Of a stretch of DNA of 64,000 nucleotides, positions 1-64,000 are shown one piece after another. Made by a program: the position numbers and the translations under genes. The notes beneath the pieces were generated by a model that had not been told where the DNA came from, did no database searches, and saw only the letters and a program-made list of their open reading frames with translations. The number at the start of each line of letters is the position of its first letter. Within the stretch, counting starts at the first letter, position 1. Origin of the DNA: Amyelois transitella (Eukaryota; Arthropoda; Insecta; Lepidoptera; Pyralidae); NCBI RefSeq assembly GCF_032362555.1, contig NC_083508.1, positions 3,377,001-3,441,000 of the forward strand. The letters are read 5' to 3'.

Positions 1-155
1 CAGGTTTCCCTCACCGTAAAAGCATCGGTTAGTATTGAAACTAATGTACATAAGTTTGAAAAGAGTCATTGGTACATGGCCGAGGTGGGGTTAGAACCTG
101 TGCCTTTCTGCGCATCACGCATTTTAACTGGGCATTCGACCACCGGCGCACTTTA
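1..155 (-). repeat. tRNA-derived SINE fragment
   Basis: Read on the minus strand, positions 155 to about 70 contain an A-box-like GTGGTCGA segment and a B-box-like GGTTCTAACCC. A body segment with GGTGAGGGAAACCTG reaches the window edge. This is the layout of a tRNA-headed SINE. The 5' end is near 155 and the 3' end is outside the window. Confidence 0.55.
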
Positions 156-285
156 TAACGAGAACAGCTTGATAAGGGAATATTGTGATTTAACAGAAGA
201 TATAGTGACAGGAATAGAAAAGGGATTGCTTAGATGGTTTGGTCCTGTCGAGAGGATGAAAGCAGGTTGACTAAGCAAATATATC
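140..285 (+). repeat. RTE-type LINE ORF fragment (reverse transcriptase C-terminal region)
   Basis: Encodes NSLIREYCDLTEDIVTGIEK followed by LLRWFGPVERM and SRLTKQ, the region after the polymerase domain of RTE-like endonuclease/reverse transcriptases. The same region is better preserved at 13030-13465. Truncated at both ends and not functional; it partly overlaps the SINE edge. Confidence 0.7.
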
Positions 286-1003
286 TATACTAATATTATA
301 AAGCTGAAGAGTTTGTTTTGTTTGTTTGTTTAAACGCGCTAATCTCAGAAACTACTGAACCGATTTGAATAATTCTTTCACTGTTAGATAGTCTATTTAT
401 CGAGGAAGGCTATAGGCTACATTTTATCCCGGATTTCCTACGGAAAACGTCAACAATGCAGGTGAAAGTTGAATGAGTCGGCCATCTGAGAGATTTCCAC
501 GCGAACGCTGCGCAAACCAACAAAGAAATAGTAAAACAATGTACTAAAGATGTGAAGTACTCATTTTTTGCCACAAAAAAGTCCGCGAGAGCATATATCT
601 ATCTCTTAAGGTTTACTTACAATAACCACTTTTATGTTAATTTTTAAGATAATTTTTTATAAGTTATTTTGAAACCAATTTTCTTTAATTCATTATTAAT
701 CCTTATCCAAATAAATATGTTTATTACTTTCGGCTTTTCATGTAGACTAAAATCGCCATTTACAGTATATAAATCAGACGAATAGGTTTTGCGATATAGT
801 CGTTATAAGCAATTTGCAGCGAAACATTTAATACGGCGAACCAGCGTTCTTTCTAATACGCGTGACCGCCTGACCTCTCACCCTAAACGCATATATACGG
901 TCTCCGTTCGGTCGCGGGTAATGATGTGGGCCAAGTCGTCGCCAAGTCGCATAACAATTAGCAGCTACAATTGATAAAGCCGAGGAGGATGTTTGCAAAA
1001 ATA
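283..1003. repeat. Decayed retroelement tail, then unassigned AT-rich sequence
   Basis: 283-475 is the reverse complement of the repeat seen intact at 40640-40915: shared segments are TACTAATATTATAAAG, AAACGCGCTAATCTCAG and ATCGAGGAAGGCTATAGG. From about 480 to 1003 I recognise no gene or repeat. In particular there is no exon for the missing phosphatase C-terminus. Confidence 0.5.
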
Positions 1004-1280
1004 AATATGATGCCCAAAATAACTATTCCACGCGGACGAAGTCGCAGGCACAGCTAGTGTACGAATAAGCCTGGTGGAGTGGGAAGGATAAGACGAACGT
1101 ACCTTAATCAAATCGGAGACGTTATGGCAAAAGGTCATGTCAAATGTACCCGAAACCGACGAGCTTGCATGAAGAGTTATGAATGTAGATGAGGCGAAAG
1201 AATAAGTTTGCAGGTATCGTGGCAAGCGGAAAGATGTAGACTCTGCCTACCCCTCCGGGAAAGAGGTCATTTTATGTTTG
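1003..1280 (+). repeat. Short retroelement tail plus RTE-type LINE 3' end
   Basis: 1010-1075 holds a reversed copy of the 'ACTTCGTCCGCG' repeat tail. 1076-1280 matches the 3' end of the LINE at 13240-13465, including TACCCGAAACCG, GCATGAAGAGTTATGAATGT and CTCTGCCTACCCCTCCGGG. It ends at the same point as the other copies, as expected for 5'-truncated retroposition. 1281-1553 holds nothing recognisable. Confidence 0.65.
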
Positions 1281-1553
1281 TACCAATTACAAAACTATAG
1301 TCCATAAAATATAGCTCCGTCTTTGTAACAGCAGGATGGAACGATATCTTATCTAGGAATAGGTAGGATCAAGACATACTGAAAAGTGTATACATTTTAC
1401 ATCTGTTACAGAGATCAAGCTATGTATATTTAAAGATTATAATTACATGTGATCTCTATACTTTGGCAGCCTTAAACAATATTTTTTAGATTATTTATTT
1501 AATAGCGGTTAGTCAAATATAGGCACCACCAGGATACTGAAAATATTACTTAC

Positions 1554-4500
1554 CGATAGCCCGCGAGACTGCCAGCTGCCCGTTGACTCTCCACGTACCC
1601 CAGTACATGACAGTACCTCCGGACGCTTCTATTCGTTCCCTTTCGTCCTGCGAACATTTATAAAGGTGAAATATCAACATTATCTTTGCTGCAAGAAGTC
1701 CATTTTTCATTACACAGATTGAGCTAGCCGCAAAGTACCAAGTTGGAGTCTTATGTTACGGGATACTAACTCAACGCGACTATATTCTATCCTCCTCGAG
1801 TCGCTGTCCTCATTTCTATGGGTCGTGATTCTCTTGTTGCGGGATGCTCTTGGTCCGGACACTCCTCGCTACTTGTTTCACCCTTGGCCCTGTGAAGAGC
1901 ACCGTGAGGATTGGTGACATCCTCTTGGTCATTTTCATGTTCATGAGCTGATCGAGGTTATTTCCTTCTTTTTTTAAATTCTTTATTATAGGTACTATAT
2001 TCGATAATACATACTTAAAAAGATAAAAATCCAAGAAACGAACCAATAAAAAAAAATTGTTTTCATAATGACCGGGGATCGAATCCGGGGACTTTTTGGT
2101 TCATCCTGGACGGCTTGTGCGGCCTCACGAGCTGCATGAGGCGCATCCTCTTGGCCAGCAGCGCCACTCTCTATACACACAGCACAGAGCAGCCTACCTG
2201 CCTGGACGGCTTGTGCGGCCTCACGAGCTGCATGAGGCGCATCCTCTTGGCCAGCAGCGGCACTCTCAATACACACAGCACAGAGCAGCCTACCTGCCTG
2301 GACGGCTTGTGCGGCCTCACGAGCTGCATGAGGCGCATCCTCTTGGCCAGCAGCGCCACTCTCTATACACACAGCACAGAGCAGCCTACCTGCCTGGACG
2401 GCTTGTGCGGCCTCACGAGCTGCATGAGGCGCATCCTCTTGGCCAGCAGCGGCACTCTCAATACACACAGCACAGAGCAGCCTACCTGCCTGGACGGCTT
2501 GTGCGGCCTCACGAGCTGCATGAGGCGCATCCTCTTGGCCAGCAGCGGCACTCTCAATACACACAGCACAGAGCAGCCTACCTGCCTGGACGGCTTGTGC
2601 GGCCTCACGAGCTGCATGAGGCGCATCCTCTTGGCCAGCAGCGCCACTCTCTATACACACAGCACAGAGCAGCCTACCTGCCTGGACGGCTTGTGCGGCC
2701 TCACGAGCTGCATGAGGCGCATCCTCTTGGCCAGCAGCGGCACTCTCTATACACACAGCACAGAGCAGCCTACCTGCCTGGACGGCTTGTGCGGCCTCAC
2801 GAGCTGCATGAGGCGCATCCTCTTGGCCAGCAGCGGCACTCTCAATACACACAGCACAGAGCAGCCTACCTGCCTGGACGGCTTGTGCGGCCTCACGAGC
2901 TGCATGAGGCGCATCCTCTTGGCCAGCAGCGCCACTCTCTATACACACAGCACAGAGCAGCCTACCTGCCTGGACGGCTTGTGCGGCCTCACGAGCTGCA
3001 TGAGGCGCATCCTCTTGGCCAGCAGCGCCACTCTCTATACACACAGCACAGAGCAGCCTACCTGCCTGGACGGCTTGTGCGGCCTCACGAGCTGCATGAG
3101 GCGCATCCTCTTGGCCAGCAGCGCCACTCTCTATACACACAGCACAGAGCAGCCTACCTGCCTGGACGGCTTGTGCGGCCTCACGAGCTGCATGAGGCGC
3201 ATCCTCTTGGCCAGCAGCGCCACTCTCTATACACACAGCACAGAGCAGCCTACCTGCCTGGACGGCTTGTGCGGCCTCACGAGCTGCATGAGGCGCATCC
3301 TCTTGGCCAGCAGCGGCACTCTCAATACACACAGCACAGAGCAGCCTACCTGCCTGGACGGCTTGTGCGGCCTCACGAGCTGCATGAGGCGCATCCTCTT
3401 GGCCAGCAGCGGCACTCTCAATACACACAGCACAGAGCAGCCTACCTGCCTGGACGGCTTGTGCGGCCTCACGAGCTGCATGAGGCGCATCCTCTTGGCC
3501 AGCAGCGGCACTCTCTATACACACAGCACAGAGCAGCCTACCTGCCTGGACGGCTTGTGCGGCCTCACGAGCTGCATGAGGCGCATCCTCTTGGCCAGCA
3601 GCGGCACTCTCAATACACACAGCACAGAGCAGCCTACCTGCCTGGACGGCTTGTGCGGCCTCACGAGCTGCATGAGGCGCATCCTCTTGGCCAGCAGCGG
3701 CACTCTCAATACACACAGCACAGAGCAGCCTACCTGCCTGGACGGCTTGTGCGGCCTCACGAGCTGCATGAGGCGCATCCTCTTGGCCAGCAGCGGCACT
3801 CTCTATACACACAGCACAGAGCAGCCTACCTGCCTGGACGGCTTGTGCGGCCTCACGAGCTGCATGAGGCGCATCCTCTTGGCCAGCAGCGCGAGGGAGT
3901 CCCCGGCCCAGGCGGCGAGCAGGCGACGTCCGCGCACCGCTACCGCCACGGCCGTACTGCCGCCGCATGCTCTCTGTACAAGGATAAATACAACATAAAA
4001 TTAATACGATGTCATCTTTTTGAATAAAATCCAAATCGACCTACATGAATGTCAGTTAGCGTGGTAAGCTACAACCTGTGCTGGTTGTGGCATGCGGCAT
4101 CCACAATTTTAACCACAGTCATATCGCGAGCTACAAACCTACACAACAAAGAAAAGAGTAATTGGTAGCCGTAGCCTTTGAACGGGTACGCTTACGAGTC
4201 AGATCTCTCAACTCGTCCAAAAGCTAGTATAATATACGTTCAAGTTCTCTCACCTCCTGATTACTCTTCCGGGTGAACTCCGCATCAGTCCTTAGGAATG
4301 CTTCTTTCATAGATTTCTGCAGGTCGGTAGTGAAATGCGGGCTTTCCACTAAGTACTGGTGCAAATGCGCGGCGCAATACGTGGCGGCGGCGGAGCCCGC
4401 GTGCCCGTCGTATACGGCGTAGAAACTCGTCGTTTCTGTCGCCTGAAGAATAATAATGAAAAATGTTTATTTTTTTCTCTAAGTAAATAAAATACGCGTA

Positions 4501-7500
4501 AGGCGTACATATACATAAACACGTCTTTATCCCTTACAGGATAAACAGAGCCAAAATGCTCAATAAGACTTTAAGACCAAGGCCAAGGCGAGCTATATGG
4601 CTTATTATTTAATTGAGATAAATTAAATTAATTGCGTTTAATTGAACTTTTGCAATACCAGCACGACGTAAACCAAATACAACAAAAAGATAAATTCATA
4701 AAATTGGTAATCTCTCGGCGTAACGCGTAAAATGAATAAATTGAATTTACATGATATGATAATAGTAAAGTTATTAGCGGACAGCCTTTGTCTATTAATC
4801 GCCAAATAATGCGTAGGGTAGGGTGCGCTATCATGCATTATCACACACCATGGAATGAATGTTGATTGAGAGCATTGTGGGCCTAGCTTAAGGCAAGAGC
4901 CGGCAGTTGACAAGGTGTGGGTCTTTCTAACCACGCAAGCGCCAGCCGTGATATGTCTTCACTTGAGTTTTGATTACGCATGACAAACTTCAAGTCTCTC
5001 GACCAATGTTGAAATTGACGACTTAAGCTTTCAAGTTTTTGCATCATTCTTCTGGGGTTCTTAGTAACACATTAAACAGTCTTCAGTCATCTCGCCTCCA
5101 AAGGCTAGACAAGATGTAAAACAAAGGAAACACTCCTCAATACCAAACAGCGCTTTCAAGTTGGAAATCTCTACATGTCTATCCTCCATCACTCTTCTAG
5201 AGTTCTTGGTGGTACACGAAACAGTCTTCAATTTACGTTGATGCAAGGGCGGCGGCGACAGTATGTCCTGCTTAGAGTTGTCTAGGTATCGCAGACAGAC
5301 ATCAATTAGCGAATGGATTAAGATCTAAACGTCTCACTCATCATATCAAATTTTCTGCATTCCCAATTGTTAGCTTAGAGCTTTCTATGAACTGTCGCTA
5401 AAGAGAGTCAGTCAATTATAACCTGCGAGACACCAACTTTGGGAAACAACAATCTTTAGACCCCTCGACTCTTACTTAAATTAAATCAGATGTAAGTTAA
5501 AAGAAACCTACCTCTATACCAAACAGCGCTTCTAAGTTTCCGATCTCAACATGCCTATCCTCCATCACTCTTCTAGAGTTCTTGGTGGCACATGATACAG
5601 TCTTCAGGTCACGCTGCTGCAAGGGCGGCGGCGGTGGCAGTGTGTCCAGCTTAGAGTTGTCCAGGTATCGCAAACAGACGTCTATCACTCGGGCCGTGAC
5701 CGCCTGCATTAGCCGAAGGGCTATGTACACTGGAATTGGGAATTTCATAAAATTCAAATTCAAATTATTTATTGCAAATGTAGGTAACACAAGGGATGTT
5801 ATATACATATAAATAGTACCGCTACATTTTACCTTTCGGCATGCAATTACTGAAGTTCAGATTTTATAAAATAAATAATAATTAATTCAATGTAATAAGT
5901 CAAATAGTATGCACAGTTCAGTTATACAATTCAATATAATAATTTTATGTCAATATCAATTATAAAAAATACCAATTTATAAAATGTCTGAGAGATATTC
6001 GTCAATGCTATAATATACCTTGTTTTTTAGCAAATTTAGGACACTACGTTTGAACTCCACATAATATAATGACAGTATGTCATTTGGTAAATGGTTATAC
6101 AACATACATATAAATTAGTTGTTCTGCTGGACAATGAAAATACGGCTTTATGCAGCCTATGTTTGATAGATTAATGGTATTATTTTGTCAGTTGTGCTGG
6201 TAGCCCGAAAATATTATTTGTGTAAGGGAGGGAAACGTTCATATTGAATTTGATAATGTCTCCCAATTTTCTATGCCGTCTAAGAAGCCAAAGCGCTGAT
6301 AATAAGCCTTTGCAAAATCATGTACATTAACACATTGTATATCTTAGTACTCCTGGGTATAGAATCATAACTGTTGAGATATAACTGTGTTGTAGAAAGG
6401 TATCAGGTATTACCCAGGTTAATATTTGATTAAATAAGTTATGAGTTCTGCCGTTTTCGTTGACATACCGCAGGACAGAGAGCGTGAAATGAGCGCTTTC
6501 TCGAAAACAATTCTTTCAAATTACCTAATAAAACGAAATTAATTCACATTTTGCAGAAAAATTTACTGATTACCAAAAAAATTGCTACTTAAAATTCAAA
6601 TAAACGGGTTTTCTCGTCAGCAGAATAGACTAGTGATGTAAGTACGACATAATGCAAAATTTCCTGGACTTCACATATCTATCGATTGGCGGTATCCCAC
6701 CAACATAAAACAAACGATCAACCGACCATAGACCGGCGGTAACGTCACTGTAGGCACAACACAAGTTGTGATAAGTGTTATCATTATCGCGATCTTAGTA
6801 TGTGCAAACAATGACTTTACTATTGTAGTTCTGCATGGCGCGACTCGACTACATACATATGTACATCGTGAATTGCGTAATGTTTGGGCTAACAGCAACA
6901 CTGCAGACGGGCATGCCAATAGTTAATAATAAACGAGATCGATTGTAAATAAATGTTGACACATTGGTCACGTATAGTGCGACAAGTGGAACAAACAGAT
7001 TGGACCCAGCCACCGTATCGCAGTTTAGCACTAACAATCATTTACATAGTAATTTGCGTCGTGAGTATTCAATGAGTAGGTAGTAATATCAAATTTTGTG
7101 CATTAAAATGAGACATACAAGTTCATTACATCATATAAATGTGAATTCACTTCCAGAATAACTTCTTCATAGCAAATTTGATTAATATAATTCCTAAAAT
7201 GGAAATTGATAAACCTTTATTGATAAAAAAGATCACCTCCTCTTTAACCTTTTAATATTAATACAACGTACCTGATTCGTCAGCTTTGTACCCAAATTCA
7301 TTGGGTTGTTTCTTCGATGCGACTCGCACTTCGTCAAGTATGATCCGCCGCAGCGGAGTCATCAGTGTCAGGGGACATTGCCTGGAAATTAAATGGATTT
7401 TGGTATCAGTTACAATTCTCTGAATACTTCATCTTGTCTTTAGATCTACGATCCCTCCTTTTTTATACAAAATTCAAAATTGTAATTTTGTTTTAGTTTA

Positions 7501-10500
7501 TAAGTAGAAAACAGCTGAAAGCTTAACTAGCCACCTTGACGAAAACTTGTTTTCAGAAGTAAGTGACAATTGAAAACAAATGGCAACATGGATTTTCATT
7601 TATTTAAAATTTAATTGCACAAAATGTACAAAAATCCTTTTTACCAACTGACTAAAAGAAAATTTGTGGTGCCATAAAGTGCACATTGCCCATGCATTTT
7701 CATGAAGCAAAAGAGCTACACGCTTCATATTGATCGTGTGAATTAAGATCCACACGTGCTTACATAAAAACAAACATCTTTATTTAATTACATTTGTTTG
7801 CTTTTCAATACAGATAGATATGATAGGAACTCGTTGATGAAAGATAACAGACTAGGCAGGTGGGTTAATTCTAATTGATTTTTGTAAACACTTGGCAAAT
7901 TTAAACCCGGCTATGATATAAATTAAATGTTATGAGACAATTACTAGTTAAATTTAGGTACAATGAAACATCACTTGTTTTTGAAAATAAATGAATATGA
8001 ATTAATTATAAGCATTTTTATTGCTACCGGAACTACGAATATAAAGTTATCATTTTATGATATACTCGTAGCAACGATGATAATGCAATAGTCTTTTTCT
8101 AGTCAACTCTATATTCTATGCACTAGTGTAAGCACCACACCATCCCAGAATGATTTGTAATTTAACAAAATAGATGTACTAAATTTCTCTTTAGTTTAAG
8201 TTCTATTTTTACTATTGCCTTGATGTTCATAAATAAAATAAAAAAATTATATTCGCCATATTGAATCTTCATCTTTATTGTTATTATATAGTGTATATGT
8301 AAGATTATAGACCTGCGTCACAATATTAGTCATACATTGGCAATAAATTGATAGACTGGATATCAAAATTAGACTATTTATACTGTTAATTTGCGTATAT
8401 CGAACTAAAATTCAAACACTACAATATCCTACAAATCTGTACATGACTCAACTATTAGAGTAGTGTAAAACTGTAAACAAACCGAACGGGCGTTCACTTC
8501 TTCTCCGGCGTTTCCCCCGGGTTCAGAGTTACAAAATAAAATGCGGACGTGTGTCTGTCTGTACAATACATAAAAAGGTCAGTGCTCCTGCAGGGACGAA
8601 AACAGTGTTGCATTACTATACTGCACTCTGTCAATCGCGTGCCTGGGTGCGATCGAAGGTGGAATGAATAACTGGTATAATAATGGCCCTCATAGATTGT
8701 AGGTTCGTGTATTACCAAATAGTTACCAAATCAATAAATAAGGCTTGTAGATATATAATGCAAAAAAGAGATATCTTTAGTACTACTAGATGTCATGTTT
8801 CCGTTTTGGGAGGCACGTTTAGTAGGTATCAGTAGGTTTCTAGCACCTATCTTTTACCACTTTACGTTTATGCCATTGTTTTACTAGCTACCTCGTTGAT
8901 TTAATGCCCGAAGCTTCGCGCTCTCGCTAGTGATACTTACTTAAGTTAGAAATTTCACGATAGTTCGAGGATTCTACGCTCCTAATGAAAACCCACGATA
9001 AAAAAACAACACAAATGCTCGTATCATCCTACATAAACTTTATCAAAAGGCTCTATTGTTTTGGCTTAGACGTGCAAATTTTCCCTCGGATGAATACATA
9101 CATATATGGATGAATGTACTGTACGAACATGTTTTTTTCAAAATAGACATCAATCAATCCACAAGTTGACCTGTCAGTGTTTCAGAAATACAATTTCAAC
9201 GAACATGTGAGTGCGTTGACTTCATCCTGGGAAGTGGGTACTATCACAGCATCCGCGCGACCAAGCCGACTGGCAACCCACGCACTCGCTCGCGCTAATT
9301 CTCCACTTTCGAGGGCGTCCCACAACCTCAACCCACAGACCTCTCAGTAATACACACCTAGTCACCTACCCACCCGTTAGTTGTTGAGAATAATACTCTC
9401 GTAATTATATCAGCAAGACTTTCTAGTATAGTAGTGGGTTCATACTTTGGACGATGACTTCATGCATTTTGCAGTGCCAAGTTTTAAAAGTAATGGAAAT
9501 ATGCACACAGGCACGTGAGGCACATATCATCAGATCTTGAACAATTTTATTTTTATCCGTGTTTATGTTAGTATATGACTACCTAATAGACTGTCTTCAA
9601 TTAAATTAAAAAAAGCAATACTGGATAAGCATTCCCGTGACATCGAAATAAATGCTAAATAATTTTAATAACTAAGCTACTGTGGTATATGTATAGCTTA
9701 ATTCATTATGTGCTTAGGTGCCAATACAAAATAGTCATCAAACCATAGTTTCATTAAAACATTGTAGAACGTGCACTGAATGAATAATAGCACTTGCCAA
9801 GTAGGAGTGCTCACTATTCTATGGGGTTATTTCATAAAACAGTGAGAATACACACTTAATAAAAATTCTGAGGTAAGATTCTTTACATTTGTTGATAAAC
9901 CTTACACCCCCCAGGGCAACAGGACCATCAACTCAAAGTGTTTAGAATTGATAAAGAAAAGCGTGTTGACTTTTATTCATCAAAGCGCGATGATAATAGA
10001 CAAGTTAATAAAAACAACAGCTTGCAAAACATCACCCTGCAGTTTACACTGCACCTGTACATCATCGATGCACTGTGAATTACGCAAGATCGTGTGGTCA
10101 TCGGCATCGTAACACACAATTTACGCTCTCATACAGTCTTGGGCTAAATAGAGCTACTATTTCAATTCAAATTAAGGCAATTTAGTTCCATGTCCATACT
10201 GTGCCTTGAGGGAAACTTGCGACTATGATATCTTATCTGAATCTAAAGTACTGACTGTTATGATTCATACGAGTTTATATGACGGCATTAGCGGACACTG
10301 GCCATCGATATCTCTAGGCTTTGTCAACATAAGGTAGTCATGAAGACTTCTTAGTTTTAAGGTTACAACGTATAGCAGATGGAGGCCTGGATAACGAAGA
10401 ATCATCTTAAAGAATCTATTTGCTTGAATGTTGAATGAACCAATGGTATAAAAAGAGCACACGATCCCCATTTCGAGCAGTTATTTTCAAAGTACAGAAA

Positions 10501-13500
10501 CTTTGATGATTGCCGAACTTCATGACTGAAGATGTAACAAGATAAAAACGTTAATGGCTTCCAACTTTACAAGTCTACACTGAAATAAATAACTACTTTG
10601 CTGATGGTGCTTGCGTGATTTCCATAAAATATGTAGACCTTAACTTTTATAGTAACAAAATGTTACATCACATGTTCATGGAGCCGAAACTTATGCCACA
10701 ATTTTTACAAAGATCATAAGTTTTAGTTGGTGATGTAACATACAATAGTCACTCCCATAGGTATAGACAACTGACTGGACGACAGAACGGAATACATATA
10801 TAATAGAGATGGAACTTCGATACCCAAACAAATCATAACAAATCATACAAGATGCATATATTACCAATTTATGACGGGTGCGATAACTGTCAGCATCAGT
10901 TAGCGTTTAAAATCTTTCCAGCCTAGTTAACTCGAAAGCGATTAGATAAGTGAATGTATACAGTTTCCTGACTATTATTATGGACTTGATTGTAGGTATG
11001 GTTTGGACACACCTACTGATGTAGATAGTATTTTTTTCTATATGATTCATTGTATTAGGGTTTTTTTTAAATATAGTTTAAAGCTTAGGATAGTATGACA
11101 ACTTCGTGTTTTTTTTTAATGGAAATACAAGATTTTCAATTAAAATTGAAAGTTTCAACCAAAATTATTCAAGAAAAACAATTTTTTTTTTCAAAATGTT
11201 ACACAGCCCTTAGGTAGTTACGATGTTCCGATAAAATTAGCGTGTATAACTTATCCCTTAGCAGAGCAGGTGCACGGACCACAAGTGCGCATGCCATCTG
11301 TCAATATCGGGGTTAATCGAATAGCTCGAATAACTTCCCGCTGGCATGTACTACATGCTTTCTGTGTCAGGCCTGCAGTGAACTAGTTAGCATAAATTTA
11401 TGATACATGATTCCATTTTCCATTCCATAAAACAAAAATTTCAATTAAACATTGCCTTTTTCAGTTTAATGGACACGCTACTTCCATTTAACTTTAATTT
11501 GAGTAAGAAAGTTGAAATCGCGGTATATTCCTGGTCATAGTCTGAATTAATATGGGTAAAACAATGCGTATAAACTAGAGAATTTATTAACTTATCCTAT
11601 AACGAGATGACGAGACGGCAAAAAGTAAAAGCTAGTCTTACAAATTCTCTACGAATTATTCAAAACCACACTTTGCTAGTTAATTTTCACTCCTGCAATG
11701 AAGCAATTACTTACAATTACAAGAGGGGAAAAAATAGTGCAATTACGATTCGATTGGCGAATGACGGAAATAATGACTTTCCAAAGAAATCGAACAGCAC
11801 TGTTCGTTGTTGCCAAAGGAAAGCTTTGTAAATTTAAGTGTGTAAGGGAACAAATAAGAAGTTATTATTAGGAAGCTATTAACTTATCTTCGAATCTTAA
11901 ATTCACTTCTAAGCTAAAGTAATATCCAATTAAAAGCTCGTGTCTTTATTTATTTTGAATTTACTGGCTTTTACTCCGTAAGAGATAAAAACGTGGTATT
12001 GTATGTAAATTTATGCCATGTATGTAGTTTTGTATATACCATATATAATACTACTACAATAATACTACTACATGTGTCTCATGCAAAGTTTTCCGCAATA
12101 AAACCTGCGCATGAGCAAGACTCTTGTGGTTTACGCATCCAAGCCAAGTTAGCAAACTGTTGTCAGTTTGGACGTCACGCGATGAGTAACATGATCTACG
12201 TAAGTATATCCCATACTTATTTATCCTGTTACACTGTGAGACGATTGTTTCATAACGCTAAAATTGAATATTTAAATTATTGTAGGCTTAATTTTATCAA
12301 TTTAAAGTTTATTTTATAACTGAGTAGGTGTAAGCAGTGTAGTTGCTATGGCGTACATAAAGAAGGTTGCCTTCATATGAATCATTTAAGAAATTCTTTC
12401 TAAATTATTTCACAAAGTAGGTATTATATAAATACAATACCCGTCCCAAGCTCTCTTCTAGAATCTATATCATCAATTTTAACGAACGGAATCCAGGTTA
12501 AATTATTCTGCTCAAATAAAGATTTTAGTTTTAGCATAAGACAGACATCGGTTGGGTTAATATTAAAAATGATGGAAACAACGTAGAAAATTTGCATATT
12601 ATGTAGATATTCGTCCTTCTTTTTCAATCTAATTACGCTTTTAAAATGAACATTGTCAATGTCAAGGCAAATAACACAAGAATATTTTAGTACCTCCATT
12701 CCGTACCATACCTACCTACCTGCTACTATATTTAAATATTCTTTCGGTTTCATGCCGGTCTTGCATATGACAATTCTAACACTTGTACAAATGTTTATAG
12801 ATTGCATAACAAACTTGAGAAGTCTGGTTAAGGTTAATGTAAAGTCTGATAAAGGTTCCTATTGGCCAGAAGAAACGTAGGTATCTAACGATATTATTGA
12901 CAATAATATTCCGAATACCTTTGTAACACGGCAGGTCTAAGCCCAAAATTAAAGTATGAACAAAAATCTTAGAATCTTAGTAAAAACGGGACCCTATAAC
13001 TAATTCTCCACTGTCTGCAGTGCATAAATGCAATAAATGCAGTGGAAATGAGAGCGTTAAGGAGTATGATGGGTGTGAAATTGAGTGACCGGATAAGGAA
13101 CAGCTTGATAAGGGAATGTTGTGATGTGAAAGAAGATGTTGTTACAGGAATAGAAAAGGCTATGTTAAGATGGTTTGGTCATGTGGAGAAGTTGAATGAA
13201 AGCAGGTTGACTAAGCAGATATACAAGGAGAATGTGGAGGGAAAGGTCGGAGTGGGAAGACCTAGACGAACGTATCGTACCGTACGTATCGTACGTCCTG
13301 ATAAAGAGTCAGGTCAAGAGTACCCGAAACCGCCGAGCTTGCATGACGAGAGTTATGAATGTGGATGAAACGAAGGAAGTATGCAGAAGTCGTGGCAAGT
13401 GGAAAGAGGTAGTCTCTGCCTACCCTCCGGGAAAGAGGCGTGATTTTATGTATGTATGTATAAACATGTAAAAGGAAACTTCTGTACACTATATATTTTT

Positions 13501-15326
13501 GCTTCTTCAAAAAGCCAGTAACCCAACCTGTATCAGCAACCTTGACCCACGCCAGAGAAGTTTGTTGAACGTTATTCGGCGCCCGACGCTTAATTTATTA
13601 TTAATCCTGCATATACCTACTTCGGGCGGCTGTTACTTTTAAATTTTGCGTTAGGTAAAAATACTGATGGCGATAACTTACTATCATAAGGAGGGGCGCC
13701 CTTTGAATCGGCTGGCTTACCAAGCGGTATCCGCTCGACTAAATTCATATTCATACATACATAAAATCACACATGTTCCCCGAGCGGTAGGCAGAGAATA
13801 CATTCAGACATCCAAAATTATTAAGTTACTAATTCAGACCAGTGAAATAGCTTCTTAAATTATACTTATATCACTTGTCCCAACTTCAATAATGGATCAT
13901 TAAAGACATTAAATTTAATCAAGTTAAATACATAATAAAGAACAAAAGAAACTTTGTTAAAGGAAGACATTCTGATTTATGACGAACCTAACCTGACGTG
14001 ATTAAGGTAAATGATGCGTGAAAGAAGGAACCAAGGAATACTATGGGGCCCATATAACCGTAAAATTGCGTACATTTGTAAAAGCCAACCAATGGAAAGG
14101 CTAATAAACATGGGATTTTTTTTTATATTTGCTTATCTTTAAAGAAGCCACACCAATCTACTACTAGAGTATAATTTATCAGTCTCCACAATGTGCAACC
14201 TTTAGTTGTCATTTCATTTAGTCCATCCACAGGTACATAGACATTAATTATGAAGAATAGAATGTGTGTTTGTCAAGAAGACTTATTCTTATCAGTCTAT
14301 TTCAACTTTTCAATAAGAAATCCTTGCTGTTAATATAAACAAGATATATTAAGTAAAAGAAATAAGATTGTTTGGCAAATAAAAGTTTTCACAAAAAGTG
14401 TGGAACCCTGCACCAATAGAAAAAAGAATAGGATCACTCCATCTCTTTCCCATGGATATAGTAAAAGCTTAAACTTAAGATTCTTCTTTTAGGCAACAGG
14501 CTAGCAACCTGTCACTATATGAATCTCAATTCAATCATAAAGCCAAACAGCTGAACATGGCCTTTCAGTCTTTGGATGACTGTTGGCTCTGTCTACCCCA
14601 CAAGGGATATAAACGTGATTATATACTATGTATGTATGTCCACAAAAAGTCAAATATCTTTTTTTTGCTGATACCCTAAGGTTCTGTGTGTATTGTAATT
14701 GGCATATTGGAGAAAGAAACAAAAATATCTATAAATGTAAAGAGAGCTAACATATAAACTTTACATATCTATGTCAAGAGAACTTGCAGGGATGCCAAAC
14801 ATCAAATAATAGTGTCAAATTGTTGTAATGGAAATACATACCATCAAACACAATTTTTCATGTAAATTCCGACCTAGAATGAGTTGATGTCCTTAATCTT
14901 TTTTTTTTTTTTGTAGAGGTTGAAATAATAATTTGTTGTCCCATTCCAAATGATAATATATCTTGAATTAAGTATATACTATATGTACACAAATTAATTC
15001 TTAGGGAGGCACCTGTTTTAAACGGCGACTAATAAATAATTATGAATGGAACTTATTTATGAATAAGTGGAAACATATATATTTTAATGGAGAGAACTAT
15101 GTACACGTTATCAGATTATTTAGACTCTTGAAGCAATAAAGATATTTTTTACTTACTTTTCCGTCAAATATTGAGTGGTCCAATACAGAACTTCGCCCGG
15201 CAACTCTGCTTCTGTTATGGTATATCCTGCGATGTGGACAGGTAGCTGATCTTCAGGATTCACAGTAGCAGCAAAATTCTCAAAAAACACTCGGTAAGAT
15301 GTCAAATAATCCTCCTTATCGCCCAT
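1554..15326 (-). CDS. PPM1F: PP2C-family Ser/Thr phosphatase, PPM1F/PPM1E (POPX) type; C-terminus outside window
   Basis: Metal-dependent protein phosphatase. Mammalian PPM1E/F dephosphorylate CaM kinases and PAK; the insect substrate is not readable here. Coding exons on the minus strand: 15326-15157 (start ATG, opens [18 protein letters not shown]), 7381-7272, 5720-5512, 4442-4254, 3973-3830, 1647-1554. All junctions keep phase and give 305 codons plus one base. Visible PP2C motifs in order are [26 protein letters not shown] (metal-binding DGH with A for the usual second G), a WAGDS core, [19 protein letters not shown] and [14 protein letters not shown]. The text matches the PPM1E/F subgroup rather than PPM1A/B or ILKAP by the RRxMEDRH and RPH..R..DE.ERIEA..G stretches. 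The DGxxD/DN metal motifs of the C-terminal third must lie left of position 1554; I see no exon for them in 1-1553. The intron after exon 5 holds the 96-bp array. PPM1E versus PPM1F is not resolved. Confidence 0.9.
1648..2103 (-). repeat. tRNA-like SINE head and tail in phosphatase intron
   Basis: On the minus strand 2100-2070 contains GGATTCGATCCCCGG, a good RNA polymerase III B-box/T-arm sequence, followed by poly-T-rich text. A similar head with GGGTTCGATCCCCG occurs at 36570-36600 followed by a similar T-rich segment. The rest down to 1648 has one 76-codon open frame with no recognisable domain, which I treat as chance or SINE body. Confidence 0.45.
2104..3894 (-). repeat. 96-bp tandem array made from a phosphatase exon end plus its 5' splice site
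   Basis: About 18.7 head-to-tail units of exactly 96 bp. On the minus strand each unit is the last 60 nt of phosphatase exon 5 (peptide [20 protein letters not shown]), then the donor CAG|GTAGGC, then 36 nt of intron. The highest-coordinate copy is the functional exon end (donor at 3829). Units differ only at two sites: C or G in the AGCGSCACT stretch and T or A in the CTCWATACA stretch. The lower edge breaks within a copy at 2104, a few bases before the donor, and runs into a tRNA-like SINE head. Because 96 is divisible by three, long spurious reading frames stay open on both strands. The unit is exon-derived, not a conventional satellite. Confidence 0.95.
4500..4570 (-). repeat. Fragment of the abundant 260-bp retroposon family
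   Basis: Contains ACACGTCTTTATCCCTTACA and GGATAAACAGAGCCAA, matching the 3' tail of the retroposon defined by the full copy at 59879-60136. It lies in the intron downstream of the DGH exon of the phosphatase gene. 4571-4984 shows nothing else. Confidence 0.5.
4985..5300 (-). pseudogene. Decayed tandem copies of phosphatase exon 3
   Basis: The block 5140-5300 aligns base for base with functional exon 5720-5512, roughly from its [11 protein letters not shown] part to the exon end. It still encodes [16 protein letters not shown] and [20 protein letters not shown] on the minus strand without a stop. Its donor is changed: the functional GAG|GTAGGT is GAGGAGTGT here, so it should not splice normally at that point. 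A third, much more diverged fragment at about 4985-5100 matches the same exon around the SRRVMEDRH and KTVSC segments. This could be a mutually exclusive exon using another donor, but the lost donor and missing 5' part favour relic status. Confidence 0.75.
5721..7271. other. Phosphatase intron 2, no recognisable content
   Basis: AT-rich intron between coding exons 7381-7272 and 5720-5512. Only short chance open frames are present and I recognise no repeat family. Confidence 0.5.
13030..13465 (+). repeat. 5'-truncated RTE-type LINE (best preserved copy here)
   Basis: Encodes [20 protein letters not shown], then [20 protein letters not shown] and [12 protein letters not shown], typical of the region after the polymerase domain in RTE-like LINEs. 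A frame change follows near 13270-13300, where an internal ACGTATCGTAC repetition interrupts the reading frame. It then continues to the shared 3' end (CCTCCGGGAAAGAGGCGTGA, then GTATGTATG). Dead fragment. A short reversed tail of the same family lies at 13745-13800. Confidence 0.75.
14398..14640 (+). repeat. Retroposon of the 260-bp family, near full length
   Basis: Starts GTGTGGAACCCTGCACCAAT and ends ATGTATGTATGT. It matches the complete copy at 59879-60136 in reverse orientation through the blocks CACTCCATCTCTTTCCCATG, GCTAGCAACCTGTCACTAT and GTTGGCTCTGTCTACCCC. Confidence 0.8.
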
Positions 15327-17029
15327 CTTATACTGATTATTGAGGACAACAAAATAATAACTAATGAAAATTCACGTAAGCTATCGATCAACAAACCCTT
15401 GTTATCGTTTCAAATTCTTAATTGAGCTTGAATATTAAAAATGAATAGCAAAAAAGTACAACACGGTTTAACTTAATGTTAAAATACTATAAAATAAATT
15501 TTATTTAATAAACTTAATCACCGCGTAAGGTAAATTTCAAAACATTAAAATCACATCTCGCTCACACTTGTCACTTCCATCCATTATTCACACCTATAGT
15601 GTTGCCAAATGTCTCCGACAAGAAGGCGACAAGCCCAAAAACCACTATATTGCGTCGTCAGAATTGCACAAAATATTTGAATATAATTGCACATAAGCAA
15701 TTTTATTCAACGTCTTTTTTTTAGTCTTCTATTTGGATTTCTACTTCGAGTGCTTCCTAAATACCCCGATATCTTTGACGCTAAGACGCAAATTTTGAGC
15801 GCTAACGTGGTCAAATAGGCGCTAGGTTTAGCGCCGCAAGCGCTAAGTTGGCTACACTGTACACCTACACAACACACCCAACTTAAGGGTGTTCACTACG
15901 GCTACATTTTGCCGACGCGTTATGCTATTATTATTTAACCTAATATATTATATCAAGAGCTAATATATTAGTTAAAATGTCAATTTTAATATGTCAATAT
16001 TTTATATAAAAATTTCGTCGAGTGTTGCTAAATCGTTTGTTACGTTACGGATGGTGTGCGCTATTGAATAATACGACTAGTATGTTTTTGACGCTACTAT
16101 ATTCCAAACTGCTTGAATAAATAATTCGCCGGGATAAAAATAAAATACTTACATACATACGTATGGTCACGTCTATATCCCTTGCGGGGTAGACAGAGCC
16201 AACAGTCCTGAAAAAACTGATTGGCCACGTTCAGCTATTTCGTTGCGAAATCGTTTGTACGGATGATGTAACTTCACACAAAAGGTGGCTCTCAGTTTGA
16301 CCTGTATGTAGGTATGAATCGCTGAACCGATTTTGATGCAGTTTTCAGGAAAGTATTTGCTACGTTGATGAAGGTTTAAGAAATTAAATAGGCTTTGAAA
16401 AAAGGAGGAAAGCGACTGGTGATGATTCTCTTTTTTTACGAAAGTTATTTCAATATTTTTAAATAGACTTTTGTTGAGTGTCAGTTGTAACTTTCACACA
16501 ATTTTATTTTAGGGTGGGTCAGAGACATCTTTTGTCATCAATTTATTATCCATAAATCATTTCATAGATGCCATCAAATTAAAGTAACTTGTTGACACAA
16601 GCTATGATAGCTGTTCTCATATATAATTTAAAAAAATACTAATATTATTAAATAAATAACAATATTAGTAATATTTATTTGCTAACTAATATAACAAACA
16701 CTTTTACATGCAACCAATGCAACCAATCTAACTGTTCGTTCAGAACTTTGTACACAGACATATTTGTTTGTACAATTTAAAATAATTTGATTACGGCAAA
16801 ATTTAATTGATCACATCAATAAATGATAACCATTTCATAAAATAAAAGTAATGAACGATAGTTAATATAAATGGAAAATAGATTTTATGGCAAATAAAAT
16901 AATAATAATTTATTACGATAGATTCAGAACGTCAGAAGTCAGTGGTGGCAAGGCGGTATAGGGATGTTTAGATATTTCGATTCAATCGATTTGCTGTGAA
17001 AGTTAAATAAGCTGTTGTTTAGCTATGCA
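15327..17029. other. Intergenic region upstream of the phosphatase
   Basis: Holds the presumed phosphatase promoter, 15327-15900, where I could not pin a core element. A 3' tail of the 260-bp retroposon (minus orientation) lies at 16149-16255. The rest, including an AT-rich palindromic stretch at 16625-16680, shows no gene. Confidence 0.45.
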
Positions 17030-17475
17030 GTGATACTACTGACATACAATATAGTTATATGGGGAAACTGTTTTAAATGTATTGCAAAAACAGAAACAAA
17101 GAATACTAGCCAACATTTATCAAATGACATCAAGATCTTTACACATCATAGAGACTTTTTTTATTTATAAGTCTCAAATACCTAATGATAAACGAACTGA
17201 TTTTGATGTTATGTCGCTCAGACACAGACAAAACCTGCAGGCTCCAGAAATATTTGGCGTATGATGCTATACGTATTATTAATAAATTTTTGGAAATTCC
17301 CAAAGAAGCAAAGCTCAAGACGCAGCTATTCATTCCGGTCGCGTCAGCCTCATATTTAATGTTTAGATTCATCAAAGCTGGATGTTTGTCTAGCCAGGGC
17401 AATGTCATCAAACAGTTAACATCATGGAGCATTGCACATGGTGCAGCCGGTGATTATTGTGTAGGTACATGTTAA
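17030..17475 (+). pseudogene. Non-LTR retrotransposon RT relic (jockey/CR1-like C-terminal region)
   Basis: Pieces in shifting frames read YNIVIWGN, then LQKQKQRILANIYQ, then SLRHRQNLQAPEI, in the order of the post-polymerase region of jockey-type reverse transcriptases (xVxWGN ... LQKKAxRII ... xTRxxxxLxxP). At least two frame changes occur. The clade assignment is by pattern memory and is tentative. Confidence 0.5.
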
Positions 17476-17642
17476 ATAGCAGCGGCTCGAAGCTTCTTAC
17501 GACTTTCTGGGCTCCCCTAGGAGCCCATTCTTTTAAAGTACCTTTGCCATCTTCTTTTAGTACACCCTAAGAAAGGGATTGGCGAGCGAATTTTTCTCCT
17601 ATCTACTCGATTACTTTAAAATTTTCATCCCTACTGACTGAA

Positions 17643-18249
17643 TGTAGACATGTGCCAATCATGTTCAGGATCGGATTGAACCTGGAACGGTTCATCGGAA
17701 CTGTGGAACTAGTTCCGTTATCATGTTCGCGGAACTATCTAGTTCCGCTAAAATTTTCAATGCAGGGCGCGTTACTTACCCACGAACTGGATATGGAACT
17801 ACGACGACGACGACGACAGTCGTCGTCGTATTTTCATATGTTTTGAATAGATAACACACATGACTTGACACGACATAATATTACCATAGCCATAGCACCT
17901 ATGTAATGTACTTCACATCAATTGATTTACCTTCATACTTGGCAGGCTTAGGACTGACAACCAAAAGTAAATTATTTTACAATCTACAAATGAGTGTTTG
18001 GAGTCAATTGTTACTTTAAATAACATTGAATAGTTACATAAGTATCTAAGAATATTACGAAATTAATGAAGTGTGTGATTACTATTTTGCGGCAGCGCGG
18101 TGGCGGCACGTCGGCGCCCTCATATTTGGTCGCGGATATGTTAGGAACTGTGGACCGACTAAGCCAATCAGTTTGGATTGGACCGATATCGTTCCACCTC
18201 CGGACATAGTTCCGAGAACTATTACGGTCCGGAACGACACATGTCTACA
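17643..18249. mobile_element. 607-bp element with perfect 12-bp terminal inverted repeats
   Basis: TGTAGACATGTG at 17643-17654 is exactly repeated in inverse orientation at 18238-18249. If a TA target is included, the ends are TA-GACATGTG and CACATGTC-TA. The interior is crowded with GGAAC and GTTCC motifs near both ends, and a (GAC)n/(GTC)n palindrome lies at about 17798-17832. No transposase frame is visible, so this is MITE-like. Confidence 0.7.
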
Positions 18250-18684
18250 GACAATGTCAAAAATATCAGCAAACTTACTTGTTTTTATTTGTATATCAAT
18301 TTATTATCATTTTTAGCTTGTGTTTTGATGATGCTTGAGTGATATCAATGAAAACCACGAAGACGAAATTTTTATCAGTTTATCTTCCCTGCCGACCATA
18401 AAATTATAGATTTTATATTTAGGTGAGTGAAATTATTTTTTCGTTTAATCACATATATGTATGACTATTTTTCCAATTGCTTTTAAGCATTACAATAAAT
18501 TAATGATGAGCCCGTATTTTATCAAACTCCAATCTTTAATAATTATCAGAGTACGTGATTGATATTACAGTTATTTTAATAATCTTCGCAGATAACAGCA
18601 GTGAATTGTACTTGTATTATAAACTTGCTTTAACATAGCATTACAAAGTTATATTCAGTAAGAAAACCTACTTATAATTTAATA

Positions 18685-20604
18685 ATGCCATCAATATCTG
18701 GGAAATATCAACATTTTAAAAATGAAAATATTGATGATTACTTTGCAGCAGTTGGTAAGTGGAAGAATTCTTAAAACATATATATGAATAAATTTTGAAT
18801 AATTTGGTTCCATTGATACCCTTGTTCTATTATATATTTATTTAACCTTTTTGCATATAAAATTAGAAGTCTCTGTATACTTTTATATGTTTAAATTTCA
18901 TTGTATGAAAAAGGAATTTTTGCTGTACTAAAAAGAAGAACATCACATATTACCAAAACATGATAGTGTTAGGTGTCTGTAAAAAGTCCTGAAGTACTGC
19001 TACACTGTACCAAAATTTAAAGTACTTTTTTCTTGACATTTTCTACCAAAAATTAAGTTTTCTCTTCAATGTATTATTTGTTTAAACTATATAACATTTG
19101 TAAAATACAATGGACAGACTTAATGCAGAAGCATTAGTATAATTAGAAACTTTTCTAACATATATTTCAGGAGTTCCTTACATGGGACGTAAAATGATGT
19201 CAATGTCATCACCTCTGATGGAAATAACTTTAGATGGTGATATAATGACAATAAAAAACACTTCATTACTTCGTAATGTGGAACATTCATTTAAACTTGG
19301 CGAAGAGTATGAGGAACACATGCCTAATACAACAATCAAAGTAAGTATCACTGATGACACTGTTTTTAACTGACTTCAAAAATGGAGAAGGTTCTCAATT
19401 GTATGATATTCTCAACAAATGCTAGGACATTTTAGGTGTCCTTTTTTTTTACTCTATTGCCATATTTGCCACTGGTTCTACAGGACACCTCCTGATTATT
19501 AAAATCAGCACCCTGGCAATAATTGAAATAAAGATAGGGGCTCTTTCTTAAATGAATATCAGCTGTTTTATAAACGAAATGTGAGAGTCTAACTGGGTAT
19601 GACATAGCAATTTCAGAATCACTGTAACTTGCTGGTCACTTATCAAATGTTTAGCATGAAATAATTTGTTATCATGTACGAAATAATTACACTTTTTTTG
19701 TTACACTTACAAGCTACGCTAGTATGGTGCAGTGGCAATATGTAGCTATGTCTATCCCTTGAGAGTAGTTCAAAACACAATGAACTCAATCTTCAATTAA
19801 ATTATCCTTAGTTTCAGTTTTTTAATTATCTTCAAGCATATTATTGTTCTAGAACTTACTTGAAAGTATTTAAGATTAATACCTAATCATGGATAAGATT
19901 ATATTGCAAAAGTTGCCGTGATCAGTCTGGAGTCACTTCATATTAAAACCTGCCTCACCAGATCTAGTATTGTGGTTATAGGTACTCCCCAAACTCAAGG
20001 TGAGAGTGCAACCAGGTTGTGTTTAAGAGCATTATAAAATAGGTATTGCCGACAGTCATCCAAGTAAAAAAACTAACAATTTCGTTTCTTTTTTTCAGAG
20101 TAAAACTATCATAAAAAGTGACACAGAAATGGTGACTGAGTCAGTGATACCAGATACAGGGGCCAAATGTGGCCGTCATTACGCTTTCTCAGATGAAGGC
20201 TGCGTTATCGTAAGAAACCTTATAACTATTTATTTTGCGCTGTGTGGTGTTCGACACTTTAGAATAGTACCACTCTATATCTTTCCAATGGATGTCATAA
20301 AAGGCGACTAAGGGATAGGCTTATAAACTTGGGATTTTTCTTTAAGGTGACAGGCTAGCTACCTGTCTCACTTTATATGAAACAGCTGAACATGTTTATC
20401 AGTATTTTCAAGACTGTTGGCTCTGTCTAGTATGAACTAGTAAGCATGACCAGGTGTTCGAAGCATTGCAAAGATAATGTTCAAGGAACGAAAATCGTTC
20501 TGTAAAGAAAGGATATGAGGGGTTAAAAATTTATTAAATTTCAGACGCTGACACATGAAAAAGCAGCCCAACCAGGAAAGAGATACTATAACAGAGTTAA
20601 ATAA
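18685..20604 (+). CDS. Cytosolic fatty acid-binding protein (FABP/CRABP family)
   Basis: Small intracellular carrier of fatty acids or retinoid-like lipids, a ten-stranded beta-barrel. Exons 18685-18754, 19171-19340, 20099-20209, 20545-20604; phases agree and sum to 411 nt, 136 aa, the usual length for the family. The protein opens MPSISGKYQHFKNENIDDYF, matching the family signature (GKYxxxxxExFDxYxxAxG), and exon 1 ends at the conserved V-G split codon. The C-terminal KRYYNRVK carries the R-x-Y pair that binds the lipid carboxylate in this family. The four-exon structure is also typical. There is no signal peptide, so it is cytosolic. Introns 1 (18755-19170) and 2 (19341-20098) hold nothing recognisable; intron 3 carries a retroposon. 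The ligand and the FABP subtype cannot be told from sequence alone. Confidence 0.93.
20241..20431 (+). repeat. 260-bp-family retroposon in FABP intron 3
   Basis: Starts GTGTGGTGTTCGACACTTTA and ends GTTGGCTCTGTCTAG; the middle is shortened. It lies 30 bp downstream of the exon 3 donor. Confidence 0.75.
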
Positions 20605-22247
20605 GCTTTGGAGTTATAGAAATGACTCTTGGGATGTGTCATATGTGAACAATTACTTTAATAATACCTACATACCATTCTTTATTTCCATTTACATATT
20701 TAGTTAATGTATTGTTATATATTTTTTCATTAATTATTTAATTTTATTTGTAAGAAGACTGATGCATGTATATCAATATGAACATTGTTATAATTTTTTA
20801 GATACTTATTATATTAAATACTTAAATATTTTGTACCAAAAATTAAATTTATTTATTTTATATCTGTTACTTTTATTCAATGCTATCCTAGTAAATCAGT
20901 CATTTAACAGCGGGTACTTTTGTCTTTCTCGCCCTGCCCATTATTAAGAGCTGTAATAATCTTCCCTTCCAGTACCGTGTATTTCCCGAAACCTTAGAAT
21001 AAGACCACTCCATTCTATTTTCCATAGATGTCGTAAAAAGCGACTTAGGGGATAGGCACACGTTTACTCAATACATTGCAATTCTGGTGGCCATAAAACA
21101 ACAGAACGCGCTAGATGTTTCTTTTCTCATGCAGATTGTAAAAATCAATCAAGGGAGGAACTTATAAACTTTTCATGACACTAATTGAATCTCAATTTCA
21201 TCATAAAGCCATGCATCTGAACGTGGTCATCAATTATTTTTGAAATTGTTGGCTCTGTCCACCCCGTGCGGAATAAGAACCTTATTATAATCCTCTAACG
21301 TTATTATAATAAAAACTGATATAAAATTTGAAAATTAACGGAACGTACCCATTTCTAAAATTGTAAACCAAAAAATATCCGAACGCAAGTTTACCAATCG
21401 ACGTTAACTTTACCCAACTTATTGCCAGAATAAAAGGAATTCCCTACTTAACAGTAAAGGCGCATTCATTAGTCGATAGCACGTATGCGGGGATCGCGCT
21501 TATGGGAGTAAACCACTAATGAAACGCAATAAACATAACAGAGCATTTGAGAAATTACCGGAGTGCGGGAAAACGATCAATGAAACTTGATGATCTATAA
21601 AAAGCATAGGGAAATTTTCCTCTCCTCATCATTAAGCGTTAACAAAGCGGAGCGAACACTCAGGGAATACTTTTAGCTGTAGCACACTCATTGTTTTTAT
21701 CAACAAAGTGGATTAAAAACATATACATAAAATCACGCCTTTTTCCCGGAGGGGTAGGCAGAGATATCTTTCCACTTGCCACGATCTCTGCATATTTCCT
21801 TCGCTTCATCCACATTCATATTGCCTAAAATATTTAAAATTAATTTAAAATGTTTTAAGGTAGTAATCTATCAATCACCTTTTTAACATTCGATTTGTTT
21901 ACATATTTGTTTGTACGATTTAGCGTAGTTTTGACTTTCCAATGTCGTCATCATGGGGAAAACGTATCCAATTATGAATTACTTATGTCAATGGGAATAC
22001 CAGGGTCAGCATCTGGTAACATTAGCCGCTAGCTGTCAAGTCAAATTTTGGCTAACGAACGTCCTGTCCTACCTGTCATTTCAGTATTTCATTGTTTTGA
22101 ATTGAAAGTTTTACCGAACGGTATTATTTATTGCGTCGTCGCATCCATTCTTTGTCTGATTAGATTTCAAGTTGTGCAAATTAGTTTTTAAAATAAAATT
22201 AAAAACTTATTTAGAAACAACAACGTATTTACAGCAGCATTTTAATA
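20605..22247. other. FABP 3' side and intergenic region with two retroelement copies
   Basis: 20605-20970 is AT-rich and should contain the FABP 3' UTR, though no clean AATAAA stands out. 20975-21290 (plus) is a 260-bp-family retroposon interrupted internally. 21722-21830 (minus) is an RTE-type LINE 3' tail containing TTCCCGGAGGGGTAGGCAGA. 21831-22247 includes the presumed ARL6IP1 promoter. Confidence 0.55.
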
Positions 22248-25200
22248 ATGGCTGACATGTTTCAGGAGCAGGTACGTACGTAATTAAATTACATTGCAGT
22301 ACCCACCAATACTTTTTTGGAATTTATTAATATCAAATTTATTACGCTTGGTGTATGATTTTTTCTTTGGCATATATATTTATGGACTGCCTAATCAATA
22401 CACAATCCGTCAAACAAAAATTTCTTTGGTAACATCTACCGTAAGTTCCTGTAGAAATGATACATAACATAATCATTCTTACTTGATATAATGGCCAAGT
22501 TCTCCCTTTTCTGTGCATGGTGTTTAGGGTTTGATCCAAAGCTCTTAAGGCTTGATCCAAACAGCTCAAAACAAAGAAGCACATCTTCATCATGTCTTGC
22601 TATCCTTCATGGGGTAGACAGAGCCAACAGTCTCAAAAAATAAAAAGTACATATTTAGCAAAAAATTAAAATGTACATATAGTATTGATAAAGGAATAGT
22701 ATCGTAATGCATTGAAATTTTTAGATGTTTCAGGTCTGCCTGAGATCATGTATACAATAATTTACATGCTGTGTTTTCAAAATTATCAACTATCTATCAA
22801 CACAATGCAAATGTAAAATATATTTCCATGAAGTTTAAGCAAATTTACTTTATCCCAAGTTAATTTTCTCTTGTTTTATTACAATTATATTAAACTATTT
22901 ATGTCTCCAGGAAAAGCAAGTGAAGAAACTGAAAAGGCTCTTAGAAGGTTGGCGCATGGCACTACTGCCACTAAAATCCATCATTCTCTGGGAACAGCAA
23001 TGGCATCCTTGTGTGATAATTGGTTCAGTCTCCTTTCTCTACCTCCTGATTTGGCTCCTGGATCTGAATACTCTGACCACAATTGCCCTGTTGGGTATTT
23101 TACTTAATTTTATTGACTTCATCATTCCAGTAATAAGCAACTCTCTTTATGGTCCAAGTGCTTGGACTGGTCAAAAGGAAAAGATGTTTGAAGAAATCTG
23201 CCGAAGCATTGTTCTTAGCTACAACAATTTTATCAAGCAAGTTTGTAACTTTTATTCACTCCGAGAAACTGGCCCTTACATGGTGAGTATTTTGAAACCT
23301 ACCTATTGCAATAAATTGCAATTGATTATTAAAAACTATTCTCTTTACGATCTGACTGATGACATGAAGGTACGGTCGCGTTCATAATTGCAGTCATAGT
23401 TGGCAAAACTTTATAGCTTGCACTCACCGCTATCACTCACACATTCACACAAATAACACAATAAACAACAAGTGGTAAAGCGTTGGGTAACGCGCCATCA
23501 AGAAATCAAGAAGAGGGTAGTGTAAATAAAAGTCGCCGCGCAGCGGCCGTCGTCCGCTAATCAACACAGCGACACGCCACACAGCGGAGATCCATGGTGG
23601 ATCAGTACGAAAATAATGGCTTCATACCGACCAGAACATTTGCGGAACAGTTCGACACATCAGTGGTTACTGTTCGTCGAGTTTGCACCGTGAGGGACTA
23701 CACCACAGACAGCCAGCAAGAAAGCCGTATTTATCCGAAATAAATAAGCAAAAACATTTAGAATTTGCTCGGCAGTATTTGGATTTTGACTGGAAAAAAG
23801 CAATATTTACGGACGAAAAGTTCGTTTACGTCATCGCAACACGGTAGGCTTCATTTATGGCGAAGAAATGCAACTCGGTATTAAGAAAAAAATATTGGGC
23901 CAAAGATGGAGTCTGGACGCATATCTATAAATATGTGGGGCTGGATGAGTGCTGCTGGACCTGGGGAACAGGTGTGGATAGCAGGACGCGCTACAGCTGC
24001 TCATTATGTGCAAGTGCTGCAAGAAACCATGTTACCAACTGTGCGGTGAATTTATCCGATTGATGATATGCCAACAATGTCATTTGTGCAAGACAACTGC
24101 CCTGTGCATCGAGTCCATATAGTGCGTGAAAGGTTCTGCCAGTTTATATTAAAACTACTAATTACTTAGATAGTGTCTTAAGGACAGCTTCAATATCTTT
24201 TCTTTATGAAAACGAATAATTAAGCTGTAACCTTAATAACAGGAGATAAGTAGATGATACAATTAGTGTAATATGCTGTATGTATAGCTTTATATAATCA
24301 TCAATATGTAAACAAAACTATAGGTAAACTGTTTCAATAAAATTTACTAATTTTAATTGAATGTTTTATTTTGCTCCCTCTTGTTTAATATTTTTTGCTG
24401 ACTTCCGTGTTTGAAGACACGGGTATTGTAATTCTTAGATATCAGTTAGCTAGTTAGTCAGTCAGTTACTTAGTTCAAATGGCACCTTGAAACATTAAAA
24501 ATTGTCAGTAACACTAATTATTTTTTTTTTAAAAGACAAAAAAAAATCCTTGAATTACTTCGGAATCCAAGTAACGCTAGTAACTAGAACAAGCGAGTGT
24601 GAGCAAGCGAGATTATCTAATATATCTTAGATCTCACTTGCTCACACGAAGTAATAAAATTGCTACCCAATAACTTTCAAAGGAACCACCACCTATGTTA
24701 GGGTCGTGTGCAGACAAACTTTCAACCTTATTGAAATGATATAAGTCTGGCAGTCGCAGGCTTCCCCCTCTATAGGCAAATCTTATGCAAATGATGAGAG
24801 ACGACGATATCTCGATCGACAATTATCGGGCCCAGTTCGGCCATCGTTGATTACCGTCTCTTTCTGTTTTGTTATGTTATATGTCATAGAATAATAAACT
24901 GTTTTACTTAGTAATCATTGGTATTAAAGACCGTATTCATTTGATGGAATATTTATTCTTTTTAAATATGCATGTGTGTGTGGATCTAGTGGAACCACAG
25001 TGCACGCTATTTTAACCCGTAAGAATTTTAAAACTATGACTGCAGATATGAACGCGATCGTACATTTATATCGGAGTTTATAAGCTGTTTCTATGGGATA
25101 AACCTGTAATAACACCTTGTCTTATATAAATTATATAATATATGTAACATGTAGAATGACAATTGAAATTGCAACATTTGTGGAATGCAAAAATTTACAG

Positions 25201-25751
25201 GATCAGCAAATGTATAAAACAAAGATGTTCCCTTTGAATTCATAATTTATAATAAAATGTAATAGTGCAGGTTGCTTCCCAGCACTTTAGAATAGGACCT
25301 CTCCCAACTAAAGTGGATGAACCAATGGATGTCGTAAAAGGCGACTTAGTGTATCCTTGTAGTTAATGGGCTAGTCACTATTCCTATTCCTTTCTATAAC
25401 CTGTCACTATTTGAATATCAATTTCATCATTAAGCCATACAACTGAACCAGCCTTTCAGAATATATTTGCTCTGACTACCCCGAAAGGGATACAGATGTG
25501 ACTATAGGTATGTATTTATAAAATGTAAATAGATATGACAATTTGTTTTTTTATTTTTTTTTCAGTACTATATAATTTCCATAAGCATGCTGATAACACT
25601 GGCTTGGATCACATCCACCATCAACAATATCTTCCTGTTTTACATTTTGTCTGTGGTTCTGCTGCTGTGGCCGGGTGTACAGCACAGAGGAATTATCAAT
25701 GCAATGCTCTCTATGGTCAATTTGGGACCAAAGACATCCAAATTAGAATAA
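22248..25751 (+). CDS. ARL6IP1: ARL6IP1, ER-shaping membrane protein
   Basis: Homologue of ADP-ribosylation factor-like 6-interacting protein 1, a reticulon-type hairpin protein that curves ER tubules. Exons 22248-22271 (MADMFQEQ), 22911-23282 and 25566-25751; phase 0 throughout, 582 nt, 193 aa, close to the human 203 aa. Family landmarks seen: LLEGWRMALLPLKSIILWEQ, the FEEICRSIV motif between the two membrane regions, and the C-terminal LLLLWPGVQHRGI (human LLLLPGLNQHGI). Hydrophobic segments lie at about residues 38-58, 60-82, 134-152 and 156-174, giving the expected two membrane hairpins. The C-terminus lacks the long lysine-rich tail of vertebrates. Intron 1 (22272-22910) holds only a short retroposon tail at 22598-22640. 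Intron 2 holds a transposon relic, a hairpin and a retroposon. Confidence 0.92.
23400..24180 (+). pseudogene. Tc1/mariner (IS630-type) transposase relic in ARL6IP1 intron 2
   Basis: Broken frames read FIPTRTFAEQFDTSVVTVRR (helix-turn-helix part), HLEFARQYLDFDWKKAIFTD followed by EK (the first catalytic D context), and VQDNCPVH (second catalytic D context). Premature stops and frame changes separate them. The motif order and the xFTDEK / QDNxPxH pair identify a Tc1/mariner superfamily transposase. I could not fix the terminal inverted repeats. Confidence 0.75.
24540..24660. repeat. Hairpin-forming inverted repeat in ARL6IP1 intron 2
   Basis: Arms of 17 nt at 24597-24613 and 24631-24647 pair with one mismatch around a 17-nt loop. 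An outer pair, TTACTTCG near 24555 and CGAAGTAA at 24647-24654, extends it with an unpaired insert on the left. It is probably a foldback element end. 24661-25269 shows nothing else. Confidence 0.6.
25270..25515 (+). repeat. 260-bp-family retroposon near the ARL6IP1 last exon
   Basis: Contains CAGCACTTTAGAATAGGACC, ATGGATGTCGTAAAAGGCGA and CCCCGAAAGGGATACAGATG. It ends about 50 bp before the acceptor of the last exon. Confidence 0.75.
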
Positions 25752-26697
25752 GATCCCATAGAATTATATAGCTTTTATAAATTGTGAAGTGTCTGGTCAT
25801 TAAGATTTTAAGTTTAAGCTTGACTTATTAATGTGAGCTTTAAATTTAAATGTATGATGTGTTATTATTGGTTAATTATAAAAGTAGCTGAAAATTAAAT
25901 TGTTTTAGTCAGATTATCCATCTTTTTATTCCTTTTGATGAAAACTATAGCATTTATCAACAAATTTTTATCCCATGAGTTTCCAGAGCAATCCCACTTT
26001 AAAGTCCATTTCTTTGGGTACCTACTGAACTGATGTAAAATGTATTTTTTGATCAAAAAATTACTTTTTTAATCAAAACATACATTTATGAAATAGAGTA
26101 TGGTTAAATAGCAAAAGTGGTTACTAGGAAATCTTTTTTTTCATTTTGCATTTTCTTCTAATGGTTATACATGAAAAATTTATTTTTCAAGAAAAAAGAT
26201 CATCTTAGGATCTATTTCATCAATGCCTAAAGAAAAAGATAACCTATTTCATCAATGCCTAAAGAAATGGTCTTTAGGTTATTCAGAGATATTTTCATCT
26301 CTACAAGGTTATGAAGAACAGGCTATTAAATTAAATAATCAGACACTTTTAACATAATGTATTTTATATACACAGCTCTTAAACTTACTCCAAGACTATA
26401 TTTTATTAGTGAGAAATATCTAATATTTCATTATTTAGCCTTTGATGATTCAGGGTGATGTTCACTATCTGAAAATTGTATACACAAAATTAAAATGATG
26501 TGAACACTTTCTATAACATACATAGTTAAAAAGCTTATAAAATTGATTCGAACATGATTCACAATTCGTTGCAAAAAATATTAACTAGACGTAAGCATAA
26601 ATTACTTAATAGCATCAACATAGTGATTTGAAGTTAAGAATAAGAAGACCGGGTATAAATACGTCATATGAATAAAAATATAACCAGAAACAAACTA
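25752..26697. other. Convergent 3' region between ARL6IP1 and PPIP5K
   Basis: Carries the two 3' UTRs. A minus-strand AATAAA at 26407-26402 lies about 290 nt past the PPIP5K stop and is a candidate poly(A) signal. No other feature is recognised. Confidence 0.5.
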
Positions 26698-29600
26698 TCA
26701 CTGCTCTGGAACCGCGAATCCTGGCTTAACAGTCACATAGTTAGCTTTTGTTATCGTGGGTTTTCCCGGGGACGCAGTGTTCGACTTACTTTCGCTGGAC
26801 GGGCCAGGTTTCAACGTGTCCTCGGTCACTAGGGTGGTGGTGAATCTACTGCCTGAAACTTGTGCTTGGTTATTACTTTTTTGTGCGCTGCTATCGCTAT
26901 ATCTCCTACTTCCATTGTTTAATGTTTCGTTTTTTTTATTTTTTATTTTACTACACTTGCTCAAGTTGAGGGAGTCTAGATTGCTGGCGTACTGTGAGGG
27001 TTCTAATTTGAAGCATTTGTTCGTGACGTCGTCTATGTTGAAGTTCTTGCTGCTGGACGGCATGTCTTTGTAGAAGGTGTCCTTGGTTTGCTGTATGTTG
27101 AGGCCGTAGAAGTCGAGCGCGGCGCTGGTGGAGGGCAGCGCGGCGCCGGGCTGCGGGCTGAGGTCGTTCTTGATGTACGTCATGGGCGAACCGTAAGGAT
27201 CCGCTGACAGCGTTTCTTCGTCTTCTTCGCCTTCTGCACTCTGTGAACATTTTATAATAGAATAGATTTATTTTCAAAATTGGATACAAGGTATCACTTA
27301 TTGACGGCACATAAATTTCGTTCGTTTACACTAGTACCATGGTACAGTTCTTGACATATCATTTCATCTGTTTGGTATTTGCTAAAGTTACAACGTCAAA
27401 TATACAAGTCAATAAAAAAAATAAGTACCTACCTAAAAAACGTCATATCCAGTCAAGATATAAATAAATTACTTGATATTACGCAATTACTAAGTAATTC
27501 TCAACTCACCAACAGTTCGTGGTCTGTGACGGAGCCGGCGGTGGCCTCGTTGCTGTTGAACTCCAACTCCGACGTCAACGACACCGGCGTCACGTCCCCG
27601 CTAATAGACGAACCTGACAAACGATTAATTTTATTGTACCTACAAACCATTACTTTAGATACTGAAATAAAGGTAAATCTTGAAATGTCTTTAATTAAAA
27701 AAATTACACTTGCACAATTAGGTGTGGTTAATATGGAAAGTAATTCAAAGACATCCTTTTTATCAATTAAAAATTTATTTTCAACAAAAAGACTTATCAA
27801 ATCTTCAATTTACCTTTGTTTCAGTACCTATCTATATAAATTGAATATAGTTTTACTATAATTATGTCTTTGTATATATTGGTTGTAACTAGTTATCAAT
27901 ATGTAGAAAGCAACCGATTCATTACGGATGATGTTAGCCGAATTGAATTTATCATCGAGTTTTTTGATCTAATAAGATTTGGCCTAATCTATATAGTAAC
28001 ATTACACTATCCTGCGAGTAAATATTTGGTCCTTTATGAACATATTATAAAACAGGTACTATTGTTTCCTTTGGTTGAATTTCAGATTTGGCGGATGAAG
28101 GAAAATAAGACATGCGTTATACAATACAGGCCACACATACAGTGCGAATGAAGGAGCAGAAAAAAAAAAAGAGTTTCAAAACTTTTTAAACGACAATAGC
28201 GAACAATAAATGTACCGGTTTATTAAGATACCCGGTTTTGCCCGTCATAATTAAAAAAACTGCCTCATTTATTTACTACTACTTTCAGTCACACCGCACC
28301 AAAGTACAGTCGCCTGAAGATAAACATGACCCACATTCATACAAACCTAAACCATATTTTATGAAGGTCAAGTTTTTCTGCAGATGACTGTACAATCTAA
28401 AATACTACTTACCTGTTCAACTTTAGTTCAGCACTGAAGTGTTACAAAGCAAAATAATAGTATAATCTTTTTGACAGATAACAGTATATCAATCGACCCA
28501 AATTGTTACTTACGGGGTAGACAGAGCCAAAAGTCTTGACCGGAAGGCCACGTAAAGCTGTTCGGCTTAAAATGGAATTGAGATTAAAAAAGTGACAGGT
28601 TGCTAGCCCATCGCCTACAAGAAGAATCCCAATATTTATAAGGCTTTCCCTTAGTCGCCTTCTACGACATCCATGGCAAAGATATGGAATTTTTATTACC
28701 ACGAAATATCCAAAGTCGGGTAGTGTGATATGTTGAAAGTGCGTATACTAGCATTTCACAGCGGCGCTGCATGCAATATGAGTGACGCATGCAATCATGT
28801 CTAATACTGCGTTAGTTATTGAATTACCCCTTGAGTGGTCAGTAGTATAGAATCATATTACCTGTGCCGAGCAATATCCAAGCGCAGATACTGTGCAACG
28901 TTAATTGTATAACTTATAAAGGACTTCCAAATCACGTTTTGTATTAAATCACAGCGGACATAACACAAAACGGTGGTTTAGAACCGATAAAATACTTACA
29001 TATGTCTTATATATCGTATCTTTAAGACTCGTCTATACACTTCCGTTTTCGTCCAAACTTTCGTTGTTATTTCCGAATTGGAAATTGATAAAATTTCCCC
29101 AAAATAAGTTAATTTCATAATATAAATTATTCAACTTTCATGTTAAGCTTTTTTTTTAGAAAAGCCAACCTAAATACTTGAAATATGAATTTTCTATGAC
29201 GGCTAAGTTTAAGTCGATTGTACCATTTGGAGATGAAAGCGAATGTACAATCACGTGCCTAAACCTATGTCCTTAGACATACATATCTCAATTTTTGCGT
29301 AGTTACTAAGTATACATTTGAAACATTTGGAAGAAAACTCAAGTGTATCCGAGTCACAAGTTGAGGTGCGTTATACTGGCATTATACCTGCTACATCGGA
29401 GTGCGGCAAATAGGGGTGCAGGGTCGACTCGCCCGCGCACAGCGTCGCCGCCTCGCCGTCCCACTGGGGGAGCTTCGGCGTGTTTTTACTCCAATTGCTA
29501 CTGGAATCCAATACGTTACGTTTATCGACCTCGCGACCACCGCGAGAGTCGCCCGTTGGGACCGCCGCTTTTACACAATCATTTACGGTTTTGTTGTTGT

Positions 29601-32600
29601 TTTGATTAAAACTTATAATTTTAATATTGAAGGTGTATATTTTTTGCGTATAAAACATTTTTTTTTTTTATATTGGTCAATAAAATATAAATAAAGGTAC
29701 TAATTTGGTATCGTGAAGAATGGTTTTGGTGCACTTTCTAACACTTCTACGATCTTCAACATGTTGCAGGAAAATAACTTATATCCAGCTAAAAATTAAA
29801 AAATAGTTATCTCGTGCTTGCATTTTTAAAGAGCTGTTATATTGCCAATAGATATATCTACATAGCTACTATGATTGTGTAAATGCGGATATTGGGAGCT
29901 TGGTATATTCGCTGTATGAAAAAGAAATGATTAGAAATGAGTTCTTATATGTACATGATATATCAAATACCACTTATATGTAACGATTATAATATCGAGA
30001 ATGAAAGACAGTTCCAATGTTTAATGATGACAATAAATTAATAAACATAAAAATATAACTCAAATATCTCATGCGCTTTTAAAAAGATAACACTCACTCC
30101 CGTTTAGTTACTTATTCACCTTTAATACTGTCCATCAGTAAAGGTCAAAAAATTATCCACACGATAAAGTTAAATGCATAACATCAATGATAATTTATAA
30201 ATGAAATGTTATTTATATTGCACCCTTTCGATCAGCTTTTATAGATTGTAGAATATTCATAATCTTCTTTGTAAAGTTCAATTTCTGTGACAGCAGGATG
30301 GAATGATAAATATAATGAAAGTGCGAAAGAGATAGACCAAAAAACGTACGCACATCTATTGAAAAGCTATCCCTTCTAATAAATACTAGTTTCTTGCATG
30401 CATACCTACATATTTTTTCCAAATTTTATAATTAATCTTATTTTTAAGTCAAGCGTATTTAAAATATTATAAAGTTTGTTTAGAAATTATTAAAAACTTA
30501 GTACCTTTTAATCCTTATTTAAAGTATGGTACGGTAAAGCACATTCAAAGCAAACTTTAGCCAGGATACAATGATTAATAAGACTGTACAGTCAGTTGAA
30601 TACAACGAAATCTTAATTTTATGCCTAGCCCTACTCCTAATAACTAGGTGCCTCTATTATGCGTGTGATTTACGATGTCATCATTTTAAAATCAAAAATT
30701 CTAATTTCAGATAAGGTAAAAACATTTTCAATATATCACCTTAATCTCGTAATGTGAAATAACATGTCGAAAACTAACAAGCATTTGTCGTAAAGGTTCT
30801 CCTCTTCTCAAGCGTATTTCAGGCGGGTATAGTCGCTAGTTTATTAGTTAACATTTTAATTAATTCTTTTATAATTTATATTTCTCGGAAATACTCGTTT
30901 TACCGATTATCTTGCCTTATATTACCACTTAATTCCTTTAATTTGACGATTGGAATGACAGCTGTCAAATTCATATCTATCTTTGTCGCTCCTTCATCAT
31001 AGTAATATATCTGTCCTGCTGTCATTCTAATCAAGTTATTGCAGATGAGTTGTGTTACCTGTCCGAGCTATTCTTGTGGTCGGAGCTGGCATAGTTGGAG
31101 TTCGGCGACGAGGGCCCGGCTGATGATAGTGCGCTAGGGAGTTCACCGGACGATGACATCAGGGAGGAAGGGCCGCTCCAACCCACACCTAGTTGTTTGA
31201 CATTTTAGTATATGATTGTTTTTCAAAAAATTGTTTAATTTTAAAAAATCAAATCAGCTCTGAGATCTGAAAAATTGTCGCAGAAGTTCAAAATTCGATA
31301 TACGCATTTGTTATTGCAGGTCATTCATTCATCTATAAATTCAAAATATGAAAAAAAAAAAACGGCGCGTAGATTTATGTCTGGATCCTAACTACAATAT
31401 ATACAAACTATTAGCCGGTGAAGGTTGCTTATTGTTGGCCGAGGTCTGGTTGGAGCCCAGCAAGACTGGGGCAGCTGTCACTCGTTCCAGGAAAGCGTCG
31501 AGTTGTCTCAGAGACAACGCGTTGTGTAGAGTCTCCAGAGGACGGATGGCTGGCACGCCGCCGAAGCCTTCCAGCGCTGCGACTGGAACAGTTAGCGGGT
31601 TTTTATAAAGACTTGCCATGGAATGGATGCCAGTCAGTGTAGATAAGACAATTCTTAAATCTTAACTGATCCCTAATCTACCTAAGATTAGGGATATTAG
31701 TTTTGAAATCTCAATTTACAGTGGTTAATTTTAATGTTATAAAATAGCTCTTTCGCCGGGAAGTTATTAACCGCTTAAAGTAACTAGTTTTACAAGTTTT
31801 ATAGATTTTTCAACGTTAGTTTTGGTACCGAAATGGAAATAGATTGTCGAGGAGAAAGAACTCAGACGGTGATCATTTATTAGAACCGCTAAAACAAAAG
31901 AATACTCACTGTTACTCGCCGTAGCGGTCGGTATCATGACCCTGAGGTTGGGCGCGGAGCTGGAGCCGGAGATGACGGCGGTGCTGAACAGCGCGGCGGC
32001 GGCGCCGGGCAGCTTGCCGCGCGCGCCCAGCCCCAGCATCTTGAGGTAGCTCATCTGGCCGGCGATGCTGTGCCGCTGCCGGCGCCCTGCGGCCACCCAC
32101 CCGCTACAGACCGAGCGCCCGCCGAACGTGATCGCGGACAGAGGCAGCTCGTTAGTCGATGACTCCACTCCGTCGATGTTAATACAGGGCGTTACGGACG
32201 GAGTGGCGGGCGAAGCTGTTAGCGTGCGGCGCGTGCGGTTACGTGACGTGACAAGTTAGGTAGTGACGGAAGAGAAATAATATATTAATAAATAGATAGA
32301 TAGATACAAGCGTTCGCGATCACGCGGCCCGCGTGCGGACGTTTGACGACGGTTCGCCCGAGCGTAGGTCTTTTGGTCGCACATTTTCTGACTTGCTCAC
32401 GTTGTTGGTGTGATCACGAGAGGAAATTGCGACTGGACGTCTATGCTCGACGGGCAGGGAAAAAATTAAAATAAAAACATTTAAGTCAAATTTTAAGAGT
32501 ATGTTGAAATCAGTCTTTATTGAATAGATTTTTCCCACATATCTTAAATCAAATATTACTGAAAAACGTTGCCATAATTTTATTTCGAAAGTTACCAACT

Positions 32601-35600
32601 CAGGCATGATGCGGTCACCACTAACCATCAGGTTGACCATATGCCAGTTTATTGACTTAATTACGTCGTAAATCTTTTAAACTTTACACTATCGTTATGT
32701 AAACTCAGAAGATTACACATTCTAAGTTTTTATTGTTAATGAAATCCATGCACAAAACGAACAGTAGTCAAACGAACACGCACACACAAACACAGACGAG
32801 TGGAGAACAGCGACGCAATGCAAACACACACAATATCGCCGGCCAGAGTGAGCTGCCGGCGGGGCCCGTCGTCGCTACAACTCAACAAACCATCAGTAAC
32901 AGCCGACGAACACATCAGCCAATCACAATGTAGTCCAGAAATCGTGACGCTCATTTTAAAAACACCGTGCCATATTTGGAACGGAAAAACATTGAAATAT
33001 CAACCTTATGCGTAGTAGTAGATGCAATACTGTACGATGGAATCGACCAATCGGTAAGCGTTGGCACAAATGCAGAGCTGTGATTGGCCGATTTTACACC
33101 AATTCGTTTTTTTATTGGTTTGTGAATACGATTTATATGGATAAGTTATGTAGTAAAGTGAGCTTAACACGTACGCTCACAGCAGTTACATAAATAATTA
33201 AAATTAAAGAGAAAATTAAGATTGATATTTCAAAGGTCTTTTCGTTGTTTCGTTTAAATGAATAAAAAAAACTAATACGATTTTAGTCGTAGGCTATGAT
33301 GCTATAATTACTCGCATGTTGCTTTGAAGCCTACTGCGCTAAACATGCATGCTCTTATACAGTTCCAGACATGTAATCCATAGGTATTATCTTTTGTTAA
33401 GGACCAACAATTCTCCATCTTTTTTAACAAATGGACTACCTACACTACCTATCCCTTAATCCCTCCACCTATAACCGGAGTACCAAATCCGTCCCTAGGC
33501 AACTGGGCACTAAATCGATATTATCGTTCTTTTTAATAGTGAAAATATTTTGTTGACAATGGTCATTTGTTATTCACATACAGACCCAAAATTAAACAAT
33601 TTGTTAAGTGCATATACGTTTCTTCCTATATTCTTACATATTACACATAACCCACGAAGGCTTAAAGCACATGGCTGCCATCCAGAAATCCCTCCAATAA
33701 TCCCCAAAATACAGAGACCGTCCCAAGTCGGCCCATTTTATATAAAGCTATTCTTAACTTTTCAAGTACACAGACGACACTGCCCATCCCTTAATCCCTC
33801 CACCTGTCCCCGCACTAACAAGCCCGTCTCTATAGACATTTGGGCACTGACCTTGAGGGCTAGTCGGGGAAGTGAGCCCATTGTCCCCTTCGCCTCCTAA
33901 AGCGACCATAAATTTGTAAGCCGTGAGCCACAGTGGCGCCCTCTTTTAAAATAAATAACTAGAATTATTTAAAGCTGAAATTTAAAAAATAAACTATGGA
34001 TTGCTAGTGAAAAGTACTTCTACTATTGCATTGAAAAAAAAAACAAATGCCAGATATAATACATTCATTCAAGGATAAGTGATAATTGACGATTCACTTG
34101 TCAAAAAAGGCCTTTACAGGAACTACACCCAAAGGTTTTAAGAACCAGCATTTTTTTTTATTAAATAAATAATTATATACAAACTGTTTATCAATTTGAG
34201 ATAATTAAATGTTTAAAAAAGATAATCAGCCCAGAACTCGTCCTATAAGAACTGTATAAAAGCCGTTAAAATGGTGAAGTCAGAATCTACGATGGTCAGA
34301 AATAATTCACTATATAACTACGAGTACAATTCACAAGCGGAAATATAGGTAGTTAATAAATTGTAAAAAAAAAGTTACGACAACTAGTTGGATGATGTGA
34401 TCAAAGTATCAAAAAATACAATTAGTCAGAATATTCGGTACACTTTTATACATATTGCTCAAACCGCAAGACGAAATTTTTTTTTATTTCACCAGTCGAG
34501 TAATATTAACAATTTAAAATTCCTGTCAAATGATCTGATTGTGTGTGATACAATTTAACTCAGTGGACTATTTTCATGTTAATACAGATAGTATGTATTT
34601 GAAAATAGACAACATTTTAAACAAGTGAAACTTAATATACCATTTTAATTGGATCCACACTACTTATCACGAAGATAAGTATAATTTGACACAATCGTGT
34701 TAAAACATTCGATATTTAGTTATAATTACTCGTCATGGCGAATCACGTTCCAGCAATTAAGATCAAAATAGCACCCCAAAAACTGTCGAATTTAAAGCGG
34801 AGCTGTTATGCCTTCCCAACATTGAACCTTTTCGTCTCGTGATAAGGTTCAAAAGCAATTTCCAACATGCCTTTTTTTCACAACGAGTTAACAAAAGCGA
34901 ATGATCCACCCATGATCAGGTCCAGTCGGGAATGCGGTAAGTGTCATTCTCACACACTAGGGCCCGAGGACCCCGGGCCCCAACAGTCCCCCGAGCCCCG
35001 GGCGCGGGCCCGCCATAGTTACCATTATCCTGTTGCTTGTGTTGGTCGTAGCTGCGCGCGCGCGGCGGCGGCTCTTCCATTTCCTTGGCTTCTTTCTCCT
35101 CTACCTAAATATACATATAAAACTTACTTTTGTCACTATTTGCATTTTTTTTAATTTTCACACATTACGACATCCACGTCTGTAGTCACATACATACATA
35201 TAATCACGTCTATATCCCTTGCGGGGTAGACAGAGCCAACAGTCTTGCAAAGACTGATAGGCCACGTTCAGCTATTTGGCTTTAAGATAAAATTGAGATT
35301 CAAATAGTGACAGGTTGCTAGCCCACCGCCTAAAAGAAGAATCCCAAGTTTGTAAGCCTATCCCTTAGTCGCCTTTTACGACATCCATGGGAAAGAGATG
35401 GTGTAACAACTGTATTCACATACAGCTGTTGATAATTAAGACTATTGGCTCTGTCTACCCTGCAAGGGATAAGGACGTGATTATACGTGTATATCATTAA
35501 TGTAGCGGACCTGATCCCGGGCGTCGACCTCGTGCGAGCGCGCGCGCAGCTCCGCGTTGAGCCGCGCCGCCAGCGTCGAAGCCTCGTGCCCGCTCACAGT

Positions 35601-38600
35601 GTAGTGCAAGTTACTAAAGAACAAAATCACTACATAGTATAAAACAAAGTCGCTATCTTAGTCTGTTTGTCTGTATGCTTAAATCTTTAAAATTACGCAA
35701 CGGATTTGATGCGGTTTTTTGTAACAGGTAGAGTGATTCAAGAGGAAGGTTTTTATGTATAATAACAATTAAAATTTTGCACCCGTGCGAAGCGAAAGGC
35801 GGGTCGCTAGTATTGTTATAATCTTAATAATATAGGATCTTGTAAAATGCTAATAAACTCTTCTTTAAGGCGATGGGCTAGTAACCTGTCGCTATTTGAA
35901 TCCCAATTACATCTTTAAACCATCTGAAAGAGACCTTTCACTCTTTGGGAGACTGTTGGCTCCGTCTACCCCGTAAGGGATAAAGACGTGTTCATGTGTG
36001 TGTGCTAGATGCATGTAAACGCTGAGGGAAAATATCGCAAGTAAACCCGCAAATTGAGGCAAGTGGATGTGTAACCTTGATCAAATATGAGTAAGATTCC
36101 CCAGCAAAGGATGCGGAGGTCAGATTTTTGAAGTTTATAATGAACAGACAAAGGCAGCACGGGACAGATAACCTGACTCACCTAATAGGTATAGGATCCG
36201 ATGGTCTCAGTTTTGATTTTGAACTCTTCTTTGGTGAAAACGCGTTGTCTAATTCGTCTAGGTTGTCCTGAAAAAAGAAAAACATTATCTGAATAAGGTA
36301 CATATATGTATACGTATAATCGTGTTAACCCCTTACGTCGAAGACAAAGCCAACAGTCTTGGAAAGACTGAAATGCCACTTTCAGCTGTATGGTTTATCG
36401 ATGGAATTGTGATTCAAATAGTGACAGGTTGCTAGCCGCATTCGCATTCGAATCAGTGCAATAGAGAGAGAGATATAAGGAAATTCTAATAGTGAAAAAA
36501 AAAAACAAATAAAAATAGTAAAAACAAATAGATATATATCCAAAAAGAAATTTACAAACAAAAAAAAAGTAATTCATTTTCGGGGATCGAACCCGAGCAC
36601 TCCGACATGAAAACCGATCGCTCATAACGATACATCATCAGTGAAGCGGTAGCAGCGTCGAAATTATCGATCCCTAGTGACCATCTTGTATAGGGAAATG
36701 ATTTTGGGTGAAAATATGGGAAAGAGGATTTTTTCGCGACGTGGGACCCGGCTATATCTATGTATGGATGTATGTTTTTTTTTATATACTAAAGTGTTAA
36801 GTTAGCAATATTTTTCCAAGATTGAGTTTTCTAGATTAATTGTTGACAAAGTCGCCGATGGGTACCTGCTATTTGATACAGGTACAATGGATGTATGTTT
36901 GGATGTATGTATGGATGTATATATGGATGTATGTATGGATGTATATATAGATGTATGTATGGATGTTTGTAGATAACACTCACTGGTTGCAGTGTCTCCT
37001 GGCTCGCCATTTGGTCGTCTTCGCTTTCTTCCTCAATACATTTCACCTCGTCTGAAGAACTCTGTTGGAATGCACCAAGCAATATTAGCTAAATGTACAG
37101 TGTTACCACTTTAATAAAATAAAAATCAACATTTTATTCAGAAATAAGGCCTTCGCAGGCACTTGTTCCCGTCATTTTAAATTTTCATAAATTTATACTG
37201 TCCGTTTGCGGGTTCAAATGGCGTGAATATTATGAGAGAGATAGCAGGAGAAATTTTGTTTTTCGATTTAGTGTCACTTAGTGTTAACAACTCAGCATAA
37301 AAATGTTAGCCGTGTGGTTTCCGGCACTTTATAATAGAACCACTCCGTCTCTCTCCCATGGATGTCGTAAAAGGCTAGTAAGAATCCCAAGCCTATCGCT
37401 TAGGATTCCTCTTGTAGACGATGGGCTAGCAAACTCTCACCATTTGAATCTCAATTCAGTCGTGAAGCCATACGGCTGAATGTGGCCTTTTACTCTTTGA
37501 AACATTACATCTTATATATAAAATTCTCGTGTCACAATGTTTGTCTCCGTACTCCTCCGAAACGGCTTTACGGATTTTAACCAAACTTTGCATGCATATT
37601 CAGTAGGTCTGAGAATCGGCTAACATCTATTTTTCATACCCCTAAGTGTTAAGGGTTGTCCACCCTTAACATTTTTTTTATAATTCTATACAATTCTTTT
37701 ATTTTTTGCAAAACAGCGTTAGCCCGGTCAGCTAGTATATGTATAAGCGCGTTGGCGATGTTACCGAGTTGTTGGTGGTGGAGTGGTTGCGGCTGTGCGG
37801 CCGGAACCCCGGGCCCGGCGGGAGGTTCTTCTGCACGCAGCAGTTCACGCCCGGGCTGAAGTGCAGCTCCACGTGGAACCTGTGGAACCACAGTTAACAT
37901 GCAGTTTTAACATAAACTAGCTGTCGCAACCCGCATCTTTGTCCGCGAATAATGTGCTCTGTTTGATTTCCATTTTGACCATTCCAAATTTTAGTAGTGA
38001 ATAAAAAATATCCAACACATCCATAACTACAGAAATTTATAAGAGAAAGCTAGAAATCGACACCAGAATATACCTTAGTTAGAAAGATTTTTTTCCTGCA
38101 TAACATAACATATAATGACGTCTTATCCCTTGCGGGGTAGACAGAGCAAATAGTCAGCCAAAGACTGAAAGGTCACGTTCAGCTGTTCAGCTTAATGATA
38201 GAATTTAGATTCAAATAGTGAGTTTGCTAGCCCATCGCCTTAAAGAGGAATCCTAAGTTTATAAGCCTATAGGTATAGGCTTATAAACTTAAGTGATCAC
38301 CTTCCTATGTGATGTTTAAAGTTATAATTTTAAACATCACGAAGGAAGGTTCCTACGTGATGTTTAAAATTATAACTTTGCCTATTTCGTAAAGAAAAAA
38401 ACGGAAAGCCTTACCTTTCTTCAGAGAAGGGGTCTTTAGTAGGATCTTCGTATAGCATAACAACAATTTGGGACATGTAGTTCAGCTCGGAAACCATCGA
38501 TACGTATTCCATAGCCCGCCGCCATTGCTCGTCTTTCAGCACCTAGAAAATAGATTTATATATTTCTACTTGTAAATAGGCTGAATAAGTTAAGATCAAG

Positions 38601-41600
38601 AACGACTTCACTAAAGAAGTAAAGACAGAGGTTCTCAATTCGACTGCAAGTTGTTATATTTACATTACTAAGAAAATTACTTTACTATTTTTAATTTAAT
38701 GAAAATTAATTTAATTATTCGCGTGCCTAATTGGTATTAACGATGTTTTCTTAGTTGTGCCCTGTTAAAGGAGCCCTGAATATTGAGAACAATTTAGTCA
38801 TTTCGTCATCAATTCTGGTGGTAAATACTTTACTTCATTTTGTGGTGGTAAATACTTTACTTCATATATCATCTTAATTTTTTCTTTCTCTGTACTAAAT
38901 GTGAAGTGGCCACTCTGAATACGTTACAACATATGGTTCTTATCGATTTAGCGGTTGGTTGGGATTTACGGATGGGTTTTTTTTATTGCCAAAATGTAAA
39001 GTATTAGCTCACATCCAGCAGCCCCCCGAAGCGCAGTACAGTGAGCAGCGAGTGCACGTGGCTCTCGCTGGTGAAGTACAGCCGCGTGCGGACGTGCCGG
39101 CCCGGGCTCGAAACACCGTGGCTGTACCTGGGTAGAGGACAACAACATTATTTTATTAAACTAGTTGTTCACCGCGAACTTGGAATCCCAAACATTTTAA
39201 AAAGTTTCAGAATTGTGAATATCTCAAAAACTACTAAATCAATTTTAATGCCCTACTATTGACAGATTCTACACAACGTTTAAATTTCATCAGAATCAGA
39301 CAGAACAGAAACAGTTCAAAAGTTATCTCGTTACAACAAACATTCAAAAATATTGCCATATATTGCCCCAAGTTGATTGGTAAACCTCACTCGTTTCGCT
39401 CACTCGGTAAACAATTATTTCTGAACATCAACAAATATGCCCTAAATAGCGTACTTGTTTTATGGTGTAAGTGTAAGTTGAAACTGTTCTCTCTTCATAC
39501 AACGCAATTTGGGAGGTCGGGTTTCATGTACAAAGATCGAATATGGATTAGTTTCTCTACGTGGTCGCGAAGGTCAAATAAAAATCACTGCAAATAAAAA
39601 AACTTGACGCACCCCCGGTTTTGGACAACTAGTGTTGCGCCCTAAAACCAGGGAGAAACACATGAATATAAATAATATTAAATGGGGCAGCAGAGTATCA
39701 CTTACAAGATGTCTTTCGTGTCTAACTAAGTCGTTTGAAAGCAACTCTATATTTGTATCTCTATGTTACCTTGGATTAAGCCTATTGACGGTCTCCTCTC
39801 CCGACTCCTCGATATTCCTCTGCAGGTCAGCTCGTATCTTCTTCAGCAGCGGCGTGCAGATTCCCTGGCTTATTGTCAGCTTCTCTTGCATCGTTAGACC
39901 ATACTCCTGTTTCATTTAAACAGAAACAAATAAAAGCTTCTATGGATAACGTACGTGTACTAACACCTATGTATTTTAAAACGCGTTTTTGTTGATTTGA
40001 ACTGATATATAAACCAGTTCTGAACTTCTGAACTGGTTTATATGCAGGAAAACTAAATAGGAAAATCATTTTTCGGAAATCTTAAACATAACCCGTAACG
40101 GGTGTTTGTAAATAAACAAAATAAGGCAATACAATAATGTGTATGATAATAGGAAATTACACAAGTATAGGTTAAACGCTAATGAGAATAATAAAAGGTT
40201 ATATTTTGTATCCTTTTTTAAGTTTTTATGGTTTTTGGTGAAACGGTTCAGCGTTTAAATTAAACTAAAAATAGCACAAAGGAAAAGTTACTCCATGTGT
40301 ATGAATGTTGCACATCAAAGCTTTTGTGCCATTTGTGTACCCTCAAAAAAAATTCTAGACACCCACCTGCGGGATGACTATATCTGCTAAATACTTGGCG
40401 TACATATATAATTCTTCGGCCATATCGAACTGTAGCGTGTGCTGATTATGTTGTAGGTCATATTTGATGCAGTCGTATATGTCTGGGATTTTCGATATGT
40501 CGTACGTCTTGTTCTTTGTACAGAAGTCTTTCTCAATCTTGCCCCATCGGCGACCCATGAGTTCCCATGTCTCGCCGTGGTATAGGATTGTGTCTGAAAA
40601 TAAAATTTATTAATGAATAAAAATACACATTTATATATTACTAGCTGTGCCCGCAACTTCGTCCGCGTGGAATAGTTATTTTGGACATCATTGAAGCCCT
40701 CAAGGATAATTTTCCTTTTATTTTTCACATTTTCCATTATTTCTTCGCTGCTTAAAGTTGCAGCGTGATGTTATATTGCCTAAAGCCTTCCTCGATAAAT
40801 GGTCTATTCAACACAAAACAAGTTTTCAATTCAAGCCAGTAGTTCCTGAGATTAGCGCGTTCAAACAAACAAACTCTCCAGTTTTATAATATTAGTATAG
40901 ATATAATAATATTCCTTGCGGGGCTGACTCTTCTTGAGAATGCCACGTTTAGCTGTATGGCTTTATTATCCAAAGGAGATTCAAAAAGATTCAAGTTACA
41001 TGTTGATATCCCATCGCCTTCAAGAGGAATCCCGAGTTTATAAGCCTATCCCTTAGTTGCCTTGTGATAGTGTGGTTCTATTCTAAAGCATGGCTTATTT
41101 ATCTTCTTTTCTTTAAAAAACACTGCGCTGTTGAATGTATTAAGTGAGACCTGCGTATCTCTGGATCCACCTTTATAATACAACGAGGAAATTTGTAGAC
41201 GTATACAGTTACCTCTAGTCTTGGGATCGTCCTTCTTAGCGGCCACGATCCTCACCAGCAGCTGTATGAGGTCGTGCACGTGGGCGCAGCAGCGCACCGG
41301 GTTGCTCACCAGCCGCATGGCCGCCGCGATGCTGAGCGAGCGGCACGGGTTGATGCGGCCGCGGTCCTCGTCCGCGAACTCGCGGTCCACCTGCATCGCC
41401 TCGTGCAGGCGGGCTTTGGCCCTGTGGCGGGGGAGGAAATGTAGATCATCACATGTCGCATATCGAAAAAAAATTTAAAAAAAAAAACAATTTCTAAAAC
41501 TACACAAAACTGGGACCCACCTAGTAAGTTTAGAAAAGCCTGTGGCAGGGGGACCCGCTCTTCCAAAAACATAATATTTTTTCTTAGGCTTAGTTAAAAA

Positions 41601-44600
41601 TATATATCGAGACAAGGTAGGTGAAATGGATCGCACAATAATAAAAAAGTATGAATGAGACGTCGTTTACCCGTGGTCAGGAGGACCACTTGGAACTTAT
41701 TTTAACCATAATAGATTTGACTATTTGCACTAATATTGGTGTAGGTTGGAAGGAACCCAAGTTAGCCAATAAGCCCTTAGCAAAGGCCGCAGCCATCATT
41801 TGAATCAGCCCTCCATCTAGTGTTACTTACTTATGCGAAAAATAAAATGTGTAATACTACACTACTCCTATGTATTGCACCTTCGAAGAATCACTCATAA
41901 TCTAGCAATCCATTTGTGTTAGCAGAATTGACATTTACACTTATATTGCAGCTTGGAAGACCTTAGAAAAAGCCACAGCTATCATTGAAACTCGACCCTC
42001 CATCTAGTGTTACTTACTCAAGCGAATAATAAAACTTGTTATATATGAATGAAAGCGGAGAACATGGAACAAAAGTAATTCAGTAAAGGCTTGTCCATTG
42101 GTGCGTAGAGGCGTGTTGATTCCAGCACTAAAATATGGGAGTAAATTGGGTGAGGCAGAAAAGACTAGAATAAACGCTAGTTGGTATAAAACGCTACTCA
42201 CATGTTCTGCACCTTGGAAGAATCACAGTCGTTATCCAACAATCCATTTGTGTTAGCAGACTTGACCATTTGCACCAATATTGGCGTTAACTCCCCTTCC
42301 AAGGCTAATAGCCCTTTAGCAAAGGCCGCGGCCGTCATTTGAACCCGTCCCTCGTCTGATGCGTAGATTTTGAGGTCGTGGCGGAATGTGGAATGTAAGC
42401 GAAGCAAGCCGAGCCCTTGGGTGCCGCCTTCACCTTCAAAATTATTACGTGAAATTAAAGTACACTCGAGGAAATTAAATTTAAATTTCTTCACCTCATT
42501 AATCATATTTTATTAAATATACGCGAGAAATGATCGAGCACATTCAAAACAGCTAAATCACGTAATAGATCGGATAGGTACCTATCATAAATTTAACTTG
42601 ACTGAATTTACATCTCTCTTTTGCGTTATCCCAGTTTGTGCTCTCCACCACTATGTTTCTTAGCCTGGAGTCCGCTTACCATCATTCCTCTCACCAATTT
42701 ATTTCATCTTCGCCAGTCGCAGTGTAAAGTCCATGAGAAATATCATCTCTAGTAACTTCAAGCTAAGATTTACAACTTCGATCTAGATTTATATATTAAC
42801 AGGTGGAATTTGACATTCTCTACCAGTCAAACCTTTGGATTGAGATATGTAGTGATGAATATGAATTGATATGATAAAATTCAACGTAAAGTAAGCATAG
42901 TAAAACAGATAAATTGGTTTAAAAATATCTAACATACCTGGTATATGTCTGCCCTGCCCCCCGGGGTACATGCAGCGGAACATACGCCCCAGCTCCTCGG
43001 CTTGGATACGCCCCGCCGGCGTCAGCTCGCCCCCCCACTTCAGAATTAGCACCAATGAAGGTTCGGCCACGCCCCCTGGTATATACACCACAATTAATCA
43101 TTTATCTTCTACAACAAATTGGAATCTAAAAAAGGATATTTGGATAAAGATGGATACTTATGGAATAAATATACATTTGATTACAGATATGAGTAGACAG
43201 GTTGTTAAAAAAATTGTAGTGATTTTTTTATTCTGTTAAACAAGCATGTTGAACAGAATATGGTGAAACTTGATATTGAAATATTCTTATAAAGAAAAAT
43301 ACCCGCATCAACGCATTAAATACGTACATCTTAAGATTCATCTATATTGATATAATATAAAAACCAAATGGCTTTTATATAGGCTTTTATTTCTTGAAGT
43401 CTTGATACATTCTTAGTCAAGAGTGCGCAGACTGGAAATTAACTAAAATGTCATATATGGAAACGCATGATGGACTAGTTACCTTGCTCTGTTAGTTTTT
43501 AAATCTTCCCTAATGAAAAGATTTAAAAACTCATTCGAGGGACCGAAGCATGGCACGCGCAACGCCGTTTTTATGGCGGGAAAAACTATCGCTGTCGCGT
43601 TATAATAAAACGTAATAATAAAACGCGAAACCGCGATAGTTTTACACGCTATTAAAACGGCGTCGCGCGTGCCATACTGCAGGGGAAGACCTCTGTGTTT
43701 ACTAACACGACACAACGCAATTACACGATTAAAGTGATTATCTACATTTAAACTGGCAATAACTATCACAGATTAAGAATTGACAAGTCTCAATTTGCAT
43801 TCTGTTGCAGCTTTATAAATAGCCATTATTTTTCAACAAACAAAACACGATATTTGCACATCCTTCACCTAATTAAGTCCAAATAAGGACATGCACAATT
43901 ATTATTGCTTATCAAATCCATGCTACTTTTTAAATAAATAAAAAACAAAGTCGCTTGGTTTTTTCTGAAAAACCAGTGAATTCTTTACAATAAAGCATTT
44001 AAATATGCAAGCACGTTGTTTATGTACAATCATCTATGTGAAAAGTTATATTTTAAGCGCAAAATAAAAGACGTCACAATGTCAGCTTAATTCAAAGTAC
44101 GGACTATCTAAAATAGTTATGGTCAAATGGCTTACTCAATGGCGACATCTCGAAGAAAACCGTGCGGTACTACACGTTTGACACTAGATATATTAAATTA
44201 CTGTAACGCATTATAGGCAGTAGAGCAGTAAATTATAATAGAAAATGCCTTGTGATACGCGACGTGACCCCAGGTAACGAATATATCTTTTTTGTTCCTC
44301 ATTATCTGTTTTTAATTATGTGTACTGTGCTTATAAACATGGGATTTTATTTTTAAGCGATGGGCTAGCAACCTGTCACTATTTGAATCTCAATTCTATC
44401 ATTAAGCCAAACAGCTGATTGTGGCCTATCAGTCTTTTCAAGATCTCGTTGGCTCTATCTACCCCGCAAGGGATAGAGGTGATTAAATGTATGTATATTT
44501 TATAGAATGAGCCTTTGGTTTTAAAGAGCTTTAATTTTGCGAATACACGTTCTATTTCCCCATTTCATTAGAGAATTAACTTGAACATAATAGTATTGAC

Positions 44601-47600
44601 GCTATAAACGCGTAGAGTCTATTGCCACAGGTGTCAAACACAACTAGACAGGTCAAGTCGCGTACAGTACTACCACTTTTATAAGTTGCATCGGCAATAT
44701 TCGATAGCGCAGAATAGGGTCACCTACAGCTCATTAAAAAATTCAATCAAATAACTACCTTATTACATATACATTAAACTCAAAATCCAAAAACCAAAAT
44801 TTCTTCTGCTATCTCGCTCATAACAACGTACAGTTCAGTTCGCGAGTTCAAACGCGCTCTGATAGGCTGAAATATTTTCGCGCCATTCAAGAATGATACA
44901 GCCGTGTAACTTATAAAAGTGGTGATATTGTATTTGGGGCAGAAGCTCGTGCAGACCGTGGTGGTGGTGCGGCGTGGGCGGGGCGTTACCGTCGTCCGAG
45001 CTGGAGCCCCGAGGCCGGCCCCGCGGCTGGTACTTCATCTGCACCTTGCGGTTGATGCCGGAGAAGTGGCCGTACCTGGAATTTTTCTTTTTTATTCAAT
45101 ATTTTATTTGTTTTCCATCTCATCTGATGGTAAGTGACGATGAAGACAAAGAAGTTTTAAGGGTTCGGTATCGTAAGCATAAAACGGGACACTACTCCTG
45201 GGACTCTTTTTTTCTGTTCGGCTAACATCAGGGTATCTCATGACACCATGATAGCTGGACACTCGATTTTTTTTTTCATAGATGGTGTATTTCTATTACA
45301 ACAACAAATAATAGTAAAAACGAAAATCAAATAAATTTGAATTTATTTGACTATTCAATTTCACCTTTATTTGTAAGGTTTCTCAGGGTTTCTCTAAAAA
45401 AATTGTACATGAAAACTACTAGACGAGGCAGCACTCACATCCCCAGCACTTATCTGGGGGGTCGGCGTGCCTCGCGTGGATCGGCCAGTAGAGTTATTGT
45501 TCTTAGACACTAACAGATTGTACTAAAGTACCGGGGTATGAAGCAGTAGGAACACTCACATCTCCAGCACACTCTTCAGCTGCTCCAGCTTGCCCTGCTT
45601 CTCCTCAATCTCGGGGTCGGCGTGCCTCGTGTGGATATCGGCCAGTAGGGCTCGTGCGATGTCCAGTATCTCTTGCAGTTGCTTCGGCTTCTTTAATTTT
45701 ACGTGCCCGCGTTTGAAGCCCTCGTATTTCTCGAAGATTTCGAAGAATCTGAATAGAATATTATTTATATCATTTATTTGTCGTCACTCTTATATTTAAT
45801 ACCTGTTTACACGTCAATAACTTTTCTATATTGCCTTCTTTCACATGACATGACATCCTTGATTCGAACCTTTGGAAGCGTCAAACAGCATGAATTTTTT
45901 TAGTTACTTATGGATTTATTTAATAAATAACTAGATTTAATTCACTTTCTCACCTTGGATGTCTCACTTCAACCTTCATCTTTTGCTTAGGCGTCCTGTC
46001 TCCATGCCTAATCACCCCCACGACACATCTCAGCTCCATCATCTTCCCGAAAGTCGTGGGTACAATCGGGGGGTCGTCCAGCTGGAAGGGTACCGACCAG
46101 GGGATGTGCAGCGTCGGCGCTAGCTCCCGAAGGATCATGTTCCCGAGTATTTTCGCGCAGTCATCGTAGTATTTGTTCGAGTTCTTCACGAACGAAAAAC
46201 CGTTTACGTCGCACACGAACGATTTGCCGTTAGCCCTGAAAAATATTAAAGATTATTAATATACCTTACTTATCTTGATCAAATTAAGGACGTCCTGGTA
46301 AAGGGTCAGGTCAAAAGTACCCGAAACCGCCGAGCCTGCATGAAGAGAGTTATGAATGTGGAAGAAGCGAAGGAAATATGCAGAGATCGTGGCAAGTGGA
46401 AAGAGGTAGTCTCTGCCTACCCCTCCGGGAAAGAGGCGTGATTTTATGTATGTACTAGAGGCCGCCCGCGACTTCGTCCGCATGGAAACCCTATCAATCC
46501 CGCGGGAACTCTGGGATAAAAAGTAGCCTATGTGTTATTCTGGGTCTTCAGCTACCTACATACCAAATTTCATGGTAATCGGTTCAGTAGTTTTTGCGTG
46601 AAAGAGTAACAAACATCCATACATCCATACAAACTTTCGCCTTTATAATAGTACTAGAGGCCGCCCGCGACTTTGTCCGCATGGAAACCCTATCAATCCC
46701 GCGGGAACTCTGGGATAAAAAGTAGCCTATGTGTTATTCTGGGTCTTCAGCTACCTACATACCAAATTTCATGGTAATCGGTATAGTAGTTTTTGCGTGA
46801 AAGAGTAACAAACATCCATACATCCATACAAACTTTCGCCTTTATAATAGTAGTAGGATAGCAGGATTATCAATATTCAAAGGTAGTGTTAATGGGAACG
46901 CTTAAGCTCTTGTTTCGATTTATACTATTACCAGAGACCAGAAAAGTACTCTATGATCACTTTATTTTTTCCTAATTTTCTTATATCAAAATTAATGAGT
47001 GATTATGTATTTTTTTGTTAGAAACCAAAATACAATACAAATCAAGTCATTGGGTTGCTGGCAGAGTCTCACTGGACCATTTCCACTACCTTTATCAGGA
47101 ATCGACTAAAGTGCGATTTTATACCTTACAACTAATACATCGTATTGCCCAAGGCATGTTTGTGTTACGCTGACCGTTTTAACGCAATTTACCAAAGATG
47201 AATCTTACACGGAACTTTCATCGTACATGCAACTAGAAATAAAAAAGTGTAGACGATGTCTACAGGTACGATACGTCAGGTACGATGTATACGGTTCATA
47301 GTTAGTTTACTGTTAGGTCGTAAATGGCAGATACTGTGACAACTAGTATTTTACTTTGGTATAAGTAATCATTTCATATGTTTCCTTAAAATCTACATAC
47401 GGGATAAACATTGTACATTGTACTTAAACACTTGATAATATAATGACGTAAGTATACAACAAATTAGTCTATAACGACGTCGGCAGGCTCAAATATTGAC
47501 CATATTACACCATACAAAGTGAACTAATTGTTTGCTTGCGTTATCATGCGCCGGCGCACGATCCCCGGTCAGTTAATAATATGAAGAAGAATGTAGAGTA

Positions 47601-50600
47601 AATTGACTGTTTACTTATGAATGTACCGTAGACTTTACATCAAAACATATTGAACTCCCTTATCTGTATATATACGTACATATATCAAACTTATGGCATG
47701 TTTGCCTGTGCGTAATAAATAATGGAGAAGGAAGACGGTAAGGATAAACGAACTGTGATATCTTTGAGTTTTTATCACATTAAATATGTAATGAGACTTG
47801 CACAATACCTAAAAACAAAATGCACTCTAAATCTCTCTCATAATATCCAATAAAACCCATTGTGGGTGAAGACGACCAATAACTGACTGCCCATTCATTT
47901 TAAATAGCTAGACAAATAATTTTGAAATCCCTGTAATCATATCCCATACAAGACCGAATTATCGCTTCGTTTAAAAACAACATGTAAGATTTATTTCTGC
48001 TGTGAAAATAAGTGGATTTAGTTATCCCATAACCAAAGTAGTTTTAAGCTTTCTCTTCATACTATATGATTTCAGTATATATCCTTTAAAAAATATATGA
48101 TTTAGTTATCAAGGTCGCCTGCAAGCCTTAATCAATATAAGTTAAGGGTATATTTAATACTAGAGACCCGCCCCGGTTTCGCACGGGTGCAAAATTCGAA
48201 AAAAATTATACATAAAAACCTTCCTCTTGAATCACTCTACCTGTTACAAAAAAATGCATCAAAATCCGTTGCGTAATTTTTAAGATTTAAGCATAAAGAG
48301 TTTGTCTTTATAGACTAGAATAGCGACTTTGTTTTATACTATGTAGTGATCTCACCTTAACAAATCGAACCCGCACACGGTCTGCTTGAAGGCGAGGCAC
48401 ACCTTCCTGGATATGAGCTTCTCCTGGTTGCTCAGGATCACGGGGTACCGGATCTCCTTGCCCTCGGAGTCGCGCTCCACCTTCCCGTCCAGAGCGGGAC
48501 TCTTGCGCGCTTCCGCGTGCGCGTAATCCGGCCCGACAGTGTACACTTTCACGTCCGTTCCTGACAGAAATAAATCATCAAAGTAGCTCTTATTTTCCGC
48601 TATCTGTAGAGATTTCACTACATACATACATACATATTATTACTAGTCTTTATCCCTTGCGGGAAAAACAGTGCCAGCAGTCTTAATTTCATTGGATTCT
48701 TGTTATTTTAACCTGAACTCTTATTATTTCTCAATATAAATATTATTCTTTTGTTCAATAAGTAACATTTATTTAATAGATATAAAAAGCTAGGAGATAA
48801 AGGTCAGAAATTGGTCAATTATTCCTGTCTACTTATATTTTGAAAATATTTAAGAGAAAGTTACTTACCATCAGTAGGCATAAAATCTTCGTAAATAAAT
48901 GACCCGGTCTTCCTTACTCGAGATTCAGGGGAGTATATACTGCTACGACTACCAATCTGAAATTATATTGCAATTTTAAGTAAGACCTTTCCAAGAAGAC
49001 AATTTGAAAAATTATAAAAATTGCTCAAGTTCTTGCGTAAATAGTTATTAAGTAACGTTATATTTTGAGAGGCAAATGCAATATTTGTTTGTATTTGTCT
49101 AGACCTTTCTAAACAGCCTTTGAGAACCTCCCCCCGCCGAGGTGGGGTAGTAGATGTAAATATTATGATCTTCAGCCGACACTGGCTTCTCCACGAAAGG
49201 CTTGTTGAACACCACGCCGTTCACTTCCACGTGGTCTTCCGATTCCACCAGCTCATGGTCTGAAAGGTTAATTAGAGAAGTTTCTTTAGAAATTATTGTT
49301 ATTACATGTTACACTTGCGATATGATTTTTCGTCAGTGACATACAAAAATAAAAGTAGCCTTTGTTTCTCCTAATCGTCTAAACAATATACATATGACCA
49401 CAGCTCTTTTCTATAGGGGTAGTCAGAGACTAATTTTGAATTTACAGATGATGATGATTTCTACTCGTAGATGCTTCATTTACATCTATCACTATTTTTA
49501 TGTAAGCTTTAGGGTACTCTTGACCTGACCTCTCACTAAAACGATTTGTTCAAGAGTTAAGTCGTATCTTATCTAGATTGCCAGTACGAGAAATAAATTG
49601 ATATGCTTGTTTCATTAAATAGTTTTAGAGTTTACGCGCATTATATTGTATAACTTATTCTATATACTTACGTTTTGGATCAGGCGAATCTCTATCTAAC
49701 ACTGCGTATCTTGGAATCTCAATACCTTCGCTCTCTAAAATAGCGTATACTTTTCTGCGATCCTTAAAACAAAAACATAGTTAAAAAAATCTTTTAACAT
49801 AAAAAATAAAAAATCTATAGAAATACTAGTATATATATACCTGAATGTCATATTGCATGTGTAGATTATTTATAACATATGGTTTCCTAAGTTTCTCGTA
49901 CTGAATAGCCTTGTCTAAAGGGAAGCCCTTGGAGTGAAACGAAATTAGACAGTCGCAGATAGGCCACTCCTCAACTGGTTGCTAAAATCAAACGACGAGT
50001 TTAATTATAAAGTCCACTTCTAAAACACGCCCGTACGAACAAAATCCACAGAATGTTGAAGCCAAGCAAATCTTAGTACATACAATGTTGTTAAATGCGA
50101 AAGTATAAACGCGCCATAATCGCGTATTCGTTACCAGATACTTCGCGTTATAGCACATAATTAGGGCCCTTGCATATTGCGATGTAGTGACATTACTTTA
50201 TTAGTGGTTTAAATGAAATGCATATATGTATATGTATACCAACTCGGATTTCCAACAGAGAATAACCGACCACAACATCTCATCCTAGAAATGGTGGACA
50301 GGCAAGTTCAGGAAGGAATAAAGCACCAAAAAAAAATTATACATTAATTATTTCAATGATGGTGCCGAGATGACAAGTCTTTTTTCCGAATGAAACTATG
50401 GCTTACATGTAACTAAAATGCTATTATAAGAGGATTACGAATTTTGACGTTGATGTTGACCAATTAAAACGTTGCAATGTGTAGAGACCCTTAGTTATTG
50501 AAGCCATTCAAGTGAAGCGTCATAGTATAGTCAATTTCACTAGAAACAGAAAACAAGCTAGTTATATGAATGAAGTTTTACTGTAAGAAATTTATGCAGC

Positions 50601-53600
50601 ATACAATGATTGATAGTGTTAGTCGAAATGATGCGATTATATACAAGTGAATATATTTTGTTGTGAAACAAAATATTGAACACTTTGCAATTATATTGAA
50701 CTTTTATATTTAGAAGGATGGCTATAGTAGTAAGTAAGCCCAACAAAATATTAAATTTTCAAATAAGAATAAAATAACTTACAGTTGATCATTGAATATT
50801 TTTGCCGAAATCGATATGATAATCAATTTCAACCGTTCACTTTGTGACAGCAGCGCTAAGCTTTAATGATAATGTGAATATTAAATGTAGACTAAGTGCA
50901 GGATAATATCACATACAGTCGATTTAAATGGATTTTTCTACATAAAAGACAAGCGCATGTCTATTTGCGTTACATATAAGGTAGTTTAAGGAATTCTAGT
51001 ATAATTTTACAAGGACTTCATAACCATATCATAAAATCAACTGTCTATCTAAGCATAAGCGACGCCGGTGCTAAAACTTTCTGTCGCCATTATTATTATT
51101 CAGCTCAAATGCCATACTAAAGGTACTTTAAAAAATAATAACAAAGCATCGAAGCATATTTTGTTCCACTTTAGATGTTAGATATTCTTGAGAACCTTAA
51201 GGATAACCTCCTCTGGGAAGACGAGCATCTTGATGTACTCGAACTCGTCCAGCCGTGTGAGGATCTCTTTCATGGGCTTGGACTGCGACTTCTTGGCCAT
51301 GGCGCATACGCCGACCACCACCTTCTTGCCGCCGCCATCGCATTGCGGGTCCAACGTGTCGCACAGGTCTAACTCGCCCTGTAAAGAAAACAGAATCACT
51401 TTATCACTCCTGGATTGTAATTAATTAAATTTTTCTTTAAAGACTAACAGCTAAGTACCAAGAAGAAATAGAAATTATTAGAAAGGAGAAAGAACTACTC
51501 TCTGATTTTTTACTACGCGTAGCAAATAATAGCTCTGGCTCATGCTCGTAATAAATTAGGTAGTACCCACTAATTGAATTTTTATTATAAAAAAATTCCT
51601 CAGTTTATGTGATTCAGGAATAAATATGATTTTTTCACGTTTAGGTAGTAATAAAACTTGCAAATTTGTGAGAAATTACTTACAGTTCAAAAATGACAAT
51701 ACAGAGAACTGTTTTGCTAACTAAGAGAGAATAAAGGGGTTAATTCATATCCTCTTTGCGCGAAAAAGCCCTTATGTTCAACAAAAAAACGATGCAAATC
51801 AAGTTCTAACTCAAACTAACTAGTCAATAAAATCTACCTTGTGGAATTTTTCCATACACGAAAAAAGATCATAATACCTACCTCAGTATTAGTACACAAT
51901 CATATCGGAAATGACAATACATATTTTAGTTGACACATTCAATTCACATGCTGCTATATGAAAAAAGTTAAAAATCATTATCATTAAGTGTTGTGCACCT
52001 TTCTGAAATAGCTGATAAAATATCAATGGCTAAGAAATATGTAACTCTTAATTTTCATCAAATGATTGAAATTATTTACGGGGTTTCAATTGCTTTATTA
52101 GACAAATATGTATACTTAGTGTTCAATATTCGTCTGTGGTATTGACTTTGTTTTACTTTTGCTCATAGAATTTAGCTATAAGTGTGCCATAATGGGTTTG
52201 GTCTATTATCAAAATTAACTTTTTTTTTTCATAAATAATTTTTCACACTGCCTGATGCCTCCTACTTTGTTTGCATGGCTGAACCATTAGTCTAATGTGT
52301 CTTTCTATACATCCTTTAGTTTAGCTGGACTATCATGGTGCTGCATAATGTGTTCTTATTTTCAATATCATTTAAAGCCTTAATATTGCAAATGGTTAAT
52401 AGCCATATAACAAGAAAAGCTTCAATCAAATCAATCCAGTAGTTTCAGAAATTAGTGTGTACAAACAGACCAGTTTATTTTTCAAATTCTTACTCTACTA
52501 CTGTTCCTTCATTGAACAATTTTGTTTTTATGTACTATATATTTTGAATATACAGATTTTTTTAACTGTTTTATTATATGTGTGGCCTATAAATAAGTGG
52601 TAACTTCATGCAAAAGGATAAAAAAAGGATGTTTTTTTCCATTTATGTGTGAATTGTATAAGTGACTTAAAGACTAAACCATCAAATGAGGATACCTTAA
52701 AAGCCACCAGCAGAAAAACTGAAAAAAATTATATACTACTGATTTAATATTTACTATTAAACAGTTGGCTCAAATATTTATTGTTACACAAAGTATTTAA
52801 CTTATAACTTCTTGCATATATTTCTTTTCTATTACTTACTAATTTTGGTACCTATATTGATAGTAAATTAGTTGTATCTTATCACCAATACAATCTAAAT
52901 GATAATGTCAACTATACAAAAACAGTGATGGCAATCTTTTTAAAAGGTGTTAATGATATTTACTAAAAGCCATAGACCAAAAAAAATAATAACCTTCAGT
53001 TATGTAAGGTATATATTATCAACATAGTAATATGCAGAAGAATGTAAAAGAAAAAAAAATTAAAGACTATAGCAAAAGGTTGTTTAACTGAGTTGTGTGA
53101 ATGATGTATAAATTGTGTAATAAAATTCCAAATGGCAGTAAAAAGAAACATATTCAAAATGTGCACAAAGCTCACATCAGGTAAACAATCATCACAGTAA
53201 CAGAACTCATCATCATTGAGCTCCTTCTTTTTTTTCCGCCAGCGCTTCAGACGCCACCAGTCTTTGAGCCACTGCCACTCCATCCACGCACTATCTACTA
53301 TCACTTATGTTGTGATCACTGAATTCTTATTACTGACAGAGACAGCCTTGTAAGCGATTGGTTGACACACCAATACACTTGATAACCAAGATAAACTTGA
53401 CATAAATTAACATATTACATTACCTCACTTGTCATTGTACAGTACACACATTCAGTTTTATATAATCTATGAGCAATGAATATATCTGTATTGTGTAAAT
53501 ATAATTATGTATACAAAATGGGAGCAAGTGCCACAGTGAATACTCAAATGAAAGTAAGCTATAAATCCAGTGAATAACAAAAGCTTTGTTAGCTGTGAGC

Positions 53601-53987
53601 AAATATTTAAGTGGTGTTAGACAATGTTTGTCATCCTCTAAGATTAATGTAACCTTGGATTTATTTTAAGACTGTTCTTTGATTTATAAATAGTGTTCTA
53701 TCCCATTTAGTTACACCAACTTATGTAAATAGTAAAAACGAAATATTACGACGTATGTAAAAAATAAATAGTTCAATGGCCTTGTCTTTGTTTTCAATCA
53801 AGAGTACCCATACAACGACTTCACGTCTCACTTTGAACAATTAATATATTTTAACTAATCAATACGCTGCGGAACTTACCGGCGACCTTATGGGTACAAG
53901 GTTGCCGTCGTCTCCGACGTAAAATTGTGGTTGACGAGATGCTTGCCGTAATCCTTGATACCCATGCTCTAGCTCAGTGTATGACAT
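26698..53987 (-). CDS. PPIP5K: PPIP5K/Vip1, inositol pyrophosphate kinase-phosphatase
   Basis: Makes and breaks inositol pyrophosphates (InsP6/InsP7 1-kinase plus phosphatase-like domain); the fly orthologue is l(1)G0196. Coding exons, minus strand: 53987-53880, 51378-51196, 49981-49841, 49762-49672, 49259-49105, 48956-48869, 48560-48356, 46235-45954, 45748-45560, 45075-44990, 43075-42938, 42433-42202, 41421-41213, 40593-40367, 39906-39770, 39127-39013, 38542-38415, 37879-37765, 37061-36984, 36267-36182, 35613-35511, 35104-35023, 32215-31910, 31582-31409, 31188-31059, 29611-29388, 27613-27510, 27240-26698. All phases join; 4659 nt, 1552 aa. The ATP-grasp kinase occupies about residues 55-380 ([58 protein letters not shown]). 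The histidine-phosphatase domain follows, with RHGDRTP at about 400-406. The C-terminal tail keeps [14 protein letters not shown] and [14 protein letters not shown]. Donors after 51196, 49105, 35511 and 31409 are weak (GTTCTC, GTCTAG, GTCCGC, GTTTGT). Confidence 0.96.
27614..31058. other. PPIP5K: PPIP5K introns around exon 29611-29388
   Basis: 27614-29387 contains a minus-orientation 260-bp-family retroposon at 28507-28697 and otherwise no recognisable feature; the plus-strand open frames at 27379-28151 are AT-rich and match nothing I know. 29612-31058 shows nothing. The small intron 27241-27509 is also empty. Confidence 0.5.
32216..35022. other. PPIP5K: PPIP5K intron with CpG-rich flank and a local direct repeat
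   Basis: 32216-32460 is GC/CpG-richer than the rest and includes a minus-strand open frame whose possible splice phases do not fit the neighbouring exons. 33435-33515 and 33780-33860 share segments such as CATCCCTTAATCCCTCCACC and GGGCACT, a diverged direct repeat of unknown family. The remainder is plain AT-rich intron. Confidence 0.45.
35189..35490. repeat. Inverted pair of 260-bp-family retroposons beside a PPIP5K exon
   Basis: 35189-35405 is a minus-orientation copy, from TCACGTCTATATCCCTTGCG to GACATCCATGGGAAAGAGAT. 35425-35490 is the tail of a plus-orientation copy (GGCTCTGTCTACCCTGCAAG). The pair ends about 20 bp from the donor of exon 35613-35511 and can fold into a stem over the shared tail. 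Confidence 0.75.
35625..35815 (+). repeat. Retroelement copy abutting the acceptor of exon 35613-35511
   Basis: Runs from CACTACATAGTATAAAACAA to GCGAAAGGCGGGTCGCTAGT. A highly similar copy lies in opposite orientation at 48160-48352. It begins about 13 bp upstream (in transcription) of the splice acceptor, so it supplies that intron's 3' end. Confidence 0.75.
35858..36440. repeat. Two partial 260-bp-family retroposons flanking exon 36267-36182
   Basis: 35858-36004 (plus) runs from TTCTTTAAGGCGATGGGCTA to the tail GGGATAAAGACGTG. 36295-36436 (minus) contains CCAACAGTCTTGGAAAGACT. They lie in opposite orientation on the two sides of the 86-nt exon. Confidence 0.7.
36460..36700 (-). repeat. 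tRNA-derived SINE with B box
   Basis: On the minus strand a head region contains GGGTTCGATCCCCG (B box/T arm) near 36600-36570. A long T-rich segment follows, resembling the head at 2104-2040. Boundaries are approximate. Confidence 0.45.
36880..36972. repeat. ATGTATGG-type microsatellite beside a PPIP5K donor
   Basis: Imperfect repeats of GGATGTATGTAT with ATATAT interruptions, ending about 12 bp from the donor of exon 37061-36984. Confidence 0.85.
37310..37740 (+). repeat. 260-bp-family retroposon followed by a second retroelement tail
   Basis: 37310-37500 is a plus-orientation copy (CCGTGTGGTTTCCGGCACTT to GGCCTTTTACTCTTTG). 37510-37740 is a different repeat (AAAATTCTCGTGTCACAATG to AGCCCGGTCAGCTAGTATAT). 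The second ends about 25 bp beyond the donor of exon 37879-37765. Confidence 0.65.
38100..38380. repeat. Retroposon plus a nest of perfect palindromes
   Basis: 38100-38270 is a minus-orientation 260-bp-family copy. It fuses into a palindrome, 17-bp arms at 38255-38271 and 38274-38290, where the retroposon end is mirrored. A second palindrome follows at about 38300-38349, around GTGATGTTTAAA / TTTAAACATCAC. A direct partial copy of its left half then occupies 38350-38379. The exon donor at 38414 is immediately downstream. Confidence 0.8.
40007..40043. repeat. Perfect 14-bp-arm hairpin
   Basis: ATATAAACCAGTTC at 40007-40020 and its exact reverse complement at 40030-40043 surround a 9-nt loop, in the intron between exons 40593-40367 and 39906-39770. 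The surrounding 39907-40366 has nothing else. Confidence 0.8.
40640..41085. repeat. Retroelement tail and partial 260-bp-family retroposon
   Basis: 40640-40915 is a plus-orientation copy of the repeat seen reversed at 283-475 (CTGTGCCCGCAACTTCGTCC to TTTTATAATATTAGTATAGA). 40916-41085 is a diverged minus-orientation 260-bp-family copy. Both lie in the intron between exons 41421-41213 and 40593-40367. Confidence 0.65.
41706..42010 (-). pseudogene. Two decayed copies of PPIP5K exon 42433-42202
   Basis: 41706-41815 and 41868-42010 both align with the 3' half of the functional exon: shared text includes ATCCATTTGTGTTAGCAGA, GCACCTT.GAAGAATCAC and CCCTTAGCAAAGGCCGC. Both copies end in the same flank (CCCTCCATCTAGTGTTACTT). 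Each has substitutions and small indels that break the frame. They lie immediately downstream of the true exon in transcription order, the layout expected from old tandem duplication. Confidence 0.8.
42434..42937. other. PPIP5K intron, nothing recognised
   Basis: AT-rich intron with no repeat or exon that I can identify. Confidence 0.4.
43494..43531. repeat. Small hairpin next to a foldback element
   Basis: AGTTTTTAAATCTT at 43494-43507 pairs perfectly with 43518-43531 across a 10-nt loop. It sits just left of the larger palindrome at 43548-43680. Confidence 0.75.
43548..43680. mobile_element. About 130-bp snapback (foldback) element
   Basis: Two arms of about 60 nt are near-complementary. 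The left arm opens ATGGCACGCGCAACGCCGTT and the right arm closes AACGGCGTCGCGCGTGCCAT. Inner parts CTATCGC..CGCGTTATAATAAAACG and CGTAATAATAAAACGCG..GCGATAG also pair. Its GC content stands out from the AT-rich intron. There is no coding capacity. Confidence 0.75.
43681..44989. other. PPIP5K: PPIP5K intron with one retroposon
   Basis: 44325-44490 is a plus-orientation 260-bp-family copy (GATGGGCTAGCAACCTGTCA to CCCCGCAAGGGATAGAGGTG). The rest is unassigned. Confidence 0.5.
45429..45497 (-). pseudogene. Internally deleted copy of PPIP5K exon 45748-45560
   Basis: Matches the donor side of the functional exon (CACTCACATC.CCAGCAC), then skips to a second matching block (GGTCGGCGTGCCTCG.GTGGA and TCGGCCAGTAG). 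It lies about 60 bp beyond the donor of the real exon in transcription order. It keeps a GT donor-like end but has lost most of the coding interior. Confidence 0.75.
46262..46455 (+). repeat. RTE-type LINE 3' end
   Basis: Matches 13300-13465 and 1090-1280 (TACCCGAAACCGCCGAGC to GAGGCGTGATTTTATGTATG) and ends at the same base. Confidence 0.8.
46452..46857 (+). repeat. Tandem duplication of a 199-bp retroelement tail
   Basis: Two head-to-tail copies start at 46452 and 46651 (GTACTAGAGGCCGCCCGCGA). I see only two differences: CTTCG versus CTTTG, and GGTTCAG versus GGTATAG. They belong to the 'GACTTCGTCCGC' repeat tails found throughout the window. 46860-48159 is plain intron. Confidence 0.9.
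48160..48352 (-). repeat. Retroelement copy abutting the donor of exon 48560-48356
   Basis: Reverse-orientation partner of 35625-35815 and very similar to it: CTTCCTCTTGAATCACTCTA and GCGACTTTGTTTTATACTAT are shared after reversal. It starts only a few bases after the exon donor. A short 260-bp-family tail lies on the other side of the exon at 48628-48690. Confidence 0.75.
49982..51195. other. PPIP5K intron, nothing recognised
   Basis: AT-rich intron upstream of the exon that starts [11 protein letters not shown]; no repeat or exon identified. Confidence 0.4.
51379..53175. other. PPIP5K intron between alternative first exon and exon 2
   Basis: AT-rich. A short fragment at about 52435-52485 (AATCCAGTAGTTTCAGAAAT) belongs to the retroelement-tail family. 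Nothing else. Confidence 0.4.
53176..53304 (-). CDS. PPIP5K: Alternative first coding exon of PPIP5K
   Basis: An ATG at 53304 opens 43 codons ending at a good donor (GAT|GTGAGC at 53176), in phase 0. It joins the 51378 exon exactly as the 53987-53880 exon does. The peptide is rich in W, K and R, then acidic and Cys-rich: [20 protein letters not shown], then CYCDDCLPD. It cannot be an internal cassette behind exon 1, because the only nearby acceptor puts a stop in phase 0. It would give an isoform with a basic-aromatic N-terminus instead of [15 protein letters not shown]. This is inference from open frame, phase and donor. Confidence 0.6.
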
Positions 53988-55337
53988 TACCTATGTTTGT
54001 AGAAAATTTTGATTTTGCATTCATCTAAATAATTCATACACAATATAAAATGACAAGTTTTTCAATCAAAGGTTTCATTTGGTATATTTCCAACAATTTA
54101 TAAGATTATTTTGTTTGTTTTAGCGAAATGTTTTAGATGATTTTGCCGATAGACAACGATCAGTCGGTGAAAGATGGACTTCATTGACATTGACAGCAAC
54201 ACATATGTCATAATTGCTGTCATCAGCGGTACAATTAACGGGGCTTTTTTTTTAAAACGTGTTTTTACGCAGAGTACGCAATAAAAAAATCCTCAATTGG
54301 TCAGATCCTCAGTCTAATAAAAGGCTTGTAAACTCTTTCTTAGCCGCGGTTCCCCAGGCCTAACACCTAGCCTGGCGGAAGATCTTCCCATTGTGGCGGT
54401 CGAGCCCGAATCATCGCTCCCGCTACAAACTTTTAATATTACTGCAGTGTGGTTCCCGGCACCAATAGAAAAAGAATAGGACCACTCCATCTCGCTCCCA
54501 TGGATGTCGTAAAAGGCGACTGAGGAGTAGGCTTATAAACTTGGGATTCTTCTTTTAGGCGATGGGCTAGCAACCTATTACTATTTGAATCTCAATTCTA
54601 CCTTAAAGCCAAATAGCTGAACGTAGCCTTTCAGTCTTTTCGAGACTGTTGGCTCTGTCTACCCCGCAAGGGATATAGACGTGATTATATGTATGTAAAC
54701 TCTTTATTGCACTCTAGCTGCGCCTCGGGCTTTACTATCAATTCTGCATATAGCTACCACAGTAAAATTATCAAATGATAAATACCAATGTTTAATATAA
54801 GAAAAGCGACCTTATATCATTTCTTCCATTCAACTTATTTATTGAAATTTTATGTATTAATACCGTTTAATACTGAGCAAATAAACGAAGTTTATTTAAT
54901 GGAGTACTCATTCAACAACCCTTAATATTACACAAAATAAAATAAAAAATCAGGTTCCTACCCATCACATCACTGTTTATGATATACTACAGCCTGGTGG
55001 CAGACAGGCAGCATAGGAGGATATTTACCTTTTTGTACGGAATCCTAAAAAAATTATAAACCAAATTTCCTGAAAAATGTCAATGTCAAAACTGCATTAC
55101 GAGGTCAACGTCAACGTCATAACAACCAAAACTGTCAAATATTATCAACAACTTCTTTGGCCAATTAACCTAACCTTCTAGTACATAATCTAGAATCTTA
55201 TTAATTTATGTGATCGTGGAACGAATTAAGAAAAAAGAAAACAATACAATCAATCAATTGTTTTCATTTTAAATATATACAAATAAAACGAAACAAACGC
55301 ATTTTCCTAGTAATTGTACTGTCCACAGCAATTTAAA
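53988..55337. promoter_or_regulatory. Head-to-head spacer between PPIP5K and TRMT44
   Basis: 1350 bp separate the two divergent start codons. The middle, 54446-54697, is a near full-length plus-orientation 260-bp-family retroposon (GTGTGGTTCCCGGCACCAAT to GTGATTATATGTATGTA). A CTACAAACATAG|GTAATG context just before the PPIP5K ATG could be an acceptor, so a non-coding first exon may lie further upstream. No convincing core promoter element was found. Confidence 0.5.
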
Positions 55338-57624
55338 ATGATTGAGACACATACGACAACTAAAATAACATCTATGTCTATACAATCGTTCTGGAAATCA
55401 ATTCAGATTTTACTTAAGAAACCACATGTAATTAACAAAAGAATATGGGGTTGTAAACAGCTTTTTCAGTGTTTAGGGCGGCCTGTAAACAGACCTTTCA
55501 TGCCCCTTAATTGTATGGACTTTAAAGAAAATAATGACAACTATGTTTCTGGAATTTTAAAAGAATTCCAACTAAAAGAGTGTGATAAATCAGAATCTAC
55601 AGCCAATGATGTCTTAGAAATTATTTTATTAGAGTTATTTCCCAAATCTTATACTTTACAACATGCATTTCAGTTAGTATGCATGAATAAGAATGAAAGT
55701 ATAGTTACATTCTACAATGTCACACCTAATAAATCTAGTCAAACAATATGCCCAGATTTCACTTATTCACTCGAGCTTCAGAATAGTAACCTTGTAATAA
55801 AAAGTGAATGTGGTAAGTCGCTGCATAACAAGATATTTTGGGTTATATCCAGTTATATCTCTACCTTAAAAATACTCCTTGGTAAAATTGATATTTTCAG
55901 ATAATTCTACACAGACATATAAATGGCTCATAAGCAGTTTCCTTTGCCAGTTTGTGAAGTGGGGAGAAGAATGTTTAGGGACACCCAAACACAGTATCTG
56001 TAATGACTCTTTAACTTTAGTTTCAAATGAGAAATACTATCAGAAATACAATGAGCTTAAAATTAAATATGGAAAGGAAATGGTCAAAGTAAGTATTATG
56101 ATATTAATAAATCAGCAGCAAATATAAAATGGAATCTCATATATGTCAAACAGTCAGTTTTTTATCACAAATAGTTAGTACCTATAAGCTTTAATACCAA
56201 AAGTTTTAATGCCAATAAAATTATAATTCTTTGTTTTCTCTATCACACTTCATAAGCTAGAACAACAGTCACTTTATTATTGGAGAAGCAAAAAACAAAT
56301 ATACCATTTGTTATTAATTTACAGATTTGGCCAGAATGTACTGACCCTAACAAATTTGTTTACGAAGATGTAGCTATAGCTACATATTTGTTGGTACTAT
56401 GGGAAAAAGTAGAATCAAAAAAATCTTTTGTTGATTTGGGATGTGGAAACGGGTTATTAGTCAATATTTTAACTAAAGAGGGACACACTGGTGTAGGCAT
56501 TGATGTTAGGAAAAGACAAATCTGGGATTTATACTCCAAAGATGTGATACTACAGGTAAGAATTTAAGATTAGTGCAATAACAATAAGGTCTTGTGACAT
56601 TACAATACAAAGTTCATACTTTCTATCTACTTTGTATTTCTTATTTCCTCCTGTCTATTGTCATGAGGAAGAAGTTGCATGGACAGAACAAATTAAATGA
56701 AATATTCTTAGTTGTTATACCAAAAAATCCAAAATTGAAAGTTTAAGTAGGAAATCTTTGAATTTTTAGGAAAAGACAATAGTACCATCAGATGCAAACT
56801 TGTTTCCTGAAGTGGATTGGATAATTGGCAATCATTCTGACGAACTCACCCCATGGATTCCTGTCATAGCAGCGAGGAGTTCCTACAAATGCAATTTTTT
56901 TCTTCTGCCATGCTGTGCTTACAACTTTGATGGCACCAAGTACCAACGTAGAGATTCTTCTAAAAGCCAATATACAGAATATTTAGAGTATATCAAACAT
57001 CTGTGTGAGACATGCGGCTTCATAACTCACACAGACAGGCTAAAAATTCCAAGTACCAAAAGAATTTGTTTTGTTGGACGAGGAAGAACTCATGGTGAAA
57101 AGGATTATACAATGTATTGTAGGAATATGACACATTTGATACAAACAGAAACACATACATATAGTGATGAACAGTCATGGGTCAAAGATTTCAAGCCAAG
57201 AGATGCTGTAGAAAGAGTGAGAAATTGCACTCAAATAGATAAATCTGTAATAGAATCCATTGTAGACAGTGTTACCAATTATTTACTTGAAGGTATCAAT
57301 GTTGATGGTGATTGGAGTGCTGGGAAAACTGTAGAAATTTGTGAAATTGTATCACTTCTTCCACATGACAAACTGAAAGCCTTGAAAGCAGAATGTGGTG
57401 GGCTTCAAACACTGCTCAAAAATAATCATCATATTTTCAGAGTGCAAGGTGGAGTTATACAGCTGAGGTACCCAAAAACAGTGGAGGAAGTAAATAAAAA
57501 TCTTAAAATAAATTCTGTAAAAGTACAACAGAAACCATGTTGGTTTTATAACAATCATCCACAAGGTTGTCCACTGACCAGTAGTGATTGTAGTTTTTTA
57601 CACAGAAAATCAGTACAATCCTAA
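55338..57624 (+). CDS. TRMT44: TRMT44/Trm44, tRNA(Ser) Um44 2'-O-methyltransferase
   Basis: SAM-dependent enzyme that 2'-O-methylates U44 of cytosolic tRNA-Ser. Exons 55338-55812, 55901-56088, 56325-56555, 56770-57624; phases agree, 1749 nt, 582 aa. The start at 55338 is the first in-frame ATG of the open frame (MIETHTTTKITSMSIQ). Motifs: KFVYEDVAIATYLLVLWE; the SAM-binding loop DLGCGNG at about 258-264 followed by GVGIDVRKRQIWD; NHSDELTPWIPVIAARSSY at about 319; LPCCAYNFDG; and RLKIPSTKRICFVG. All are diagnostic of the Trm44 family. A C-terminal zinc-finger-like CCCH (CWFYNNHPQGC then CSFLH, from about 555) matches the animal forms. Introns 2 (56089-56324) and 3 (56556-56769) are empty. It faces PEX5 tail to tail. 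Confidence 0.95.
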
Positions 57625-57655
57625 AAAAAATACAAATCATAAAAATAGAATAACA

Positions 57656-57695
57656 TTTATTATTTATATCTTATCACATATATACTTTGAATAAA
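57656..57695. terminator. Interleaved poly(A) signals of TRMT44 and PEX5
   Basis: Plus-strand AATAAA at 57690-57695 serves TRMT44, 66 nt past its stop. Minus-strand AATAAA at 57661-57656 serves PEX5, about 125 nt past its stop. Each signal lies beyond the other in its own direction, so the two mature 3' ends should overlap antisense by at least 40 nt. Confidence 0.7.
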
Positions 57696-57783
57696 TTGCT
57701 TAATATTTACCTGACCCATTCCATTTACATAACAAATATTAAATGCCCATTTATAAAGGAAGATGAATGAATGTTATGTTGTA

Positions 57784-59373
57784 TCATTCGGTCTCAAAAA
57801 ACTTATTTAATTCAGTCAAATTTCTATCATCTACCAACTTGGCAACATCATGTTCTCCCATGAAAGAACAAACCATTCTTAGTGTTGTCCAAATTGTGGA
57901 GGAGCTGTTATCAATAGATGCGTTAGGATGCAAGCTCTTTGATCTATATTGTTGATTTAAGGCCACCAAAAAGTGCTCTGCAGCCTGCCTATGGGCTCCA
58001 AGGTTCATACATGTGATCCCAACATTATATCTGGCCCTGATGAACCCTGGCTCTAACTCTAATGCTTGATGATATGCATCCACAGCTTCTTCAGACCTTT
58101 CACTATTAGCTAATGTTGCACCCAGTCTGTTCCACAGTTTAGCATTATCACTTGCCACCATCAATGCAGTTTTAAAACAATCCACAGCTTTATCATACTC
58201 TTGATTAATGTTGAATAACACTCCCAATGCATTCTGTACATCTGGATCAATTACTGATGGATTCAACTGAGCAGCCTTTAAATATAGAGATTTCACATGT
58301 GCCTCCAATGCTTTTAAATCTAGTTTTTTAGGATCAATGTCTTGTGGATACAGATCACTATATTTGGGGCTAGCTTTTAACCAGTCTAATAATGAAATGT
58401 ATGCTAATTTAGGCATATTTTCATTTGTATATGCTGCTGCCAGAGTAATATAACCTTCTAATTGTCTTGGATCTATTTCTAAAGACTTTTTTAAAGCTAC
58501 TATAGCAGCTGGATCCTGTTCATTCTCCGCCTGGGTGGTGCCCAACAAGAACCAAGCTTCAGCAGAGTCAGGCATCTGCTGAGCCGCTGCCTCAAAACAC
58601 AGAACCGCCCCTGGGACATCTCCCATTTTTAGTTTCTCCTTGCCCAGTTCTAGAGCACTTTTATTTTCTAACATCACATTACCTTCATTAAATTCATATT
58701 CTTTAGGAATACCATTTGCTGTTTCTGTGTCCCAGTAGTCTGTTACATCACTTAGTTTTGCCCATTCATCTTTATATTTTTCAGCCATTTCATCCAATAT
58801 TTCTTCTCTGCTCGCTTTCCTTTGTTCACCTTCAATATTATCACTTAAATTTAATTCACCAGCACTTATTTTCTTCATAAACGACATAAATTGATTGTAT
58901 GCTAATTCATCATCATCTTTCACACTATCCACATACTCCTTAGCTTTAGCTTGCACATTGTCATTAGTTGTCTCCAATTCATCCAAATATTGAATTTGTA
59001 CCCCAGGCTGTTGACGAACCAGTGGTTGTTGTGGCATAAAAAATGTTCTCATCATAGCTTGAGGAGGCATAAAAGAAGTAGAAGGCCCTGGTGCCCAAGG
59101 AATATGCCTCTGACTGTTTGTCATTGGTACCTGGATTGGTCGATGTATTGGTGCATTTTTGTTTACATTATCCAACTCTGGAATGTTATTAAGAAGCTTA
59201 TTCATATTGAACGTTTGAGGCACTTGTGAGTTTTGGCCCATAAATTCTTGAACAAATTTATCAGCTTGCGATACTGGATGCTGAATAGAAGCATCTCGAC
59301 TCACGATATTGGACAATTGAACTAATGAATTATTTCCACCGCAATCACCGCCAACAAGTTTATTTAGAGACAT
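57784..59373 (-). CDS. PEX5: PEX5, peroxisomal PTS1 import receptor (single exon)
   Basis: Cycling receptor that binds SKL-type C-terminal signals of matrix proteins through its TPR domain and carries them into peroxisomes. One open frame of 529 aa from ATG 59373. The start gives MSLNKLVGGDC with the conserved Cys at position 11, the residue mono-ubiquitinated for receptor recycling. The N-terminal half is low complexity with an FVQEF motif at 40-44, in the position of the PEX14-binding WxxxF/Y motifs (F replaces W). The C-terminal half, about 225-510, carries the TPR repeats, including AWFLLGTTQAENEQDPAAIV, NALGVLFNINQEYDKAVDCF, LWNRLGATLANSERSEEAVD and ARYNVGITCMNLGAHRQAAE. It is shorter than human PEX5 (602-639 aa). 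Absence of introns is unusual beside its intron-rich neighbours. Confidence 0.96.
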   Translation of the reverse strand: MSLNKLVGGDCGGNNSLVQLSNIVSRDASIQHPVSQADKFVQEFMGQNSQVPQTFNMNKLLNNIPELDNVNKNAPIHRPIQVPMTNSQRHIPWAPGPSTSFMPPQAMMRTFFMPQQPLVRQQPGVQIQYLDELETTNDNVQAKAKEYVDSVKDDDELAYNQFMSFMKKISAGELNLSDNIEGEQRKASREEILDEMAEKYKDEWAKLSDVTDYWDTETANGIPKEYEFNEGNVMLENKSALELGKEKLKMGDVPGAVLCFEAAAQQMPDSAEAWFLLGTTQAENEQDPAAIVALKKSLEIDPRQLEGYITLAAAYTNENMPKLAYISLLDWLKASPKYSDLYPQDIDPKKLDLKALEAHVKSLYLKAAQLNPSVIDPDVQNALGVLFNINQEYDKAVDCFKTALMVASDNAKLWNRLGATLANSERSEEAVDAYHQALELEPGFIRARYNVGITCMNLGAHRQAAEHFLVALNQQYRSKSLHPNASIDNSSSTIWTTLRMVCSFMGEHDVAKLVDDRNLTELNKFFETE

Positions 59374-59866
59374 TTTAGTAGCGTTTTATTCTCTTTATTA
59401 TTTGAACACTGTTTGTCCGTCGAATTACTAAAACAATAGCCTCCAGATTTATCAACAATTTAAATTTATTATGATTAGATAGATGTTCTGCTAAGTTCAA
59501 AGTTCGTTCTGTATTAGTGTAATGAAGAACGAAGTACGATTACATAGATATTCCGTAGTCCGTGGAAGTCGTGTATGTTTTCTTTAAGTACCTACCTACC
59601 TTACCTACACTACACCTACCTACAAATCAAAACAATTTCAAGATCATCAAATGCCACTGCCACTGACATTGGCACTTGGCAGATACATTTTCTCTACAAT
59701 TATTATTATGAAAAGGTAGAACCAAAGGAAGAATAGTGACTCTTAGTTGGGGCATAAAAGTCGCGAAGTCTATAATGGCATTCATGGAAATTATTCATCT
59801 TTTTACACTTTTTTGCGGTCATAAATAATAGAAATACAATGAAATAATTACTCAGGTTTCTTGCCG
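59374..59866. other. PEX5 upstream region
   Basis: Presumed PEX5 promoter and 5' UTR. A short repetition of CTACCTACC occurs at 59590-59625. No core element was identified. Confidence 0.4.
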
Positions 59867-60148
59867 AAAAAGTAATTTACATACATACATATAGTCACGT
59901 TTATATCCCTTACGGGGTAGACAGAGCCAATAGACCCGAAAAGACAATGGTCACGTTCAGCTACTCGGCTTAATGATGGTATTGAGATCCAAATAGTGAC
60001 AGGTTGCTAGCCCATCGCCTAAAAAAAGGATCGCAATTTTATAAGCCTATCCCTAAGTCGCCTTTTACGACATCCATGGGAAAGAGATGGAGTGGTCCTA
60101 TTCTTTTTTGTATTGGTGCCAGGAACCACACGGCACAAAAAGTAATTT
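59867..60148 (-). mobile_element. Complete 260-bp-family retroposon with 12-bp target-site duplication
   Basis: AAAAAGTAATTT at 59867-59878 is exactly repeated at 60137-60148, bracketing the element 59879-60136. On the minus strand it starts TGCCGTGTGGTTCCTGGCAC and ends in an ATGTATGTA-type tail. The variable-length duplication and simple-repeat tail mark it as a LINE-mobilised retroposon (SINE-like). This copy defines the family seen about 20 times in the window; further truncated copies include 62845-62995, 63600-63750 and 63900-63950. Confidence 0.85.
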
Positions 60149-60539
60149 CCCTTTAAAATTTCATTATTTCCCCCATCCCAGTATTTAGGCTTAGTAATAC
60201 TCATGAGACTTAATTAAGGCACGCTGGCCACACTCTCATCACATTTCTAAATCGGTCGTCAAATTGACAACGAAACCATCGTCAGCTGATTGACGTTTCC
60301 ACCACATTCCAACTACTGTCACAGCGAAGTCAAATTGAATTTTGTTGTACCTATTTTTGCATGAATTGAAAAGTATGTCAATAAAATAGGCTATTTGACT
60401 GTAATAAAAATATACATTTCTTTTATGTCATCAGTCTTAATATTATTGTTTTGGAGCGATTTGTAATAACGCGAGATAAAAATATTGCATTATTTTAACA
60501 AAATCCGTCTCAGAAAATTAGGCTTTTTTATGCAGCTGT

Positions 60540-60586
60540 CACGTGACTAAAAACGAACGTGATTGGCTATTTCTATTATGACGTCA
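60540..60586. promoter_or_regulatory. Promoter-like cluster: E-box, CCAAT box and full CRE
   Basis: CACGTG at 60540-60545, inverted CCAAT (ATTGG) at 60562-60566 and palindromic TGACGTCA at 60579-60586 lie within 47 bp, about 115 bp upstream of the ATG at 60701. The spacing is typical of a proximal promoter. Confidence 0.5.
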
Positions 60587-60700
60587 ATTATCCATAAACA
60601 GACTGTGGATCGTACTGTTCCTTAGTGTTCGCTATTATTTTTTAAGATTTTATAAGTGTTTGATCGCTCAGGATTACTCAGATAACATAGGTATTTAATA

Positions 60701-60857
60701 ATGGAAACCAACTTCGCGAAAGCTGACAGTCGAAACCTACCAAAAGACTTTTTGTAGGTCCACTTTTGGCAAATGTGGACCAAATAATGGTTGGCGTCTT
60801 CTTCAAAGACAATCCAGATTTCTATGCTGCCGAACTGAGGAATGTGAAAACATCAAT
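60701..60857 (+). pseudogene. Solitary broken exon, possibly the start of a SWIM/YqaJ-type repeated gene
   Basis: ATG at 60701 reads METNFAKADSRNLPKDFL then stops. A second frame beginning just after reads NVDQIMVGVFFKDNPDFYAA followed by ELRNVKTS, and ends at a good donor (AT|GTAAGT at 60857). The two parts look like one N-terminal domain split by a frame change. TTTTTGTAG at the break could instead be a splice acceptor, with translation starting at the later ATG (MVGVFFKDNPDF). The SRNLP...D.FMV..FF...PDF.AAE..NVK pattern recalls the first exon of multicopy SWIM-finger/YqaJ genes in moths; that assignment is from memory. No following exon is visible. Confidence 0.35.
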
Positions 60858-61529
60858 GTAAGTATATCTTGGTAACCACTGATCTTAGATCATGATCTGA
60901 AACCACTTCTTGCGAATATTCAAATCCATCAGCATAGAAAAAAACGATTTCGTAGGAGATTTTATTGTTGTATTTGTGCATTTAGGCACTGCACAATATT
61001 TATAGGAACTCATTTTAATAATTTTCACACATTGACGTGGCACAAGTTAAATAAAACAAGAGAAAATCAAAACTTTTCGAAACACCAACAAGCTTTGTAT
61101 GATATTTACACGAAATTTACGTCACTGCATGCCATGGCCGCCATATTGCTAAAAGTCGCGTTTTGGCGGCATATTTGAATATTGCATTTTCTTTTTCGAT
61201 TTTTTAATAAAATAACTATAATAAAGGCAGAAAAGTATTTTTGTAGGGCTCCTTATAAACAAATAAATAGCCTAAGATAGTTTTTAGAACTTTGTCAAAT
61301 AGCCTATTAAATTATTGAACACAGAAATCTTAATTGAATAAATTGCCTGCCGTATTTTTAGTAACTAATAAGTAATTTTTTGAGTGGCAAGAACAGTATA
61401 TCTTAAGAAATAGGTAATTTGACACAACCATTCTAGGCGAAAAGAGGTTATGTAATAAATGTGTTGAATGTTTTTCAAATTTCATCTGTAGAATTTAAGT
61501 AGATACTCTCAGATTGAGACTATAGCATT
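60858..61529. promoter_or_regulatory. Upstream region of the UPF0545 gene with YY1-like sites
   Basis: GCCGCCATATTG at 61137-61148 is a good match to a YY1-type motif. A nearby TTTTGGCGGCATATT (61159-61175) is a near-mirror of it. No exon recognised. Confidence 0.4.
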
Positions 61530-64000
61530 ATGTCTACAAATAACGCAAGGGAAACTCCAAGTAACAACGATAAAGAAACCGGTAGTGATGTGTCTACTAC
61601 TACGGATAAAAATGCTGATGAAATTTTAGAAGATAAATGGATGGTTAGTTGACGAAATCCTAAATAAATAAGTAGTTACCTAAATAGATTATTAATGAAA
61701 TTTCATTACATTTCCAATCAGTTTTAAACAGAAATTGTAAAGTTAACCTGCCAAAATGAATTTATGCGTTTCCATAGCTTATAAAGTTTTATAAATGATA
61801 TGCAGGGATATTGTATGTATCCATTCATTATTTTATTTTATATACCAGTGACTCTTGTCACTCTCTTACAGGCAGAGAAAGTGTGAAAGGAAATAAAAAA
61901 CAGACCACTGTATTTGTTACTATAAGTCAATTTAAGTTAGGTTCCTATGCAAAGGTGGCAGATGTTATAAAAGTCACCCTTTAAAAAGGGTCATAGTAAC
62001 AGGTGTGGCTTAACTCTTAAAACGGGCCACCACCAGAGAGGTTGGGGAGGGGGTGGGGAGAGTGGGGGAGGGTTTGTATGACCCCCCCCAAGTATTTTTT
62101 TTTGCCAGAAGCCCCCTTTTTTATATGAATTTTTGAAAATCTTAAAAATTGCACTAATTAAAACGCAATATTTTCGGTTTGTCATTGTAATCTGTTAATT
62201 AAGTACTACATAATTAATTTGTCCATTCAACATGTACAATACATTAATTAATATATTTTAGCACTGAAAATATAGTCAAAAACTTTGCTTAAAAGTAAAA
62301 ACAAAAAAGACACTAACTATGAACAGAACGCAATCCGCCGTTTTGGTTATGTGCTATTGTCATCTTATCTACTGACTTCGAAAGTAGCTGTCGGTAAATG
62401 GACAGGAGGGGGTGCACGGGGGGGTCGGGGTCGGGTTGGTAGCCCCCGGCAATGAAAAAAACAAATTGGTCACAAATCAAACTCGGTTAGGTTAGGTTAG
62501 GCTGGTGTAAACCACCAAAGCGGAGTGTTCAAACTGAGTCAAAAAAGTGTAGTATAGGTTAGGTTAGGTTTAACTCCCCTTCACCCCTTTCATCCCTTCT
62601 TACTCCCCCCCCTTGCCCATCTGGCGGTTAAACTATAGGCTTCCGGCAAGGGGGGGGGGGTCACGGGAGGGGGGGTGTTACACCCTCCACCATCCCCCTC
62701 CCCGGCGGTGGCCCGTTTCAAGAGTGCACTCGGGCTCGCAATAAAAGGAACTGAAAATCAATACTCATAACTAATGATCCATCAATAAATTATTTTATAT
62801 ATATAAAATATATATATTATATAATTACAATTAACTACATATGTAAATACATACAGTCACATTTATTTCCCTTGCAGGGCAGACAGAACGGTCTTAAAAA
62901 GATTTAAAGGCCACACTCAATGGTATGATTAATGATAGAATTGAGATTTAAATAGTGACAGGTTACTAGACAATCGCCTTAAAGAAGAATCGTAAGTTAA
63001 ACTACATATCTATAGAGATATTACTTTTTTTTCAATCCTGCTCCATCTCTCATATCAATTTAGTCTTCTGCAGACTAGTAACTTATCAAATAATTATACA
63101 TTACAGATCAGAGAATGTGACCTCTACAAAGATGAGTATAAGGAGTGCACAAGCTTCCGAGGTCGCTTCCAACAGTACTTTGTATTTGGAGAGACATTAG
63201 ACTGCAATCAGTGGAAGAAGGACTACAATAATTGCTGTAAATGGGAGGATGGTAAAGACCTTAAAGCTGCTGTAAGATGTTTGTAGAATTATAAATATTT
63301 ATATGTATTGATGTTAATCGTAACCAACTGGCGTCTAATATGCAGTCTCACTAATATACAACCCAATCAGAAAAATATGTTACAAATAAAAACCCACAAT
63401 AAAATAATAGATGGTAGCATGAGTTGGATGCATCCTTATCTGATGAATATCTAAATTCATTGAAATTGACATAAGAAATCTTTTTACTAAATTAAATTGA
63501 TGATATTTGCTAATATTTAATATAATGGTCATGTATAACTAAAAACAATTTTTTGTTTCTTAGTATGTTAAAAATTCCTATAATGACAATTAAATATTCA
63601 ATACATACATAAAGTCACGTCTATGTCCCTTGCAGGTTAGACAGAGCCATCAGACATGAAAAGACTGATAGGCCTTGTTCAGCTTTTTGGCTTGATGATA
63701 GAATAGAGATTCAAATAGTGACTGGGTGCTAGCCCATCCCCTAAAAGAATTACAAATTAAATTTATTTTTTTATTTACTCAGGGCATCACAAGTGTTGAT
63801 GTTATGGCATAGAGGTACGCTGGGAAGTTGGGACCTTGCAGAAGTTGAAGTAGGGTAATTTCAATGATTTAATTTAAATTCTCTACACACGCACAATGAT
63901 GACTGTTTGCTCTTCTACCCCTCAAGGGATATAAACGTGATTTTATGATATTCCATTCAATTTTTTTGTTCTGAAATCAAACTATATCTTTTTAATTGTT
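61530..64000 (+). CDS. C22orf39/UPF0545-family small Cys-rich protein, partial
   Basis: Exons 61530-61643 and 63107-63271 (both phase 0) give 93 aa; the last exon(s) must lie beyond the window. Exon 1 encodes an acidic, Ser/Thr/Asn-rich leader ending DEILEDKWM. Exon 2 encodes the conserved core IRECDLYKDEYKECTSFRGR, QQYFVFGE and DCNQWKKDYNNCCKWE, matching the human C22orf39 pattern (C..Y...W..C......Y..GE...C..W..D...C..WE). The paired Cys spacing is CHCH-like; molecular function is not established. The exon 1 donor (ATG|GTTAGT) is slightly off consensus. Intron 1 contains the G-rich inverted-repeat element at 62010-62735 and a retroposon. Sequence after 63272 is intron with further retroposon copies. 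A short open stretch after the AG at 63780 gives only nine codons to a stop and does not look like the family's C-terminus. Confidence 0.82.
62010..62735. mobile_element. About 725-bp element with G-rich inverted ends and TTAGG core
   Basis: The left end ACTCTTAAAACGGGCCACCA (from about 62011) is mirrored by CGGTGGCCCGTTTCAAGAGT at about 62706-62725. The inner part of both arms is extremely G/C-skewed: GGGGAGGGGGTGGGGAG on the left, its C-rich counterpart on the right, plus runs of 8-10 G. The interior has TTAGG repeats at 62485-62501 and a shorter run near 62557-62571. No transposase frame is present. Confidence 0.65.

Follow-up and report, generated by a model that had tools for sequence, protein, structure and literature searches.

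A coding exon of a moth phosphatase gene is followed by a tandem array in which the end of that exon and the start of the next intron are repeated, each complete copy with the same donor splice site. Where such an array comes from, which of its splice sites could be used and what this would mean for the protein are the questions raised by this locus, and we addressed them in the window, that is, the whole stretch of 64,000 nucleotides analyzed. The arrangement amounts to a natural competition among 18 identical donors, with the same exon context and a near-identical intron context, in one intron, and cDNA of the gene would reveal the effect of position alone on donor choice.

The host gene and the anatomy of the array

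We traced four exons of the host gene (A to D), which have GT-AG borders throughout and join into a single open frame (Table 1). The coordinates that the initial annotation had given for the exons on either side of the array were confirmed and belong to exons C and D, whose splice sites read cag/AGAG...GGCAG/gtaggc and cag/GAC...ATCG/gtaagt, respectively (the slash marks the exon border); the intron between them runs from 3829 to 1648 (2,182 nt). The Pfam family PF00481 (PP2C) was above the cut-off in the stretches of exons B, C and D and gave no match in that of exon A, and the joined 214 residues matched PP2C proteins among the solved structures, with a PPM1K chain as the best match (E 8.1e-21) and one match (4da1_A) beginning at residue 35, within exon A. 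The motifs DGH and GDS lie in exons A-D and DGLWD in a further exon, which follows outside the window and carries YKPYVTARPE...ACDGLWD; we take all three to be PP2C metal-binding motifs. To the left of exon D, two stretches searched for additional PP2C exons gave no Pfam match. On account of the PP2C matches, the GT-AG borders and the further DGLWD exon, the host gene appears intact over the traced exons, and our impression is that it is presumably PPM1F-like.

Table 1. Positions of the features discussed (numbered within the window)
Feature	Position	Strand	Basis
Upstream exon A, 218 nt	5512..5729	-	Frame open across A-B-C-D; no Pfam match alone
PP2C exon B, 189 nt, DGH motif	4254..4442	-	Pfam PP2C on 4224-4466
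PP2C exon C, 144 nt, from which the unit's exon part derives	3830..3973	-	Pfam PP2C, stretch 3803-4000
True exon-proximal donor CAG/GTAGGC; 17 repeats follow, ending with the one after base 2198	3824..3832	-	
TAG, in frame, within the first piece of intron; stops the frame if any of donors 2-18 is used	3803..3805	-	
Candidate mini-exon of 69 nt, phase 0, the first of nine (TATAG/...CAG/GT)	3734..3802	-	Sequence only, weak acceptor
96-bp tandem array, 18.6 copies	2105..3891	-	TRF and unit listing
SINE-like repeat copy	1709..2104		Genome search; alignment of four family copies
PP2C exon D, 94 nt, next downstream exon	1554..1647	-	Pfam PP2C on 1546-1755

The intron that follows exon A holds a decayed partial duplicate of that exon (5306-5112 against 5685-5488, 83% over 198 bp), in which the donor has been lost (GAG/GTAGGT against GAGGAGTGT), and after it a third fragment, of 45 bp, at 82%. 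The decayed duplicate gives the host gene a second, older exon-end duplication.

TRF described the array with a period of 96, 98% matches, 0% indels and a score of 3469. Read on the minus strand, its unit is made of the last 60 nt of exon C and the first 36 nt of the intron, so that TRF and the unit listing bear out the exon-plus-intron repeat reported initially. The donor CAG/GTAGGC occurs 18 times on that strand at an exact 96-nt spacing, with the last exon base at 3830 in the first case and at 2198 in the last, and the 19th copy ends after CCGTCCAGG, without a donor. The initial annotation had counted about 18 extra copies of the donor; the repetition is real, but the donorless 19th copy leaves 17. 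About 1,725 nt (3829-2105) of the 2,182 nt of the C-D intron are array.

The units are almost identical. All 19 copies agree in nt 1-57 of their exon part, and across the 18 complete units only two positions vary, each in the intron part: one reads TATAG or TATTG, the other, at the unit end, GCG or CCG. Three intron types result, namely TAG/CCG (3/18), TTG/CCG (8/18) and TAG/GCG (7/18); TAG is thus present in 10 units, and the TTG of the remaining 8 leaves the exon frame open. The confinement of both variable sites to the intron part is not significant alone (P = 0.14), and selection on the array cannot be judged, as only two sites vary. The order of the unit types is irregular: the strongest lag was three units (P = 0.086, eight lags tried), and as to a higher-order pattern, the longest repeated run was not unusual. 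Such a pattern would be expected of a young array that slippage or unequal exchange has homogenised.

Long open reading frames run through the array (681 aa on the minus strand, 659 and 651 aa on the plus strand) and were rejected as evidence of a protein in view of shuffles of the unit: at least three open frames were found in 1143 of 4000 shuffles and at least four in 214 of 4000, and the TAG-type and TTG-type units have three and four, respectively. The Pfam matches of the 681-aa frame contain no stretch that passes by itself, and we regard them as repeat artefacts. DNA folding of one unit showed nothing special (z 1.29).

Splice sites, reading frames and possible effects

The predicted pairing of the array donor with U1 (-10.7 kcal/mol) is stronger than that of three other donors of the gene (-9.9, -9.7 and -8.8 kcal/mol). 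On the minus strand, 0.6% of 3690 GTs pair as well or better, the 18 array sites included, and the best GT outside the array within the intron stretch 1648-2104 reaches -6.3 kcal/mol. Acceptors were ranked against 3493 AGs by a simple score. Four real acceptors of the gene fell in the top 0.1, 0.9, 5.1 and 6.6%, TATAG in the top 16.6% and CAG/GT, when read as an acceptor, in the top 23.1%. Judged by U1 pairing and these scores, the array is donor-rich and acceptor-poor. The TAG-type units are weak acceptor-like sites, which were absent from the initial annotation and alter what the array could encode. U1 snRNP is very abundant and the array offers 18 sites in one gene; the sequestration of U1 snRNP that had been suggested for it is for this reason unlikely.

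Donor 1 leads to the normal PP2C frame, whereas each of donors 2-18 (17/17) brings an in-frame stop 27 nt beyond the true exon end, the TAG at 3805-3803, which lies 69 to 1605 nt ahead of the respective junction. The claim that only the first donor gives full-length protein therefore stands for simple donor choice, and it does so because the first unit carries TAG, although the TTG units are open. In addition, CAG/GT places an AGGT every 96 nt, a spacing divisible by 3. With AG/GT in each full copy, splicing from unit to unit would leave the mRNA unchanged, and the array would in this sense be buffered. If exon D, with its 94 nt, were skipped, the reading frame would change.

These properties bear on the possibility that the array is a regulated decoy, in which its donors, perhaps together with decoy exons that have TATAG as acceptor, engage parts of the spliceosome but are not spliced, and so lower or tune the phosphatase mRNA through intron retention or nonsense-mediated decay (NMD). 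Its 18 donors pair well, and the TATAG of 10/18 units gives nine TATAG...CAG/GT pairs, candidate intronic 3'/5' splice-site pairs with a weak acceptor, which could act as 69-nt decoy exons. Moreover, OGT is among the genes whose decoy exons are reported to favour intron retention (PMC12017769), and the accessible part of the ABCA7 study describes an expression that declines with the length of the variable number tandem repeat (VNTR) (PMC5954066). Against this, the rank of TATAG as an acceptor is poor beside that of the four real ones, selection is not visible in the two variable sites, and the RNA fold of two units is ordinary (z -0.29), all of which makes a regulated decoy unlikely. The broader notion of a working splicing device, in which copy number and the TAG/TTG variant set the amount and form of the phosphatase, we hold to be clearly improbable; if true, TATAG acceptors and CAG/GT donors would make as many as nine decoy exons or in-frame mini-exons of 23 residues.

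An assembly artefact, with fewer copies or a single one in the real genome, appears distinctly improbable. A near-identical array of 1.8 kb can be mis-sized, but the irregular order of three unit types argues against an artefact, as does the position of the array inside a 13.2-Mb contig of a 33-contig assembly; the copy number itself may still be off.

Splicing of TATAG to CAG/GT would turn the units into an array of mini-exons, each adding an in-frame 23-residue module that starts RV(P/A). All nine 69-nt candidates are in phase 0 and free of stops, for if TATAG is the acceptor the TAG stop is itself spliced out, and the pyrimidine share at TATAG (0.59) is the same as at exon D's real acceptor. 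The acceptor scores, however, lie below those of the four real acceptors, other AGs are found a short way upstream (CAGGTAGG), neighbouring units are separated by no more than 27 nt of intron, which would require units to be skipped, and the insertion would land within the catalytic domain. We consider such mini-exons highly improbable.

Origin of the array and its surroundings

The entry of an old, dispersed satellite into the gene is scarcely credible: with a 201-base array query, all 8 matches in the moth's own genome (327,366,114 bases) fell within this array, at the sensitivity of a search that scored the best candidates only and skipped very common words, and the unit's exon part encodes a piece of PP2C. 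Within the window, no match to the unit was found outside 2000-4000. A 28-base piece of the unit gave 0 matches in viral_contigs and 0 in genome_contigs, which says little, an insect gene being expected in neither. The exon part aligns with ordinary PP2C proteins in solved structures, which makes the exon the source and the array the derivative.

The distal end of the array adjoins a truncated SINE-like repeat, so named from tRNA box motifs, which we take to be a mark of a SINE. A genome search with 1650-2110 returned 42 matches (best 40 of 407 candidates scored), one of which was the locus itself. Thirty-nine of the 42 covered all or most of 1709-1790 at 83-87%, one further match covered 1792-1913 at 79% and one 1993-2089 at 73%, the latter beside one of the 39, all among the best 40 of 407 candidates. 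Four family copies align to the window over 1709-1790 and then from about 1952-1993 to about 2089-2096, with an identity of 83-85% in one of the two parts and of 66-71% in the remaining one. These alignments suggest that the copy in the window ends on the array side before its tRNA-like end is complete, and that some 200 bp of foreign sequence were inserted into it near 1791-1992. As the array units differ at no more than two positions, against this divergence of the family, the array is younger than the repeat it adjoins.

The stretch 1791-1992 is flanked by similar letters (ACTATATTCTA / ACTATATTCGA), and its part 1792-1913 has its 79% match at one place on contig C8. By eye, a tRNA-like fold was noticed at 2036-2104, at the distal array end and within the SINE-like family stretch; ARAGORN gave 0 matches on the window, and Rfam gave 0 on 1500-4200 at E up to 5. 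Elsewhere in the window, TRF found a 199-bp unit in two tandem copies (46452-46856, 98% identical) and a 12-bp repeat, ATGGATGTATGT, in 7.1 copies (36887-36971). The DNA just ahead of the 199-bp pair (46268-46455) is matched at 1097-1283 and 13293-13456, and an interspersed family of about 250 bp has many copies (at 14398, 35188, 54443, 59878 and others), which are 66-93% identical among the matches listed.

Taken together, these results point towards a young minisatellite that probably arose in situ where exon C meets its intron, in a PP2C gene that otherwise looks intact, and would be spliced away. In the GCG-type units, the GCG at the unit boundary is identical to a GCG of the exon flank, and the first duplication may have used this 3-bp identity of the flank with bases 34-36 of the intron, a possible seed. 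Slippage or unequal exchange would then have amplified and homogenised the unit, and the distal end would have become fused to the older, truncated SINE-like repeat. One point speaks against so simple a history: duplication alone does not account for the loss, at the distal end, of the original intron beyond base 36.

In such a gene, the exon-proximal donor would give the normal mRNA, and the array would be removed together with its intron; if a later donor were used now and then, the transcript would meet a stop 27 nt beyond the exon and would probably be a target of NMD. We infer that the array is not under selection, and a minisatellite with no function of its own, possibly with a small cost or a quantitative effect, is the most likely reading. 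By analogy with ABCA7, the first donor should be dominant, and the risk would lie in a loss of exon D from the mRNA. Silence of the array is not guaranteed, as longer ABCA7 arrays go with more exon skipping and lower expression. In DOK7, SRSF1 prefers the intron-proximal of two donors in the available text of that study (PMC5585400), and a similar effect in the host gene would pull away from the first donor.

Comparison with known systems

The locus is not without parallel in the literature: the ABCA7 VNTR, catalogued human boundary repeats and the tandem splice sites of UBC and VCX3A have all been described. The closest likeness is to the VNTR in intron 18 of human ABCA7, whose first two bases are, in the accessible part of the report, the donor of exon 18 (PMC5954066). 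There, retention of a single unit (2 +/- 1%) brings a stop and is independent of length, long alleles raise the skipping of exon 19, and the alternative forms jointly exceed the canonical one in 90% of the samples from one brain region (PMC5954066). As in ABCA7, the moth array consists of tandem units that include the donor of the exon they directly adjoin; in both it begins at that donor, the first donor is (in the moth, would be) the canonical one and use of the next leads to a premature stop (PMC5954066, as far as its available text goes). The ABCA7 unit, in contrast, is described there as 25 bp of intron only, out of frame and in about 12 to 427 copies (PMC5954066), whereas the moth unit has 96 bp, includes 60 nt of coding exon, is in frame and provides 18 donors.

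Other systems share single traits with the array, each as described in the accessible text of the source. UBC and VCX3A likewise have tandem units, in which AGGT serves as donor or acceptor; the UBC unit is also a multiple of 3, and copies can be spliced out without a change of frame, but UBC units are wholly coding, whereas 36 of the 96 nt of the moth unit are intron and its AG side has a poor acceptor score (PMC10809524). In human segmental duplications, repeats at exon-intron boundaries are likewise minisatellite units that modify introns, with 27 intron modifications retained on manual inspection; they differ in being paralogs, with an average of 4 copies of 30 bp (PMC2812944). Tandem duplication of an AGGT segment leads to intron gain in the Rogers model, ATP2A1, fission yeast and a potato variant, where copied splice-signal sequence also creates repeated splice sites; the moth array, by contrast, lengthens an existing intron (PMC4974935). 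The decoy exons of OGT intron 4 are alike in that extra intronic splice sites could delay splicing (PMC12017769). The VNTR of the miR-137 gene was rejected as a parallel, its novel donors lying in the pre-miRNA and not being described as repeat units in the available text (PMC6692358).

Exon-intron border repeats, a donor-bearing VNTR, dual-use splice-site repeats and AGGT intron gain are thus already in print. As far as the literature searched goes, which gave no donor-bearing tandem array in an insect and is weak evidence of absence, what is new is the insect setting together with a unit that combines 60 nt of catalytic-domain coding sequence and a donor in 18 near-identical copies. The end of a coding exon has here been multiplied with little expected harm, which bears on intron lengthening and on the origin of repeat-bearing genes. 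If the array is a silent VNTR, as we think most likely, it would be an insect counterpart of the human disease-linked class represented by ABCA7.
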